DNA of 64,000 bases from contig NZ_CP028105.1 of the NCBI RefSeq assembly GCF_003019675.1, positions 124,001 to 188,000 on the forward strand, read 5' to 3'. Positions 1 through 64,000 of this stretch are shown here, one piece after another. A model generated the notes under the pieces. It was not told the DNA's origin, did no database searches, and saw only the letters and a program-made list of their open reading frames with translations. Position 1 is the stretch's first letter. Every line of letters begins with the position of its first letter. The DNA is from Fusobacterium ulcerans. Its GTDB lineage: Bacteria > Fusobacteriota > Fusobacteriia > Fusobacteriales > Fusobacteriaceae. Made by a program: the position numbers and the translations under genes.

Positions 1-1023
1 CTCTAATAGATAGTTCATTAAAAGAACCCCTATTTGATTTCCATTAGGATATACCCAGTTTCCTTCATTATCTCTAATTGCCATACCAGTTCTGTCAGCA
101 TCAGGATCGTTAGCAAGACAGATATCTGCTCCTATTTTATCAGCAAGCTCTGTACTTAATTTAAATACTGCTTTATCTTCTGGATTGGCATATGGACAAG
201 TTGAGAACAGTCCATCAGGCATTTCCTGCTCAGGTACTGTATATACAGAATCAAATCCCATTTCTTTCAATACTCTCTGCACTGCCACTCTACCAGTTCC
301 ATGAAGTGGAGAATAAACTATTTTAAAGTCTTTCTTTCCAGGAATATCTCTGTTGATAGCTTGTTTTTCTACCTCTTCAACAAATCTGTCATCTATTTCT
401 TTACCTATATATTCCAGCAACCCTTTAGCTTTTGCCTCATCTTCTGAGATCATTTTTATATCTTTAAATATATCTACATTATTTACTTCATTTACTATAC
501 CGCTTGCCTGAGGTTCTACTATTTGTGCTCCATCTTCCCAGTATACTTTATATCCATTATATTCCTGTGGATTATGAGAAGCTGTTACCATTACCCCTGC
601 CTGAGCTTTTAATTCTCTTGTAGCAAATGAAAGTTCTGGTGTTGATCTCAATGATGTGAAAAGATAAGCTTTTATTCCATTTCCTGCCAAAACAAGTGCT
701 GTATTTAATGCATACTCAACAGAACCTATTCTACAATCATAAGCTATGGCAACTCCTTTTTTCTTTCCAGTTTCTCCTGTACTTTCTATTATATAATTAG
801 CAAGCCCCTGAGTTGCTTTTCTTATATTATATTTATTAATTCTGTTTTTCCCTATTCCTCTTACTCCTCTCATTCCAGCAGTACCAAAGCTTAGGTCAGT
901 ATAGAATCTGCTTTCTATTTCTATATCATTTCCTTTTATGCTCATCAATTCCTCTCTATCTTCTTTATCAAGATAGTCCGAAGCCATCCACATTTCATAT
1001 CTTTCTAAAATTTCTTTTTCCAT
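1..1023 (-). CDS. pgm: Phosphoglucomutase/phosphomannomutase, partial (C-terminus beyond left edge)
   Basis: Alpha-D-phosphohexomutase that interconverts hexose 1- and 6-phosphates in the cytoplasm, feeding UDP-glucose (galU is at 27.8 kb) and glycogen or envelope sugars. The N-terminus reads MEKEILERYEMWMASDYL and is followed by the substrate-loop motif FGTAGMRG. The phosphoserine loop TASHNP is encoded at about 569-586 and the Mg-binding DPDADRTG at about 85-108. About 341 codons are present; the C-terminal domains lie outside the window. Start chosen at 1023 because a GGAGGG lies 6 nt upstream; the in-frame ATG at 1029 abuts that site. Divergent from the glutamate symporter. Family assignment is firm; pgm versus manB substrate preference is not decided. 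Confidence 0.9.
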   Translation of the reverse strand, partial: MEKEILERYEMWMASDYLDKEDREELMSIKGNDIEIESRFYTDLSFGTAGMRGVRGIGKNRINKYNIRKATQGLANYIIESTGETGKKKGVAIAYDCRIGSVEYALNTALVLAGNGIKAYLFTSLRSTPELSFATRELKAQAGVMVTASHNPQEYNGYKVYWEDGAQIVEPQASGIVNEVNNVDIFKDIKMISEDEAKAKGLLEYIGKEIDDRFVEEVEKQAINRDIPGKKDFKIVYSPLHGTGRVAVQRVLKEMGFDSVYTVPEQEMPDGLFSTCPYANPEDKAVFKLSTELADKIGADICLANDPDADRTGMAIRDNEGNWVYPNGNQIGVLLMNYLLE

Positions 1024-1365
1024 ACCCATCCCTCCAAATATCTTAAATTTTTCATTCTATTTAAAAAGTATTCTATAATTACATATTATACCTCATTTGA
1101 ACCTTATTTAGAAAATATTTTTAAAATATTTTAAAAAATATTTTCTTTTTTCTCTTCTTTGGTGTTTCATTTTTTTAGACAAATGACTTATAAATATACA
1201 AAACATTTATAAAATTTAACTTTATTTAAAATTAATATATTTTATATATTTGAAGTATATATAAAATTTGTGGTATATTAATTCTTGTAGTATATTTTAT
1301 ATATGATTAGAATATAATTTTTTTTACGGTATAAAATAATGAATATTTTCAAGGAGGACACAAAA
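1024..1365. promoter_or_regulatory. pgm/gltS divergent intergenic region with candidate gltS promoter
   Basis: Very AT-rich divergent spacer. A candidate plus-strand promoter is TTGTAG at 1285-1290, a 17-nt spacer and TAGAAT at 1308-1313. Repeated TATAT-type motifs make other -10 choices possible. No ORF or RNA motif recognised. Confidence 0.4.
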
Positions 1366-2553
1366 ATGATATTAAATCTTACCACTATTCAGACTATGGC
1401 ATTAGCTGTCTTAGTTCTTTATTTGGGAAAATTTATCAACAACACTTTCAAATTTCTAAAAGAAAACTGTATCCCTGATGCAGTTACAGGAGGGACTATA
1501 TTCTCTATACTGACTTTGATAGGACATGAAACTGGTATTTTTTCTTTTATATTTGAAGATACATTGAGAGAAGTTTTCATGATAGCTTTCTTTACAACAG
1601 TTGGTTTTTCTGCAAGTATAAAGTTATTGAAAAAAGCTGGAATCCCTGTTCTAATGTTCCTGCTGGCAGCTGTAGGACTTGCTGTTCTGCAAAATGTCTT
1701 TGGAGTAGCAATGGCTAAATTCCTTCACATAAATCTTCTTATCGGACTTGCTACTGGTTCACTTGCTACTACTGGAGGTCCTGGTACTGCTGGAGCTTTT
1801 GGTCCTATCATAGAACAGTTTGGTGCTCAGGGAGCAACTATGGTAGCTATGGCAACTGCTACTTACGCCCTTATTGCAGGAAGCATAATTGCTGGTCCTA
1901 TATGTAAAAGACTTATAAAGAAGCATGAGCTGCTTGAAAAGAAAAATGGTAACTCTACATTTGAAAATTCTGGAAGCAAAAGTGAGTTTCTTTCAGCTAA
2001 AAGAGTTCTTCCAACTGGTTTCCAAATAGTTATAGCTATGGGAGCTGGAAGCCTTATTTCAAATTTCCTAAGCAGCTTAGGTTTAGTACTTCCACCATAT
2101 ATAGGAGCAATGTTTGCAGCTTCTATTATGAGAAATATGTCAGATTACTCTGGAAAGTTTGAAATTGACTTGGATATTATCTCTATTATTGGAAGTTTTA
2201 CTCTTGCCATGTTCCTTTCAATGACTCTTATGAGTTTTAAATTATGGGAATTAAAAGAATTAGCTCTTCCATTAATTCTTATGCTTGTTGGACAGACTAT
2301 TCTTATGGGTGCATTTGCATACTTTGTCACTTTCAATATCACTGGAAGAGATTATGATGCTGCTGTTATGACAGGAGGGCACTGTGGATGTGGATTTGGT
2401 ACTACTCCAAAAGCTCTTGCAAATATGGAAGCTCTTACAGAAAAATATCTTCCATCACCTAAAGCATTTTTCGTTATCCCTATTGTTGGTGGACTATTTA
2501 TAGATTTCTTTAACGCTGCTATTATCACATTTTTTATAAATCTGGTTAAATAA
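1366..2553 (+). CDS. gltS: Sodium/glutamate symporter GltS
   Basis: Inner-membrane Na+-coupled glutamate uptake, 395 residues and about ten hydrophobic segments. Family hallmarks are the re-entrant-loop sequences TGSLATTGGPGTAGAFGP in the first half and MTGGHCGCGFGTTP in the second half. Start placed at 1366 because AAGGAGGA lies 7 nt upstream; the in-frame ATG at 1339 has no ribosome binding site and would add nine non-family residues. Monocistronic, convergent with groEL across a shared terminator. Glutamate uptake fits an amino-acid fermenter. Confidence 0.92.
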   Translation: MILNLTTIQTMALAVLVLYLGKFINNTFKFLKENCIPDAVTGGTIFSILTLIGHETGIFSFIFEDTLREVFMIAFFTTVGFSASIKLLKKAGIPVLMFLLAAVGLAVLQNVFGVAMAKFLHINLLIGLATGSLATTGGPGTAGAFGPIIEQFGAQGATMVAMATATYALIAGSIIAGPICKRLIKKHELLEKKNGNSTFENSGSKSEFLSAKRVLPTGFQIVIAMGAGSLISNFLSSLGLVLPPYIGAMFAASIMRNMSDYSGKFEIDLDIISIIGSFTLAMFLSMTLMSFKLWELKELALPLILMLVGQTILMGAFAYFVTFNITGRDYDAAVMTGGHCGCGFGTTPKALANMEALTEKYLPSPKAFFVIPIVGGLFIDFFNAAIITFFINLVK

Positions 2554-2578
2554 TTCCCCCCCTTTTAACCAAATCCCA

Positions 2579-2625
2579 AAAAACCCTCTCCAAAGATCAT
2601 TGATCTATGAAGAGGGTTTTTATTA
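2579..2625. terminator. Bidirectional terminator between gltS and groEL
   Basis: Inverted repeat AAACCCTCT / AGAGGGTTT with an A-run on one side and TTTTTATTAT on the other, so it can serve both convergent genes. Confidence 0.85.
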
Positions 2626-2639
2626 TAAGTTATTAATTA

Positions 2640-4545
<1,906 letters not shown>

Positions 4546-4574
4546 AACATATCCCTCCATTCATTATTTTTTTA

Positions 4575-4601
4575 TTAGCACTCATTGATAACGAGTGCTA
4601 G
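4575..4601 (-). promoter_or_regulatory. CIRCE operator (HrcA site) of groESL
   Basis: TTAGCACTC, nine spacer bases, GAGTGCTAG: the CIRCE inverted repeat with one deviation in the last base. It sits between the promoter and groES and predicts HrcA-repressed, heat-inducible expression. Confidence 0.95.
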
Positions 4602-4614
4602 TTTTTACATATAC

Positions 4615-4643
4615 ATATTAAAACATTTGTTTTTCTCTGTCAA
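4615..4643 (-). promoter_or_regulatory. groESL promoter
   Basis: On the minus strand: TTGACA (4638-4643), 17-nt spacer, TAATAT (4615-4620). The CIRCE element begins 13 nt downstream of the -10 box. Confidence 0.85.
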
Positions 4644-4741
4644 TACTTTTTTTCAATTTTTTATTTTCTTTTTATGACTCTTGTATTTTAAATTTTTTAT
4701 TGATAAAATATCTAAATAGCATATTTATCTTGGGAGGATTC

Positions 4742-6094
4742 ATGCAAAAAGAAAAAGTAGATTTATCAGAATTTTATAGAAGTTTCCTTACTATAGGAAT
4801 ACCTTTAATGATACAGCAGCTCATATCTTCTTCATTAAATTTTATTGATAATCTTATGATAGGAAGGTTAGGAACTGAATTTATTGCCGCTGTGGGATTT
4901 GCCAACAGTGTTTACAGGATATTGGACCTTTTTTTATTTGGTCTGTGCAGTGGAATGGGAGTATTCATAGCTCAATATTTTGGAAAGAAAAATTTTGAAA
5001 TGATAAGAAGAATACTAGGTAAACTGGTGTTAGCTGGTATTACTCTTTCACTTATTTTCTCTATCATCACTTTTATAGGTGCTGAAAAAATAATTGGAAT
5101 CTTTACTAAAGAGCCTCAGGTATTGGCTATTGGTGTTTCATATATAAGAAGAGCTCTATTTTCATATACATTCTATGCAATTTCCTTCAGTGTAGGATTT
5201 TGCCTGAGAGCTATGGGGCTTACTAGAATCCCTATGATCTCTGCATCCATTGGAGTTACTGCAAATACATTTTTCAACTATTGCCTTATCTATGGAAATT
5301 TTGGATTTCCTCGTTTAGAAGAAAGAGGAGCTGCAATAGCTACTGTTATGGCTAGAATGCTTGAACTCTCTACTATTTTATTTATAGTTTATAAAAAAGA
5401 TTTTAATCTGAAAGGGAATCTTCAATCATATTTGAATCTGCCTAAAGCTCTTATGAAAGAAATAATCAAAATATCTACTCCTATTTTTCTTACAGAAATG
5501 CTGTGGATACTTGGAGTGGTTTCTCTTTCAGTTGCATATTCAAGACTTGGAACTACACAAGCTGCCTGTGTACAGATAGCTGATATCATCACTGCTATTT
5601 CATCAGTATTATTCATGGGAATATCTAATTCAGCTTCTGTTATAATCGGACATACTATTGGTAAGGGAGATAAAAATAAAGTTATTGCTTATTCAAGAAA
5701 AATATTACAGATAGCTTTTGGAATGGCTATTGTTAGTCTGATGCTCGTTCAAGGGCTGACTAATACCATTGTTTCATTATATCATCTTCCACCAGAAACT
5801 CACATAATGGCTGTAAGAACTATGAGAACTGTAGGTATGTTTGTTTTCTTAAAAATGATTAACTGGACTTTGCTGATAGGACTATTCAGAGCAGGGGGAG
5901 ATACAAAAGTAGCATTCTGTCTGGATATATTTCCTCTCTGGTTTTATGCTGTCCCAGTAGCTTTTATTGGAGCATATTACAAAGTCCCAGTATATATCCT
6001 TGTTGGAGTAGCTGATTTTTCTGAAGTTATAAAATTGATTTCTTCATTATTCAGATACAAGACTTTAAAATGGATAAAAGATGTTACAGTATAG
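4742..6094 (+). CDS. MATE-family multidrug/Na+ antiporter
   Basis: Inner-membrane MATE exporter of 451 residues with twelve predicted membrane segments. The N-terminal half shows LMIQQLISSSLNFIDNLMIGRLG, typical of the family, and the second half repeats the fold after about residue 235. Start at ATG 4742 with GGGAGGA just upstream; a TTG-initiated extension from 4700 was rejected. It probably exports cationic drugs or metabolites using Na+ or H+; the substrate cannot be read from sequence. A small acidic gene follows after 8 nt. Confidence 0.9.
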   Translation: MQKEKVDLSEFYRSFLTIGIPLMIQQLISSSLNFIDNLMIGRLGTEFIAAVGFANSVYRILDLFLFGLCSGMGVFIAQYFGKKNFEMIRRILGKLVLAGITLSLIFSIITFIGAEKIIGIFTKEPQVLAIGVSYIRRALFSYTFYAISFSVGFCLRAMGLTRIPMISASIGVTANTFFNYCLIYGNFGFPRLEERGAAIATVMARMLELSTILFIVYKKDFNLKGNLQSYLNLPKALMKEIIKISTPIFLTEMLWILGVVSLSVAYSRLGTTQAACVQIADIITAISSVLFMGISNSASVIIGHTIGKGDKNKVIAYSRKILQIAFGMAIVSLMLVQGLTNTIVSLYHLPPETHIMAVRTMRTVGMFVFLKMINWTLLIGLFRAGGDTKVAFCLDIFPLWFYAVPVAFIGAYYKVPVYILVGVADFSEVIKLISSLFRYKTLKWIKDVTV

Positions 6095-6102
6095 GAGAAA
6101 AA

Positions 6103-6555
6103 ATGATAGATAAAGAATTTACAGAAGATATATACGACATAGAACAGGAACCTCTAGATTTAAATATTTCAACTTTTGGGAAATACTTCCCAGCTAAAAG
6201 TTTAGAAAAAGTTCTTGGAGATTCTCTTTATGATAATTATTTCAGTGAAAATAGAATATGGAAAGATGAAATTTTACTTGATTATATAAAAGCTAGAATA
6301 GAAAAGATAAAACAGCAGAAATCTTTAGATAAAGAAGATAATATAATCTTGAAACTCTTTGAAGTATTTGAGCTTATGTATGAAGCTGAAAAAAATACTG
6401 ATGAAGATTTTACAATGCAATATCTAGACCTTTATGATGAAAAAGAAATCCTACTTAAATTGATGATGATGATAGAAAAGAAATTTAAGGATTCTCTTGA
6501 TACAGCCCTTGACCTTATTATTGGGCAATCTTTTTCTGATATTAATGAGGAATAA
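6103..6555 (+). CDS. Hypothetical acidic protein, 150 residues
   Basis: I do not recognise this protein. It is soluble, strongly acidic and predicted largely helical, rich in Glu/Asp/Lys/Leu, with no signal peptide or membrane segment. Start at ATG 6103, preceded by AGGAGA; an upstream in-frame start would overlap the MATE gene. It starts 8 nt after the MATE stop and is followed by a terminator, so it is co-transcribed with the exporter. No catalytic motif is apparent. Confidence 0.7.
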   Translation: MIDKEFTEDIYDIEQEPLDLNISTFGKYFPAKSLEKVLGDSLYDNYFSENRIWKDEILLDYIKARIEKIKQQKSLDKEDNIILKLFEVFELMYEAEKNTDEDFTMQYLDLYDEKEILLKLMMMIEKKFKDSLDTALDLIIGQSFSDINEE

Positions 6556-6556
6556 A

Positions 6557-6593
6557 AAAAGACTGCCTTCATAATTTGAGGGTAGTCTTTTAT
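6557..6593 (+). terminator. Terminator after MATE operon
   Basis: AAAAGACTGCCTTC / GAGGGTAGTCTTTT hairpin with G-U pairs, followed by TATTTT. Confidence 0.75.
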
Positions 6594-6607
6594 TTTGGGT
6601 TTTATTT

Positions 6608-6709
6608 TCACAACTCTTCATTATCTTCTTTTATAATTCCTATAAGCGTCAGTATAAAAAGATAGATAAAATAAAATGGTAAAAATAAACAATATAATAT
6701 TTTTCTCAT
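6608..6709 (-). CDS. Small membrane peptide, 33 residues
   Basis: Short ORF beginning MRKILYCLFLPFYFIYLFIL, one transmembrane stretch followed by a charged tail (KEDNEEL). GGGGAGAG lies 3-10 nt upstream of ATG 6709. It lies downstream of and in the same direction as the YczE-like gene, about 120 nt away. Composition and a good ribosome binding site favour translation, but there is no homology evidence. Confidence 0.4.
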   Translation of the reverse strand: MRKILYCLFLPFYFIYLFILTLIGIIKEDNEEL

Positions 6710-6833
6710 TTTCTCTCCCCAGAACTCATCTACCAGCTCTATTTTATCGAGTTATTCTTTTCTTTCCATATTTTGAGTAATTTATAAGTTGAAAGATAAT
6801 TCTGGATTATATTTACTTTTAGCTTCTTTTTTT

Positions 6834-7490
6834 TTATTTTACTTTTCCAACTTTACTTAAATGCTTTATTTCTTCTTTTATGTTTCTGTGCTGAAGCTCC
6901 TTTACATCTACATTGTAGGACTTAAACATCACTTCTAAAATTATCCCCATAGCTAAGGCTGTAACTATTGTTCCAAGCCCAAGTTCTCCTCCTAAAAGCC
7001 ATCCTAGAGAAAATGCAATTACTTCTATAACATTTTTTATCAGTCCAACAGAGTATTTTGTCCTCTTGGTAAGTATCTGCATAAATCCATCTCTTGGTCC
7101 ACATCCCATTCCCTGAACCATATACAGAAAAATTCCATAGCTATAAATGAATATTCCAACTAACAGCATAACCACTTTTAATACCAATGAATCTGTAACA
7201 GGAAGGAAATCTAAATATAGTATCAGGTCCATAAAAACTCCTATTGACATAAAATTCAATACTGTACCCAATCCTATAGGCTGACCTAAAAATATATCCA
7301 GCACCACTATCATCAATCCTAATCCTATACTTGCCTGTCCTATTGTTATTCCTAAAGTTTTAGATAATCCCTGATGAAGCACATCCCATGGAGATAACCC
7401 AAGGTCTGCTTTTAAAATTATCATGCACCCAAGTGCACAGGCAAATAATCCAATAAATAGTTTTGTAAATCTTATGATCTCTTTTTTCAT
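6834..7490 (-). CDS. YczE/YitT-family membrane protein
   Basis: Integral membrane protein of 218 residues, about five to six hydrophobic segments, with the family signature LKADLGLSPWDVLHQGL near the N-terminus and GMGCGPRDGFMQIL in the middle. Family members are probable transporters or regulators of secretion with no settled substrate. Start at 7490 because GGGGGAGAAA precedes it; the frame open to 7514 begins inside the leader. Divergent from the rsgA leader. Confidence 0.8.
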   Translation of the reverse strand: MKKEIIRFTKLFIGLFACALGCMIILKADLGLSPWDVLHQGLSKTLGITIGQASIGLGLMIVVLDIFLGQPIGLGTVLNFMSIGVFMDLILYLDFLPVTDSLVLKVVMLLVGIFIYSYGIFLYMVQGMGCGPRDGFMQILTKRTKYSVGLIKNVIEVIAFSLGWLLGGELGLGTIVTALAMGIILEVMFKSYNVDVKELQHRNIKEEIKHLSKVGKVK

Positions 7491-7636
7491 TTTCTCCCCC
7501 TGAATGAATATCACTCCACAACAATATCTTTATCTTACTACATATTTTCTTTTATTTCTATGGTTTTTAAATTTATTTTTTATTTTAAATTTTTCTTTAA
7601 TTATCATCAAATAAGTATGCAACTTTGTTTTACATA

Positions 7637-7785
7637 TGTTATAATTAAAATAGATTTTTATGGAGGTGTGGTTTTATGAAAAAAATGGATAGTGTATTCT
7701 TCCTATAGTAGGAAGGTACTCTTAAACCTTTCTATTATGGGTTTCTAAGAAAATAAAAACTTAAATAATAGTAAAGGAGATAAAA
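7637..7785 (+). promoter_or_regulatory. rsgA 5' leader with 10-codon ORF and hairpins
   Basis: Extended -10 promoter TGTTATAAT at 7637-7645. A leader ORF at 7676-7708 (MKKMDSVFFL, stop TAG) has a strong GGAGGTG 7 nt upstream. Its stop codon forms the loop of a hairpin TTCCTA/TAGGAA (7700-7714). A second imperfect stem AAACC/GGTTT lies at 7724-7744. There is no T-run, so if this is regulatory it would act on translation or mRNA stability rather than by termination. Confidence 0.45.
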
Positions 7786-8751
7786 ATGAATAATTATAGA
7801 GTTATATCTGTAGGAAAAAATATATACAAAATTTCAAATGGAACTGAGGAAATCAATGCTGTAATCACTGGAAAAATGGCATATGAAAAAGTGTTTCCAG
7901 TAGTGGGAGACTATGTTGTTGTAAGTGAGGAAAAACAAATAATTGATATTCTTCCAAGAAAAACAAAATTATCCAGAAAAGCTGCTGGAAAAGATATGAG
8001 AGAACAGGTCATAGTCAGTAATATTGACTATATTTTTATAGTTACTTCTTTAAATAAAGATTTTAATATAAAAAGATTGGAAAGATATCTCACTCTGGTA
8101 TATGATTCTGGTGCTGCTCCAGCTTTTATTCTGACTAAAGCTGATTTAGAAGATAATATTTCTGAAAAAGTATCTGAATTGGAATCTATAGCTTTTGGAG
8201 TTCCCATTCATGTAGTTTCATCTTATGAAGAAAAAGGTATTGATGAAGTTAAAAGTTATCTAAAAGATAATATCACTATCGCTTTAATAGGTTCTTCTGG
8301 AGTTGGCAAATCAACTCTTATCAATAAGCTAATTGGAGAAGATATCATCAAAACATTAAGCATAAGGGAATCTGACGCTAAAGGAAGACATACTACTACA
8401 AGCAGAGAGATATTTAAAGTTGGAAATGGTTTCATAATAGATACTCCCGGTATGAGAGAACTTCAAATTTGGAACGGAGATACTGATACTGCTTTTAAAG
8501 ATGTCGAAGAACTTGCTCTTCAATGTAGATTCAGCGACTGTACTCATACTTCTGAACCTGGATGTGCTGTAATCAAAGCTGTTGAATCAGGAGAAATTTC
8601 TCAGGAAAGGCTGGATAACTACTTCAAATTAAAAAAAGAAATAGTTAATACTCAAAACAAACTTTTACATGGACATAAATTTATGGAAAAAGAAAAAGTA
8701 AAAAATATGATGGGATCATTAAGTGCAAGAAAAAAGCTTAGTAATAAGTAG
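7786..8751 (+). CDS. rsgA: Ribosome small-subunit GTPase RsgA
   Basis: Circularly permuted GTPase (321 residues) that assists late 30S maturation. Domain order: N-terminal OB fold (about 1-70), then the permuted G domain with G4 LTKAD, G1 GSSGVGKST (about residues 168-176) and G3 DTPGMRE. A C-terminal zinc knuckle has ligands in CRFSDCTHTSEPGC, followed by a helical Lys-rich tail. Start ATG 7786 preceded by AAAGGAG. Apparently monocistronic, with an unusual leader ORF upstream. Confidence 0.95.
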   Translation: MNNYRVISVGKNIYKISNGTEEINAVITGKMAYEKVFPVVGDYVVVSEEKQIIDILPRKTKLSRKAAGKDMREQVIVSNIDYIFIVTSLNKDFNIKRLERYLTLVYDSGAAPAFILTKADLEDNISEKVSELESIAFGVPIHVVSSYEEKGIDEVKSYLKDNITIALIGSSGVGKSTLINKLIGEDIIKTLSIRESDAKGRHTTTSREIFKVGNGFIIDTPGMRELQIWNGDTDTAFKDVEELALQCRFSDCTHTSEPGCAVIKAVESGEISQERLDNYFKLKKEIVNTQNKLLHGHKFMEKEKVKNMMGSLSARKKLSNK

Positions 8752-8783
8752 CTTCCCACTTATACAATATCTGCCTTTTATTT

Positions 8784-8833
8784 TTGACATAGTAAATATC
8801 CTGTGTTAGAATACAGATACCCCTAGCAGTATA
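8784..8833 (+). promoter_or_regulatory. csoR promoter and candidate autoregulatory operator
   Basis: TTGACA 8784-8789, 17-nt spacer, TAGAAT 8807-8812. Just downstream, ATACCCCTAGCAGTATA (8817-8833) is a degenerate version of the C-tract operators found upstream of the metal ATPase at 11.87 kb. Confidence 0.75.
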
Positions 8834-8848
8834 AAGGATGGTGTAAAA

Positions 8849-9121
8849 ATGAAAAAATGTATGGACTCTAAGACTCTTCATGTAAGAATAAAAAAAATCA
8901 TTGGGCAGTTAAATGCTATAGATAAAATGATTGATGAAGATATTCCATGTGAAGATGTTCTTATTCAAGTAAATGCTACCAAAAGTGCATTACATAAAGT
9001 AGGGCAGGTAATATTGGAAGGGCATTTGAATCATTGTGTTCGTGAAGGAATTGAACATGGAGATTCAGAAAAAACTATTGAAAAATTTACTAAAGCTATT
9101 GAGCAGTTTTCAAGAATGTAG
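8849..9121 (+). CDS. csoR: Cu(I)-responsive repressor of the CsoR family
   Basis: All-helical DUF156 repressor of 90 residues that releases DNA on binding Cu(I). The ligand triad is visible as Cys34 (PCED), His59 and Cys63 (HLNHC), the same 25- and 4-residue spacing as the M. tuberculosis CsoR site. Its predicted operators occur upstream of itself and, twice, upstream of the small-membrane-protein/ATPase operon at 11.95-14.0 kb. I infer a local copper regulon interrupted by the peroxide-defence genes. RcnR/FrmR relatives use different ligand patterns, so a Cu sensor is favoured. Confidence 0.88.
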   Translation: MKKCMDSKTLHVRIKKIIGQLNAIDKMIDEDIPCEDVLIQVNATKSALHKVGQVILEGHLNHCVREGIEHGDSEKTIEKFTKAIEQFSRM

Positions 9122-9140
9122 CTACTAAAAAATTTAAAAG

Positions 9141-9206
9141 AAAAAGAGGATTCCTCTAAGGAGAAAAGTATTGAATCTAATTTCCTTGAAGATATCCTCT
9201 TTTTTA
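9141..9206. terminator. Bidirectional terminator between csoR and hydrogenase-rubrerythrin gene
   Basis: AAAAAGAGGAT (9141-9151) pairs with ATCCTCTTTTTT (9193-9205); smaller nested hairpins lie in the loop. Confidence 0.7.
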
Positions 9207-9239
9207 ATTCAGACAGATTTTTTACTGTCTTATTTTATC

Positions 9240-9899
9240 TTAATAGTTTTCAGCTTTTCTTTCAAAGTAAGCTTTAGCAAATCCACAAGTTGGACAGCTT
9301 TCAGGAGCTTCAGCACCATAATGTACATGTCCGCACTGTCTGCACATCCATTTAGTTTCTCCCTCATTTTTGAATACAAGGTTTTTCTCAACATTAGCAA
9401 GAAGTTTTAAGTATCTTTCTTCATGCTCTTTTTCTACTCTAGCTACATTTTCAAATTTAACAGCTAACTCTTCAAATCCTTCTTCTCTTGCTTCTTTAGC
9501 CATACGAGCATACATATCTGTCCACTCGCCATTTTCTCCCTCAGCAGCAGTTTTTAAGTTTTCAGCTGTATTTCCAAGTCCGTGGAATTCTTCATACCAC
9601 ATTTTAGCATGTTGGCTCTCTTGCTCAGAAGTTTCCATAAATATAGCAGCTATTTGTTCAAATCCTTCTCTTTGTGCTACTTGTGAGAAATATTTATATT
9701 TGTTTCTAGCTTGTGATTCTCCAGAAAAAGCTTCCATAAGATTTTTCTCAGTTTTAGTTCCTGCATATTTGCTTCCAGAAGCTTTCTCTTCTTCTACTAA
9801 AACAAATTTGTCTGCCCCTTGTTTACATACTGGGCACTTTTCAGGTGCAGTTTCCCCTTCATGAATATATCCACATACTGTACATCTAAATTTTTTCAT
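9240..9899 (-). CDS. Candidate internally initiated rubrerythrin (219 residues)
   Basis: In frame inside the fusion, ATG at 9899 (Met462, [11 protein letters not shown]) is preceded by AAAGGAGAGG with a 5-nt gap. This is as strong as any ribosome binding site in the window and lies exactly at the hydrogenase/rubredoxin boundary. The predicted product would be a complete stand-alone reverse rubrerythrin. Translation from this site is inferred, not shown; the Gly-Lys-Gly-Glu codons could produce the motif by chance. Confidence 0.5.
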
Positions 9900-11282
9900 A
9901 CTATCCTCTCCTTTTCCTAATTCTTTACTTCTATCATAATATTGAGTATGCAGCATTTCTTCTGCCAGCTCACTCAATGGATGACCATAAAATTCTTTGT
10001 ATAACGCTATTATTTCACTATTTTCATGACTGCTTCTTATTGGTGTAAGTGTATCTTTTTTATATAGGCTGTCTATTCTTTTCTGATTTATCTCATCTCT
10101 TTCTGCATCGAGATCTTTAGGCTGACCTCCTCCACCAATACATCCACCTGGACAAGTCATCACTTCTATAAAATGATATGATTTCTCACCATTTTTAACT
10201 TTCTCTATAACCTTATCTGCATTCTCTGTACCATATATTACTGCTACATTTACAGTTAAGTCTCCAACCTTTATTCCAGCTTCTTTTATTCCTCCCATTC
10301 CACGAACTTCTTTTAATTCGAATAAGTCAGCAGGTGCTTTTTCATGAGTAACATACTCATAAGCTGTACGAAGTGCTGCTTCCATTACTCCACCTGTGTT
10401 TCCGAATATTATTCCTGCTCCTGTAGATTCTCCCATCACTTTATCAAATGATGATTCTTCTAAAGCTTTAAAATCCACTCCTGCTTCTTTAGCCCAAAGA
10501 GCCAGCTCTCTTGTAGTGATTACATAATCCATATCACGCATATCTTCTATTCCAAGTTTTTTACCAGCATCTTTCATTTCATCTCTGCGAATTTCAAACT
10601 TTTTCGCTGTACATGGCGTTACAGCTACATTTACTATTTTTTCAGGGTCAATATTCATCTTTTTAGCAAAATAAGTTTTTATAGTTGGACCCTGCATTCC
10701 AATAGGGCTCTTTGCAGTAGACAGATTAGGCAGTATTTCTGGATGATAGATCTCTGCATATTTTACCCATGCTGGACAGCAGCTTGTAAACTGCGGCAAA
10801 GGTTTGCTTCCAGTAGTTATTCTTTGAATAAGTTCGCTTGCTTCCTCCACTATAGTAAGGTCGGCTGCAAAGTTAGTATCAAGAATATAGTTTCCTCCCA
10901 ATGCTCTCAAAAGAGATACCATCTTTCCTTCTACTAAGCTCCCTTTCTCCATTCCAAATTCTTCACCCAAGGCTACTCTTACTGAAGGAGAAGTTGAAAA
11001 AATAACTATCTTATCTTTGTTTTTTACTGCTTCAGCAATCTGCTGATACTCGTATTTTTCTGTGATACTGCTTGCTGGACATACATTAGCACATTGACCA
11101 CAGTTAATACAAACAGCTGTATCATTTGTATCTTTCAAACTGTATGTTCCATGTACACCTATGTAATCACGGCATATATCTCTGCACATACCACACTTAA
11201 TACATTTTTCTTCAAAACGCATAATTGACGGATTATCAAGCTCAATAGGAACTCTGATATCCATTGATAAGTGTTTACTCAC
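9240..11282 (-). CDS. [FeFe]-hydrogenase fused to rubredoxin-rubrerythrin-rubredoxin
   Basis: Cytoplasmic 680-residue fusion. Residues 27-70 carry two [4Fe-4S] motifs ([22 protein letters not shown]). The H-cluster motifs are TSCCPAW (166-172), TPCTAKK (222-228) and [14 protein letters not shown] (375-388). Residues 462-500 are a rubredoxin knuckle (CTVCGY...CPVC), followed by a diiron four-helix bundle (Glu and ExxH motifs) and a second rubredoxin (CRQCGH...CPTCG). H2 oxidation could feed electrons to peroxide reduction, or the fusion may evolve H2 while disposing of peroxide. Start GTG 11282 with AGGAGG 7 nt upstream. It lies 29 nt after a PerR/Fur-type gene. Met462 has its own ribosome binding site (separate entry). 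Confidence 0.92.
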
Positions 11283-11311
11283 GGCATTTCCTCCTAAAAT
11301 TACATTTTTTC

Positions 11312-11689
11312 TTACATTTTTTTCTTACACTCTTTACATATTCCTACAAACTCTAAATTATGACTTTCTATTAAAAACCCATCTTCATCTTCGTGATTGA
11401 TAATCTCGTGATAAGGATAAGTACTGTCAATTATTTTTCCACAGATTTTACATCTCAAATGATAATGTTTTTCTGTATGAGGATCATATCTGTCCTCTCC
11501 ATCTGGAGAACTTATCTTAGTAATTATTCCATCTTTTTCAGCTTCATTCAATACTCTGAAAACAGTGGCTCTACTTACTTTATATCCTCTTTTTTCCAGT
11601 TCTTCCATTAATACAGCAGCAGTAGGATGGTTGTCTAGTTCTTTTATTACTTCAAATATAGCTTTTTTTTGCGGTGTATTCCTTTTCAT
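11312..11689 (-). CDS. perR: PerR/Fur-family peroxide-responsive repressor
   Basis: 125-residue Fur-superfamily dimeric repressor. N-terminal winged helix ([14 protein letters not shown]...[16 protein letters not shown]), HPTA near residue 28 corresponding to the PerR His37 ligand, DRYD and HYHLRC regulatory metal ligands, and zinc-binding CKIC and CKEC pairs. Position directly upstream of the rubrerythrin fusion favours PerR over Fur or Zur. Start ATG 11689 after AGGAGG. Probably autoregulated and co-transcribed with the fusion gene. Confidence 0.85.
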
Positions 11690-11700
11690 CCTAACACCTC

Positions 11701-11754
11701 CTTATTAATACTTAGTCTCAATAAGATAATAATATATTTTTTATAAAAAATCAA
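11701..11754 (-). promoter_or_regulatory. perR promoter with overlapping inverted repeat
   Basis: Minus strand: TTGATT (11749-11754), 17-nt spacer, TATTAT (11726-11731). Immediately downstream is the inverted repeat CTTATT-N13-AATAAG (11701-11725), which covers the expected start site and is a candidate PerR operator. It does not closely match the B. subtilis Per box. Confidence 0.5.
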
Positions 11755-11861
11755 GCTTTTTTTTCGTCTTTATACAAGAGTATGGATTATATTTTTATTC
11801 CAACCAAAGAAAATACTGGAAAAGAATCAATTTATATTTAAATAATTTTTTTATTTTTTTC

Positions 11862-11908
11862 TTGACTTCATATACCCCTATAGGTATAATTATACCCATA
11901 GGGGTATA
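11862..11908 (+). promoter_or_regulatory. Metal-ATPase promoter with two tandem CsoR-type operators
   Basis: TTGACT 11862-11867, 17-nt spacer, TATAAT 11885-11890. Two near-palindromes, TATACCCCTATAGGTATA (11871-11888) and TATACCCATAGGGGTATA (11891-11908), overlap the spacer, -10 box and start site. They match the known CsoR operator form (T-A-C-C-C, A/T centre, G-G-G-T-A). Tight repression without metal is predicted. Confidence 0.9.
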
Positions 11909-11950
11909 TTGCTTTTATATCCAATTTTTAATTATTTAAAGGAGGAGTTT

Positions 11951-12112
11951 ATGTATTTTACTATTTTCATGATCATAGCTGGTTTTTGTCTTCTGCTTGC
12001 TGGACTTCATTTTTTCATCAAAGAAAAGCACGATAAAGACAGTAGAAAAGTTTATGGAAGTATGACTTTGATAGGAGCAATTATAGTTATAATCAATATT
12101 TTTAAAATTTAA
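11951..12112 (+). CDS. Small membrane protein in copper operon, 53 residues
   Basis: Two hydrophobic segments (FTIFMIIAGFCLLLAGLHFF and a C-terminal LIGAIIVIINIF) joined by a charged loop KEKHDKDSRK. Start ATG 11951 with AAGGAGGAG 4 nt upstream; a frame open to 11909 starts inside the operator region and was rejected. It is the first gene after the CsoR operators and 26 nt upstream of the P-type ATPase, so a role in metal efflux is inferred from position only. No metal-binding motif beyond one Cys and two His. Confidence 0.65.
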   Translation: MYFTIFMIIAGFCLLLAGLHFFIKEKHDKDSRKVYGSMTLIGAIIVIINIFKI

Positions 12113-12138
12113 TTTATAAAATTTAAGGGGGAAATACT

Positions 12139-14004
12139 TTGGAAAAAGCAGAAGAATTTTTAAGCAGTATTCCTATGACAATCATAGGAGGAATATTTTT
12201 AGGAATAAGTCTTGTTTGTATGCTTATGGGGATAGAACTTCCTGTAAATCCAGCATGGGTACCAATAATAATATCTGGTATTCCTATCTTATATGGAGCT
12301 TTAACAGCTCTTTTTTGTGAAAAAACTATTTCATCTGAACTTTTAGTCTCTACTGCAATAGTTGCATCTGTTGCAATAGGAGAGATATTTGCAGCTGGGG
12401 AAATTGCCTTTATTATGGCAATAGGGGAAATACTGGAAGATATTACTGTAAACAGAGCAAAAAAAGGTATCAGCCAGCTTATTAAATTATCCCCTCAACA
12501 GGGACGTAAAATAATAAAAGAAAATGAAAAAACAACAGAAAAAATTGTTCCAATTGAGGAAATATACAAAGATGATATATTGAGAGTACTCCCAGGAGAA
12601 ATGATTCCTGTAGATGGAAAAATAATTTTTGGAAATTCATCTGTTGACCAGTCTATAATGACAGGGGAATCACTTCCTATAGATAAAACTATTGGAGATG
12701 AAGTTTTTTGCGGTACTGTAAACTGTGACGGCTCTATTGATATCATAGCCACTAAAATTGGAGAAGATTCTTCTCTTCAAAAACTTATAAGAATGGTAAA
12801 AGAAGCTGAAGAAAACAAAGCTCCAATGCAGAGAATCGTTGATAAATGGGCTGGTTGGCTAGTTCCAGCAGCTTTAATTATAGCTGTTGCAGCATATTTC
12901 ATCACATCTGATATTATTAGAGCAGTTACTGTTTTAGTTGTTTTCTGTCCTTGTGCTCTGGCTCTTGCCACTCCTACATCTATCATGGCAGCTGTGGGAC
13001 AGGCTGCTAAAAATGGAGTTTTAATAAAATCTGGAGAAGCACTGGAAAAAATGGGAAAAGTCAACTGTATTGCCTTTGATAAAACAGGTACGCTTACCTT
13101 TGGAAAGTTGAAAATAAGTGATATTATAACAACTTCTTCAGCAACAGAAAATGAATTATTAAAACTGGCTTGTTCTTCTGAAAAAAGGTCTGAACACCCA
13201 TTGGGAAAAGCTATTGTGGAACATGGAAAAAAACAGAATGTAGAATTTCTGGAAATGGAAGACTTCAAAATGATTCCGGGAAAAGGGATTGCAGCAAAAA
13301 TTGAAAATAATGAGATATATTGTGGAAACAGCAGATTTCTTCAAGAACAGGGAATAATTTTAGATGAAAATATTGAAAGTATTCTGGAAAATCTTCGTAA
13401 ACAGGGAAAAGTATCAATATTAGTAGGAAAAAATAGAGAATGTATAGGTGTAATAGCTCTATCAGATACTATTCGCCCTACTGCTAAAGAAATAGTAGTA
13501 AAATTGAAAAATATGGGAACAAGGGTAGTTCTTCTTACAGGAGATCACAAACAGACAGCAGATTATTTTGCTGAAGAGGTAGGAATTGAAAATGTATATT
13601 CTGAGCTTCTTCCAGCTGAAAAAGTTACATATATAAAAAAATTGGAAGAAGATGGAAATAAAGTCTGTATGATAGGAGATGGAGTAAATGATGCTCCTGC
13701 TCTGAAAACTGCTGATGTAGGAGTATCTATGGCAAGTATGGGAACTGATATTGCTGTTGAAGCTTCTGATATTGCTCTTATGGGAGATAATATAGAAAAA
13801 ATTCCATATCTGAAAAAATTATCTACAGCCACTATAAAAACTATAAAATTCAACATCACTGCTTCTATGGTTATAAATCTTGCAGCAATTATTTTATCTG
13901 TTATGGGACTGCTGAATCCTATCACTGGGGCTCTTGTGCATAATGTAGGATCTGTTCTTGTAGTATTAAATGCTGCTCTCCTTTATGATCGTAAATTTGC
14001 ATAA
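12139..14004 (+). CDS. P1B-type heavy-metal-translocating ATPase without N-terminal metal-binding domain
   Basis: Inner-membrane metal exporter of 621 residues: TGES actuator loop, transmembrane CPC (270-272, FCPCALALATP), phosphorylation DKTGT near residue 314, SEHPLG nucleotide-domain motif and GDGVNDAPAL hinge. There is no HMA or Cys-rich N-terminus. The last two membrane segments read KFNITASMVIN and HNVGSVLVVLNAALL. They lack the Cu-specific YN and MxxSS signatures of P1B-1 and the DxG of Zn/Cd P1B-2 pumps, so the metal is uncertain. The CsoR-type operators argue for copper. Start TTG 12139 after AGGGGG. Confidence 0.88.
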   Translation: MEKAEEFLSSIPMTIIGGIFLGISLVCMLMGIELPVNPAWVPIIISGIPILYGALTALFCEKTISSELLVSTAIVASVAIGEIFAAGEIAFIMAIGEILEDITVNRAKKGISQLIKLSPQQGRKIIKENEKTTEKIVPIEEIYKDDILRVLPGEMIPVDGKIIFGNSSVDQSIMTGESLPIDKTIGDEVFCGTVNCDGSIDIIATKIGEDSSLQKLIRMVKEAEENKAPMQRIVDKWAGWLVPAALIIAVAAYFITSDIIRAVTVLVVFCPCALALATPTSIMAAVGQAAKNGVLIKSGEALEKMGKVNCIAFDKTGTLTFGKLKISDIITTSSATENELLKLACSSEKRSEHPLGKAIVEHGKKQNVEFLEMEDFKMIPGKGIAAKIENNEIYCGNSRFLQEQGIILDENIESILENLRKQGKVSILVGKNRECIGVIALSDTIRPTAKEIVVKLKNMGTRVVLLTGDHKQTADYFAEEVGIENVYSELLPAEKVTYIKKLEEDGNKVCMIGDGVNDAPALKTADVGVSMASMGTDIAVEASDIALMGDNIEKIPYLKKLSTATIKTIKFNITASMVINLAAIILSVMGLLNPITGALVHNVGSVLVVLNAALLYDRKFA

Positions 14005-14284
14005 GATTTAAAAATATTAGAAATATCAACAAGCTGATTTAAAAGTTAGAATGAATTTTAAATATTTGAAAATTGAGAGGTTTTAAAATTTTCTCCTCTT
14101 TATATTGAAAAATTATTAAAATAATATTCAGACTTATGAATCAGCCTTTTTTATAATCTATCCAAGTATAAAAATATTCCAGATAAATATTTTTTGTTAA
14201 TTGTATGTAAAAAAAATTGATTTTTTTTGTATTTTAATATATTATCCTCTTGTATAGCAAATAAATTTCAATAAGAGGTGAAAA
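14005..14284 (+). other. Intergenic region between metal ATPase and yhdT
   Basis: AT-rich. A weak long-range inverted repeat, GCTGATT (14033-14039) and AATCAGC (14139-14145), is followed by CTTTTTT and may terminate the ATPase transcript. AGAGG...CCTCT lies inside the loop. The yhdT promoter is probably in the last 80 nt; I could not place it with confidence. Confidence 0.35.
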
Positions 14285-14536
14285 ATGAATGTCAGAAAAC
14301 AAATAAACAAAGAAGTCGTTATTACTATTATTCTTTATTTAATATATTTTATATGGTGGTATTTCTGGGGATATATTGATGAAAATATTCCCCCTTCAGA
14401 ATATAAATTTATTTTAGGGTTGCCTAGATGGTTTTTTTATTCATGTGTTGTTGGACTGTTTCTCATTAACATACTTGTTTTTTTAGCAGTAAAATTTTTC
14501 TTTAAAGATATTGATTTAAATCAGGAGGAAGAATAA
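14285..14536 (+). CDS. yhdT: YhdT-family (DUF997) membrane protein
   Basis: 83-residue protein with two membrane segments and the family pattern IWWYFWGY followed by LPRWFFYSC. In many bacteria yhdT precedes panF, as here. Its stop codon overlaps the panF start by one base (TAATG), implying translational coupling. Probably an accessory or assembly partner of the pantothenate symporter; no catalytic role is known. Confidence 0.88.
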   Translation: MNVRKQINKEVVITIILYLIYFIWWYFWGYIDENIPPSEYKFILGLPRWFFYSCVVGLFLINILVFLAVKFFFKDIDLNQEEE

Positions 14537-15978
14537 TGATAATAATTCCAATAATAATCTACATTTTAGTTATTCTTCTTATAGCATGGAAAATGGGAAA
14601 ATACAAAAATGAAAGTGGAAAGTTTATAGAGGAATACTTTATTGGAAGCAGGAGCATGGGAGGTCTTGTTCTTGCTATGACTCTTATCAGTTCCTATGTA
14701 GGAGCCAGCTCTTTTATAGGCGGTCCCGGAATAGCATATAAATTAGGGCTCAGCTGGGTATTTCTTGCCTGTATTCAAGTTCCTACTGCTTTTCTCACTC
14801 TTGGAGTATTGGGAAAAAAACTTGCCATTATATCAAGAAAAATAAATGGTGTCACTATAACAGATTTTTTAAGAGCAAGATATGAAAGCAACCTTGTTAT
14901 TATTCTCTCATCTCTTATGATGCTCATATTTTTCATCGGAACTATTGTAGCTCAATTTGTAGGAGGAGCCAGATTATTTGAAAGTGTAACAGGATATTCC
15001 TATACTCTTGGACTTATAATATTTTCTGCTGTAGTAATTATCTATACAACTTTTGGAGGATTTCGTGCTGTAACTATAACAGATGCCATACAGGGAATAG
15101 TCATGCTTCTTGCTACTGGGCTTTTATTTGTGATAATCCTGAATAAAGGCGGTGGCATGGAAAACATCATGAAGAAAGTTCTTGAAACTAATCCTTCTCT
15201 CCTGACTCCTGATGGCGGAGGTGCTGTATCAAAACCTTTTATATTATCTTTCTGGATGCTGGTAGGAATAGGAGTATTAGGACTTCCTGTCACTGAAGTT
15301 CGATGTATGGGATTTAAAGACAGTAAAGCTATGCATAGAGCTATGATAATCGGAACTTCATTTGTAGGTCTGCTTATGCTTGGAATGCATCTGGTTGGAG
15401 TGATGGGAATAGCTGTAGAGCCCGGAGTTGAAGTTGGAGATAAAATAATCCCTATTCTTGCAATAAAAAATATGTATCCAATACTTGCTGGTATATTTAT
15501 AGCCGGCCCTTTAGCAGCTATAATGTCATCTGTAGATTCTCTTTTGATAATGTCATCAGCTGCTATTGTCAAAGATTTATATATAAACTACATAGAAAAA
15601 AATCCCAGTGAAGCAAGAATTAAAAAGCTTTCTCTAGCAACTTCCCTCACACTAGGAATAATTGTTTTTGTTTTAGCTTTAAATCCTCCACAGCTTCTGG
15701 TGTGGATAAATCTCTTTGCTCTGGCTGGACAGGAAGCTGCTTTTTTCTGTCCTATACTCTTTGGATTATACTGGAAAAAAGCTAATGCTACTGGAGCAGC
15801 TGTTTCTATGATATTCAGTGTAGTATCTTATCTCTACATGGTAGTTATGGATATAAAATTCATTGGTATGCATCAGATTGTCCCTGTAATAATTTTTTCT
15901 GTAATACTTTTTGTTGGAGGTTCTTTCCTTGGAAAGCCTAATTCACAAAAGGTTGACAACTTATTTTTTGGTAAGTAA
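14536..15978 (+). CDS. panF: Sodium/pantothenate symporter PanF
   Basis: SSS-family Na+ symporter, 480 residues and about thirteen membrane segments, importing pantothenate for coenzyme A synthesis. Core motifs include EEYFIGSRSMGGLVLAMTL, SSYVGASSFIGGPG, TTFGGFRAVTITDAIQG and AGPLAAIMSSVDSLL. The adjacent coupled yhdT makes PanF the best assignment over the proline (PutP) or solute:acetate branches. GGAGGA lies before the start. Confidence 0.9.
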   Translation: MIIIPIIIYILVILLIAWKMGKYKNESGKFIEEYFIGSRSMGGLVLAMTLISSYVGASSFIGGPGIAYKLGLSWVFLACIQVPTAFLTLGVLGKKLAIISRKINGVTITDFLRARYESNLVIILSSLMMLIFFIGTIVAQFVGGARLFESVTGYSYTLGLIIFSAVVIIYTTFGGFRAVTITDAIQGIVMLLATGLLFVIILNKGGGMENIMKKVLETNPSLLTPDGGGAVSKPFILSFWMLVGIGVLGLPVTEVRCMGFKDSKAMHRAMIIGTSFVGLLMLGMHLVGVMGIAVEPGVEVGDKIIPILAIKNMYPILAGIFIAGPLAAIMSSVDSLLIMSSAAIVKDLYINYIEKNPSEARIKKLSLATSLTLGIIVFVLALNPPQLLVWINLFALAGQEAAFFCPILFGLYWKKANATGAAVSMIFSVVSYLYMVVMDIKFIGMHQIVPVIIFSVILFVGGSFLGKPNSQKVDNLFFGK

Positions 15979-16011
15979 GTATCATTTTTTTGTAATTTTT
16001 AAAAATTTTCC

Positions 16012-16040
16012 TTGCATTTTTTTCAATTTAGGTTTATACT
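16012..16040 (+). promoter_or_regulatory. Promoter of peptide-utilisation unit 1
   Basis: TTGCAT 16012-16017, 17-nt spacer, TATACT 16035-16040; expected start near 16047, upstream of the leader ORF. Confidence 0.7.
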
Positions 16041-16074
16041 CTGGTCAACAAATAAATCAAGGGGAGGTTAGAAT

Positions 16075-16224
16075 ATGTTTTTATTTAACATAATAATATT
16101 TGTCATATGTATAATAGTGCTCATACTCGGTTCTAATAAAATTTCATATGCCAATAATTATGTTAAGGTCAATTTAAACATTATTCGACTTTTCAAAGGT
16201 TCAAAAATATATAGCTTGAATTAA
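16075..16224 (+). CDS. Leader ORF 1: 49-residue Ile/Val/Leu-rich peptide
   Basis: ATG 16075 with GGGGAGG 7 nt upstream. Residues 6-18 contain eleven Ile/Val/Leu out of thirteen (IIIFVICIIVLIL), with many ATA codons; the rest is hydrophilic. It lies between a near-consensus promoter and an intrinsic terminator that precedes the first peptide-binding-protein gene. Either it is a transcription-attenuation leader sensing branched-chain aminoacyl-tRNA or it is a small membrane protein. The sequence alone does not decide. Confidence 0.55.
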   Translation: MFLFNIIIFVICIIVLILGSNKISYANNYVKVNLNIIRLFKGSKIYSLN

Positions 16225-16250
16225 ATTTGGATGGTACAGCCATATATTAA

Positions 16251-16313
16251 GTTCCTATTGATAAATATTCTGCATTCTTTGTAGTACTCTCTATGAGTCT
16301 ATCTATATAGGAA
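16251..16313 (+). ncRNA. Leader hairpin shared with the second unit
   Basis: TTCCTAT (16252-16258) can pair with ATAGGAA (16307-16313). The 5' arm lies in the 13-nt string GTTCCTATTGATA, which also occurs at 22351-22363 in leader 2, again 70-100 nt before a terminator. Confidence 0.45.
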
Positions 16314-16343
16314 TGAAATATAAAATGTCGTTTTAGTTATTAA

Positions 16344-16369
16344 AGCAGCCTAACTGGCTGCTTTTTTTT
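16344..16369 (+). terminator. Leader terminator (attenuator) before SBP gene 1
   Basis: AGCAGCC-TAACT-GGCTGCT followed by seven T. It lies inside the operon leader, between the promoter/leader ORF and the structural genes, so it must be read through. The near-identical hairpin recurs at 22448. Confidence 0.85.
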
Positions 16370-16407
16370 ATACAAAATATTAAAAAATAACTTTAGGGGG
16401 AATAAAA

Positions 16408-16551
16408 ATGAAAAACTTTAAAACTAACTATTCAACACTACTCTGTTCATCACTATTACTAAATGCTGGAAGAAATATTTCTAATTCTATCTTTAATAAT
16501 TTTGATGATAAACACAGGGAGTGGTATAAATGGAAAATAAAAATAAAGTAA
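16408..16551 (+). CDS. Hypothetical 47-residue ORF overlapping the start of SBP gene 1
   Basis: ATG 16408 is preceded by TTAGGGGG at 7 nt. The frame (MKNFKTNYSTLLCSSLLLNA...) runs to TAA at 16549-16551, 22 nt into the SBP gene in another frame. In the homologous unit at 22.5 kb the same AGGGGG site drives the SBP gene directly. This ORF may be a translational coupler or the remnant of a lost SBP start. Confidence 0.4.
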   Translation: MKNFKTNYSTLLCSSLLLNAGRNISNSIFNNFDDKHREWYKWKIKIK

Positions 16552-18104
16552 TAAAAAGAATCGGAGTGGCAGCTGTTGCAGCAGCAGTTATATTTTTTAC
16601 AGGAATGAATGTTATTGCTACTGATAAAAAAACTGAAACTAAGAAAGCTGAAATAGTTAAACCATATAAAGAAAACATCGTAATAGCTTCAAAAGCTGAT
16701 GCTAAAACACTTGATCCTCAAAGAACTATTGACACAACATCTAACAAAACTATTCGTTTGATATTCAATGGATTGTTGTCACTAGATAAAGATTTGAATG
16801 TTCAGCCTTGTTTAGCTGAAAGCTGGGAAGCAGTAGATGATACAAACACTGTATTCCATTTGAAAAAAGGGGTAAAATTTCACAATGGAGATACAATGAC
16901 TGCTGAAGATGTAAAATTTTCTATAGACAGAGCAAGAGTTTCTAATCAAACTGCTTATTTATATAAACCAATAACTGAAGTTACTGTTATTGATGAAAAT
17001 ACTGTAAAAATAACTACTGAAAAACCTTTTGGTCCTTTATTGACAAACTTGGCTCAAACACAAGGTTGTATAGTGAGCAAAAGAGCTGTGCAGGAAGTTG
17101 GAGAGGAAAATTTCTTCCAGCACCCAGTAGGAACTGGACAATATAAATTTAAAGAATGGATTCCTGGAGACAGAATAATCGTTGAAGCTTTTGATGAAGC
17201 TTTCCAAGGTGCTCCAAAAGTTAGACAGATTACTATGAGAACTATAACTGAAGTAAGCAACAGAATGATAGCTTTGGAAACTGGAGAAGCTGATATCGCT
17301 TTCGATATTGGAATAATGGATAAGGAAGCTGTTAAAAATAATAAAAATATGGAATTTTTAGAAGTTGCTTCTCCATCTTCATTGTACTTAGGATTTGACC
17401 AGACAACTCCTGAATATCAAAATAAAAAATTAAGACAGGCAATAGCTTATGCTGTAGATACTAAAGTCTTGGCTGATGCTGTATTCAGAGGCTCTGCAAT
17501 AGCTGCTGACTCTGCTTTGCCAAAAGCTTGTCCTGCTCACATCACTCCAGCTAAACAATATGATCAAGATATTGAAAAAGCTAAACAATTAATGGCTGAA
17601 GCTGGATACAAAGATGGATTGAATATAGAGTTGTGGGTAAATGATGATGGTCCTAGAACTGATATGTGTGTAATTATGCAGGAACAGTTAAAAGCCATTG
17701 GAATCAATGCTGAAATTAAAATATTTGAATGGGGAGCATATGTATCAAGAACTGCTCAGCCTAACAAGCAATTATACTTGCTTTCTTGGAATTCTACTAG
17801 TGATGGAGATGCTGCTTTATATGCTTTATTCCACTCTACTCAACAAGGATTGTCAGGAAACAGAAGTTACTATAAAAATGAAAAATTAGATGAAGTTTTA
17901 GATAAAGCAAGATACTCAGTTAATCAGGAAGAAAGAACAAAAATGTATCAGGAAGCTCAGGAAATATTACAGGAAGATATTCCTCATTACACTTTAGTAT
18001 ATCCAATGTTGAATGTAGCTATAAGAAAAAATGTAAAAGATATGGTATTCAGAAACGATGGATATATCAGTGTTGAAAATATGTATGTTACAAATGAAAA
18101 ATAA
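16530..18104 (+). CDS. Periplasmic solute-binding protein, family 5 (peptide ABC transport) copy 1
   Basis: 524-residue extracytoplasmic receptor of the DppA/OppA/NikA class. Sec signal peptide at residues 8-31 (IKRIGVAAVAAAVIFFTGMNVIA) without a lipobox Cys, so soluble in the periplasm. Family signatures: KTLDPQRTIDT, GVKFHNGDTMTAEDVKFS, GTGQYKFKEWIPGDR and the C-terminal IPHYTLVYP. No ABC permease or ATPase gene lies nearby, so it must dock on a transporter encoded elsewhere. It is paired with an M20 amidohydrolase 30 nt downstream. Ligand is probably a di/oligopeptide or N-acyl amino acid. The start-proximal GGGAG is about 10 nt away, weaker than in the paralogs. Confidence 0.88.
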   Translation: MENKNKVIKRIGVAAVAAAVIFFTGMNVIATDKKTETKKAEIVKPYKENIVIASKADAKTLDPQRTIDTTSNKTIRLIFNGLLSLDKDLNVQPCLAESWEAVDDTNTVFHLKKGVKFHNGDTMTAEDVKFSIDRARVSNQTAYLYKPITEVTVIDENTVKITTEKPFGPLLTNLAQTQGCIVSKRAVQEVGEENFFQHPVGTGQYKFKEWIPGDRIIVEAFDEAFQGAPKVRQITMRTITEVSNRMIALETGEADIAFDIGIMDKEAVKNNKNMEFLEVASPSSLYLGFDQTTPEYQNKKLRQAIAYAVDTKVLADAVFRGSAIAADSALPKACPAHITPAKQYDQDIEKAKQLMAEAGYKDGLNIELWVNDDGPRTDMCVIMQEQLKAIGINAEIKIFEWGAYVSRTAQPNKQLYLLSWNSTSDGDAALYALFHSTQQGLSGNRSYYKNEKLDEVLDKARYSVNQEERTKMYQEAQEILQEDIPHYTLVYPMLNVAIRKNVKDMVFRNDGYISVENMYVTNEK

Positions 18105-18134
18105 AATAGATAAATAAAAATGGGAGGAACCAAT

Positions 18135-19313
18135 ATGAAAACTATAGATTTAGCTAAAAAGAACCACGATTATGTCATACAAATGAGAAGAGAATTCCAC
18201 ATGAATCCAGAAGTGAGCATGCAGGAATATAATACTTGCAGAAGAATAAAAGAGGAACTTGAAAAAATGGGTGTTGAATATAAAGGGATAGCTGGTACTG
18301 GAGTAATAGCTACTATCAAAGGAACTAAACCTGGGAAAACTGTAGCACTTAGAGGAGATATAGATGCTCTGGCTGTTGTAGAGGAAACTACTCATGACTA
18401 CGTTTCTAAAGTTCACGGAATGATGCATGCCTGTGGACATGACACTCATGGAGCTATGCTTCTTGGAGCTGTAAAAGTTTTAAATGAAATGAAAGATGAA
18501 ATAGAAGGTACTGTTAAATTCTTCTTCCAGCCAGGAGAAGAGGTAGGAAAAGGAGCTGCTGCTATGGTAGCAGAGGGAGCTCTTGAAGGTGTAGATGGTG
18601 TTATGGGAATACACATATCTTCTGATATGCCTGTTGGAACTATAAATGCTGATCCAGGACCTAGAATGGCTTCTGCTGATTGTTTTAAAGTAACTATCAC
18701 AGGAAAAGGCGGACATGGAGCAAGACCTGAGCAATGTATAGATGCTGTTGTAGTAGGTGCTGCTACTGTTATGAATCTTCAATCAATAGTAAGCAGAGAA
18801 CTTTCTCCATTTGACCCTGTTGTAGTGACTACTGGATCAATAAAATCTGGAACTAGATTTAATGTAATAGCTCCTACTGCTGTATTGGAAGGAACTGTTA
18901 GATATTATAAACCTGAATACAAACAAGTCATAGCTGATGCTATTGAGAGAATAGCTAAATCTACAGCTGAAGCTTACAGAGCTACTGCTGAAATGGAATA
19001 TTCTAGTCTTGTAAAACCTACTATCAATGATGATGCTTGTGCTGAACTTGCTCAGGAATCAGCTGCTAAAATAGTTGGAAAAGAAAATGTAGTACATACT
19101 CCTGCTGGTACAGGTGGAGAAGATTTCTCTGAATTTTCTTCAATAGTTCCAGGAGTTATGACTAGACTTGGAGCTGGAAATGTGGAAAAAGGAATAACTT
19201 ACCCTCATCATCATGGAAAATTTGATGTGGATGAAGATTCTTTTGTTTATGGAGTTGCATTTTATGCACAATATGCTATCGATTATTTAAAGAAAAATCC
19301 TAAGCCCCTCTAA
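18135..19313 (+). CDS. M20D amidohydrolase (aminoacylase/carboxypeptidase type) copy 1
   Basis: 392-residue cytoplasmic dimetal hydrolase of the HippO/IAA-amino-acid hydrolase group. Metal-site motifs: LRGDIDAL, MHACGHDTHGAMLLG with the Cys and His ligands, FFQPGEEVGKGA with the catalytic Glu, GKGGHGARPE in the dimerisation domain and YPHHHGKFDVDE near the C-terminus. It likely releases free amino acids from N-acyl amino acids or small peptides imported via the preceding binding protein. Start 18135 with GGGAGG; an upstream ATG at 18120 overlaps that site. Confidence 0.9.
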   Translation: MKTIDLAKKNHDYVIQMRREFHMNPEVSMQEYNTCRRIKEELEKMGVEYKGIAGTGVIATIKGTKPGKTVALRGDIDALAVVEETTHDYVSKVHGMMHACGHDTHGAMLLGAVKVLNEMKDEIEGTVKFFFQPGEEVGKGAAAMVAEGALEGVDGVMGIHISSDMPVGTINADPGPRMASADCFKVTITGKGGHGARPEQCIDAVVVGAATVMNLQSIVSRELSPFDPVVVTTGSIKSGTRFNVIAPTAVLEGTVRYYKPEYKQVIADAIERIAKSTAEAYRATAEMEYSSLVKPTINDDACAELAQESAAKIVGKENVVHTPAGTGGEDFSEFSSIVPGVMTRLGAGNVEKGITYPHHHGKFDVDEDSFVYGVAFYAQYAIDYLKKNPKPL

Positions 19314-19318
19314 GGGGC
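19304..19318 (+). other. Intercistronic hairpin at M20 stop codon
   Basis: GCCCCT-CTA-AGGGGC around the TAA stop of the first M20 gene, without a T-run. It may adjust mRNA stability or relative expression between the M20 gene and the next binding protein. Confidence 0.5.
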
Positions 19319-19347
19319 CTTGGGAATAACTAAGGAGATGTGAAAAA

Positions 19348-20916
19348 ATGAATTATAAAACGTTTAAAAAACTCGGAATGTGTATGTTATTGGTTTGTGT
19401 TGGGTTATTTAGTGCTATGAAACTTTCTGCCTCATCAAAAGATGAGAAAAAAACAGATCCTGCCGCTACTTCTGCTAAAGTCCAACTGAAAGATACTCTT
19501 GTTGTAGCAATGAAGTCTGATCCTAAGACTGTTGATCCTCAAAAGAGTATTGATACTATGTCTAATAAATCTATCAATCTTATGTATGACTCTCTTTTAG
19601 AATTAGACGAAAACCTTAATGTAGTTCCTGCTCTTGCTGAAAGATGGGAAAGAATTGATGAATATAGTGTTGTCTTTTATTTAAGAAAAGGTGTTAAGTT
19701 CCATAATGGAGATGAACTGAAAGCTGAAGATGTAAAATTTACATTGGAAAGAGCTGTTGCTTCTCCTCAAACTATGTATCTTTACAACCCTATTTCTGAA
19801 GTTACAGTTATAGATGACTATACTGTAAAAGTTACTACAAAGGCTCCTTTTGGTGCTCTTTTACAAAACCTTGCTGCTGTTCAGGGAGGAATTGTAAACA
19901 AGAAAGTAGTAGAAGCTGCTGGGGATGATTATGTTAAAAATCCTGTAGGAACTGGACAATACAAATTCAAAGAATGGCTTCCTGGAAACAAGATTGTTTT
20001 TGAAGCGTTTAATGATTCATATCATGGTGCTCCTAAAATCAAAGAGATCACTTTCAAAACTGTTCCTGAAGTAAGCAACAGAATGATCTATTTGGAAACT
20101 GGGGAAGCTGATATCTCTTTTGACATTGGTCTTATGGATAAAGAAGCTGTTAAAAATCATAAAAATTTAGAGCTGCTTGAAGTTGAATCTCCTTCTATCC
20201 TTTACATTGGATTTGACCAAAGTGTACCTAAATTCCAAAATAAAAAATTAAGACAGGCAATCGCCTATGCTATTGATAATAATGTTTTTGTAGATGCAAT
20301 CTTCAGAGGTTCAGCTGTTGCTGCTGATTCAGTTATGGCTAAAGCTTCTCCTGCATACAATCCTAATGTAAAAAAATATGACCAGAATATCGAAAAAGCT
20401 AAAGAACTTTTAAAAGAAGCTGGATATCCTAATGGACTTGACCTTCAATTATGGGTAATGGATGATGGTCCTAGAGTAGATATGTGTGTAATTATTCAAG
20501 ATCAATTAAAAGCTATTGGTATCAATATCGAAATCAAAGTTTTTGAATTTGGAGCTTATGTATCTAAGACAGCTCTTCCTGACAAAGAACTTTATTTCCT
20601 TTCATGGAATTCATCTGGAGATGGAGACGCTTCTCTTTATCCTTTATTCCACTCTAGCCAGCACGGAGCATCTGGTAACAGAAGTTTCTATTCTAACAAA
20701 GAGATTGATGAACTTTTAGATAAAGCAAGAACTTCAGTAGATCAAGATGAAAGAACTGAGATCTACAAAAAAGTACAAGATATTCTTCAAGAGGAACTTC
20801 CTCATTACACTTTAGTTTATCCTAAATTAAATCTTGCAAAAAGTACTAAAGTAAAAGGTATGATCTTTAAGAAAAATGGATATGTTGATATGACAAAAGC
20901 ATATGTTGAAAAATAA
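19348..20916 (+). CDS. Periplasmic solute-binding protein, family 5, copy 2
   Basis: 522-residue paralog of copies 1 and 3. Signal peptide MNYKTFKKLGMCMLLVCVGLF ends near SASS; Cys residues lie in the hydrophobic core but not in a canonical lipobox. Conserved DPKTVDPQKSIDT, GVKFHNGDELKAEDVKFT, GTGQYKFKEWLPGNK and LPHYTLVYP. Same operon as copy 1, 34 nt after the M20 stop. Divergence in the binding-lobe segments suggests a different peptide specificity from its neighbours. Confidence 0.88.
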   Translation: MNYKTFKKLGMCMLLVCVGLFSAMKLSASSKDEKKTDPAATSAKVQLKDTLVVAMKSDPKTVDPQKSIDTMSNKSINLMYDSLLELDENLNVVPALAERWERIDEYSVVFYLRKGVKFHNGDELKAEDVKFTLERAVASPQTMYLYNPISEVTVIDDYTVKVTTKAPFGALLQNLAAVQGGIVNKKVVEAAGDDYVKNPVGTGQYKFKEWLPGNKIVFEAFNDSYHGAPKIKEITFKTVPEVSNRMIYLETGEADISFDIGLMDKEAVKNHKNLELLEVESPSILYIGFDQSVPKFQNKKLRQAIAYAIDNNVFVDAIFRGSAVAADSVMAKASPAYNPNVKKYDQNIEKAKELLKEAGYPNGLDLQLWVMDDGPRVDMCVIIQDQLKAIGINIEIKVFEFGAYVSKTALPDKELYFLSWNSSGDGDASLYPLFHSSQHGASGNRSFYSNKEIDELLDKARTSVDQDERTEIYKKVQDILQEELPHYTLVYPKLNLAKSTKVKGMIFKKNGYVDMTKAYVEK

Positions 20917-20945
20917 AAGCTAAACCAACTGGGAGGAAAAAATAA

Positions 20946-22118
20946 ATGCAAACTAAAAAATTAGCAGAGAAATATAAAGATTATGTAATAAAAATGAGAA
21001 GAGAATTTCATATGAATCCTGAAGCAAGTATGGAGGAATACAACACTTCAAGGAGGATAAGGGAAGAGCTGGACAAAGCTGGTATTGAAAACAGAAGCAT
21101 AGCCAGTACTGGAGTTATAGCAACTATCAAAGGTGATCATCCCGGAAAAACTGTAGCTCTGAGAGGTGATATTGACGCTCTGGCTGTAATAGAAGAAAGT
21201 GGAAAAGAATATGCTTCAAAAGTTCACGGGCTTATGCACGCCTGTGGACATGATACTCATGGAGCTATGCTTCTGGGATCAGCTATGGTGCTCAATGAAA
21301 TGAAAGATAAAATCAATGGAACTGTTAAATTTTTCTTCCAGCCTGGTGAAGAAGTTGGAAAAGGTGCTGCTGCTATGGTGGCAGAGGGAGCTCTCGAAGG
21401 TGTAGATGGTGTTATGGGAATGCATATTTCCAGTGGACTTCCATCTGGTACTATCAATGCTGACCCTGGTGCAAAGACAGCTTCTGCTGACTATTTTAAA
21501 ATTACTGTAACTGGAAAGGGTGGACATGGTGCTGAACCTGAAAAAACAATAGATGCTGTTGTTGTTGGTTCTGCTGTTGTTATGAATATGCAGTCTCTTG
21601 TCAGCAGAGAATTCAGTCCTTTTGATCCTCTGGTTGTAACAATTGGTTCTATCCAGTCAGGAACTAGATTCAATGTAATAGCTCCAAGAGCTGTTATTGA
21701 AGGGACTGTAAGATACTATAACCCAGAATTTAAAGAAAAAGTTCCAGCAGCTATTGAAAGAATAGCTAAGGCTACTGCTGAAGCATATAGAGCAACTGCT
21801 GAAATGGAATACTCTAATCTAGTAAAAATAACTATCAATGATGATGCCTGCACTTCCATTGCTCGTGAAGCAGCTGGAAAGATAGTAGGAAAAGAAAATG
21901 TAGTAGAAACTCCTCCAGCTACTGGTGGAGAGGATTTTTCTGAATTTTCTTCTATTGTTCCTGGAGTTATGTGCAACTTAGGTGCCAGAAACGAAGAAAA
22001 AGGCACTACATATCCACATCATCATGGAAAATTTGATGTAGATGAAGATGTATTTGTAGGTGGAGTAGCATTCTATGCCCAATATGCTCTTGATTTCTTA
22101 GATAAGAATAAAGATTAA
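20946..22118 (+). CDS. M20D amidohydrolase copy 2
   Basis: 390 residues, closely related to copies 1 and 3. It shows LRGDIDAL, MHACGHDTHGAMLLG, FFQPGEEVGKGA, GKGGHGAEPE and YPHHHGKFDVDED. ATG 20946 follows GGGAGG, 29 nt after SBP copy 2. Last gene of transcription unit 1. No clear terminator is seen before the next promoter at 22139, so read-through into unit 2 is possible. Confidence 0.9.
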   Translation: MQTKKLAEKYKDYVIKMRREFHMNPEASMEEYNTSRRIREELDKAGIENRSIASTGVIATIKGDHPGKTVALRGDIDALAVIEESGKEYASKVHGLMHACGHDTHGAMLLGSAMVLNEMKDKINGTVKFFFQPGEEVGKGAAAMVAEGALEGVDGVMGMHISSGLPSGTINADPGAKTASADYFKITVTGKGGHGAEPEKTIDAVVVGSAVVMNMQSLVSREFSPFDPLVVTIGSIQSGTRFNVIAPRAVIEGTVRYYNPEFKEKVPAAIERIAKATAEAYRATAEMEYSNLVKITINDDACTSIAREAAGKIVGKENVVETPPATGGEDFSEFSSIVPGVMCNLGARNEEKGTTYPHHHGKFDVDEDVFVGGVAFYAQYALDFLDKNKD

Positions 22119-22138
22119 AAAATATTTTAAAATATTTC

Positions 22139-22167
22139 TTGACTTTTCGTTTTTTTAGTATTACAAT
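22139..22167 (+). promoter_or_regulatory. Promoter of peptide-utilisation unit 2
   Basis: TTGACT 22139-22144, 17-nt spacer, TACAAT 22162-22167. It sits just after the M20 copy 2 stop and upstream of leader ORF 2. Confidence 0.8.
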
Positions 22168-22209
22168 CCTCTACAAGAAGTAATCATTTTGAAAAGGAGG
22201 ACACAGGGT

Positions 22210-22377
22210 ATGTTAAGAACTAACTTAGAATTTAGAGCATTTGTATATTTTTATTACTTTTACTACTTTTTTTACTTTTACTTTAAAAGAAATATATATA
22301 CAATTATCTCTGATGTTAGGTTTAGTTTTCATAGTTTTAATAACTTTTGTGTTCCTATTGATATCAGTCATAATTAA
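22210..22377 (+). CDS. Leader ORF 2: 55-residue Phe/Tyr-rich peptide
   Basis: ATG 22210 with AAGGAGG 9 nt upstream; a TTG-started extension to 22189 would include the ribosome binding site. Residues 11-25 read FVYFYYFYYFFYFYF: fourteen of fifteen codons are Phe or Tyr. The C-terminal codons form the 5' arm of the hairpin at 22351, and a terminator follows before SBP copy 3. The layout resembles the pheA-type attenuation leaders of enteric bacteria. A small membrane peptide is the alternative. Confidence 0.6.
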   Translation: MLRTNLEFRAFVYFYYFYYFFYFYFKRNIYTIISDVRFSFHSFNNFCVPIDISHN

Positions 22378-22385
22378 TAGGGAAC
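22351..22385 (+). ncRNA. Leader 2 hairpin overlapping the leader stop codon
   Basis: GTTCCTATT (22351-22359) pairs with AATAGGGAAC (22376-22385) with one bulged G. The leader stop codon (22375-22377) lies at the base of the 3' arm, so a ribosome at the stop would disrupt the hairpin. Confidence 0.5.
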
Positions 22386-22447
22386 CCTTATTGGTTATGA
22401 GTGTATAAGTCAAATGATTATTTTAGGATAAATAAAAGTATATTTAG

Positions 22448-22474
22448 AGCAGCCTGACTGGGCTGCTTTTTTTT
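22448..22474 (+). terminator. Leader terminator (attenuator) before SBP gene 3
   Basis: AGCAGCC-TGACTG-GGCTGCT followed by seven or more T; near-copy of the hairpin at 16344. It sits between promoter/leader ORF and structural genes. Confidence 0.87.
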
Positions 22475-22498
22475 ATACAAAATTTAAGGGGGAAAAAA

Positions 22499-24049
22499 AT
22501 GAACAAGAAAATTTTAAAAACATTGGGATTGATACTAACGATACTGGTATTAGTTGGATTTGGAAAAACTGTTGCTGCTGAAAAGAAAACTGGTAATGAT
22601 ACTGCTTTAAAAGAGACTCTTGTTATAGCTCAAAAATCTGATGCTAAAACTCTTGACCCTCAAAAGAGTATTGATACTGTTTCAAACAAAGTTATGCAGA
22701 TGATGTTTGATACTTTGACTTCTATGGATGAAAATCTTAATATCGAACCAGGGCTTGCTGAAAAATGGGAAAGAGTAGACGACTACAGCATGATCTTCCA
22801 TTTGAGAAAAGGAGTTAAATTCCACAATGGAGATACAATGACTGCTGAAGATGTAAAGTACTCTCTCGACAGAGCAATAGCTTCTCCACAGGCTTCATAC
22901 CTTTTTAATCCAATAAAAGAAGTTGCCATCATTGATGAAAACACTGTAAAGGTAACTACAAAAGAACCTTTTGGTCCTTTGCTAAAACATCTGTCTACTA
23001 CTAATGGTTCTATTATCAACAAAAGAGCTGCTGTAGAGGCTGGGGATGATGTTTTCAAAAATCCTGTAGGAACTGGACAGCATAAATTCAAAGAATGGAT
23101 AACAGGAGACAGAATAGTTCTTGAATCATTCCCTGAGAGTTGGAAAGGTGAATCAAAAATAAAAAATGTAGTTTTCAAAAATATCCCTGAAGTAAGCAAC
23201 AGAATGATATCTTTGGAAACTGGTGAAATAGATGTAGCTTTTGATATTGGTATCATGGACAGAGAAGCTGTTATGAATCACAAGAAGCTTGAATTAGTAG
23301 AAGTGGAAGCTCCTTCAAGTCTTTACCTTGCTTTTGATCAGACAAATCCATTATTTGTTGATATCAGAGTAAGACAAGCCATTGCTTATGCTGTAGACAA
23401 CAGAGTTCTTGCAGAAGCTGTATTCAGAGGTGCTGCTGTTCCGGCAAATTCAACACTTCCTACTGTAGTAGCTGGATACAATCCTGACTCTAATATCTAT
23501 GAAGTAAATATAGAGAAAGCTAAGGAGCTTTTAAAAGAAGCTGGATACCCAGATGGCTTCAATATAAAATTATGGGTAAATGATGAGTCTACAAGAGTTG
23601 ATATGTGTGTTATCATTCAAGATCAGCTGAAAGCTGTTGGGATAAATGTTGAAATAGAAGTTTTTGAATGGGGAACTTACCTTTCAAAAACATTAGAGCA
23701 AAATAAACAACTGTACCTTTTCTCATGGAATGTATCTTCTGGAGATGCTGACGCTGCTCTATACCCAATGTTCCACTCTTCACAGAGAAATGGTTCAGCT
23801 AACAGAAGCAACTATGTATCTAAAGAAGCTGACGAACTTTTGGATAAAGCAAGAAACTCTGTAAATGAAGATGAAAGAAACCTTATTTACAAAGAGGTAC
23901 AAGATATACTTCAAAGAGATCTTCCTCATTACACTTTAGTTTTTCCTAAACTTAATCTGGGAATGAATAAAAATGTAAAAGGGCTTCTTATGAAAAAAAC
24001 CGGTTATATAGATATCACTAACACTTACATAACAAAAGATAATAAATAA
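22499..24049 (+). CDS. Periplasmic solute-binding protein, family 5, copy 3
   Basis: 516 residues. Signal peptide about residues 1-27 (ILTILVLVGFGKTVAA). Conserved DAKTLDPQKSIDT, GVKFHNGDTMTAEDVKYS, GTGQHKFKEWITGDR and LPHYTLVFP. ATG 22499 follows AAGGGGG at 7 nt, immediately after the leader terminator. Third receptor of the tandem set, with its own attenuated promoter, so expression is probably induced by a different signal from copies 1 and 2. Confidence 0.88.
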   Translation: MNKKILKTLGLILTILVLVGFGKTVAAEKKTGNDTALKETLVIAQKSDAKTLDPQKSIDTVSNKVMQMMFDTLTSMDENLNIEPGLAEKWERVDDYSMIFHLRKGVKFHNGDTMTAEDVKYSLDRAIASPQASYLFNPIKEVAIIDENTVKVTTKEPFGPLLKHLSTTNGSIINKRAAVEAGDDVFKNPVGTGQHKFKEWITGDRIVLESFPESWKGESKIKNVVFKNIPEVSNRMISLETGEIDVAFDIGIMDREAVMNHKKLELVEVEAPSSLYLAFDQTNPLFVDIRVRQAIAYAVDNRVLAEAVFRGAAVPANSTLPTVVAGYNPDSNIYEVNIEKAKELLKEAGYPDGFNIKLWVNDESTRVDMCVIIQDQLKAVGINVEIEVFEWGTYLSKTLEQNKQLYLFSWNVSSGDADAALYPMFHSSQRNGSANRSNYVSKEADELLDKARNSVNEDERNLIYKEVQDILQRDLPHYTLVFPKLNLGMNKNVKGLLMKKTGYIDITNTYITKDNK

Positions 24050-24190
24050 TTTTATATCAATAAATAAAAATATAAGTTAAAATAGATCTAAGATCTTAAA
24101 CTAATCCACAATATTTAATATAAATATAACTTAAAAAATAAGTAAATATAGAAAATATTTCATATTTACATTATACAAGGGGGAAATAAA

Positions 24191-25360
24191 ATGAAATCAC
24201 AAGAATTAGCTAAAGAGTACAAAGATTATGTCCTAAATATGAGAAGAGAATTTCATATGAATCCAGAACCAAGTCTTCAAGAATATGAAACTTCTAAAAG
24301 GATAAAAGCTGAACTGGAAAAAGATGGAATAGAATGTGAAATAGTTGCTGATACTGGAGTAGTTGCTACTATCCATGGAGCTAATTCTGGAAAAACTGTT
24401 GCTTTAAGAGGAGATATTGATGCCCTTGCTGTTATTGAACAGACTGGGAAAGAATATGCTTCTAAAGTTCATGGGTTAATGCATGCATGCGGACATGACT
24501 CTCATGGAGCTATGCTTTTGGGAGCTGCTAAAGTTCTAAACAGAATGAAAGATGAAATAAATGGTACTGTAAAACTTTTTTTCCAGCCGGGAGAAGAGGT
24601 AGTACTTGGTGCTAAAAAAATGATAGCTGCTGGAGTTATGGAAGGTGTAGATGCAATTATGGGTATCCATGTATCATCTGATGTTCCTTCTGGGCAAATA
24701 TCTGCTGACAGTGGAGCAAGAATGGCATCAGGAGATATGTTTAAAATAACTGTAACTGGAAAAGGGGGACATGGAGCAAGACCAGAGCAGTGTATAGATG
24801 CTGTTGTAGTAGGTTCTGCTATTGTTATGAACCTTCAGCCTATTATCAGCAGAGAGTATTCACCTTTTGATCCTGCTGTGCTTACTGTTGGAGAAATTAA
24901 ATCTGGAACTAGATTCAATGTTATAGCTCCTACTGCTATATTGAGTGGTACTACTAGATGCTACAGCCCTGAAGTTAGAAAGAATTTCTTTGACTCTATA
25001 ACAAGAGTAGCTAAATCTACAGCTGAAGCTTACAGAGCCACTGCTGAAGTAGAATTTACAGAGGGAGTAGGGCCAACTATCAATGATGATAACTGTGCTG
25101 CGTTAGCAAGAGAAACTGCTGCTTCTCTTGTAGGAAAAGAAAATGTTATTGCTGTTCCCCCTTCTACTGGAGGAGAGGATTTCTCATTCTTCTCTAATAT
25201 CGTTCCAGGAGTTATGGTAAAACTTGGAACTGGAAACAAGGAAAAAGGAACTGACTTCCCTCATCATCATGAAAAATTTGATATAGATGAGGATATGCTT
25301 GAAGTTGGTACTGCATTGTATGCTCAATTTGCTTTAAACTACTTAGCTAATAACAAATAA
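24191..25360 (+). CDS. M20D amidohydrolase copy 3
   Basis: 389 residues with LRGDIDAL, MHACGHDSHGAMLLG, LFFQPGEEVVLGA, GKGGHGARPE and FPHHHEKFDIDED. The GKGAAAM segment of copies 1 and 2 is replaced by VLGAKKM, so the active-site rim differs. ATG 24191 after AAGGGGG. A 141-nt AT-rich gap separates it from SBP copy 3, much longer than in the other modules, and may hold an extra promoter. Confidence 0.9.
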   Translation: MKSQELAKEYKDYVLNMRREFHMNPEPSLQEYETSKRIKAELEKDGIECEIVADTGVVATIHGANSGKTVALRGDIDALAVIEQTGKEYASKVHGLMHACGHDSHGAMLLGAAKVLNRMKDEINGTVKLFFQPGEEVVLGAKKMIAAGVMEGVDAIMGIHVSSDVPSGQISADSGARMASGDMFKITVTGKGGHGARPEQCIDAVVVGSAIVMNLQPIISREYSPFDPAVLTVGEIKSGTRFNVIAPTAILSGTTRCYSPEVRKNFFDSITRVAKSTAEAYRATAEVEFTEGVGPTINDDNCAALARETAASLVGKENVIAVPPSTGGEDFSFFSNIVPGVMVKLGTGNKEKGTDFPHHHEKFDIDEDMLEVGTALYAQFALNYLANNK

Positions 25361-25370
25361 GGAGATTGCT

Positions 25371-25850
25371 ATGAAAAGAGAGATTCTGCTTCTTGGAAAT
25401 GAGGAATTATACCAAATAAGTGAGCCCGTGAAACCAGATGAAATTGAAACTCTTAAATCTGTAGTTCAGGACCTTCATGATACATTGATGGATTTCAGGG
25501 AAAAATATCATGCTGGACGTGCTATTGCAGCACCTCAGATAGGAGTTAAAAAAAGACTTCTCTATATGTTCATTGATAAACCTGTGGTATTTATAAATCC
25601 AGTTCTGGAGTTTCCTGATAATGAAATGATGGAAGTATTAGACGACTGTATGTCTTTTCCAAATCTGCTTGTTAAAGTGATGCGTCATAAAAGATGCAGA
25701 ATAAAATATTTAGATATGGACTGGAAAGAGCAGGTAATGTCTTTAGAGGGAGATCTTTCTGAGCTTTTACAGCATGAGTTTGATCATCTGGATGGGATAT
25801 TGGCTACAATGAGAGCTATAGATAATAAATCATTAGTAATAAAAAAATAA
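25371..25850 (+). CDS. Peptide-deformylase-like metallohydrolase
   Basis: 159-residue protein of the PDF family, which removes N-formyl from Met-peptides using Fe or Zn. Motif 1 is GRAIAAPQIG, motif 2 is DDCMSFP instead of the canonical EGCLS (the metal-ligand Cys is kept) and motif 3 is the intact LQHEFDHLDG. ATG 25371 after AAGGAG, 10 nt behind M20 copy 3. Placement at the end of a peptide-scavenging operon and the divergent motif 2 suggest it deformylates imported peptides rather than being the essential housekeeping enzyme; that is inference. Confidence 0.82.
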   Translation: MKREILLLGNEELYQISEPVKPDEIETLKSVVQDLHDTLMDFREKYHAGRAIAAPQIGVKKRLLYMFIDKPVVFINPVLEFPDNEMMEVLDDCMSFPNLLVKVMRHKRCRIKYLDMDWKEQVMSLEGDLSELLQHEFDHLDGILATMRAIDNKSLVIKK

Positions 25851-25870
25851 AATTACTTATATTTTCAATA

Positions 25871-26201
25871 AAAAAAGACCAATCTATTAGATAAAAGAAT
25901 CTCTTAGATAAGAGAAATATAAAATTATCCTGTATTTTATGTAATAATTTAGCTAAATTAAAAAGAATAATTTTTTTTAGTTTAAGACTAGCTTCAGTAG
26001 AAAGAAAACCTATTAATTTTGTTCATACTCCTAAATCGGTAAACTCATTTCGCTTATCGCTTCATTCAAACAGTACCGATTCTAACGAAGTATATCACTT
26101 CATTAATTTTACGATTTTCCTTCTAATTTTCACTAGTCTTAAACTAAGATATTTTTTATAGCAAATAGTTACTATTTTATATTTTTTGCTTGGTCTTTTT
26201 T
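25871..26201. repeat. MITE-like nested palindromic element, about 331 bp
   Basis: Three nested inverted repeats share one centre. Outer: AAAAAAGACCAA (25871-25882) / TTGGTCTTTTTT (26190-26201). Middle: TAGTTTAAGACTAG (25978-25991) / CTAGTCTTAAACTA (26133-26146), a perfect 14-mer. Inner: AATCGGTA (26034-26041) / TACCGATT (26074-26081). Flanking arms are also imperfectly complementary. Non-coding, between two convergent genes. It resembles a miniature transposable or folded repetitive element; copies elsewhere in the genome cannot be checked here. Confidence 0.65.
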
Positions 26202-26231
26202 TATTATATTTTTATCTTGGGCTGACCTCTT

Positions 26232-26834
26232 TTATTTTTTTAATTCCTCTATCACTTTATATGCTTCATCAGCCATATCTACACATACATCTGTTTTACA
26301 TGAAGCTTTTTTATTAAATATAGTATTAAAAATAGTATATGCTGCTAAAGTCGATCCTGCCTCAGAAGCATGTTTATTATCTTTAAAATAAAGCTCAATT
26401 TCAGGATGTTTTTTCTTAAAGTTCCACCATATTATTCCTACAGGAGCTACTGCTATATTAAGTTTTAAACCTAAATTTAAATAAGCATCTGACATAGCTT
26501 TCTGTTTATCCTCTTCTCCTTTTAAAGTCCAAGGCATATACAATACAGCTTTTGATCCAGCCATTTTTATAAACTTATTAATCGCTTCAACAGAAGTTCC
26601 AAGAACTTTTTCATCAAATCCAGATTGAAGGTGCTGAAGCACTACATAGTCATAATCTCCATAAAGTATATTAAATCTAACTTCTGGTTCATCTTTATGA
26701 AAATCCAATCCCTTATAACCATGTGCTATCATTGTTACTTCCATGGCAATATTATTTTCTTTGCATATCATTTTAAAAATATGAGGCATATCATTAAAAT
26801 AAGTATGACTATTTCCTATAAATAAAACTCTCAT
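26232..26834 (-). CDS. SGNH/GDSL-type hydrolase
   Basis: 200-residue esterase-like protein. Block I GNSHTYFNDMP carries the nucleophile Ser (position of GDS). The Asp/His pair appears in DNKHASEAGS near residue 155. No signal peptide, so cytoplasmic. ATG 26834 directly abuts the stop of the EamA gene (TAAATG), so the two are co-translated. Natural ester substrate unknown. Confidence 0.8.
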   Translation of the reverse strand: MRVLFIGNSHTYFNDMPHIFKMICKENNIAMEVTMIAHGYKGLDFHKDEPEVRFNILYGDYDYVVLQHLQSGFDEKVLGTSVEAINKFIKMAGSKAVLYMPWTLKGEEDKQKAMSDAYLNLGLKLNIAVAPVGIIWWNFKKKHPEIELYFKDNKHASEAGSTLAAYTIFNTIFNKKASCKTDVCVDMADEAYKVIEELKK

Positions 26835-27704
26835 TTATTCCTCCTTGTTCTTTGTAAGCTCACTTATTAAAGTTGAACCTAAAATTAGAACACCTCCTGC
26901 TATCTGCAAGAGTCCCATTCTTTCTCTTAAAAATATAGCTGAAATTATTACAGCAGATATAGGGTCTATATAACTCATAACTGCTATAGTTTGACCTTTC
27001 AATTCTTTCAAAGATGAAAAATATAGCAGATAAGCAAGCCCAGTATGAACTACTCCCAATATCAATATATATGGTATTGAAGATGCAGGCATTCTGAAAA
27101 TATTAAATCCTTCAACAGTAAATACATAAGGCATAAGTACAACTGCTGCTAAAATTAATTGTATGTAAGTTGTTTCAAGACTTTTTAAATTCTTTAGAAA
27201 TTTATTCATAAGCACAACACTAGCATAAAAAGCTGCTGCTGCAAGTCCATAAGAAATTCCTAGAAAATCATTTCTCCCCTCAGTAGCTCCCCCACTGTTT
27301 CCTACTATACACATCATTCCCAGCATTGCACAGGCAACACAGAGTATTTTTTTTAGAGTAAGTTTTTCTTTCAATATAAATGGCGAAAGAAGCATGACAA
27401 AAACTGGAGCAAAATAATAACTTAATGTAGCATTAGAAATAGTTGTATATTTATATGCCTGAAACAGAAATATCCAGTTCAATCCAATTGCTCCCCCTGA
27501 TAATAATAGAAGCAGAAGATTTGCTTTTACATCTTTAAAAGAAACTTTATTTTTTATAAGAAGAGAAACTACAACAAGAACAATTCCCCCTATTACTCCT
27601 CTTACCAATGCTATTTCACTGGAAGTCAAATCTATATTTTTTACAAATAATCCTATTGTTCCAAATATCAGCATTGCACTTACATTTCTTAACTTCGCTC
27701 CCAT
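26835..27704 (-). CDS. EamA/DMT-superfamily transporter
   Basis: 289 residues with ten predicted membrane segments in two homologous EamA halves (about 5-135 and 145-285). N-terminal LIFGTIGLFVKNIDLTSSEIALVRG and second-half LIQLILAAVVLMPYVF are typical of the RhaT/YdcZ-like metabolite exporters. First gene of a two-gene operon with the SGNH hydrolase. It may export an amino acid or metabolite; substrate not predictable. Confidence 0.85.
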   Translation of the reverse strand: MGAKLRNVSAMLIFGTIGLFVKNIDLTSSEIALVRGVIGGIVLVVVSLLIKNKVSFKDVKANLLLLLLSGGAIGLNWIFLFQAYKYTTISNATLSYYFAPVFVMLLSPFILKEKLTLKKILCVACAMLGMMCIVGNSGGATEGRNDFLGISYGLAAAAFYASVVLMNKFLKNLKSLETTYIQLILAAVVLMPYVFTVEGFNIFRMPASSIPYILILGVVHTGLAYLLYFSSLKELKGQTIAVMSYIDPISAVIISAIFLRERMGLLQIAGGVLILGSTLISELTKNKEE

Positions 27705-27726
27705 TCTCTCCCCCTATGTATAAAAA

Positions 27727-27763
27727 GAATGATGAGGTGATTTATAAAATCATACTCATCATC
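27727..27763 (-). terminator. Terminator after galU
   Basis: ATGATGAG with inner GTGATTT pairs with AAATCAT and CTCATCAT; on the minus strand the hairpin is followed by TCTTTTTAT. Confidence 0.8.
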
Positions 27764-27770
27764 TTAGTTA

Positions 27771-28652
27771 TTAATCTAATTTAAGTTCTGTTTTTAAATA
27801 TTTTAATAATTCTTCTCTTGTTTCTTCATTTTTAAGTCCAAACTCTATATTAGCTTTTAGAAGTCCTACTTTATTTCCAATGTCATATCTTTTTCCTTCA
27901 AAGTTGTAAGAAAGAACTCTTTCCCCATCTTTAAGCATATCCAATATAGCATCTGTAAGCTGTATTTCTCCACCTTTACCAGGTTTAACCTCTTCAAGAT
28001 ACTTGAATATCTTTCCTGTAAGAAGGTATCTTCCAAGACATGCAAAATTTGAAGGTGCTTCCTCAATAGATGGTTTCTCTATAAAATCTTCTATGACGCA
28101 AGTACTATCATCAAGTCTTTCAATAGGCTTCACTATTCCATATTTAGAAATATCTTTTTCTGCCACTTCCTGACATCCTACTATACTTGATCTATATTTT
28201 TCATATACATCTATCAGCTGCTTAGCTACTGGTCTTTCTGGATTATCTACTATATCATCTCCCAGAGCTATAACAAATGGATCATCTCCTATAAAAGGTT
28301 TTGCTTTTAATATAGCATGTCCCAAGCCTTTAGGAAGGTTCTGTCTCACATAAAAAATATTTGCCATAGTTGAAAGGTTTTCTATTTTTTCTAAAAGCTC
28401 ATCTTTTCCATCTTTTTGTAATGTATTTTCAAGTTCATATGAATAGTCAAAGTGATCCTCTATAGAATTTTTATTTCTTCCTGTAACAATTACTATATCT
28501 GTGATTCCAGATTTTACAAGCTCTTCTACAATATATTGTAAAGAAGGTTTATCAACTATTACAAGCATCTCTTTAGGCTGTGCCTTTGTAGCAGGTAATA
28601 CTCTTGTTCCTAATCCTGCTGCTGGAATTACTGCCTTTGTAACTTTTTTCAT
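27771..28652 (-). CDS. galU: UTP-glucose-1-phosphate uridylyltransferase
   Basis: 293 residues; makes UDP-glucose for envelope polysaccharides. Nucleotide-binding AVIPAAGLGTRVLPATKAQPKEML at the N-terminus, GLGHAILKAKPFIG, VIALGDDI and EIQLTDAI motifs are all present. Third gene of a likely operon with the acyltransferase and metG (25-nt gap from metG). It works downstream of the phosphoglucomutase at the left edge of the window. Confidence 0.95.
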   Translation of the reverse strand: MKKVTKAVIPAAGLGTRVLPATKAQPKEMLVIVDKPSLQYIVEELVKSGITDIVIVTGRNKNSIEDHFDYSYELENTLQKDGKDELLEKIENLSTMANIFYVRQNLPKGLGHAILKAKPFIGDDPFVIALGDDIVDNPERPVAKQLIDVYEKYRSSIVGCQEVAEKDISKYGIVKPIERLDDSTCVIEDFIEKPSIEEAPSNFACLGRYLLTGKIFKYLEEVKPGKGGEIQLTDAILDMLKDGERVLSYNFEGKRYDIGNKVGLLKANIEFGLKNEETREELLKYLKTELKLD

Positions 28653-28677
28653 TCTATATTTTCCTCCTGTATATTCC

Positions 28678-30603
28678 TTATTTTGCTCTTGACCCTACTA
28701 CTACACTTTTATCTACTTCTACTAATTTTAATCCATTTACTTTGTCTTCAGTACTTAAAAGCATTCCTTGAGATACTTCACCTCTTAGTTTAACTGTTTT
28801 TAAGTTAGTTATAGCAAGAACTTTTTTACCTACTAATTTTTCAGGTTCTGGATATGATTTTGCAATACCAGAAACTATTTGTCTAGCATGATCTCCAACA
28901 CTTACTTTAAATTTAAGAAGTTTATCTGCTCCAGCTATTTTTCCAGCTTCTAATATTTCCACAACCTGTATTTTTAATTTATCAAATTCAGAAATATCTA
29001 CAGCATTTTCTATTACTAATTCTGGATCAATTACCATTGGATCTTTTTTAGGTTCAAGAGCTTCTAAGTCAAGTCTTGGGAATATTGGTTCAGCATTTCC
29101 TAATACATGTCCTGCTGGAAGAAGATCCCAACCTTCAACCTCTGCTACTTTAGCATCTCTTACAGGTTTTTGTACTCCTAATTGATCCCAGATTTTTTGA
29201 GCTGCTGTTGGCATACATGGATAAATCATTACAGCAGTTTTGTATAATCCATTTACTAAATGGTTCATTACTACTGCAAGTCTGTCTTTTTTATCTTCAT
29301 CTTTGGCAAGTGCCCAAGGCATAGTTTCATCAATATATTTGTTAAGTCTTGATATAAATTTCCATATAGCTTCAAGAGATTTTGAGAATTGAACTATATT
29401 CATTTGTTCAGTAACTTCTTTTAAAGTTTCATTCCATAAATTTTCTATTTCATCATCAAAAGCATCTCTTGTTGTTCCAGCGGCTATTACACCATTAAAA
29501 TATTTTTTATACATTCCAAGTGTTCTGTTCAATAGGTTTCCTAAGTCATTTGCAAGATCAGAGTTTATTCTAGTTACCACTGATTTTGTTGAATAGTCTC
29601 CATCATTTCCAAATTGAACTTCTCTTAATAAGCAGTATCTGAAAGCATCTACACCATATTTTTTAGTTTCTGCCACTGGGTCTACTACATTCCCTTTAGA
29701 CTTAGACATTTTTTCTCCCTCAGAAGTCCACCAACCATGAGCAACAATATTATCTGGAAGTTTTACTCCTGCTGAAAGAAGCATACAAGGCCAGATAATA
29801 GCATGGAATCTTACTATATCTTTTCCTAAAAGATGTACAACTTCTCCATTAGTCCAGAATTTATCAAATAACTCAGGATTATTTTCATACCCTACAGCTG
29901 TAAGATAGTTAGTAAGAGCATCAAACCATACATAAGTTATATGTCCTGGTGCAAACTCTATTGGAATACCCCATTCAAAAGTATTTCTAGATATAGACAG
30001 ATCCTGTAATCCCTGTTTAATGAAAGAAACAACTTCATTTTTTCTCGAACGAGGAAGAATAAAGTCAGGATGAGAATCTATATGAGCTAAAAGAGCATCT
30101 TGGTATTTTGACATTTTAAAGAAGTATGATTCCTCTTTTACTACTCTTAATTCTTTTCCACAGTCTGGACAATGATTTCCATTTACTATTTGATTTTCAG
30201 GAACAAATGTCTCACAAGATACACAGTATTTCCCTGAATACTCTCCTTTATATATATCTCCATTTTCATACACTTTTTTCAATATTTTCTTTACAGCTTC
30301 CTTATGTCTTGGTTCTGTAGTTCTTATAAAATCTGTATATTCTATATTTAAAGCTTTCCACATCTCCACAAATTTTGGTGCCATTATATCTGTCCACTCT
30401 TGAGGTGTATATCCTTTTTGTTTAGCAGTTTCTTCTACTTTCTGTCCATGTTCATCTGTTCCAGTTAAGAAGAAAACATCATACCCCATAGTTTTTTTAT
30501 ATCTAGCTATAACATCTGCTGCTATTGTTGTATAAGCACTCCCTACATGCGGATCTCCATTTACATAATAAATTGGTGTTGTTACATAAAAATTTTTACT
30601 CAT
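28678..30603 (-). CDS. metG: Methionyl-tRNA synthetase
   Basis: Class I aminoacyl-tRNA synthetase of 641 residues. HIGH motif appears as HVGS (residues 19-22), with the zinc knuckle CVSC...CPDC near 127-150 and KMSKS near 298. A C-terminal tRNA-binding EMAP-like domain spans about 540-641 (FDKLKIQVVEILE...GVSQGML-type sequence). Start ATG 30603 with GGAGAG upstream. No T-box leader: the upstream acyltransferase gene ends 31 nt away. Confidence 0.97.
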   Translation of the reverse strand: MSKNFYVTTPIYYVNGDPHVGSAYTTIAADVIARYKKTMGYDVFFLTGTDEHGQKVEETAKQKGYTPQEWTDIMAPKFVEMWKALNIEYTDFIRTTEPRHKEAVKKILKKVYENGDIYKGEYSGKYCVSCETFVPENQIVNGNHCPDCGKELRVVKEESYFFKMSKYQDALLAHIDSHPDFILPRSRKNEVVSFIKQGLQDLSISRNTFEWGIPIEFAPGHITYVWFDALTNYLTAVGYENNPELFDKFWTNGEVVHLLGKDIVRFHAIIWPCMLLSAGVKLPDNIVAHGWWTSEGEKMSKSKGNVVDPVAETKKYGVDAFRYCLLREVQFGNDGDYSTKSVVTRINSDLANDLGNLLNRTLGMYKKYFNGVIAAGTTRDAFDDEIENLWNETLKEVTEQMNIVQFSKSLEAIWKFISRLNKYIDETMPWALAKDEDKKDRLAVVMNHLVNGLYKTAVMIYPCMPTAAQKIWDQLGVQKPVRDAKVAEVEGWDLLPAGHVLGNAEPIFPRLDLEALEPKKDPMVIDPELVIENAVDISEFDKLKIQVVEILEAGKIAGADKLLKFKVSVGDHARQIVSGIAKSYPEPEKLVGKKVLAITNLKTVKLRGEVSQGMLLSTEDKVNGLKLVEVDKSVVVGSRAK

Positions 30604-30634
30604 TTATCTCTCCTCTCAATATCAGATCTTCTCA

Positions 30635-31276
30635 CTAAAAATATTTTTCAGCTTCTTTATCTAATTCATTTAATTTATTTTTTAATATTTCACAGTATTC
30701 CTCTACATTTGCATCTTTAGGTATATCTATTGGATCTCCCATTAAAAATACCATTGTTGTAAAAGGTTTGGGAAATTGAAATTTATCCCAAGCTTTATTA
30801 AATGTCCATTTACTCTTATAGGCCCCTCCCAGGGGAACCATCCGCATACTTCCTTTTTGAGCTAAATAAATCATTCCGGGCTTCACCTCATATATAGGTC
30901 CCTTAGGTCCATCTACTGGAGTCCCTATACTATATCCCTTTTTCATCAGTTTAATAAGAGATATCAAACTGGATGTTGAGTTTTTATCTGAAGAACCTCT
31001 TACCATATGAAATCCCATTTTTTCCAAAGGCACAGAAATAAGCTCGCCATCTTTTGAAGGACTGGCAAGCACTGCTCTCTTTTCTATATAATCAAGACAA
31101 AGAGTTGGAGCTACAAGTTTATTATGCCAAAATGCAAAAACATAACTCTCTTCATTTTCTTTGACTTTATCATTCTTTATTATTTTTATATTTAATGTTT
31201 TTCCTACTATTCTCAGTATGTAATAAAGAATTAATCCATACCTACGATATTTAACTGCCTCTCTTTCCCTGCTCAT
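30635..31276 (-). CDS. DUF374-family lysophospholipid acyltransferase-like protein
   Basis: 213-residue membrane-associated acyltransferase-fold protein. It has FAFWHNKLVAP (in place of HxxxxD), ASPSKDGELI and GTPVDGPKGP, the signature set of DUF374, which is often found near lipid A/Kdo genes in diderms. Start at 31276 following AGGAGA; the in-frame ATG at 31291 has no ribosome binding site. First gene of the metG-galU operon. It may acylate a lipid A or phospholipid precursor; the substrate is inferred from the family only. Confidence 0.8.
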   Translation of the reverse strand: MSREREAVKYRRYGLILYYILRIVGKTLNIKIIKNDKVKENEESYVFAFWHNKLVAPTLCLDYIEKRAVLASPSKDGELISVPLEKMGFHMVRGSSDKNSTSSLISLIKLMKKGYSIGTPVDGPKGPIYEVKPGMIYLAQKGSMRMVPLGGAYKSKWTFNKAWDKFQFPKPFTTMVFLMGDPIDIPKDANVEEYCEILKNKLNELDKEAEKYF

Positions 31277-31917
31277 GTCAATTCTCCTCAAGTCAATTAT
31301 AGTATCTATTAATTATAACATTATTCATTTTTAAAGTAAATGTAAAACTGCTAAAACCTTATACAGTTCTATTATCAAAAATTTTCAAATAAAAAAATCA
31401 TCTTATATTTTATATCATTTATAAAATAATTTATTTTTTCTTTAGAAAATTTAAAACTTAATATTTTTTCTATTGTATATAATTATATTTTAAGAGATGT
31501 TATAAATCAACTGTTTTCTATAAAAACTTTATCTCAGATTAATCACATATAAAATATTTTTATTTAAAATTAAAATATAAATAAAATTTTAAAAACTTAA
31601 AATCTACATTGGATCTCAGATTAACAATAAGTTATAAAATATTAAATTTAGTTTTTTATTTTTCCAACACAATAAAAGCATTAAACAATCATTTAACTAT
31701 AATAGAATAATTTTGTATTTTTACGTTTTTAAACATTAATATCCTTAAAAATTACAATTTAGTTTTATCTGCTTGTTTTTTAAGAATATTTGAATTTGAC
31801 AAAAACTGCAATATAAGATAAACTTATTTTGAAATATGGTTTTTATCACTCAATAAAAACTTATATCTCTCTACTTGAAATATTAAAATTATAAAATATT
31901 ATATATAGGAGTTATTT
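31277..31917 (+). promoter_or_regulatory. Long AT-rich intergenic region with Wzz-like gene promoter
   Basis: 641 nt of very AT-rich sequence without a convincing ORF or RNA family. Promoter for the downstream gene: TTGACA 31796-31801, 17-nt spacer, TAAACT 31819-31824. ATCTCAGATTAA occurs twice (near 31539 and 31614) as a direct repeat of unknown meaning. A 5' UTR of about 85 nt follows the promoter. Confidence 0.6.
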
Positions 31918-32874
31918 ATGAACCAATTAGAAAAAAGAGAATACTATGAAGAAGATGAGATAGATATCTATGAGTTAGTCGATATCATCATCAAAAGAAA
32001 AATTTTAGTTTTGGGGATTTTTATTATCTGTTCTTTGTTGGGATTAGGAGCTGCACTCTTTGTCAGAAGCCACAAAGAAAATACTTTGGCTTTAAAATTT
32101 AATATCAATTATTACAAACTTGAAAGTAATTATTTCTTTAAAAAGTCTGGATTGACTTTGAATAGAATAAATATAGATAACATTTTAATTACCAATAAAT
32201 ATGTTGATGAATTTTTCAAAATTGAAGAATTAAACACTCTTTATTTAGAAAAGATTAGCAAAGAAAATGAAAGTGATTATTCAAAATCTAAATTTTTAAA
32301 CAATATTTTAAGAATAAATTATAATAAAGACAGTAATAGCTACACTGTATCAGTTACTATGAAAAAAAATCTTGAGCTTCAAAAAAATATTTTGAATAAA
32401 TATATTGATATTGTAAAATCTATCAGCCATATACAAGTTGATGATGAAATAGAAAATAGATATGAATTTCTTGAAAAAGAAAATAAAGAATCAAGAGAAA
32501 AACTTAATATAATAGAAAATACTATTAAAGAACTTATTGAGAAAGAAAAGAATACTATAACAAAAGATACTAATATAAAAGACTTTATAGAATACACTAA
32601 TCCTGTTCTAAATGTAGAAAAGGAAAAAGTAAGTGATTTATATAATCAAAGCTCTGAAATGCTTATTGGTTTAAATGGATTGACAAGAGATCCTAATATA
32701 AAAAATATAGTTTCTTTAGATTCTTCTGTCTATGAAATAGAAGCAAAAAGCAAAGCTAAAATGATTCTGGCAATAGGGGTATTATTCGGAATAGTACTGG
32801 GAATAATGAGTGCTTTCGTTGCTGAATTTATAGATAATTACAAGAAAAGATCAATTACTCTTATTAAAAAATAA
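31918..32874 (+). CDS. Wzz-like polysaccharide chain-length determinant, orphan copy 1
   Basis: 318-residue inner-membrane protein. Acidic N-terminus with the DIYELVDIIIKRK motif, TM1 at about 32-52, a periplasmic helical/coiled-coil domain of about 220 residues, TM2 at about 280-302 (MILAIGVLFGIVLGIMSAFVAEF) and a short Lys-rich tail. This is the polysaccharide co-polymerase (PCP) architecture. No glycosyltransferase or polymerase genes are adjacent. Start ATG 31918 after AGGAG. Confidence 0.8.
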   Translation: MNQLEKREYYEEDEIDIYELVDIIIKRKILVLGIFIICSLLGLGAALFVRSHKENTLALKFNINYYKLESNYFFKKSGLTLNRINIDNILITNKYVDEFFKIEELNTLYLEKISKENESDYSKSKFLNNILRINYNKDSNSYTVSVTMKKNLELQKNILNKYIDIVKSISHIQVDDEIENRYEFLEKENKESREKLNIIENTIKELIEKEKNTITKDTNIKDFIEYTNPVLNVEKEKVSDLYNQSSEMLIGLNGLTRDPNIKNIVSLDSSVYEIEAKSKAKMILAIGVLFGIVLGIMSAFVAEFIDNYKKRSITLIKK

Positions 32875-32896
32875 TACAAAAATTGAAATATAATGT

Positions 32897-32943
32897 ACTG
32901 CATCTAAAATCTTAGAAATTAAGAAAGAAGGTGCAGTTTTTAT
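32897..32943 (+). terminator. Terminator after Wzz-like copy 1
   Basis: ACTGCATC (32897-32904) / GGTGCAGT (32930-32937) followed by TTTTTAT. Confidence 0.65.
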
Positions 32944-32978
32944 ATTCTCTTCCTTAAATTTTTTAATTCTAACATAAT

Positions 32979-33010
32979 AGGCTATAGATAAAATAAATTA
33001 TCTATAGCCT
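32979..33010 (-). terminator. Hairpin downstream of carB1
   Basis: Perfect 13-bp stem AGGCTATAGATAA / TTATCTATAGCCT. The T-run after it on the minus strand is weak, so it may be a stability hairpin as well as a terminator. Confidence 0.55.
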
Positions 33011-33026
33011 GCTGTTTTAACTAGAA

Positions 33027-36000
33027 CTAAATTTTACTTACATCAAACACTTCTAGTTTTGCTTCATCTACGTGTCTGTCCTGCATTCTAAGAATAGCAC
33101 TTATAGTATCAAGAGATGTTAATACTTCTACTCCATACTCTATTGCTGTCCTTCTCATTTTAAATCCATCTCTTTGAGCGTCATTTGCTTTTGTTGGTGT
33201 ATTTATTAATAGATCTACTTCTCTATTTTTTAATACATCAGAGATATTTGGCGATGGCTCATCTATTTTATTTATTACTGTTGCCTCTACTCCATTTTCT
33301 GCTAGGAATTTTTGTGTTCCACTTGTTGCAAATAGAATTGATCCGTGCTCTACCAGACTTTTAGCAATTGGTAAAAACTCTGCTTTATCTTTGTCTCTGA
33401 TAGTTACTAATATTTTTCTGTCTTTGATAAGATGTACTCTTTTTGCTCCAAGCAGTCCTTTATAGATAGCCTCATCTACATTATTTCCTACTCCCAGTAC
33501 CTCTCCTGTTGATCTCATTTCTGGTCCTAATGATACCTCTACACTTGATAGTTTTTCTGTTGAGAATACTGGTACTTTTACTGCTACTACATTTGGCTTC
33601 TTGTAAATTCCTGTTCCATATGCCATATCTTTTAGTTTTTCTCCAAGCGCTACTCTTGTTGCTATTTCAATAACCGGCACTCCTGATACTTTTGAGATAT
33701 ATGGAACTGTTCTTGATGATCTTGGGTTTACCTCTATTACATACAGCTCATTTTCATAAGCGATAAACTGAATATTCATCATACCTTTTACTTCAAGAGC
33801 TTTTGCTATTTTATATGTTATTTCAAGAATCTTGTCCTCTGTTCCCTCATATAGATTCTGCTGAGGATAGATAGTGATTGAGTCTCCAGAGTGGATACCT
33901 GCTCTTTCCAAATGCTCCATTACTCCCGGAATAAGTACCTCTTCTCCATCACACACTGCATCTACTTCTAATTCGATTCCGTTTAGATATTTATCTATCA
34001 ACACTGGATTTGATGGATCTCTGTCAAATGATGCTTCCAGATATTTTACTAGATTGTACTCGTCATGGCATATTTCCATTCCTTGTCCACCTAGTACATA
34101 TGATGGTCTTACCAGCACTGGATAGTTTATTTCATTTGCTATTTCTATTCCATGCTCAATATCCCACACTGCTCTTCCTTTAGGCCTTTTTATATCCAGT
34201 TCTTCCATCATTTCTTCAAATCTTTCTCTGTCTTCTGCTTCGTCTATTTTGTCTGCACTTGTTCCTATTACTTTGATTCCTCTATCGCTCAAATCATTTG
34301 CTAATTTGATTGCTGTCTGTCCTCCAAATTGAAGTATTACTCCCTCTGGTTTCTCTTTTTCAAGGATATTCATTATATCTTCTGTTACTAATGGTTCAAA
34401 GTATAGTTTGTCTGCTGTTGAGAAGTCTGTTGAAACTGTCTCTGGGTTATTGTTTATTATGATGCTTTCTATTCCCAGTTTTTTCAATGTTTTTACTGCA
34501 TGAACTGTACAATAGTCAAATTCTATTCCTTGTCCAATTCTTATCGGTCCTGATCCTATTACCACTATTTTTCTTCTGTTAGATACTTCTACTTCATCAT
34601 ATTGATCATATGTTGAGTAATAATATGAAGATGTTGCTTTAAATTCTCCAGCACAAGTGTCAACCATTTTATATACCGGCAATATATGAAGCTCTTTTCT
34701 CTTAGAAGTTATATCTTCTTCACTTATTTTCATAAGTTCAGCTATACCTTTATCTGAGAATCCTTTCTTTTTAAGCTTTCTTAAATAGATCTCATCTAAA
34801 TCTCTAAGAGACATTCTTTTTACTATTTCTTCCTGTTTAACAATCCATTCAATTTTCTCCATGAAGAATTTATCTATTCCAGTAATTTTCTGTAATTTTT
34901 CTTTGATGTATCCTCTTCTAAGCATCTCTGCCACTATGAAGATTCTTTCATCATCTGGTTTTACAACTGCTGCTTTTAACTCTTCCATAGTCATTTTCTT
35001 AGCAACTGGATGTTCTAAATTGTATCTTCCTATTTCAAGTGATCTGATACCTTTCAGTAATGCTGCCTCAAAATTATTTCCTATTGCCATAACTTCCCCT
35101 GTTGCCATCATTTTTGTACCTAATCTTCTATTTGCTTTTTTGAATTTATCAAACGGCCATTTAGGTATTTTTACAACTATATAGTCAATTGTAGGATCAA
35201 AGCAGGCATAAGTAGTTTGAGTAGCCTCATTGATTATCTCATTAAGAGTATATCCCATAGCCAGCTTTGTTGATACTCTTGCAATAGGATATCCTGTTGC
35301 TTTAGAAGCTAGTGCTGATGATCTTGATACTCTTGGGTTGATCTCTATTATTGCATACTCAAATGATTTTGGATGAAGAGCAAATTGTACGTTACATCCT
35401 CCAATAACTCCAACTTCATTTACTATTTTTACAGCTGAAGCTCTCAGCATTCTGCACTCTTTATCAGATAAAGTCTGTGTAGGAGCAACAACTATTGAGT
35501 CTCCAGTATGAATTCCCACTGGATCCACATTCTCCATATTACATACAACTATTGTATTTCCATTTTTATCTCTTATTACTTCATACTCTATTTCTTTCCA
35601 ACCATATATAGATTTTTCAAGAAGAACCTGTCCTACCATTGACAGAGCCAGCCCTTTCATAAGGATGTCTTCCAGTTCATTAGGGTCGTTTGCTATTCCT
35701 CCCCCAGTACCTCCCAATGTATAAGCAGGTCTTACTACTACTGGATAACCTATTTCTCTAGCTACTTCAAATCCTTCTTCCAAAGTTTCTACTATTTTAC
35801 TTTGAATAATAGGCTCTCCAAGTTTATTCATAGTTTCTCTGAATATCTCTCTGTCTTCACCTTTTTTGATAGCTTCTACAGATGTTCCTATTACTTTTAC
35901 TCCATATTTTTCAAGAATACCTTTTTCATGTAATTCTACCACCATGTTCAGACCTGTTTGTCCTCCCATTCCAGCGATTACAGAGTCTGGTTTTTCTTTA

Positions 36001-36233
36001 GCTATTACTTTCTCAACAAAGTCCAAAGTAATTGGCTCGATATATATTCTATCAGCTACTGCTTTATCTGTCATTATTGTTGCTGGGTTAGAGTTGATAA
36101 GCACAACTTCTATTCCCTCTTTTTTCAAAGTTTCACAAGCTTGAGTTCCTGAATAGTCAAACTCTGCTGCCTGTCCTATTATGATTGGTCCTGAACCTAT
36201 AACTAATGTTTTCTTTATAGACTTATCTAACAT
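33027..36233 (-). CDS. carB: Carbamoyl-phosphate synthase large subunit, copy 1
   Basis: 1068 residues: two ATP-grasp synthetase halves (each with GSGPIxIGQ and IEINPRxSRSS/T) and a C-terminal MGS-like allosteric domain (about 935-1068). It makes carbamoyl phosphate from bicarbonate, two ATP and ammonia. Catalytic and nucleotide-binding motifs look intact. It lies 9 nt after its partner carA1, which lacks glutaminase residues, so ammonia must come from solution. The second half is almost identical in DNA to carB2 at 45 kb. ATG 36233. Confidence 0.96.
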
Positions 36234-36242
36234 TTTCCCCTC

Positions 36243-37346
36243 CTAATTCAGATGTGCTTCTTTTTTTTCACATTCTTTATCATTATTTTTTTCAACTATC
36301 CCTTTTTCAATTACAGCCATGAAATCAGTAAACACATTATTCAAATCTTCTCCAGAAAGATCCGGCATAAATTGAACTCCCATAGCAGCAAGAGAATCAC
36401 ATCTAAATCCTTCTATTGTTTTGTCATTAAGATTCATGTGAGTAGTTTCAGAAGCTCCACCTAGATTTTCTATTGAATATCCATGATTCTGATCTGTTAT
36501 ATATATTTTTTTTCTATTTAAATCTTCTACAGGGTGATTTACTCCTCTGTGTCCATTTTTCATTTTTGTTACACTTCCACCTAGAGCTAAATTCATTATT
36601 TGAGCTCCAAGAGATATTCCAAGCATTGGAACATTAGACAGTGTTCCTTTTACTTCCTTAATTATTTCCTTCATTTCGTTTGGATCTCCAGGACCACTTG
36701 AAATAATAAGACCATCAAGACTATGTCTCAATAATTCATTTGATGAAGTATTATAAGGGAATACAGATACAGCAAATCCCATTTTTTCCAATAGATCTAA
36801 AGTACTTCTTTTTACCCCTAAGTCTAATACACCTATTTTTAGTCCATTTCCGCCAATTTCAATTATACCTTTTCTGCTCACCTGCTCTACTGCATTTTCA
36901 TATGAAAAATTATCAAATCTTTCTTTTAATTCTTTGTGTGTTAATTCTTTATCTGTAATAATAGCCTTCATCGAACCTTTATCTCTTATTATTTTAGTTA
37001 ATTCTCTAGTATCTACACCTTTGAATCCAACTACATTATATTGACTTAAAAATCCTTCTAAAGTCATCTCACATCTAAAGTTATTTGGAAGTTTCGCATC
37101 TTCCTTTATAATAAATCCTTTTAGATGAATTTTGTCTGATTCCATATCCTCAAGATTTAATCCATAGTTCCCAACCATAGGATACGTCATAACAACTATC
37201 TTTCCATAAAGAGATGGATCTGTTAAAACCTCCTGATACCCAGTCATTCCAGTAGTAAAAACTATTTCCCCAGTTGTCTCTCCAAAATGTCCAAAAATTT
37301 TTCCATCAAAACTCATACCATTTTCTAGAATAAGCTTTCCTTTCAT
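36243..37346 (-). CDS. carA: CarA paralog with inactivated glutaminase site
   Basis: 367-residue small-subunit homolog. The N-terminal domain (MTGYQE...DTRELTKIIR) and the class I amidotransferase fold are preserved, including SSGPGDP, GHRGVNHPV and ITDQNHGYS. The catalytic triad is lost: GISLGAQ has Ser245 for Cys, and VQFMPD has Met327 and Asp329 for His and Glu. The intact paralog at 48.3 kb has Cys245, His327 and Glu329 at the same positions. A 17-residue Lys/Glu-rich tail is extra. It is probably structural, supporting ammonia-dependent CarB as vertebrate CPS1 does with its dead glutaminase. ATG 37346 after AGGAGG. Confidence 0.93.
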   Translation of the reverse strand: MKGKLILENGMSFDGKIFGHFGETTGEIVFTTGMTGYQEVLTDPSLYGKIVVMTYPMVGNYGLNLEDMESDKIHLKGFIIKEDAKLPNNFRCEMTLEGFLSQYNVVGFKGVDTRELTKIIRDKGSMKAIITDKELTHKELKERFDNFSYENAVEQVSRKGIIEIGGNGLKIGVLDLGVKRSTLDLLEKMGFAVSVFPYNTSSNELLRHSLDGLIISSGPGDPNEMKEIIKEVKGTLSNVPMLGISLGAQIMNLALGGSVTKMKNGHRGVNHPVEDLNRKKIYITDQNHGYSIENLGGASETTHMNLNDKTIEGFRCDSLAAMGVQFMPDLSGEDLNNVFTDFMAVIEKGIVEKNNDKECEKKEAHLN

Positions 37347-37358
37347 CTTACCTCCTCT

Positions 37359-37392
37359 AAAAAAAAAGATATAACTATAAAAGTTATATCTC
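37359..37392 (-). terminator. carA1 leader terminator (attenuator)
   Basis: Minus strand AGATATAACT-TTTAT-AGTTATATCT followed by nine T, 12-20 nt before the carA1 ribosome binding site. The leader ORF stop codon lies in its 5' arm. Confidence 0.88.
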
Positions 37393-37533
37393 TATAATAT
37401 AAAAATTTAAATTGCAATCATAAAGTGTAAAATTAGAAAAAATTTTTCTTAAAAAAAAATTGAAAAATGAATTAAAAAAGTTTGGATCAAATATCTGTTT
37501 GTCAATAAGCATTGATATTTCTAACCTTTTCAT
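37384..37533 (-). CDS. carA1 leader peptide, 49 codons
   Basis: ATG 37533 after AGGAGG; begins MKRLEISMLIDKQIFDPNFF. The mRNA contains long U tracts (up to nine U, encoding Phe-rich FFNSFFNFF). The TAA at 37384-37386 lies in the ascending arm of the terminator. This is the arrangement by which E. coli pyrL couples UTP-dependent RNA polymerase pausing to ribosome position. The peptide itself probably has no function. Confidence 0.65.
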   Translation of the reverse strand: MKRLEISMLIDKQIFDPNFFNSFFNFFLRKIFSNFTLYDCNLNFYIIEI

Positions 37534-37562
37534 TTCTTTCCTCCTAATTTTTACTAAGAAGT

Positions 37563-37591
37563 ATTATAACGATTTTTCACTAATTTGTCAA
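37563..37591 (-). promoter_or_regulatory. carAB1 promoter
   Basis: Perfect consensus on the minus strand: TTGACA (37586-37591), 17-nt spacer, TATAAT (37563-37568). A promoter this strong implies control by attenuation downstream. Confidence 0.9.
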
Positions 37592-37654
37592 GAAATTTCA
37601 AAATATATTTACTTCCTGAATATCTCTTTCAAATTAATTATATCAAATAATCAA

Positions 37655-37683
37655 TTGACATGCTATATTTTTTGATGTAACAT
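37655..37683 (+). promoter_or_regulatory. Promoter of M20 dipeptidase gene
   Basis: TTGACA 37655-37660, 17-nt spacer, TAACAT 37678-37683; about 30 nt leader to ATG 37720. Confidence 0.75.
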
Positions 37684-37719
37684 TTATAATTATTAAATAA
37701 TATAAGTCTGGAGGGAAAA

Positions 37720-38925
37720 ATGTTTAAATTAGAAGGTATTAAAAAAGAACTTTATGCTGTTGAAGACACTTGCAAAAAAGATATTGAAGCTGTTTGTGAC
37801 TATATTTTTAAAAATCCCGAGCTTGGAGAAAAAGAATTTCTTTCTTCAAAATACCTTATAGACCTTTTAAAGAAAAATGGTTTTACTGTAGAAGAAAATT
37901 ATTGCGAACTTCCTACGGCTTTCAGAGCTGAATATGGAGATAACAATGGACCTAGCATAGCTTTTCTTGCTGAGTATGATGCCCTTCCTGGATATGGACC
38001 TGATAAAGTTCCTGGACATGCTTGCGGACATAACTGGATAGCTGCTGGAACTTATGGAGCTGCTCTGGTTTTATCAAAATTTAAAAATAATTTCAAAGGT
38101 AAAGTAATTTTAATTGGAACTCCAGCTGAAGAGACTTTAGGTGGAAAAGTAAACATGGTTGAGCAAAATGCTTTTGATGATATTGATGTTGTTCTTCAAA
38201 TGCATTTGGAAGCTAATAATAATCTTAGTTGTAAAACTCTGGCTATTGACTGCATAAAATTCCAGTTTACAGGTAAAGCTGCCCACGCTGCTGCTCATCC
38301 TGATGAAGGAATAAATGCTTTAGATGCTGTTCAGTTGATGTATAGCGGTATAAACTGCTTGAGACAGCATATAACTTCTGATTCAAGAATTCATGGTATT
38401 ATCACAAGCGGAGGAGATGCCCCTAATACTGTTCCTGATTTTGCTGAATGTAAATTTCATATCAGATCAAATGACAGAGCTTATTTAAATACTCTTACTC
38501 AGAAAGTAATAAACTGTGCAAAAGGTGCAGAGTTTATGACAGGTGCTGTTTTGAAATATGAAAAGTATGAAAATTCATTTGATAATTTATTAAATCTTCC
38601 ATCTCTACAGGATTTAATGAGAAAAAATCTTATAGAAGTTGGAGTAAGTAATTTTTTAGATGAGAAACATGGAGCCAGTGGTTCATCTGATATAGGAAAT
38701 GTAAGTCAGGTCTGTCCTACTATGTATACAGAGTTAGCTCTTGATATTGATGAAGTATGCTTTGTTCATGATGAGGCATATTTAAAATATGTAAATTCAG
38801 AAGAAGCATATGATAAACTTCACAAATCTGTAAAAGCTATGACTGGAACTGCTTTGGAACTTTATTGTGAACCTGAATTATTAAAAGTTGTAAAAGAAGA
38901 TTTTAAAAAATTAAAAAGAAGTTAA
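37720..38925 (+). CDS. M20 peptidase of the AbgB/PM20D2 type
   Basis: 401-residue cytoplasmic metallo-amidohydrolase, distinct from the M20D trio at 18-25 kb. Motifs: FLAEYDALPGYG, GHACGHNWIAAGTYGAAL, GTPAEETLGGKVNM with the catalytic Glu, TGKAAHAAAHPDEGINALDA in the lid domain and GSSDIGNVSQ. Relatives cleave aminobenzoyl-glutamate or, for PM20D2, beta-alanyl-lysine-type dipeptides. A lysine riboswitch and transporter gene follow directly, so a basic dipeptide substrate is plausible. ATG 37720 after GGAGGG. Confidence 0.88.
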   Translation: MFKLEGIKKELYAVEDTCKKDIEAVCDYIFKNPELGEKEFLSSKYLIDLLKKNGFTVEENYCELPTAFRAEYGDNNGPSIAFLAEYDALPGYGPDKVPGHACGHNWIAAGTYGAALVLSKFKNNFKGKVILIGTPAEETLGGKVNMVEQNAFDDIDVVLQMHLEANNNLSCKTLAIDCIKFQFTGKAAHAAAHPDEGINALDAVQLMYSGINCLRQHITSDSRIHGIITSGGDAPNTVPDFAECKFHIRSNDRAYLNTLTQKVINCAKGAEFMTGAVLKYEKYENSFDNLLNLPSLQDLMRKNLIEVGVSNFLDEKHGASGSSDIGNVSQVCPTMYTELALDIDEVCFVHDEAYLKYVNSEEAYDKLHKSVKAMTGTALELYCEPELLKVVKEDFKKLKRS

Positions 38926-39012
38926 TTTCTGGTTATTAAAGAATAACTATTGATTTTATTATGTCCATTTTTTATATTTATAAAAAAAATATAATTGATT
39001 CATTTATTATAT

Positions 39013-39041
39013 TTTACTTTTTATGTATGTTGACGTATAAT
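39013..39041 (+). promoter_or_regulatory. Promoter of lysine-riboswitch transcript 1
   Basis: TTTACT 39013-39018, 17-nt spacer, TATAAT 39036-39041; about 25 nt before the aptamer. Confidence 0.65.
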
Positions 39042-39064
39042 CAGCCTTATAAAATTAAAAAGAA

Positions 39065-39230
39065 AGATAGAGGCGCAGAAAACATCAGTAGGATCATTTA
39101 GTTTAGCAAACAGTGAGGTGATCTGAAAGGGAATTCTGCCGAAATGAAAAAGAATGCTGAAGCTTTTTTGTTGGGAGTATAGATAATATCTGTACTACTG
39201 TCATTGATTACTTCAATGGAGTGCTATCTG
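39065..39230 (+). ncRNA. Lysine riboswitch (L-box) aptamer 1
   Basis: Matches the L-box pattern: AGATAGAGGCGC with TCAGTAG, then GAAAGGGAATTCTGCCGAAA, TTGGGAGTATAGATAA, CTACTGTCATTGATT and closing GGAGTGCTATCT. P1 pairs AGATAG with CTATCT. Controls the downstream YfcC-type transporter; predicted OFF with lysine. Confidence 0.95.
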
Positions 39231-39280
39231 TGATTCTGATCTATGTGCATTTTTTGCTTTGCATATAATTAAGTTGTTTT

Positions 39281-39316
39281 GTCACAGTTTAGTGTTCTGA
39301 GCTGTGACTTTTTTAT
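39281..39316 (+). terminator. Riboswitch expression-platform terminator 1
   Basis: GTCACAG (39281-39287) / CTGTGAC (39302-39308) followed by TTTTTTATTTTAT, upstream of the transporter ribosome binding site. Confidence 0.88.
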
Positions 39317-39375
39317 TTTATAAAAATATCAAAAACATGTTTTTATATATTAAAATTATCTTGAGGGAGGAAAAA

Positions 39376-40782
39376 ATGTCAGAAAACACTACTAGAAGAA
39401 AACTTACAATACCACATACTTATGTGATAATTGGAATCATTCTTGTTATTTTAACTGTTTTAACTTATATCATACCAGCAGGTACTTACGAAAGGGCTGT
39501 AGATCCAGTTTTAAATAGAACTATGGTTGTTCAGGGATCATTCAAATATATTGAGCAGACTCCTGTATCTCCTTTCCATATGTTTATGGCAGTTGTAGAA
39601 GGGCTTGTTTCTACTGCTGATATCATATTCTTTATCTTTTTTGCTTATGGTTTTGTATATCTTTTGATAAAAACAGGAGCTTTTTATGGTTCTCTTGGTT
39701 CTCTTATCAAAAAATTTCATGGTAAAGAAACTATGATTTTCCCTATCTTCATGATAGTATTTGGAATCTGTGGATCTACTTTTGGTCTTTATGAAGAAAC
39801 TTATGGTCTGCTTCCTGCATTCATGGGAATATCTGTAGCTCTAGGATATGATGCTCTAGTTGGAGGAGCAGCTGTTATCCTTGGTACAGCTACTGGATTT
39901 GCTGCTGCTACACTTAATCCTTTCACTATTGGAATAGCTCAAGGAATAGCTGAACTTCCAATAGGTTCTGGAATAGGATTGAGAATCATATGTTTTATAG
40001 TTTTTCAAGGAGCTGCTATTATCTATCTTATGCTTTATGCAAGAAAAGTAAGACGTCATCCTGAATTATCTATAGTTAAAGATGTTAAATTTAATTTTTC
40101 AAATGGTATGAATCGTGAAGAGATGGAAAAACTTCCATTCAATGGAAAACATAAACTTATCATGATGCTTTTTGTTGTAACAATAGTTTTGTTAGTATAT
40201 GGTACAAGCCAGCTTGGATGGTATCTAAACGAACTTTCAACTCTGTTCTTTATTATGATGATGATAACTGGACTTGTTGGTGGATACAACTTCAGCCAGA
40301 TTGCTTCTCTTTTTATAGAATCAGTTTCTGATGTTATCTTTGGAGCTTTGGCAGTTGGAGTAGCAAGATCACTTACTATAGTAATGGAAAACGGTCATAT
40401 AATTGATACAATCATTAACTTTATGGCTAATACTCTTGCTACTATGCCAAAAACTGTTGCAGCTATTGGAATGGTTGTTGTACAAAACTTTATCAATTTC
40501 TTTATTCCATCTGGTTCAGGACAGGCAGCTACATCTATGCCTATCATGGCTCCTCTTGCAGATGCCATTGGACTTACAAGACAGACAGCTGTACTTGCAT
40601 TCCAGTTTGGAGATGGATTCTCAAATATGTTCTGGCCTACATCAGCAGCCACTGTATGTGGACTTATGAGCCTTCCAATAGAGAAATGGTATAGATTTAT
40701 TACACCATTATTTCTATTTATGTTCCTGCTGCAAGTTGTATTTATGGTTATAGCAGTGGCAATTAATTATGGACCTTTTTAA
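39376..40782 (+). CDS. YfcC-family (DcuC/ArcD-like) transporter under lysine control
   Basis: 468-residue membrane protein, about twelve segments, with YIIPAGTYERAVDP near the N-terminus, GICGSTFGLYEETYGLLP and FFIPSGSGQAATSMPIMAPLADAIG, typical of the YfcC group of putative basic amino-acid antiporters. The lysine riboswitch upstream strongly suggests lysine (import or lysine/product exchange). Start ATG 39376 after GGGAGG; an in-frame start at 39304 lies in the riboswitch terminator and was rejected. Confidence 0.88.
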   Translation: MSENTTRRKLTIPHTYVIIGIILVILTVLTYIIPAGTYERAVDPVLNRTMVVQGSFKYIEQTPVSPFHMFMAVVEGLVSTADIIFFIFFAYGFVYLLIKTGAFYGSLGSLIKKFHGKETMIFPIFMIVFGICGSTFGLYEETYGLLPAFMGISVALGYDALVGGAAVILGTATGFAAATLNPFTIGIAQGIAELPIGSGIGLRIICFIVFQGAAIIYLMLYARKVRRHPELSIVKDVKFNFSNGMNREEMEKLPFNGKHKLIMMLFVVTIVLLVYGTSQLGWYLNELSTLFFIMMMITGLVGGYNFSQIASLFIESVSDVIFGALAVGVARSLTIVMENGHIIDTIINFMANTLATMPKTVAAIGMVVVQNFINFFIPSGSGQAATSMPIMAPLADAIGLTRQTAVLAFQFGDGFSNMFWPTSAATVCGLMSLPIEKWYRFITPLFLFMFLLQVVFMVIAVAINYGPF

Positions 40783-40800
40783 TATTTAACATATATAAAG

Positions 40801-40826
40801 GGGCTGTCTATATGGCAGCCTTTTTA
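40801..40826 (+). terminator. Terminator after YfcC-like gene
   Basis: GGCTG...CAGCC hairpin (40802-40820) followed by TTTTTAAG. Confidence 0.7.
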
Positions 40827-40844
40827 AGTTTAAAAATTTTTTAA

Positions 40845-40877
40845 TAAAAAAATGTTGATACCCTTTTAGTATCAACA
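40845..40877 (-). terminator. Terminator of Wzz-like copy 2
   Basis: Minus strand TGTTGATAC-loop-GTATCAACA followed by seven T; perfect 9-bp stem. Confidence 0.85.
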
Positions 40878-40901
40878 CCAAGTATTATACAACTATATTT
40901 A

Positions 40902-41714
40902 CTATTTTATTTTTGTTTTTAATTTTCTCTGATTATATTTCTTCGAAAATTCACACAGCATAACAGCAAAAATTCCTGCTACTATTCCAAAAATATTCAT
41001 CATTAGAAATATTTTTAGAAAGTTATCCTTTTTATTCATTGACACATTATCTATTACTACCATATTTTCATATCCTTTTTGAAGTTTCAAACCTGTCAAT
41101 GTTCTCATTTGTTCTAGACAAATTTCAATCGTTTTTCTTAACTCTTCTCTTCTTACAGTATCTGTACTTCTTGTCATTTCTCCAGAAAAATATTCGATAT
41201 TTCCTGTTGCTTTTTTCTCCTCCACTGTAATCATTTCTTCCATTTTTTTTGATATATATTTATTAATTTCAAAAAATATTTTATCTTTTTCAGCGAATAA
41301 TTTTTCTCCATCTTTACTTTCAAGAAAATAAATAGTGTTATTTTCTTTTTTTATATTTCTTATCTCTATAATATTAGAACCATAATTATATTGTTTTATA
41401 TTCTGTATTATCGGAATTTCTTGCTGTAGAGCAGATTTTTTTATATATTTTGATATATTTTCCAAATCTAAACGTGGAAACAGAATCCCAGATTTTTGAT
41501 ATAGCTCATCATTTAAAACTCTTTCTTTGTCTATATGAAACTCTATCCTTAGTTCATCTTTTTTATTCCTATTCTGAGAATATGAAACTATTATACTTGC
41601 AATAAATACTACAACTACAATTGAAAAAAACATTTTCTTCCACTCTAAAAAAATATCTACTATCTCATATATATCTATTTCCTCTTCCATATCTTCAATT
41701 CTATCTTTGTTCAT
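40902..41714 (-). CDS. Wzz-like chain-length determinant, orphan copy 2
   Basis: 270 residues, same architecture as the gene at 31.9 kb: acidic N-terminus with EIDIYEIVDIFLEWKK, TM1 about 30-48, periplasmic helical domain, TM2 about 232-252 (IFLMMNIFGIVAGIFAVML) and a basic tail. Shares the segment pattern KSGILFPRLDLENI with copy 1 (KSGLTLNRINIDNI), so the two are paralogs. No polysaccharide genes adjoin. ATG 41714 with AAGGGGA upstream and a roughly 290-nt structured leader. Confidence 0.78.
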   Translation of the reverse strand: MNKDRIEDMEEEIDIYEIVDIFLEWKKMFFSIVVVVFIASIIVSYSQNRNKKDELRIEFHIDKERVLNDELYQKSGILFPRLDLENISKYIKKSALQQEIPIIQNIKQYNYGSNIIEIRNIKKENNTIYFLESKDGEKLFAEKDKIFFEINKYISKKMEEMITVEEKKATGNIEYFSGEMTRSTDTVRREELRKTIEICLEQMRTLTGLKLQKGYENMVVIDNVSMNKKDNFLKIFLMMNIFGIVAGIFAVMLCEFSKKYNQRKLKTKIK

Positions 41715-42179
41715 AAATTTCCCCTTATTTTTTAACTTTTATTTATTTTTAAAGACTAGCATTTGTTAATTTATTATCCCCTATCTGCATTATTTTTATG
41801 TATAAAAATAAATATCCACTGATTCAAATTCAATTAAAATATTCTTTATACTTGATAATAGTATATATAATAAAACTTAATTTTTTATTCTAATAAAAGT
41901 TCGCTTTTATATAAAAAAGAGAACTTTTCTGAAATAGAACAATATGCAGTTAATTTTTTGTTTTATTTTCACGAAATCTTTTAAGAATTAAAGGTATGAT
42001 TCGCTTTAAAATTATATTATTTTTTTATTTCTTTGTCAACATAAATATATAAAGGAATATTTTTTTCTTTTATAAAACTTAGAATTTGAGAATTAAATAT
42101 CAGTGTTCGTGTTATTATATAAAAGCGAACCGTTTTAACTTTACTATATTTTTGATTTTTATTCTTTTTTAAAATTAAA
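41715..42179 (-). promoter_or_regulatory. Wzz copy 2 promoter region with long inverted repeat
   Basis: Minus-strand consensus promoter TTGACA (42034-42039), 17-nt spacer, TATAAT (42011-42016). A perfect 16-bp inverted repeat, GTTCGCTTTTATATAA (41899-41914) and TTATATAAAAGCGAAC (42115-42130), brackets it. The proximal arm also forms a local hairpin AAAAGTTC/GAACTTTT in the mRNA leader. Function unknown; could be a mobile repeat remnant or an operator pair. Confidence 0.55.
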
Positions 42180-42180
42180 A

Positions 42181-42223
42181 ACCCATGAATTTCAGAATAT
42201 TAATTCTTAAAATTACATGGGCT
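42181..42223 (-). terminator. Terminator after patatin gene
   Basis: Minus strand CCCATGTAATTTT...GAAATTCATGGG hairpin followed by TTTTTAATTTT. Confidence 0.7.
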
Positions 42224-42269
42224 TGATTTTTTAGGATAGCAGATATGAAATTATTCTTCTAAAATTAAT

Positions 42270-43394
42270 TTATTTAAGTGTTGACTCATAAGAATAATAT
42301 ACACATTTAGCATTTTCATATCCGTGCCTTACTATTAAATCAAAATCTTTTTCACTAGGTTTGAATAAAGTTGTTGGATAGTTTTTCAATTTTTCGCTTT
42401 CCTCTTTACCTAAACATTCTTTTAAAAGTCTCTCTTTTACTTTTTCATCTATTATTCCTCTAGCAGTTATTTTTTCAGCTGAATTTCCAATTTTTACACA
42501 CATACCTGATTTTTTATTAATTATAAAATCAACAAAATTTCTCAATCTTAATCCCGCAACCTGATCCATATCTATATCCACAAGTCTTTTTATATCTGTC
42601 AGCTTTCCAAATAAATTTTTACTTGGTTTTGTAAATTCCTCTGTTCCTGCTGAAGCATCACTTACAATACAGAAATTTATTCCCTTTCTGCATTCTCCAC
42701 CATTATCTGGTTTGTATAGAGCTTCTATTCCAAGATTGTCATATACTCCTCCATCCCAAAGGTGAATTTTATCTGCTGGTAATTTTACCTCTTCTCCTTC
42801 ATAATTTTTCCAGATATATTTATCAGTTTTTACTTCTGTCATTCCTATTAGTATGGGGAATCCAGCTGAAGCAGCTACTGCTTCTGCAATAGGAAAATTG
42901 CTGCCATCAAAATATCCTATTTTATAGTCTCCACATCTTTTTTGACTGAAACGGAAACATTTTCCAGTTTCAAAAGTTGTACAGTTTATATACCATGCTG
43001 GTTTTTCAGATAATTCTTTAATTATTCCATCCATTTTCCAGTATTTTTTCATAGTTTTAGCAAGAGATTCTGTCTTGCTTTCAAATAGTTTCTTTATATC
43101 CCATCCTTCAAGAGTTTTTCCAAAAGCTCCAAATGTTACATCTTTATCTAAAATCTTTTTCTTTATTTCAGGAAGTACTTTTTCAAGATATTCCTTGCTT
43201 GAAGGCCACTTCATATTATTTGATGAATAGACTAATCCAGCACAAATACTCCCACCAGATACTGTTGATACATGTTCAATATTTTCTAGAAGTTTCATTT
43301 CAGCCAGCCATTTTAATATTCCCAAATGAAAAAGAGTAGCTCTCATACCTCCCCCTGATAATGCAAGCCCTATTTTTATTTCTTTTTTATCCAT
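42270..43394 (-). CDS. Patatin-like phospholipase/acyl hydrolase
   Basis: 374-residue Ser-Asp dyad lipase-fold protein. Oxyanion loop LSGGGMRATLFHLG at residues 13-26, nucleophile in STVSGGSICAG (Ser near 46) and catalytic Asp in LWDGGVYDNLG (about residue 220). No signal peptide, so probably cytoplasmic or membrane-associated lipid hydrolase. GGGAGG precedes ATG 43394, 28 nt after the broken epimerase gene; the two form one operon. Confidence 0.88.
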   Translation of the reverse strand: MDKKEIKIGLALSGGGMRATLFHLGILKWLAEMKLLENIEHVSTVSGGSICAGLVYSSNNMKWPSSKEYLEKVLPEIKKKILDKDVTFGAFGKTLEGWDIKKLFESKTESLAKTMKKYWKMDGIIKELSEKPAWYINCTTFETGKCFRFSQKRCGDYKIGYFDGSNFPIAEAVAASAGFPILIGMTEVKTDKYIWKNYEGEEVKLPADKIHLWDGGVYDNLGIEALYKPDNGGECRKGINFCIVSDASAGTEEFTKPSKNLFGKLTDIKRLVDIDMDQVAGLRLRNFVDFIINKKSGMCVKIGNSAEKITARGIIDEKVKERLLKECLGKEESEKLKNYPTTLFKPSEKDFDLIVRHGYENAKCVYYSYESTLK

Positions 43395-43422
43395 ATTTTT
43401 TTCCTCCCTTAATTAAGCAATA

Positions 43423-44872
43423 TTAATGAAGTCCATTGTAAGTTACAATTGAAATACTATTTCCATCTGGCATAAACTCTATTTTTTCTCCCTTTTCTAT
43501 TTTTACTATATTCCCAAAGAACATATATGGAGCTATTGTATAGTGTGATGCATTTTCCCATTCAGGAAGTGCATAATAAAGTTCAAATTCTTTATTTTTT
43601 ATCTGACTGGCTGTCATATAACTGAATAAAACATGTTCAAAGCTATGCAATGATGTCTTCCAGTTATGTACTTTTGGATAATTTATTACTGGTTTATGAG
43701 TTTTCCCATCTACCATATGCCATATTTCTCCATATTCATGATCTACCATTTTATCCAGCCAGTAACGCTGTGTGTTATTTAAATAAGCATAATAAGAAGG
43801 ATCATGAATAGCTAATATTTCACAAGCCTGATCCAGCTCTGCTAATATCCACCATTCTTTATCTATATCAATATTACCTTCAGAATCCAGACGACATGCC
43901 CAGCTTCCTTTTATAACATCAGAAATATTCTCCTCAACAAAAGCATCTTTTGATATTTTATCAATCTTCGGACGAGCAAAATCTATATAAAAAGGTTCAC
44001 CTAACATTTCTCCTACTTTTTGTATTACCCAAAAAGTTTTTACTGAATGTCCAAAGTCTGTATGATCAGTCCCAAGGCATAAATTTGAAGTTTCTGTTTC
44101 TACTCCCCAAAAGAATTTATATCTTTCACTATAAAAATGAGTTATCAATATATCAGCTACTTTTTTCATGTCTTTCTTCCAAATATCTTTGTATGGCTGA
44201 GGCAGTGTTGGTGTAAGCATTACTATGTAAGCATAAAGCTGATCTAATTGAGCTACTATCTGCACTTCTGGATCTTTTGTATGTTTAGGATACCAAGTAA
44301 AATATCCACGCCCATCATCTAAATAGACACTAAATATATAATCTTTAAGCTGAATTATTTTATGAAGTACTCCAACATCATGAGTTAAGAAATAATACAT
44401 TCCTAATCCTGTAATTCCATAAGCAAGGTCCTGACTAGTATGTTCATATCTCTCTGCTCCCCATTCTCCTGTTTCTATATTTTTTTAGTAAACATTCCGT
44501 AATTTCCATCTATTGCATCTATTAATGCTAAAGTACCTTTTCTGCATAATTTCAGATACTCAGGTTTCCCAGTCATATGAAAGGCTATACCATAGGCGTA
44601 TGTCTGACGTGAATGTGCTCTTATAAAATTATATTCTGTTTCTATCCTTCAGTTATTTTATCTTTTAAAGCTTCTTTAAATTCTTCTGGCCATTCTTCTT
44701 GATTCTTCGAAAGAACTTCTCCTTTATTTGTACGATATGTTGGAAATAAATCATCTTTTAATTCTACAGCATCTGGAAGAGTCCAAAATTTCATTAAATC
44801 ATTTTCTAAATGGTTAAGCCATACTTCTGGACCTAAAGCATTTTCTATTAACTCTTTTGTTTTTTCAGCCAT
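43423..44872 (-). pseudogene. AGE-family (N-acylglucosamine 2-epimerase-like) gene with two frameshifts
   Basis: Three consecutive frame segments join into one alpha/alpha-barrel sugar-epimerase-like protein of about 480 residues. N-terminal part 44642-44872 (MAEKTKELIENALGPEVWLN, AAAGGAG upstream). Middle part about 44468-44645 encodes IETEYNFIRAHSRQTYAYG. C-terminal part runs from about 44470 to 43423 (ETGEWGAERYEHTSQD..., TDHTDFGHSVKTFW). One missing base near 44644 and one in the A7/T7 tract near 44480 each break the frame. Either a recent pseudogene or sequencing errors; every other part of the frame is well conserved. Confidence 0.75.
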
Positions 44873-45018
44873 TATTTTTCTCCTTTTAAAATATTATACT
44901 TCTACATGCTATTGTATTACTCTATTTCCATTTATTTGTCAATGCCTATAAAAAATAATCTTTGAATAATATTATTTTTGAAATAAAATCCAATAAATTA
45001 TGCTATATTATAAACTTA

Positions 45019-45044
45019 TAAAAAAAAGAACAGCTAAAGCTGTT
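45019..45044 (-). terminator. Terminator after carB2
   Basis: Minus strand AACAGC-TTTA-GCTGTT followed by CTTTTTTTT; an alternative pairing with the upstream GGAACAGTT is possible. Confidence 0.8.
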
Positions 45045-45076
45045 AAAGCTTTTAACTGTTCCATTTTATATAATTA

Positions 45077-48000
45077 TTAGATTTTACTTACATCAAATAC
45101 ATCTAGCTTGTCTTCTTCTATATGTCCATCCTGCATTCTAAGAATAGCATTAATTGTATCAAGAGCTGTTAATACATCCACTCCATACTCTATTGCTGTT
45201 CTTCTCATTTTAAATCCATCTCTTTGAGCGTCATTTGCTTTTGTTGGTGTATTTATTAATAGATCTACTTCTCTATTTTTTAATACATCTGAAATGTTTG
45301 GCGATGGTTCATCTATTTTATTTACTACTGTTGCTTCTACTCCATTTTCTGCTAGGAATTTTTGTGTTCCACTTGTTGCAAACAAGATTGATCCATGTGC
45401 AATTAAGCTCTTAGCAATTGGTAAAAATTCATCTTTATCTTTATCTCTGATAGTTACCAGTATTTTTCTGTCTTTGATAAGGTGCACTCTGTTAGCTCCA
45501 AGCAGTCCTTTATAGATAGCTTCATCTACATTGTTTCCTACTCCCAGTACCTCTCCTGTTGATCTCATTTCTGGTCCTAATGATACCTCTACACTTGATA
45601 GTTTTTCTGTTGAGAATACTGGTACTTTTACTGCTACTACATTTGGCTTCTTGTAGATTCCTGTTCCATATGCCATATCTTTTAATTTTTCTCCAAGTGC
45701 TACTCTTGTTGCTATTTCAATAGCTGGTACTCCTGATACTTTTGAGATATATGGAACTGTTCTTGATGATCTTGGGTTTACTTCTATTACATAAAGTTTA
45801 TTTTCATATGCGATAAACTGAATATTCATCATACCTTTTACTTCAAGAGCTTTTGCTATTCTCTTAGTTATTTCTAAAAGTTCAGCTTCAGTTCCTTCAT
45901 ATAAATTTTGCTGTGGATAAATAGTGATTGAGTCTCCTGAGTGAACTCCAGCTCTTTCTAAATGCTCCATTACTCCCGGTATTAAGATATCCTCTCCATC
46001 ACAGATAGCATCTACTTCTAATTCGATTCCATTTAGATATTTATCTATCAACACTGGATTTGATGGATCTCTGTCAAATGATGCTTCTAGGTATTTTACC
46101 AGATTATATTCATCGTGACATATTTCCATTCCCTGTCCACCTAGTACATATGATGGTCTTACCAGCACTGGATAGTTTATTTCATTTGCTATTTCTATTC
46201 CATGCTCTACATCCCATACTGCTCTTCCTTTTGGTCTAGCAATATCAAGCTCTTCCATCATTTCTTCGAATCTTTCTCTGTCTTCTGCTTCATCTATTTT
46301 ATCTGCACTTGTTCCTATTACTTTGATTCCTCTATCGCTCAAATCATTTGCTAATTTGATTGCTGTCTGTCCTCCAAATTGAAGTATTACTCCCTCTGGT
46401 TTCTCTTTTTCAAGGATATTCATTATATCTTCTGTTACTAATGGTTCAAAGTATAGTTTGTCTGCTGTTGAGAAGTCTGTTGATACTGTCTCTGGGTTAT
46501 TGTTTATTATGATACTTTCTATTCCTAGCTTCTTTAATGTTTTTACTGCATGAACTGTACAGTAGTCAAATTCTATTCCCTGCCCAATTCTTATCGGTCC
46601 TGATCCTATTACCACTATTTTTCTCTTGTTAGATACTTCTACCTCATCATATTGATCATATGTTGAATAGAAATATGATGAATCAGCTGCAAATTCTCCA
46701 GCACAAGTATCAACCATTTTATATACTGGCTCTATGTGGAAATATTTTCTTTTTCTTTCAATATCTTTTTCAGTAACTCCCATTAAAGACGCAATTCCTT
46801 TGTCTGAGAATCCTTTCTTTTTAAGATTTCTTAAATATGTTTCATCTAAATTTTTAAATTCTGTATCTTTTAAAATTTCTTCCTGTTTAACAATCCATTC
46901 GATTTTCTCCATGAAGAATTTATCTATTCCAGTAATTTTCTGTAATTTTTCTTTGATGTATCCTCTTCTAAGCATTTCTGCCACTATGAAGATTCTCTCA
47001 TCATCTGGTTTTACAACTGCTGCTTTTAATTCTTCCATAGTCATTTTTTGAGCTACTGGATGCTCTAAGTTGTATCTTCCTATTTCAAGTGATCTGATAC
47101 CTTTCAGGAACGCTGCTTCAAAGTTATTTCCTATTGCCATAACTTCCCCTGTTGCCATCATTTTTGTACCAAGTTTTTTATCAGCCTTTTTAAATTTATC
47201 AAACGGCCATTTAGGTATTTTTACAACTATATAGTCAAGAGCTGGCTCAAAACAAGCAAAAGTTTTTCCAGTTACTTCATTTTTTACTTCATCTAACAGG
47301 TATCCTAGAGATAATCTTGTAGCTACCCTTGCAATAGGATATCCTGTTGCTTTAGAAGCTAGTGCTGATGATCTTGATACTCTTGGGTTGATCTCTATTA
47401 TTGCATATTCAAATGATTTTGGGTGAAGAGAGAACTGTACATTGCATCCTCCAATAACTCCAATTTCATTTACTATTTTAATAGCAGAAGTTCTAAGCAT
47501 TTGATATTCTCTATCTGATAAAGTTTGAGAAGGAGCAACAACTATTGAGTCTCCTGTATGGATTCCTACTGGGTCAATATTTTCCATATTACATACTGTA
47601 ATACAGTTTCCATCTTTATCTCTTATTACTTCATACTCTATCTCTTTCCAACCAAGGATAGATTTTTCAATAAGTACCTGTTTTACTCTAGACAGAGCCA
47701 GTCCTTTCATAAGGATATCTTCAAGCTCTTTTGGATTATATGCAAATCCTCCACCAGTTCCTCCCAATGTATAAGCAGGTCTTACTACTACTGGATACCC
47801 TATTTCTCTAGCTACTTTAAATCCGTCTTCAAGGTTTTCTACTATTTTACTTTGAATAATAGGTTCTCCTATTTTTTCCATAGCTTCTCTGAATAGTTCT
47901 CTGTCTTCTCCTCTTTTGATAGATTCGATAGGAGTTCCGATTACTTTTACTCCATATTTTTCAAGAATACCTTTTTCAGATAACTCAACAGCCATATTTA

Positions 48001-48283
48001 ATGCTGTCTGTCCTCCCATTCCAGCAAGAATAGAGTCTGGTCTCTCTTTAGCTATTACTTTTTCAACAAAGTCTGCTGTGATTGGTTCTATATATATTCT
48101 GTCTGCTACTGCTTTATCTGTCATTATTGTTGCTGGGTTAGAGTTGATCAGTACAACTTCTATCCCCTCTTTTTTCAGAGTCTCACAAGCCTGAGTTCCT
48201 GAATAGTCAAACTCTGCTGCCTGTCCTATTATGATTGGTCCTGAACCTATAACTAATGTCTTTTTTATAGACTTATCTAACAT
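45077..48283 (-). CDS. carB: Carbamoyl-phosphate synthase large subunit, copy 2
   Basis: 1068 residues, same length and architecture as copy 1: two ATP-grasp halves with [13 protein letters not shown] and [13 protein letters not shown], and a C-terminal allosteric MGS domain. Copy 2 keeps the more canonical MGGQTALN, where copy 1 has MGGQTGLN. Partner carA2 is a fully intact glutaminase, so this is the ordinary glutamine-dependent synthetase for pyrimidines and arginine. Large blocks of DNA, for example 45520-45700, are almost identical to carB1. Confidence 0.97.
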
Positions 48284-48307
48284 TTTATTCCTCCCTCAAA
48301 CTTTAAA

Positions 48308-49360
48308 TTAACCTTCTATAACTTGTAAGAAATCATCAAACAGATAATCAGAATCAGATGGTCCAGGCCAAGCTTCTGGATGGTACTGTACACACATTAT
48401 TTTCAATTCGCTGCTTTTCATTCCCTCAATAGAATTATCGTTCAGGTTTATATGAGTTACTTTCATAGCCTCTGGTACATTATCCACTACATAACCATGG
48501 TTTTGTGAAGTTATGAATATCTTATTTTTCTCTAAATCTTTAACTGGATGATTGCATCCTCTGTGACCATATTTTAATTTAGTAGTAGATCCTCCAAGTG
48601 CCCATGCCAGAAGCTGATGTCCAAGACATATTGCAACTATTGGAAGTTTTCCTATCATTTTCTTTATTTCATTTATTACTTCTGTAAGATCAGCTGGGTC
48701 TCCTGGTCCATTTGAAAGGAACAATCCATCAAGATCATATTTCATTATCTCTTCAGCAGTTGTGTTCCAAGGGAAAACTACCATATGGCAATCTCTCTTT
48801 TTAAAACTTCTAAGGATATTTCTTTTGATTCCAAAATCCATTACCCCTATTCTTTTTCCAGTACCTGGTATTTCATATATCTCTTTTGTACTTACTTTGC
48901 TCACTGCATCTTTGTTGCAGAATTTTTCAAAATGTTCATCTATCTCTTTTTGAGTCAGGTCTTGAGAAGTGATTATAGCTCTCATAGCTCCCTCTTCTCT
49001 TATTATCTTTGTAAGCTGTCTTGTATCTACACCTTTGAATGCCACAACTTTATTTTGTCTTAAGAATCCATCTAAAGTCATCTCACATCTAAAATTATTT
49101 GGAAGTTTTGCATCTTCTTTAATAACAAACCCTTTTAAATGTATTTTAGAAGACTCCATGTCCTCTAGATTTATTCCATAATTTCCTATCATAGGATATG
49201 TCATTACTACTATCTGCCCACAATAAGAAGGATCTGTTAAAAGCTCCTGGTACCCTGTCATTCCTGTATTAAAAACAAGTTCTCCAACAGTTTCCCCTAA
49301 CTCTCCAAAAATCTTTCCTTCAAAACTCATACCATTTTCAAGAATAAGCTTTCCTTTCAT
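48308..49360 (-). CDS. carA: Carbamoyl-phosphate synthase small (glutaminase) subunit
   Basis: 350-residue glutamine amidotransferase that hydrolyses glutamine and channels ammonia to CarB. Catalytic triad intact: Cys245 in AICLGHQ, His327 and Glu329 in VQYHPEA; NGPGDP and GHRGCNHPV also present. 24 nt upstream of carB2. ATG 49360 after AGGAGG, preceded by a leader-ORF/terminator attenuator. Confidence 0.97.
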   Translation of the reverse strand: MKGKLILENGMSFEGKIFGELGETVGELVFNTGMTGYQELLTDPSYCGQIVVMTYPMIGNYGINLEDMESSKIHLKGFVIKEDAKLPNNFRCEMTLDGFLRQNKVVAFKGVDTRQLTKIIREEGAMRAIITSQDLTQKEIDEHFEKFCNKDAVSKVSTKEIYEIPGTGKRIGVMDFGIKRNILRSFKKRDCHMVVFPWNTTAEEIMKYDLDGLFLSNGPGDPADLTEVINEIKKMIGKLPIVAICLGHQLLAWALGGSTTKLKYGHRGCNHPVKDLEKNKIFITSQNHGYVVDNVPEAMKVTHINLNDNSIEGMKSSELKIMCVQYHPEAWPGPSDSDYLFDDFLQVIEG

Positions 49361-49388
49361 TTGACCTCCTGTAATTTAAAAGTTTTCC

Positions 49389-49419
49389 TAAAAAAAAAGA
49401 TACAACAGTTTGTCATATC
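49389..49419 (-). terminator. carA2 leader terminator (attenuator)
   Basis: Minus strand GATATGACA-AAC-TGTTGTATC (two G-U pairs) followed by about nine T. Confidence 0.85.
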
Positions 49420-49424
49420 TTTTC

Positions 49425-49550
49425 TTAAGATAAATATATGTGAATTAATTTTAAAGACAATATTCCCGTAAAAACTTTAGAAATAAATGTAAAAGAGCAG
49501 AAAATAGAATCCTTTATCTTCTTTAATGATAAATTTTTTATTCCTTCCAT
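49425..49550 (-). CDS. carA2 leader peptide, 41 codons
   Basis: ATG 49550 after AAGGAGG at 7 nt; MEGIKNLSLKKIKDSIFCSF at the N-terminus. The TAA stop is 5 nt before the terminator stem. U-rich stretches precede the stem. The sequence is unrelated to the carA1 leader although position and size match, which argues that translation of the leader, not the peptide, matters. Confidence 0.62.
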   Translation of the reverse strand: MEGIKNLSLKKIKDSIFCSFTFISKVFTGILSLKLIHIYLS

Positions 49551-49580
49551 TCCTTTACCTCCTTTTTTTTACTAAAAGAA

Positions 49581-49609
49581 AGTATATCTATTTTTTCAAA
49601 TTATGTCAA
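49581..49609 (-). promoter_or_regulatory. carAB2 promoter
   Basis: Minus strand TTGACA (49604-49609), 17-nt spacer, TATACT (49581-49586). Confidence 0.88.
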
Positions 49610-49709
49610 GAATTTTTTGATAATATCCCCTTTTAATTTTTTTTTTGATCTTTTTTTATACATTTTTCATAAAATATTAAAAAAATATAAATTTTTTTAG
49701 TTTCTCGTA

Positions 49710-49738
49710 TTGACTATTAGCCATTTATGTGATAATAA
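49710..49738 (+). promoter_or_regulatory. Promoter of grdX-like operon
   Basis: TTGACT 49710-49715, 17-nt spacer, TAATAA 49733-49738; divergent from carAB2. Confidence 0.65.
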
Positions 49739-49756
49739 GATATCGGGAGGTGCATC

Positions 49757-50140
49757 ATGGATTTTATAATTATCACAAATAACAACAAGGTTTATAATTT
49801 TTACAAAGAAACAAATGATGTTTTTTATTTTCAAAAAAAAGATTTCCTAGATCTTTTAGAGATAGTGAAAGAGGAAATATATAAAGGACATAAACTTCTT
49901 TCTGATCCTATCATGTATAATCTAGAAAATTCTGAGAATCCATATAAATCTATTGCTGTCTCTAAAGACACTTTTTCAGATGATGGAACTCAAAAAAAAT
50001 TAATAGATGGAGTAATTAGTATAGCTAGAAAAATTCCAAACAGAAAAAATTTCTCTGAATTTTCTGAAACTACTTTAGAAGAATTTAGATTTATTGACTT
50101 AAATCTTCTAACTGATGGAACTAAATCTTTTAGCTACTAA
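49757..50140 (+). CDS. GrdX-like protein
   Basis: 127-residue cytoplasmic protein with the GrdX pattern: N-terminal IIITNNNKV, then KGHKLLSDPIMYNLENSENPYKS with a conserved GxxLLxxP and NPYKS, and a short C-terminal helix. GrdX is an uncharacterised member of glycine-reductase and related selenium-dependent Stickland operons. No reductase subunits adjoin here. ATG 49757 after GGGAGGTG; the EAL-like gene starts 17 nt downstream. Confidence 0.72.
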   Translation: MDFIIITNNNKVYNFYKETNDVFYFQKKDFLDLLEIVKEEIYKGHKLLSDPIMYNLENSENPYKSIAVSKDTFSDDGTQKKLIDGVISIARKIPNRKNFSEFSETTLEEFRFIDLNLLTDGTKSFSY

Positions 50141-50157
50141 TCTCTTGGAGGTGGACT

Positions 50158-50829
50158 GTGGTTCAATTTTATTTTAAAAGAATCCTTGAAAAAATAAATT
50201 TCAATTTCATTCCTGTTTTTGATTTAAAAGATGATTCTATTTATGGTTACAAAATTATAAAAGATTTTTCTGTAATAGGGTTCAATGACAAAGATCTTAT
50301 GTATCAAATGGCCTTTGAAGATGATACATTTGAAACTCTTGTCTTAAAGCTTCTTGAAAAGTCATTTCAAATGGCTATTGAGAATAACTGCATAGATAAG
50401 AAGCTTTTTTATACTTTAAGATTGAATTATGTCCTGGACAATAGTATATTCTTTGACAGAATACACACACTGGTATCATCACTTAAACTCAATGAAAATA
50501 ATATTATCTTTGACATAAAAGGAATAACAGATTGGGAAAAGTTTTATGAAGAAACTAAAAATTGTAAATTTGAATATCTTAAACTTTATAAAGAGGATAG
50601 AGGTATCCCCATCAATTTAAACAGAGTTGCACAAGAAAAACCAGAACTTATTGAAATCAGAGATACTCAAAATTTTATGCACATAGGTGAATATATTGAT
50701 AATGATATCAAGATAATTTTTAATACAAATACTGACCCTTCTTTTACAAAAGAAGATTTGAAAAAAATAGGAGCAGACTACTATTATTATTTTAATAAAA
50801 ATAAACAATTTGATGAAACTGAGTCATAA
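50158..50829 (+). CDS. Degenerate EAL-like domain protein
   Basis: 223 residues, GTG start at 50158 with GGAGGTGG upstream. The order IPVFDLKDDSIYGYKII, LLEKSFQMAIENN, FYTLRLNYVLDNSIFF and IIFDIKG follows the beta-alpha repeats of EAL phosphodiesterase domains. The EAL triplet and the metal-binding Glu/Asp residues are absent, so it cannot hydrolyse cyclic-di-GMP; a binding or scaffold role is possible. Similarity is by eye and modest; unknown otherwise. Confidence 0.45.
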   Translation: MVQFYFKRILEKINFNFIPVFDLKDDSIYGYKIIKDFSVIGFNDKDLMYQMAFEDDTFETLVLKLLEKSFQMAIENNCIDKKLFYTLRLNYVLDNSIFFDRIHTLVSSLKLNENNIIFDIKGITDWEKFYEETKNCKFEYLKLYKEDRGIPINLNRVAQEKPELIEIRDTQNFMHIGEYIDNDIKIIFNTNTDPSFTKEDLKKIGADYYYYFNKNKQFDETES

Positions 50830-50842
50830 TATGAATCTAAAT

Positions 50843-50901
50843 AAAAGAGCCTAATCCAAGAAGTTATTATCTTTTAATAACTGGTGGATCAGGCTTTTTT
50901 T
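50843..50901. terminator. Bidirectional terminator
   Basis: Long hairpin GAGCCTAATCCA...AGTTATT / AATAACT...GGATCAGGCTTTTTTT between convergent genes. Confidence 0.85.
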
Positions 50902-50928
50902 ATTTTCTATCTGCTTTTTATCTTTTCT

Positions 50929-53391
50929 CTAGATTTTATCTTCTACCCATTTTACAAGGCTCTCTCTTGTTTTTTCTACAATCTCATCATAATTTAATCC
51001 TTCAGGTGATACTTTCTCAAAGAATTTAACTTCTATCTTAGAAGCCTTAGGAAATTTAGTATTTGCAGGGAAAGCTTCAAATGCTCCTCTTATTCCAAAA
51101 GGTACAACTGGTATATCCAACTCTTTTGCCAAAATAGCAAATGCCTTTTTAAATTCCAGCATCTTTCCATCTCTTGTTCTTGCTCCTTCTGGGAATATAA
51201 CAACGCTCTTTCCATCTTTCAATACTTTAGCCATTGTCTGAAGTACCTCTCCAAGATTTTTATTGATATCTACCAGAATAACATTTGAATTTTCTCCAAG
51301 TTTTCTCATATATCCCTTAGAAAAATGCTTTACTTTTGCAAGATAATAAATGTTTCTAAGTATTTTTGATGGAACTGAATGATTAAATATAAAAGCATCC
51401 AAAAGACTTTGGTGATTTCCTGCATAAATAACTGGTTCTGATGTCAGATTTTCCATTCCGCTTTTTTGTACTCTAAAATACAATTTGAAAGGAAGCCATG
51501 TCAGTAATTTTCCCATCATTGTTACTATATTTGACTTAGGAAGATCAGCCTCTATATCCTTATTCAGATAATCTTTCCAGTTGATTTCCTCTATCTTTTC
51601 ATCGCTTCTATTTTCTTTTACAAATTCAGCCAGTTTCTCTACAGTTGGATTATCAAGAATTATGTTCTCTGCTCCCTTTACTCCAAAATTACTTTCCAAA
51701 TAAGTCAAAAGTTCAACCATATCTAAAGAATCCATACCTAAATCCAGTTCTATATGAGCTGATGGCGAAACTGGTCTGTTCTTAGTCTTTACCAGATAAT
51801 CTTTTAAAAGAGTATATTCTTCATATTTAGGCTCTTCTATATGAATATTTTCTGTTTCCTTCTCTTTCAGCATATCAGGTATCATAAATCTTCTTATCTT
51901 ACCTATTTTTGTTTTAGGCATCTCTTCCTGTACTATTCTTATATCTAGTATTTTTCTATAATTAGGAGCTTTTCCATTGTATGAATCAATAACTCCCCAT
52001 TTCAGTGTTTCTTTTATGTTTGTTACTTTTTCATCATATATTTTCTGAAAGTTAGGATATATAACTGCTGTAAGCACTGAATCTATTTCAGAAATTACTA
52101 TCTCCTGAATAAGATTAGTCTTACTCATTATCTGCTGTTCTATCTCAATTGGATTGATATTTTTTCCATTTGATAAAACTATCATCTCTTTTTTTCTTCC
52201 TGTTACATATAGGAATCCATCTCTAATTTCTCCAAGGTCCCCTGTATGTATCCATCCTTCACTGTCAATAGTTTCAGCAGTTTCTTCTGGTTTATTGTAA
52301 TATCCTTTCATTACATTTCTACCTCTGGCAATAATTTCTCCATCTTCTGCTATTTTAGCTTCTATTCCAGGAAGTATTCTTCCAGCTGATCCGGGTCTTA
52401 TCTCATCTAGTGGTGTAAATGAGATCATTGGAGCTGTTTCTGTCATCCCATACCCTTCACATACTTTTAATCCCAGTGTAAGAAAATCTCTTGATACTCT
52501 TGGGTCAAGCTTAGATCCCCCTGATACAAAAAATCTTACATTTCCACCAAAATTATCATGGACTTTTTTAAATATTTTTCTGCTGAAAGAGATGCTGTTT
52601 ATTTTTTCACATAATTTAAAAATAAGCTTTGTTGCCTTACCAGCATTTATTTTTTCCATTATTTTCTGATGAAGCATTTCCCATAATCTTGGAACTCCTA
52701 TCATCATAGTTACTTTATAAGTCTGAAAAGCATCTACCATAGACTGAGAAGACATCTCTTTAAGGAATATTATTGTTGCTCCCTTAGCCAGAGGTACTAC
52801 CCCTGATCCCAGTAATGGAAATATATGATGCATAGGAAGAAGTGCCAGAACAATATCTTCTTTCACAAACATTTTATATTTGTCCAGTCCTTCTATATTC
52901 ACAAGTATGTTATCAAATTTAAGCATTACTCCTTTAGGTTTTCCAGTAGTACCTGAAGTATACAGCATCAAAGCAATATTTTCCGGCTCTGGTGAATTAA
53001 GAACAAGTTCTTCTGTTATCTCATGATCTTCAACATCATCTACAACCACTATTTTTAAATCTTTTTTTGCTGCTTCAAGAGCTTTTTTTACATTTGAAAG
53101 ATTATTTTGTGATGTATAGATATATTTCGAATCAGAATCTTCTATATAATATACAAGTTCCTCCCCTGATAAACTTGAATCAAGACACACACATGTTCCT
53201 GATTTGTCCCATACTCCTAGGAAAGAGTAAAGAAGTTCAGGTCTGTTTTCCATATATATTATAACTCTGTCCTCTTTTTCTATTAATACTTGTGAAGAAA
53301 AAATCTTAGCTTTAGTTATCATTTCTTTATAACTTATATTTCTTCCTTCGTATATTATCGCTGTCTTATTATAATCTCTTACAAATTCCAA
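50929..53391 (-). CDS. Acyl-activating ligase - ACP - acyltransferase fusion, copy 2
   Basis: 820 residues with three fused modules. AMP-binding adenylate-forming ligase (about 1-500): LMLYTSGTTGKPKGVML, GYGMTETAPM, HTGDLGE and a C-terminal KTKIGKIRRF Lys motif. Acyl-carrier domain (about 525-600) with LDLGMDSLDMVELL carrying the phosphopantetheine Ser. PlsC-type acyltransferase (about 630-820) with GNHQSLLDA (HxxxxD) and FPEGARTRDG. It can in principle activate, carry and transfer a fatty acid on one chain, the reverse domain order of E. coli Aas. Own promoter at 53426-53454. Confidence 0.88.
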   Translation of the reverse strand: MEFVRDYNKTAIIYEGRNISYKEMITKAKIFSSQVLIEKEDRVIIYMENRPELLYSFLGVWDKSGTCVCLDSSLSGEELVYYIEDSDSKYIYTSQNNLSNVKKALEAAKKDLKIVVVDDVEDHEITEELVLNSPEPENIALMLYTSGTTGKPKGVMLKFDNILVNIEGLDKYKMFVKEDIVLALLPMHHIFPLLGSGVVPLAKGATIIFLKEMSSQSMVDAFQTYKVTMMIGVPRLWEMLHQKIMEKINAGKATKLIFKLCEKINSISFSRKIFKKVHDNFGGNVRFFVSGGSKLDPRVSRDFLTLGLKVCEGYGMTETAPMISFTPLDEIRPGSAGRILPGIEAKIAEDGEIIARGRNVMKGYYNKPEETAETIDSEGWIHTGDLGEIRDGFLYVTGRKKEMIVLSNGKNINPIEIEQQIMSKTNLIQEIVISEIDSVLTAVIYPNFQKIYDEKVTNIKETLKWGVIDSYNGKAPNYRKILDIRIVQEEMPKTKIGKIRRFMIPDMLKEKETENIHIEEPKYEEYTLLKDYLVKTKNRPVSPSAHIELDLGMDSLDMVELLTYLESNFGVKGAENIILDNPTVEKLAEFVKENRSDEKIEEINWKDYLNKDIEADLPKSNIVTMMGKLLTWLPFKLYFRVQKSGMENLTSEPVIYAGNHQSLLDAFIFNHSVPSKILRNIYYLAKVKHFSKGYMRKLGENSNVILVDINKNLGEVLQTMAKVLKDGKSVVIFPEGARTRDGKMLEFKKAFAILAKELDIPVVPFGIRGAFEAFPANTKFPKASKIEVKFFEKVSPEGLNYDEIVEKTRESLVKWVEDKI

Positions 53392-53425
53392 CTTATCCCC
53401 CTAAATATTTTAATCGTTTAGTGCA

Positions 53426-53454
53426 ATTATAGCATATTTTATAATTTTAGACAA
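53426..53454 (-). promoter_or_regulatory. Promoter of ligase-ACP-acyltransferase copy 2
   Basis: Minus strand TTGTCT (53449-53454), 17-nt spacer, TATAAT (53426-53431). Confidence 0.7.
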
Positions 53455-53478
53455 TTAGAACAGTACCCCTCACCTATT

Positions 53479-53781
53479 CTAAATATTTGTTATTTCAATA
53501 TTTAAAATCATTATTTTACTAAAAACACTAAATAATGAACTTATTCTTATTTCTTTTGCATCTCTTAAATATTCTGGGACAAACACTTTTATCCCCTCTG
53601 CTTCTTTTTCTATATATTTTATCTCTTTTTGAGAAATATTATTTGTATCTTTTATAAATTCACCCTGAATTATATCTTGGCATCCTGCTCATCCAAAACT
53701 TTGAATTTCTTTTTTCAAAATTATTCCTTTAAAATTATTTTTCTTCATATATTTTATAACTTTTTCTTTTATTTCTATCAA
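53479..53781 (-). CDS. Candidate HesB/IscA-like selenoprotein with in-frame TGA
   Basis: A 100-residue frame interrupted by a single TGA (53689-53691, residue 31). It starts at TTG 53781 with AAGGAGG 6 nt upstream and stops at TAG. The N-terminal segment IEIKEKVIKYMKKNNFKGII, the redox-like SFG-U-AGC and C-terminal GIKVFVPEYLRDAKEIRIS fit a small HesB-like Fe-S carrier family that is known to use Sec at the first Cys position. U-x-x-C spacing and a hairpin 22 nt after the TGA support recoding. A decayed gene is the alternative. Family call is by eye. Confidence 0.6.
53653..53674 (-). ncRNA. SECIS-like hairpin downstream of the UGA
   Basis: mRNA sense TATAATTC-AGGGT-GAATTTATA, one bulged base, loop beginning A-G. 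The loop starts 22 nt after the UGA, within the 16-37 nt window expected for bacterial SECIS, and has a G in the first two loop positions. Confidence 0.5.
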
Positions 53782-53816
53782 ATTTTTCCTCCTTTTAAAA
53801 TTTAGTATTTTCTTAA

Positions 53817-53844
53817 ATTTTATCACATTTTTGTATTAATTCAA
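53817..53844 (-). promoter_or_regulatory. Promoter of HesB-like gene
   Basis: Minus strand TTGAAT (53839-53844), 16-nt spacer, TAAAAT (53817-53822). A usable promoter and ribosome binding site argue that the gene is not simply debris. Confidence 0.6.
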
Positions 53845-53928
53845 TATAAAGAATATGTATAAAAATCAATAATTGGAAATAAAATTTCATTTTTACGATA
53901 TATAAAATTTTATTATTCAAATAAAGGG

Positions 53929-53957
53929 TTTACATATCTTTAAATATGTATTATAAT
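53929..53957 (+). promoter_or_regulatory. Promoter of CofE-like gene
   Basis: TTTACA 53929-53934, 17-nt spacer, TATAAT 53952-53957. Confidence 0.75.
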
Positions 53958-53994
53958 TAACTGTTAATACTTTATAACTTTAAAGGAGAATGTG

Positions 53995-55188
53995 ATGGGA
54001 AGATTAGTTGGAACTATTTCTAGAGGACTTCGTGCACCTATTATTCATCAAGGTGACAAAATTGAAGATTTCGTAGTTGATGCAGTGTTAGCTGCTGTTG
54101 AAAGCGATGGTATAACATTAAGAGACAAGGACATTGTTGCGGTTACAGAATCTATAGTTGCCAGAGCTCAAGGAAACTATGCTACTATTGATGATATTGC
54201 AGCAGATGTAAAAAATAAATATGGAGATAATGCTATTGGTGTTATTTTTCCAATTTTAAGCCGTAACAGATTTTCTGTATGCTTGAAAGGAATAGCTAAA
54301 GGAGCAAAAAAAATTATTCTTATGTTCAGTTATCCATCTGATGAAGTTGGAAACCATTTTATTGATATGGAGCTTTTAGATGAAAAAGGTGTAAATCCTT
54401 GGAGTGATATTCTTAGTGAAGCTGAATTTACTGAGAAATTTGGAAAGCCTCTTCATGAATTTACTGGAGTAAATTACATTGAGTACTATTCTGATTTAAT
54501 AAGAGAGCAGGGAGCAGAGGTTGAAGTAATATTTGCTAACAATCCTACTGCAATTTTAAATTATACTGACTGTGTTTTAAACTGTGATATCCATACTCGT
54601 TTCAGAACTAAAAAATTATTAAAAAAAGCTGGAGCTAAAATAGTATTTGGTATGGATGAAATACTTACTTCTTCTAGAAATGGAAGCGGATATAATGAGG
54701 ATTACGGGCTGTTAGGTTCTAATAAAGCTACTGAAGATACTATAAAACTTTTCCCTCGTGATTGTAAAGATACAGTTCTTAATATCCAAAAAATGTTTTT
54801 AGAAAAAACTGGAAAAGCTATAGAAGTTATGGTATATGGAGACGGAGCATTTAAAGATCCAGTTGGAAAAATATGGGAACTTGCTGACCCAGTAGTTTCT
54901 CCGGGATATACTTCTGGATTAGAAGGAACTCCTAATGAAATAAAATTAAAATATCTTGCTGATAATGATCTTGCTGGACTTACAGGAGAAGAATTAAACA
55001 AAGCTGTTGCTGAAGCAATAAAAAATAAAGATTCTGATCTTAAAGGGCAAATGATAACTCAAGGTACTACTCCTAGAAGACTTACAGATCTTATAGGATC
55101 ACTATGTGACCTTACTTCTGGAAGTGGAGATAAGGGAACTCCTATTATCTTAATTCAAGGATATTTTGACAACTACATAGATAACTAA
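53995..55188 (+). CDS. CofE/FbiB-like gamma-glutamyl ligase family protein
   Basis: 397 residues, start ATG 53995 (AAAGGAGA upstream; an in-frame GTG lies one codon earlier). N-terminal sequence VGTISRGLRAPIIHQGDKIEDFV, DIVAVTESIVARAQGNY, ILSRNRFSVCLKGIAKGA and the late VYGDGAFKDPVGKIWELADP place it in the coenzyme F420-0:L-glutamate ligase family. Fusobacteria are not known to make F420, so the acceptor is probably another metabolite. It lies between two convergent or divergent acyl-ligase fusion genes but on the opposite strand. Confidence 0.75.
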   Translation: MGRLVGTISRGLRAPIIHQGDKIEDFVVDAVLAAVESDGITLRDKDIVAVTESIVARAQGNYATIDDIAADVKNKYGDNAIGVIFPILSRNRFSVCLKGIAKGAKKIILMFSYPSDEVGNHFIDMELLDEKGVNPWSDILSEAEFTEKFGKPLHEFTGVNYIEYYSDLIREQGAEVEVIFANNPTAILNYTDCVLNCDIHTRFRTKKLLKKAGAKIVFGMDEILTSSRNGSGYNEDYGLLGSNKATEDTIKLFPRDCKDTVLNIQKMFLEKTGKAIEVMVYGDGAFKDPVGKIWELADPVVSPGYTSGLEGTPNEIKLKYLADNDLAGLTGEELNKAVAEAIKNKDSDLKGQMITQGTTPRRLTDLIGSLCDLTSGSGDKGTPIILIQGYFDNYIDN

Positions 55189-55198
55189 TTATTAAAAT

Positions 55199-55250
55199 AA
55201 AAGAGATTGACTGGAAAGTATTTTTACTTAACAGTTCAATCTCTTTTTTA
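55199..55250. terminator. Bidirectional terminator
   Basis: AAAAGAGATTGA-CTG...CAG-TTCAATCTCTTTTTT hairpin between the CofE-like gene and the fusion gene copy 1. Confidence 0.85.
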
Positions 55251-55275
55251 ATTAATATTTTATTTTGTCAGCGTT

Positions 55276-57777
55276 TTATTTTATAAGCCACAATTCTATT
55301 TCATCTTTGCTTTTTTCTACTATCTCTTCTACTGTAAGACCTTCTGGCATTACTTTATCAAAGAATTTTATAGTTATTGGTGACATGCTGGGAATTCTCT
55401 GTCCATAAGGCATAGCTTCATATGCTCCTTTTATTCCAAATGGAACAACTGGTATATTCAATTCTTTAGAAAGAATAGCAAAAGTCTTTTTGAAATCCTG
55501 TATCTCTCCATCTCTTGTTCTTGCTCCTTCTGGGAATATAACAAGATTTTTTCCTTCTTTCAATACCTTAGCACTTACCTGCAAAGTTTCTTTTAAATTT
55601 TTATTAATATCTATAATAAGTACATTTCCTCTTTCAGCCAGATATTTTCTCAAAGGAGTACCAAAGTGAACTATTGTTCCAAGATAATATGTATCTCCCA
55701 TTTTAGCAGATGATATTGCCTGATTAAAAATAAGAGCATCTAGGAAACTTTGATGGTTTCCTACATATATTGTCGGTTCTGAAAGTATTTTATCCTGCCC
55801 CTCTTTTTTCAGGCTGAAGTATATGCTGAAGAACGGCTTAAATATAAATCTTATTAACTTTCCTACCCATGCTGATTTAGGAAGTTCTATATTTGTATCT
55901 TGGCTGAGGATAGTTTTCCAGTCCACTTCATTGTCACTGAATTCTCCTCCTCTTTCCTTAACAAATTTAGCCATATCCAATACATTTTTTATATCAGTAA
56001 ATTCTTCTTCTGTTATTTTTATTCCAAAACTCATTTCTATAAAGGACAATATCTCTACTATATCCAATGAATCAAGTCCTAAATCAAGCTCTAAGTGAGC
56101 ATCAGGTGTAACTTCTACATTGTAGTTCTTCTCCATATAATCTTTTAAAGTTTCATATTCAGCTTTAAATTCTTGTGGAATTACTATCTCTTTTTTTACT
56201 TCATGTTTTGAACTATCTTCATTTTCATCTTCTATTGCCTGTCCTGCAAGGAAATCATTCAACATAAATCTTCTTACTTTTCCAAGCTTAGTTTTTGGAA
56301 GTTCATCTTTTACAATTTTTATTTCAAGTATTTTTCTATATTTAGGAGCTGTTATATTATATTTATCTATTATCTCCCATTTTAATGTTTCTTTTATATT
56401 AGTTATCTTTCTATGTTTTATAAGGTCAAAGTCAGGATACACAACTGCCATCAAATGATTGTTGTACTCCATAACAGCTATCTCTTTTATAAGATCTGTT
56501 CCTTTGAATATTTCACTTTCTATATCACTTGGATTGATATTTTTTCCATTAGAAAGAACTATCATCTCTTTTTTTCTTCCAATGATACTTAAATAATTAT
56601 TTTCTAATTTACCAAGGTCACCTGTGTGGAACCATCCATCAGCATCTATTACTTCAGCTGTTGCTTTAGGATTATTGTAATATCCTTTCATTACATTGGC
56701 ACCTTTTACCAGAACCTCTCCATCTTCAACTATTTTTACTTCTATATCCGGTATCAGTTCTCCTACTGTTCCGGGCTTTATTCTATCAGGGTTATTAAAT
56801 GAAATAATTGGAGATGTTTCAGTAAGTCCGTACCCTTCCATCAATGGAAGTCCTAGAGTAAGGTAATCTCTGGCAATTTCAGGATCTAATTTAGCTCCCC
56901 CTGATGCCATTACTCTAAGTGAGCCTCCAAGTTCATTATTAACTTTTTTAAAGACTAATCTGCTAAGTGCACGACTGTTTATCTTTTGACATAGCTTGAA
57001 TAATTTTTTGATTGCCCAGCTTTTATTTATCTGCCCCATTATAGCTTTATGAAGCATTTCCCATACTCTAGGCACCCCAATTATTACAGTTATTTTGTAA
57101 TCTTTCAAAGCTTTTTTCAAAGCTTCAGAAGACATTTCATCTAATATTACAACTAAAGTTCCAAAGTACATAGTCATCAATAAGTTTATGTTTAATGGAA
57201 ATATATGGTGATAAGGGAGAATAGCCAGTATTCTATCTGTTTCATCCACCAATTTTATTGCTTTTATAGCATTTATATTAGAAAGAAGGTTTGCATATGT
57301 AAGCATTACTCCCTTTGGATTTCCTGTTGTTCCAGAGGTATATAACAAAAGAGCTACATCTTCTACATTATCAATATTCACTTCATAGTCATCAGGTGTA
57401 AAATCTTCTGGAACTACTATTTCATCTACATTTATTATCTTTATATCTTTTCCATATTTTTCTTTAGCTTCAACAACATTTTTATAATTCTTATTTGTTG
57501 CATAAATATATTGAGGTTCTGCATCTTCAAATACATAAAGAAGCTGCTCTGCTGTATATCCAGCGTCTAAAACAACTCCTATTCCTTTTGAATTCCATAC
57601 TGAAAATAATGCCTCTATTATTTCAGGTCTGTTTTCTATATATACAACAACTTTATCATCTTTTTTTATTTTCAATAACGTGGAATAATATTTTATCCCT
57701 GTTATCAGCTCTTTATATGAATATTCTCTATCCTTGTATATAATAGCTGCCTTCCCTCTATCATGTAAAAAATTCAT
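55276..57777 (-). CDS. Acyl-activating ligase - ACP - acyltransferase fusion, copy 1
   Basis: 833 residues, the paralog of the protein at 50.9 kb. Ligase motifs: LLLYTSGTTGNPKGVML, GYGLTETSPI, HTGDLGK, TKLGKVRRF. ACP domain with LDLGLDSLDIVEIL (phosphopantetheine Ser). Acyltransferase with GNHQSFLDA and FPEGARTRDG. Probable role: activation of free fatty acid and acylation of a lysophospholipid or glycerol phosphate at the membrane. AGGAGG lies 6 nt before ATG 57777. Downstream of the response regulator and a 48-residue ORF in one operon. Confidence 0.88.
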   Translation of the reverse strand: MNFLHDRGKAAIIYKDREYSYKELITGIKYYSTLLKIKKDDKVVVYIENRPEIIEALFSVWNSKGIGVVLDAGYTAEQLLYVFEDAEPQYIYATNKNYKNVVEAKEKYGKDIKIINVDEIVVPEDFTPDDYEVNIDNVEDVALLLYTSGTTGNPKGVMLTYANLLSNINAIKAIKLVDETDRILAILPYHHIFPLNINLLMTMYFGTLVVILDEMSSEALKKALKDYKITVIIGVPRVWEMLHKAIMGQINKSWAIKKLFKLCQKINSRALSRLVFKKVNNELGGSLRVMASGGAKLDPEIARDYLTLGLPLMEGYGLTETSPIISFNNPDRIKPGTVGELIPDIEVKIVEDGEVLVKGANVMKGYYNNPKATAEVIDADGWFHTGDLGKLENNYLSIIGRKKEMIVLSNGKNINPSDIESEIFKGTDLIKEIAVMEYNNHLMAVVYPDFDLIKHRKITNIKETLKWEIIDKYNITAPKYRKILEIKIVKDELPKTKLGKVRRFMLNDFLAGQAIEDENEDSSKHEVKKEIVIPQEFKAEYETLKDYMEKNYNVEVTPDAHLELDLGLDSLDIVEILSFIEMSFGIKITEEEFTDIKNVLDMAKFVKERGGEFSDNEVDWKTILSQDTNIELPKSAWVGKLIRFIFKPFFSIYFSLKKEGQDKILSEPTIYVGNHQSFLDALIFNQAISSAKMGDTYYLGTIVHFGTPLRKYLAERGNVLIIDINKNLKETLQVSAKVLKEGKNLVIFPEGARTRDGEIQDFKKTFAILSKELNIPVVPFGIKGAYEAMPYGQRIPSMSPITIKFFDKVMPEGLTVEEIVEKSKDEIELWLIK

Positions 57778-57804
57778 CTGCTGCCTCCTGTTGTCAGAGA
57801 TATT

Positions 57805-57951
57805 TTATAGATTGTCAATCATCTCTTCCAATTGTTTTCTATCTTTATTATTTAAATCTATTCCAGATTTTAATTTTTTCAAAACTTCACTTTCTTGTGC
57901 ACTCATGCTCTTCTCTAAAACTTTTATAAGCATTTTTACATAAAAATTCAT
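57805..57951 (-). CDS. Small protein of 48 residues between response regulator and acyl-ligase gene
   Basis: ATG 57951 (MNFYVKMLIKVLEKSMSAQE) with AAAAGGAG ending 6 nt upstream and overlapping the response-regulator stop. It is helical, with EKSMSAQESEVLKKLKSGIDL and EEMIDNL. The reading frame is tightly packed: 12 nt after the regulator stop and 27 nt before the ligase start. No known family; perhaps a partner of the regulator or ligase. Confidence 0.6.
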   Translation of the reverse strand: MNFYVKMLIKVLEKSMSAQESEVLKKLKSGIDLNNKDRKQLEEMIDNL

Positions 57952-57963
57952 ACTCATCTCCTT

Positions 57964-58641
57964 TTACCCTTTGAGGATATATCCCACTCCTCTTACTGTG
58001 TATATTAATTTTTCCTTGTGATCCTTATCTATTTTTCCTCTTAAATGCGTCATATACACATCTACTATATTAGTATTGCTTGTAAAATTTATACTCCATA
58101 TTTTTTCTTTTATCATTGTTCTGCTGAGAACAAGATTTTTATTTCTTACTAAATATTCAAGAAGAGAAAATTCTTTATATGTAAGTTCTATAAGTGCCTC
58201 TCCCCTTTTTACTTCTCTAGTAAGAAAATTTATTGATAAATCCTTTATTGTAATTATATTATTTCCAACAGCAAAACTCTTTATAGTTCTTCTTATCACT
58301 GCTCTTATTCTCCCTAAAAGCTCTATAAAAGAAAAAGGTTTGACTATATAATCATCAGCCCCTGCATCCAGAGCCTCCACCTTTTTCTCTATTTTATCCT
58401 CAGAAGATATAAATATTATCCCTGATTCAATATTCTCTTTTCTTATTTTTTCACATAGTTCTATTCCAGTTTTATCTCCAATGACAGTATCCAGTATTAT
58501 AAGCTCATAATTCCCTGATACAGCATGATAATAAGCATCTTCCCAGTCAGAAGTGTCTTCCACTGAGTACCCTGCTTCTTTTAACCCTTTTTTCAAATAT
58601 TTTTTTATGTCTACATCTTTTTGAACTATAAGAATATTCAT
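57964..58641 (-). CDS. OmpR-family response regulator, orphan
   Basis: 225 residues: receiver (1-118) with phospho-Asp in LIILDTVIG (about 51), ISSED switch Ser and VKPF Lys, then a winged-helix DNA-binding domain (about 125-225, LTYKEFSLLEYLVRNKN...VDVYMTHLRGKID...TVRGVGY). The acidic cluster usually EDD after beta-1 is QKD, so Mg binding may be weakened. No histidine kinase is adjacent. It is first in an operon with the 48-residue ORF and the acyl-ligase fusion, so it may regulate lipid metabolism. Confidence 0.9.
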   Translation of the reverse strand: MNILIVQKDVDIKKYLKKGLKEAGYSVEDTSDWEDAYYHAVSGNYELIILDTVIGDKTGIELCEKIRKENIESGIIFISSEDKIEKKVEALDAGADDYIVKPFSFIELLGRIRAVIRRTIKSFAVGNNIITIKDLSINFLTREVKRGEALIELTYKEFSLLEYLVRNKNLVLSRTMIKEKIWSINFTSNTNIVDVYMTHLRGKIDKDHKEKLIYTVRGVGYILKG

Positions 58642-58652
58642 TTATTCCCCTC

Positions 58653-59282
58653 TTATGTATGGATAATATTGTAAATAGAAAGATAATTAAGAACACTTCC
58701 TCCTATTACAAATATATGCCATATAGAATGTGCAAATTTAAGTTTTTTCATTGCATAAAATATTGTTCCTACTGTATATATAACTCCTCCTATAATAAGA
58801 AGATTTAGAGAAACTGGACTTAAAGCATTTTTTAAATCTTTAAATACAAATACAACTATCCATCCCATAAGTATATATAACAGAGTAGAAAGAATTTTAA
58901 ATCTTCCAACAAAGAATATTTTAAATATTATCCCTAAAAAAGTCAATCCCCATTGTATTGCAAAAAGTATCCATCTGTTTCTTCCTTCTAATACAGTGAG
59001 AAGATAAGGGGTATATGAAGCAGATATCAATACATATATTGCCGAGTGGTCTAGTATCTTAAATACTTTTTTGGCTTTTCCTTCCTCAAGCAGATGATAA
59101 GTTCCTGACATAACATACATCAGAATGAGAGCACCTCCAAATATAGAAGATCCTACTATGTAGTTTGAATATCCTGTTCTTACTGCATGTACTATTAATG
59201 TAACACATCCAGCTATTGCCATTCCTGCTCCTATATAATGAGTTATAAAGTTAAATTTTTCTTCTAATTTATTGTAATCCAT
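58653..59282 (-). CDS. Hemolysin III / YqfA-type (PAQR-family) membrane protein
   Basis: 209 residues, seven predicted membrane segments. Family zinc-site residues: SGTYHLLE, LDHSAIYVLISASYTP and HSIWHIFV near the C-terminus. Bacterial members have uncertain roles in membrane lipid homeostasis rather than proven hemolysis. Its stop is 11 nt upstream of the response-regulator start, so it is probably first in that operon and shares the membrane-lipid theme. Confidence 0.88.
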   Translation of the reverse strand: MDYNKLEEKFNFITHYIGAGMAIAGCVTLIVHAVRTGYSNYIVGSSIFGGALILMYVMSGTYHLLEEGKAKKVFKILDHSAIYVLISASYTPYLLTVLEGRNRWILFAIQWGLTFLGIIFKIFFVGRFKILSTLLYILMGWIVVFVFKDLKNALSPVSLNLLIIGGVIYTVGTIFYAMKKLKFAHSIWHIFVIGGSVLNYLSIYNIIHT

Positions 59283-59467
59283 ATTATTCAGCTCCTTTCA
59301 AAAAAATATAACCATCCTTTTTTTAAGTATTTTCTTTCTTATATTATACCATATTCTAAATTCTGTTTTTCAAAATAAATCGTCTCTAATCTTTATATTT
59401 CATCTAATTTTTTTATAAATCAGATGTCATATTTTTTTATTTTACATTATACCATAAAAATTATAAA

Positions 59468-59495
59468 AGGGATATTGTTCTTTCAAACAATACCC
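59468..59495 (-). terminator. Terminator after gamma-glutamyltransferase gene
   Basis: Minus strand GGGTATTGTT-TGAAAG-AACAATATCCC followed by TTTTATAATTTTT. Confidence 0.75.
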
Positions 59496-59525
59496 CCAAT
59501 ACTCTTTTAATGTATTTTTTTCATA

Positions 59526-61133
59526 CTAATATAAAGCAATATGTCCATCTGTTCTTGGTTCAGTTCCTCCTACAAGAACTCCATTTTCCATTCTCCAGAT
59601 GATTTCTCCTCTTCCCATCATAAGAGGGTCATAAAGAACTTTTACATCATGTCCCATAGCTGCAAGCTCGTAAGCTATATGCTCAGGTACTCCATGTTCC
59701 AGTTCAATATTTTTCTTACCTACCCACTGCCATCTTGGAGCATCTAATGCTGCCTGTGGATTCATCAGGAAGTCCACTGTATTAGTTACTACCTGTACAT
59801 GTCCTTGCGGCTGCATAAATCCTCCCATTACTCCAAATGGTCCGATAGCTTTTCCATCTTTTCCAAGGAATCCCGGAATAATTGTATGATAAGGTTTTTT
59901 TGCTGGTCCTACACAGTTTGCACTTTCAAGATCAAGGTTAAAGTTGTTTCCTCTATTATGAAGAGCTATTCCTGTTCCTGGAACTACCATTCCAGAACCA
60001 AATCCCATATAGTTGCTTTGAATATATGATATCATATTTCCTTCATTGTCTGCTGCTGCAAGATATACAGTTCCTCCACAGAATGGATCTCCTGCTTCTG
60101 GCATTATAGCTGTATTTCCTATTAGTTTAGCTCTGTCTTCTGCATATGCTTTAGACAGCAGCTGCTCAACTGTTACTTTCATAAATCTAGGGTCAGCTAC
60201 ATATTTTTGTACATCTACAAAGGCAAGCTTCATAGCTTCTATCATTGTATGATATGATCTTACTGTCTCTCTAGCTTCAAACTGGAATCTATCAAGAATA
60301 TTAAGAGCCATAAGAGCACTTATTCCATGTCCGTTAGGTGGAAGTTCATATACATCATATCCATGATATTTTACAGTAATAGGCTCTACCCATTCTGCTT
60401 CAAATCCTTCCAAGTCGTTTTTTCTAAGATATCCATTGTATTTTTTAGAGAATGCATCTATTTTATCAGCAAGCTCTCCTTTGTAGAAAGCTTCTGCATA
60501 AGTATCTCCTATCATTTCAAGAGTATCTGCATGATCAGGAAGTCTTACTATATCTCCTATCTCAGGACATTTTCCATCTTGAGTAAAAGTATCAAACCAA
60601 GGTTTAAACTCTTCTCCCTCTTCTTTTCCAAAATTCACAGCAGCTTTTTTCCAAAGTTTAGCAACATTTACAGGTACAGCATACCCTTCTCTTGCTAATT
60701 TTACAGCTGGAGCTATAACTTCACTCAAAGGAAGTTTACCAAATTTTTTACTTAGCTCTGCCCATGCTTTAGGTATTCCCGGTACAGTTACAGGAATAAG
60801 TCCATATTTAGGCATTGCTTTCAATCCTTTATTTAATAACTCCTGTGCTTCAATAAGTTTTGGTGAAGGACCGCTTGCATTAAGTCCATAAATTTTATCT
60901 TTTACACTAAGGATAGCAAAACCGTCTCCTCCTATACCATTACCTGTAGGCTCTACAACAGTAAGAGCAGCAGCAGTGGCAATAGCAGCGTCGATTGCAT
61001 TTCCTCCTTTTTTCAATATTTCAAGTCCAGCTTGTGCAGCAAGTGGAGATCCAGTTGCCACCATACCATTTTTAGCATACATCACATTTCTTCTTGATGG
61101 ATACGGATAAATAGTAGAATCAAATTTTAACAT
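59526..61133 (-). CDS. Gamma-glutamyltransferase-like protein, cytoplasmic (YwrD type)
   Basis: 535-residue Ntn-hydrolase precursor. Motifs GGNAIDAAIATAAALTVVEPTGNGIGGDGF and the autocleavage/catalytic Thr in CGGTVYLAAADNEGNM (about residue 350), then SGMVVPGTGIALHNRG. No signal peptide, unlike exported GGTs, so it acts on imported gamma-glutamyl compounds such as glutathione. 55 nt downstream of a membrane transporter in one operon under GntR-type sites. AGGGAGG precedes ATG 61133. Confidence 0.88.
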   Translation of the reverse strand: MLKFDSTIYPYPSRRNVMYAKNGMVATGSPLAAQAGLEILKKGGNAIDAAIATAAALTVVEPTGNGIGGDGFAILSVKDKIYGLNASGPSPKLIEAQELLNKGLKAMPKYGLIPVTVPGIPKAWAELSKKFGKLPLSEVIAPAVKLAREGYAVPVNVAKLWKKAAVNFGKEEGEEFKPWFDTFTQDGKCPEIGDIVRLPDHADTLEMIGDTYAEAFYKGELADKIDAFSKKYNGYLRKNDLEGFEAEWVEPITVKYHGYDVYELPPNGHGISALMALNILDRFQFEARETVRSYHTMIEAMKLAFVDVQKYVADPRFMKVTVEQLLSKAYAEDRAKLIGNTAIMPEAGDPFCGGTVYLAAADNEGNMISYIQSNYMGFGSGMVVPGTGIALHNRGNNFNLDLESANCVGPAKKPYHTIIPGFLGKDGKAIGPFGVMGGFMQPQGHVQVVTNTVDFLMNPQAALDAPRWQWVGKKNIELEHGVPEHIAYELAAMGHDVKVLYDPLMMGRGEIIWRMENGVLVGGTEPRTDGHIALY

Positions 61134-61188
61134 CTTATTCCTCCCTAATATTCATATTTATATGTGATTAAAAAACTAATATTCAAAA

Positions 61189-62367
61189 TTAAAGCATTTT
61201 TACAAATTCTCCAGCTACGATTACAGACAATGTAGTTACGGAAGCTAGTCCGGCAACAACATATGCAGGTGTAAGTTTTGCCATTATGAATTCATGCTCT
61301 TCTTCATCTTCTGCCACAGCTGTAGCTATCTCATTACAGATCAGATATGTAGCTGGGAATCCTAGAAGCTGAGCAACAACTATACCCATAGCCAGATTTT
61401 TAGATCCAACAAGTTTCCATACTGGAAGTATTTGTGTAAATACATATAGTCCAATCATTGTTGCACCAAATATAACTAACAGATAATATCCCATAACTAT
61501 AAGGTCATCAAATTTTATCTTGGCAAGTGAAGGAATAATTTGAGCAAATGTCAGCATTGAGAAGAACCCAGACATTTTACCTCTATCAAGTATTCTTGGT
61601 GGAATTATTCCTAAATATGCAAGTACAGCAGCTATAACAAGTGACCAGATAGTAGCTCCAACCCCAGTATATTTAGCAAGTATTGATGCAAAATAACAAC
61701 ATATAGCTGTTACTGCAAAACATACATAAACAGTAAAATACTTATCATATTTTTTGTACCATTCTTTTTTTACTTCCTCTTTTTTCTCTTTTCCCCCAGA
61801 GACTACTATTTTTTCTCCATCAGCTTTTTTCAATCTGTAGTCTGCTATAATTACCTTTGCTTCTCTTAAACCGAAAAATGATGCTGGCGGAGTTCCAACG
61901 AATTTTTGAATAGCATAAGCAAATGTACCAAAAGCTGCTGCTGTCACAAATCCTTTTTCAAGTGCGCCGTTTACCATAATATTAGTAGCAACAATTCCAC
62001 CATTTAATACAGGGATACTAACAATAGCTACTTCTTTTCCTACAATCGGCATTACTAGAAAAACTGCAATACAAGTTATTACCATTCCTATGAAAGCCAT
62101 TAAAACAGTTTTCCACTCTTCGATTAACTGTTTTACATTTACCATACTTCCCATATGGAATACAAGTATAGGACTTGCTAATGTTGCAACTTTATCTAAT
62201 TGTGCTTTTGCAATTAGATCAGAAGGTATTACCCCAGTCATAAATAGGATAAGGAATCCCATCAATGCAATAAATACTGATGAAAGTTTAGCTTTAGTTG
62301 CAACACCTAGAATATCCCCGATTGCAAATAAGCCGGCTACGATACTAAGCATCAAAAATTTTTCCAT
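61189..62367 (-). CDS. Putative GltS-like membrane transporter
   Basis: 392 residues, about eleven membrane segments, with a charged cytoplasmic insert near 175-205 (KKADGEKIVVSGGKEKKEEV). The repeat-like motifs PVLNGGIVATNIMVNG and IVVAQLLGFPATYLICNEIA resemble the hairpin loops of the GltS/2-hydroxycarboxylate fold, but I do not recognise the exact family. Operon position before a cytoplasmic gamma-glutamyltransferase suggests uptake of glutathione, gamma-glutamyl peptides or glutamate. GGGGGAAG lies before ATG 62367. Confidence 0.65.
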   Translation of the reverse strand: MEKFLMLSIVAGLFAIGDILGVATKAKLSSVFIALMGFLILFMTGVIPSDLIAKAQLDKVATLASPILVFHMGSMVNVKQLIEEWKTVLMAFIGMVITCIAVFLVMPIVGKEVAIVSIPVLNGGIVATNIMVNGALEKGFVTAAAFGTFAYAIQKFVGTPPASFFGLREAKVIIADYRLKKADGEKIVVSGGKEKKEEVKKEWYKKYDKYFTVYVCFAVTAICCYFASILAKYTGVGATIWSLVIAAVLAYLGIIPPRILDRGKMSGFFSMLTFAQIIPSLAKIKFDDLIVMGYYLLVIFGATMIGLYVFTQILPVWKLVGSKNLAMGIVVAQLLGFPATYLICNEIATAVAEDEEEHEFIMAKLTPAYVVAGLASVTTLSVIVAGEFVKML

Positions 62368-62492
62368 TTCTACTTCCCCCTTGTAGATTTATTAATACTT
62401 TTATAAAAAAGTATTTACTAAGATATACCTTGAAAAATAGATTTTTACAAATATAATTTCTATATCGTAATAATACATCTCTTATATTTTTC

Positions 62493-62521
62493 GTATACAA
62501 TATATTATTTTTGGTATACAA
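62493..62521 (-). promoter_or_regulatory. Two GTATACAA sites upstream of transporter-ggt operon
   Basis: GTATACAA at 62493-62500 and 62514-62521, spaced exactly 21 bp (two helical turns), in the operon upstream region next to the GntR gene. The same octamer recurs twice before the gene at 63965. Confidence 0.6.
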
Positions 62522-62564
62522 TACTTGCATGTAATAAAAAATTGGTGTAAACTTTCTATAAAAT

Positions 62565-62600
62565 AAAAAAAGAACGGATCAATTTTTCCATTCTTTTTTT
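62565..62600. terminator. Terminator of GntR regulator gene
   Basis: AAAAAAGAACGGA...TCCATTCTTTTTTT hairpin with T-run on the plus side and A-run on the other. Confidence 0.7.
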
Positions 62601-62603
62601 ATT

Positions 62604-63257
62604 TTAAATAGATATTTTATCAAAAGTCTTTACAACATACTCTGCTGCATTATCTAAATGCTCTCCTAAAGCAGCATATATTTTATCATCATTTTTTTCT
62701 TTTAGCGCCTCTATTATTTTTTCATGTTCATCTACTGTTTCCTGCATATTGGGGTTTGTTTTCTTAAATATATTCATATAGAAAGACAGTTCAGAAAGTA
62801 TTTTTAAGGAAAGTTCTTTCTTAGAAAGAGAATAAAGATAATTATCAAATTCTTCCAATGTTTCTGAAAATTTTGCAAGATTGTTGCTGTTATTATATTT
62901 TTGACTTTTTGCAACTATCTTTTCAACTTTTTTAATGTGTTTATCTGTCATTATCTCTTTTATTTCTTTATATATAATATATTCAAGTTCTAATCTTATT
63001 TCGTATATTTCTTTTACTTTTTCTGAGTCAAACTTCTTTAGAAATACACCTTTAAAAGGTATTCTCTCTATTATCCCCATCATTTCCAATTTGCTTAAAG
63101 CTTCTCTCAAAGGTGTTCTGCTTATATTATATCTGATGGAATATTCATTTTCATTTATTTTTTCCCCGAATTTTATATTACCATTTATAATATCATTTTT
63201 TAATGCTTCAAATACAAGTGTTCTCCTGTCCATAACTTCTATAGCGTTTTCTTTCAT
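62604..63257 (-). CDS. GntR-family transcriptional regulator with FCD domain
   Basis: 217 residues. N-terminal winged helix (about 8-75) with FGEKINENEYSIRYNISRTPLREALSKLEMMGIIERIPFKGVF, then a helical FCD effector domain with His/Asp metal-site candidates (DEHEKIIEAL, LGEHLDNAAEY). Such regulators sense carboxylates or amino acids. It lies between two promoters bearing paired GTATACAA sites, its likely operators. ATG 63257 after AAGGAG. Confidence 0.88.
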   Translation of the reverse strand: MKENAIEVMDRRTLVFEALKNDIINGNIKFGEKINENEYSIRYNISRTPLREALSKLEMMGIIERIPFKGVFLKKFDSEKVKEIYEIRLELEYIIYKEIKEIMTDKHIKKVEKIVAKSQKYNNSNNLAKFSETLEEFDNYLYSLSKKELSLKILSELSFYMNIFKKTNPNMQETVDEHEKIIEALKEKNDDKIYAALGEHLDNAAEYVVKTFDKISI

Positions 63258-63486
63258 ATGTTACACTCCTTAATAAAAATTTACCAAAAAATTGATTACC
63301 CCATAATAATTTTATCACACTTTTTCTTTTTAATCTAGGATTTCAAATTAATTTCTACTAAAAAAATAGATAATAATAAAAAACTTTTATTCTTCTACAA
63401 TTTTTCTATATATTAATAATATAAATAATATATTTTACAAAAAAAATTATCTATTATATACTCAGGTCTACAATAAATAATTTTTT

Positions 63487-63657
63487 AGATAGAGGCGCAA
63501 AAGACATCAGTATAATCATTTACATCTGGCAGATATTAAAAATGATTTGAAAGGGGATTTTGCCGAAATAGAAATATAAATGCCAAAGTATTTTTATTGG
63601 GAGTATGGATAACATCTATACTACTGTCATTATTTTTCATTAATGGAGTGCTGTCTT
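63487..63657 (+). ncRNA. Lysine riboswitch (L-box) aptamer 2
   Basis: AGATAGAGGCGCAAAAGACATCAGTA, GAAAGGGGATTTTGCCGAAA, ATTGGGAGTATGGATAACA, CTACTGTCATTATT and GGAGTGCTGTCT mirror aptamer 1. P1 pairs AGATAG with CTGTCT. It is about 310 nt upstream of the truncated gene at the right edge. Confidence 0.95.
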
Positions 63658-63702
63658 TAGAAATTTTTTAATCAATATTATTTTGGTAAATAAAAAATTT
63701 TT

Positions 63703-63738
63703 AATCACAGTCTATAATTTTTAGCTGTGATTTTTTTA
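63703..63738 (+). terminator. Riboswitch expression-platform terminator 2
   Basis: AATCACAG (63703-63710) / CTGTGATT (63725-63732) followed by TTTTTATTTC; the same design as at 39281. Confidence 0.88.
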
Positions 63739-63841
63739 TTTCATTCTTCTGAAAAATAACTTTTTAGGTAATTTACCCGTTTTTTTAATATTGAAACAAA
63801 TCAAAAAAAATTAAAATAATACATTTGAATCAAAAAAAGTA

Positions 63842-63870
63842 TTGACAAATCAACAATTATACTTTAAACT
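63842..63870 (+). promoter_or_regulatory. Second promoter downstream of lysine riboswitch
   Basis: TTGACA 63842-63847, 17-nt spacer, TAAACT 63865-63870. Transcripts starting here bypass the riboswitch terminator. Confidence 0.7.
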
Positions 63871-63884
63871 TTGTTTAAGAAATC

Positions 63885-63921
63885 GTATACAATATTCTAA
63901 ATTTTAAAAAGTTGTATACAA
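63885..63921 (+). promoter_or_regulatory. Two GTATACAA sites before right-edge gene
   Basis: GTATACAA at 63885-63892 and 63914-63921; the latter is part of the perfect palindrome TTGTATACAA (63912-63921). They lie just after the expected start site, so binding would repress the second promoter. Confidence 0.6.
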
Positions 63922-63964
63922 TCTTTAAAGGACGTATATTAAATTAAAATGGGGGGTTATCTTT

Positions 63965-64000
63965 ATGGAAAACCAAGCAAAAAAAGTTTCATCTGGTCAA
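63965..64000 (+). CDS. Start of a lysine-riboswitch-linked gene, truncated by right edge
   Basis: Only twelve codons (MENQAKKVSSGQ) are visible after GGGGGG 8 nt upstream. The product cannot be identified. The lysine riboswitch upstream suggests a lysine or basic amino-acid transporter, and the GntR-type sites suggest a second input. Confidence 0.6.
   Translation, partial: MENQAKKVSSGQ

Follow-up and report, generated by a model that had tools for sequence, protein, structure and literature searches.

The minus strand of a 64,000-nucleotide stretch of Fusobacterium ulcerans DNA (hereafter the window) holds a 100-codon reading frame that is open except for one in-frame TGA (Table 1). The locus raises the question whether this TGA is a lesion, a leaky stop or a codon for selenocysteine (Sec) and, in the last case, to what kind of selenoprotein the gene belongs. 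An ordinary gene caller would stop the protein at residue 30 or begin it past the TGA. The evidence assembled here indicates that the small gene very probably does encode a selenoprotein.

Reading frame and expression signals

With UGA read as Sec (U), the frame translates to MIEIKEKVIKYMKKNNFKGIILKKEIQSFGUAGCQDIIQGEFIKDTNNISQKEIKYIEKEAEGIKVFVPEYLRDAKEIRISSLFSVFSKIMILNIEITNI. An earlier note on this DNA had described the lone TGA in an otherwise open 100-codon frame, a strong ribosome binding site, the motif F-G-U-A-G-C and a promoter of the gene's own. The frame, for which that note gave no strand, the Shine-Dalgarno sequence and the motif are all as described, but the promoter did not hold up: the site proposed matches the consensus at 9 of 12 positions, and the region has fewer such matches than its own shuffles.

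In the window, 14 frames carry a single TGA with at least 25 codons before it and at least 60 after it. Two of the 14 lie outside long open reading frames, namely the present frame and 44613-44951, which is antisense to a disrupted gene. The latter gene (43423-44872, minus strand) is epimerase-like, by eye N-acylglucosamine 2-epimerase-like; from 44642 to 44400 it is broken up into three frames, either by disruption or by sequencing errors.

Table 1. Features of the predicted selenoprotein locus and its flanks (positions in the window)
Feature	Position	Strand	Remarks
Predicted selenoprotein CDS	53479..53781	-	TTG start, TAG stop, 100 codons; UGA read as Sec, residue 31
Start codon TTG	53781-53779	-	First codon, taken as M
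In-frame TGA, predicted Sec31	53689..53691	-	From frame and conservation
Cys34 codon	53680..53682	-	Sole cysteine of the protein; U-x-x-C motif with Sec31
Stop codon TAG	53481-53479	-	From frame
Shine-Dalgarno AGGAGG	53788..53793	-	6 nt ahead of TTG; also in closest relatives
Weak promoter-like site TTGAAT-16-TAAAAT	53817..53844	-	Not above chance
SECIS-like hairpin	53654..53675	-	Alignment columns 17-38
Hairpin core stem	53671-53657	-	From alignment and covariation
Hairpin apical loop	53665-53663	-	If closed by the A-U pair
F420-0:gamma-glutamyl ligase family homolog (CofE-like)	53992-55188	+	PF01996, E 4e-56; divergent from the selenoprotein gene
Two paralogous AMP-binding/phosphopantetheine/acyltransferase fusion genes	50929-53391, 55276-57777	-	Flank the selenoprotein and CofE-like genes

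Conservation of the TGA and Cys replacements

The gene was matched in 36 of 98 genomes sampled from the phylum, and a scan of named genome contigs matched one Fusobacterium sp. MAG. In 29 of the sampled genomes, belonging to four genera (g1, g4, g8 and g13), a single TGA stands in the identical column and other internal stops are absent, an extra TAA in G005 being the normal end of the gene. These TGA-bearing relatives, at the level of the Fusobacteriaceae, reach down to about 30% identity. The retention of a lone TGA in an open frame across 29 genomes exceeds chance by far. SelB is above cut-off in 28 of the 29, the exception (G082) being a genome that is 76% complete.

The only sense residue found at the TGA column among relatives is Cys, never that of an unrelated codon. 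Stop-free Cys forms occur in G016 and G028 (CSCVG) and in G071 (KGSKCCPV), and in these three genomes SelA and SelB were not found (G071 is 82% complete). Within genus g4, four genomes read KGSKUCPVIF where G071 reads KGSKCCPVMF. Judged from these genomes, the change to Cys appears to follow loss of the Sec machinery. In the three genomes of genus g14, SelB is present, yet the gene is a CC form without a stop. One pattern weighs against a selenoprotein gene: dN/dS is 0.35-0.62 after the UGA compared with 0.02-0.08 before it, because synonymous change downstream is low.

A covarying hairpin downstream of the UGA

A bacterial SECIS is taken here to be a hairpin that closely follows the UGA on its 3' side, carries a G in the apical loop and has that loop 16-37 nt away. 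The hairpin noted earlier at this locus, with its AGGGT loop starting after 22 nt from the TGA, has that position, loop G and distance, and comparison among relatives upholds it as SECIS-like. In a gapless alignment of 27 distinct sequences counted from the TGA, columns T23, T24, C25, G28, G31, A32 and T38 are invariant, G28 being the apical-loop G. These columns are the stem and one loop base, though the protein varies there (I/L/V, Q/R/L, G/V, F/A/L). Pair 22-34 is A-U in 17 sequences, C-G in seven and G-C in three, with zero breaks; these three pair types in three clades are independent changes on both sides of the stem. At pair 26-30, 24 of the 27 sequences have A-U or G-C. Overall 86% of cells pair, compared with 26-47% when the partner is slid, and the covariation score of 0.289 was reached by none of 500 shuffles (mean 0.137, sd 0.021; the shuffles ignore relatedness), slid structures scoring at most 0.054.

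The codons point the same way. ATT, CGR, GGT and GGC, several of them rare in the window, are placed where pairing demands: Ile is written ATT in every sequence with Ile at that place (ATT makes up 26% of the window's Ile codons), Arg is written CGA or CGG although AGA makes up 96%, and GGC is used although it makes up 1%. Codon use thus reveals selection on the RNA. The F. ulcerans hairpin itself is short and weak, with a core of about -1.5 kcal/mol, and 2-5% of synonymous sequences are equally good; by itself it would be marginal, and its strength comes from the comparison among relatives. A search of its own genome with the RNA model placed the hairpin site at E 2e-7 and the next-best site at E 6. 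An Rfam scan of the window returned lysine riboswitches only (n=2), at 39060-39234 and 63482-63661 on the plus strand.

The Cys-encoding gene of G071 still has the hairpin (RNA model, 29 bits, E 0.0025), here a fossil SECIS. Such a fossil has been described for a HesB-like protein of Desulfitobacterium (PMC1794560).

Sec machinery and probable decoding of the UGA

The F. ulcerans genome, a single contig of 3.54 Mb, encodes Sec machinery. selD, selA, selB and a 199-aa YedF-like gene lie consecutively at L026 4763-9655, and the gene for tRNA-Sec (66 bits, cut-off 47) is at C1:2350490-2350580, directly past this row. selD (L026 4763-5809) carries an in-frame UGA of its own (MKKLQLDRCSIGGUASKIGP), in the classical place of Sec in SelD; therefore, the organism has at least two genes of the Sec-UGA type. 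If selD is called from the next TTG, its N-terminal active site is lost.

Since the Sec machinery is present, the TGA column holds only Sec or Cys, and the 3' hairpin covaries, Sec is almost certainly inserted at UGA31, as the earlier note had proposed, and it is highly likely that a selenoprotein gene functions at this locus. By analogy with established bacterial Sec decoding, SelB would bring Sec-tRNA-Sec to the hairpin, and insertion at UGA31 would yield a protein with 100 residues and a mass of about 11.5 kDa. fdhF and selD are examples of a 3' SECIS inside the coding region. The present gene resembles them in its UGA, in a hairpin loop about 22 nt downstream and in SelA, SelB, SelD and tRNA-Sec, with no notable difference.

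Two other explanations of the TGA deserve consideration. The frame falls below the cut-off of every curated family model, as would suit a dead gene in which the TGA is a lesion, or else a sequencing error. However, the TGA is shared, without other lesions, by relatives in 29 genomes, the most distant at about 30% identity, and the change to Cys appears to track loss of the Sec machinery, which makes this explanation exceedingly improbable; conservation of the TGA already refutes it. Any form of read-through, whether by a near-cognate or a suppressor tRNA, would fit a stop within a conserved frame. Plain read-through is nevertheless very improbable, given that Cys is the sole sense residue at the column, that the Sec machinery co-occurs with the gene and that the 3' hairpin covaries.

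Fold and family assignment

If UGA31 encodes Sec, the resulting protein is HesB/IscA-like in part. An AlphaFold model built from 15 homologs (mean pLDDT 85.6, pTM 0.78) has the IscA fold by Foldseek. Its best six PDB matches are of the IscA/SufA type, one not being named as such, with Foldseek probabilities of 0.97-1.0, TM of about 0.43-0.54 and a best E of 2.5e-3; the matched structures include E. coli SufA, E. coli IscA, Aquifex AQ_1857, an IscA with a 2Fe-2S cluster, and 9a4q_B. A profile search of PDB sequences gave no meaningful match. A profile alignment sets Sec31 on IscA Cys35 (SFG-U-AGC against TSG-C-SGM), weakly (E 0.013, probability 3%) and with three E. coli references that are approximate. 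IscA requires a C-terminal CxC, and Cys35 is its first cluster cysteine. The predicted protein would accordingly place Sec at the position of Cys35 in an IscA/HesB-like fold, while the C-terminal CxC is absent and with it the set of three cluster cysteines.

The label HesB/IscA-like given to the gene earlier is therefore borne out in the fold and in the Cys35 alignment, but not by the sequence models or the C-terminal CxC. For the A-type carriers IscA, SufA and ErpA (PF01521), the likeness lies in the fold and the site of Sec31, and the CxC is theirs alone; the model left the F. ulcerans protein unmatched and matched one of 15 relatives, at E 0.017. The HesB-like selenoproteins (TIGR01911) share an IscA-type fold and a Sec near residue 30, and relative L009 reads GUAGP, but none of the 15 members matched that model at E 1. 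The TIGR01911 motif is UxGP (PMC13188914, PMC1794560). The CC/Se motif family (NF041239) is alike in its length of about 90-100 residues and in a short N-terminal motif where a Sec or Cys has a second Cys next to it; its listed motif is CxxU, whereas the F. ulcerans protein has UxxC. Among the sequence models, NF041239 matches 12 of the 15 members best, always below cut-off (best E 2e-7). The F. ulcerans protein scores 17.8 bits where the cut-off is 40, a score that no genome of the phylum sample reached, the best member scoring 30 bits. The original prediction of this (seleno)protein family was made in Moorella thermoacetica (PMC13188914, Table 1). The F. ulcerans protein would work in the manner of HesB-like or CC/Se selenoproteins, yet by the tests applied here it is a member of neither named family.

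Gene neighbourhood

The earlier note had also pointed to a GrdX-like gene as a hint of selenium-dependent reductases. The gene is real (49757-50140, 3.3 kb away; NF038093, 86 bits, cut-off 40), but a functional link finds no support: GrdB and PrdB of the glycine and proline reductases were not found in the genome, where positive controls gave no signal either, and the neighbours of the gene vary from genus to genus. GrdX is an orphan in this genome and was rejected as a functional clue.

In the Fusobacterium group, an AMP-binding/ACP/acyltransferase fusion gene follows the selenoprotein gene and a second paralog sometimes precedes it; in other species, the selenoprotein gene lies directly between both AMP-binding/acyltransferase paralogs. 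In genus g8, the F420-0:gamma-glutamyl ligase homolog is on the other side and convergent. The neighbours in other genera we take to be Lon-like, NAD(P)HX-dehydratase-like, HAD-like and others (names given by eye unless tested with Pfam). With neighbours differing among genera, a conserved operon was also rejected as a clue to function.

Proposed role of the Sec/Cys site

A Cys is always found near the Sec, as UxxC in most members, UC in g13 and g4, and CxU in L009, and the Cys replacement forms are CxC or CC. Because the C-terminal CxC is missing and a Cys always accompanies the Sec or its Cys replacement, we infer a two-residue redox or soft-metal role for the Sec/Cys site, a proposal to which we give an even chance. 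Instead of acting as a classical Fe-S cluster carrier, the protein may form a selenenylsulfide at this pair, or bind a soft metal or a persulfide there.

The IscA/SufA-like fold and the alignment of Sec31 to IscA Cys35 are also what a true IscA-type Fe-S carrier with Sec as a cluster ligand would present. Such a carrier is unlikely, though, as the CxC that IscA requires is absent, the F. ulcerans protein has a single Cys, at position 34, and PF01521 and the IscA models give it no match; the missing CxC in particular argues against an ordinary Fe-S carrier.

A new branch of a known selenoprotein kind

The mechanism of Sec insertion is already known; what is new is the branch. Sequence comparison points to a genuine new branch of a known selenoprotein kind, whose function we infer. 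Whether it constitutes a separate, nameless Fusobacteriaceae selenoprotein family is an evenly balanced proposal: an IscA fold without the CxC of Fe-S carriers, in which the Cys35 site would have become a redox or soft-metal centre built on Sec and Cys (UxxC, CxU, UC), and in which Sec would have reverted to Cys at least once in recent time. Neither NCBIfam nor Pfam has a name for the branch, and no mention of it was found in the selenoprotein literature searched, whose coverage is incomplete, so that an earlier mention is possible. Current curated models fall under their cut-offs for it. The literature searched lists almost no selenoproteins for this phylum of the gut and mouth, to which the branch would be an undescribed addition. 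The branch also employs an IscA-type fold without the cluster-binding tail. Its fusobacterial SECIS, with real covariation, may be used to find more such genes.
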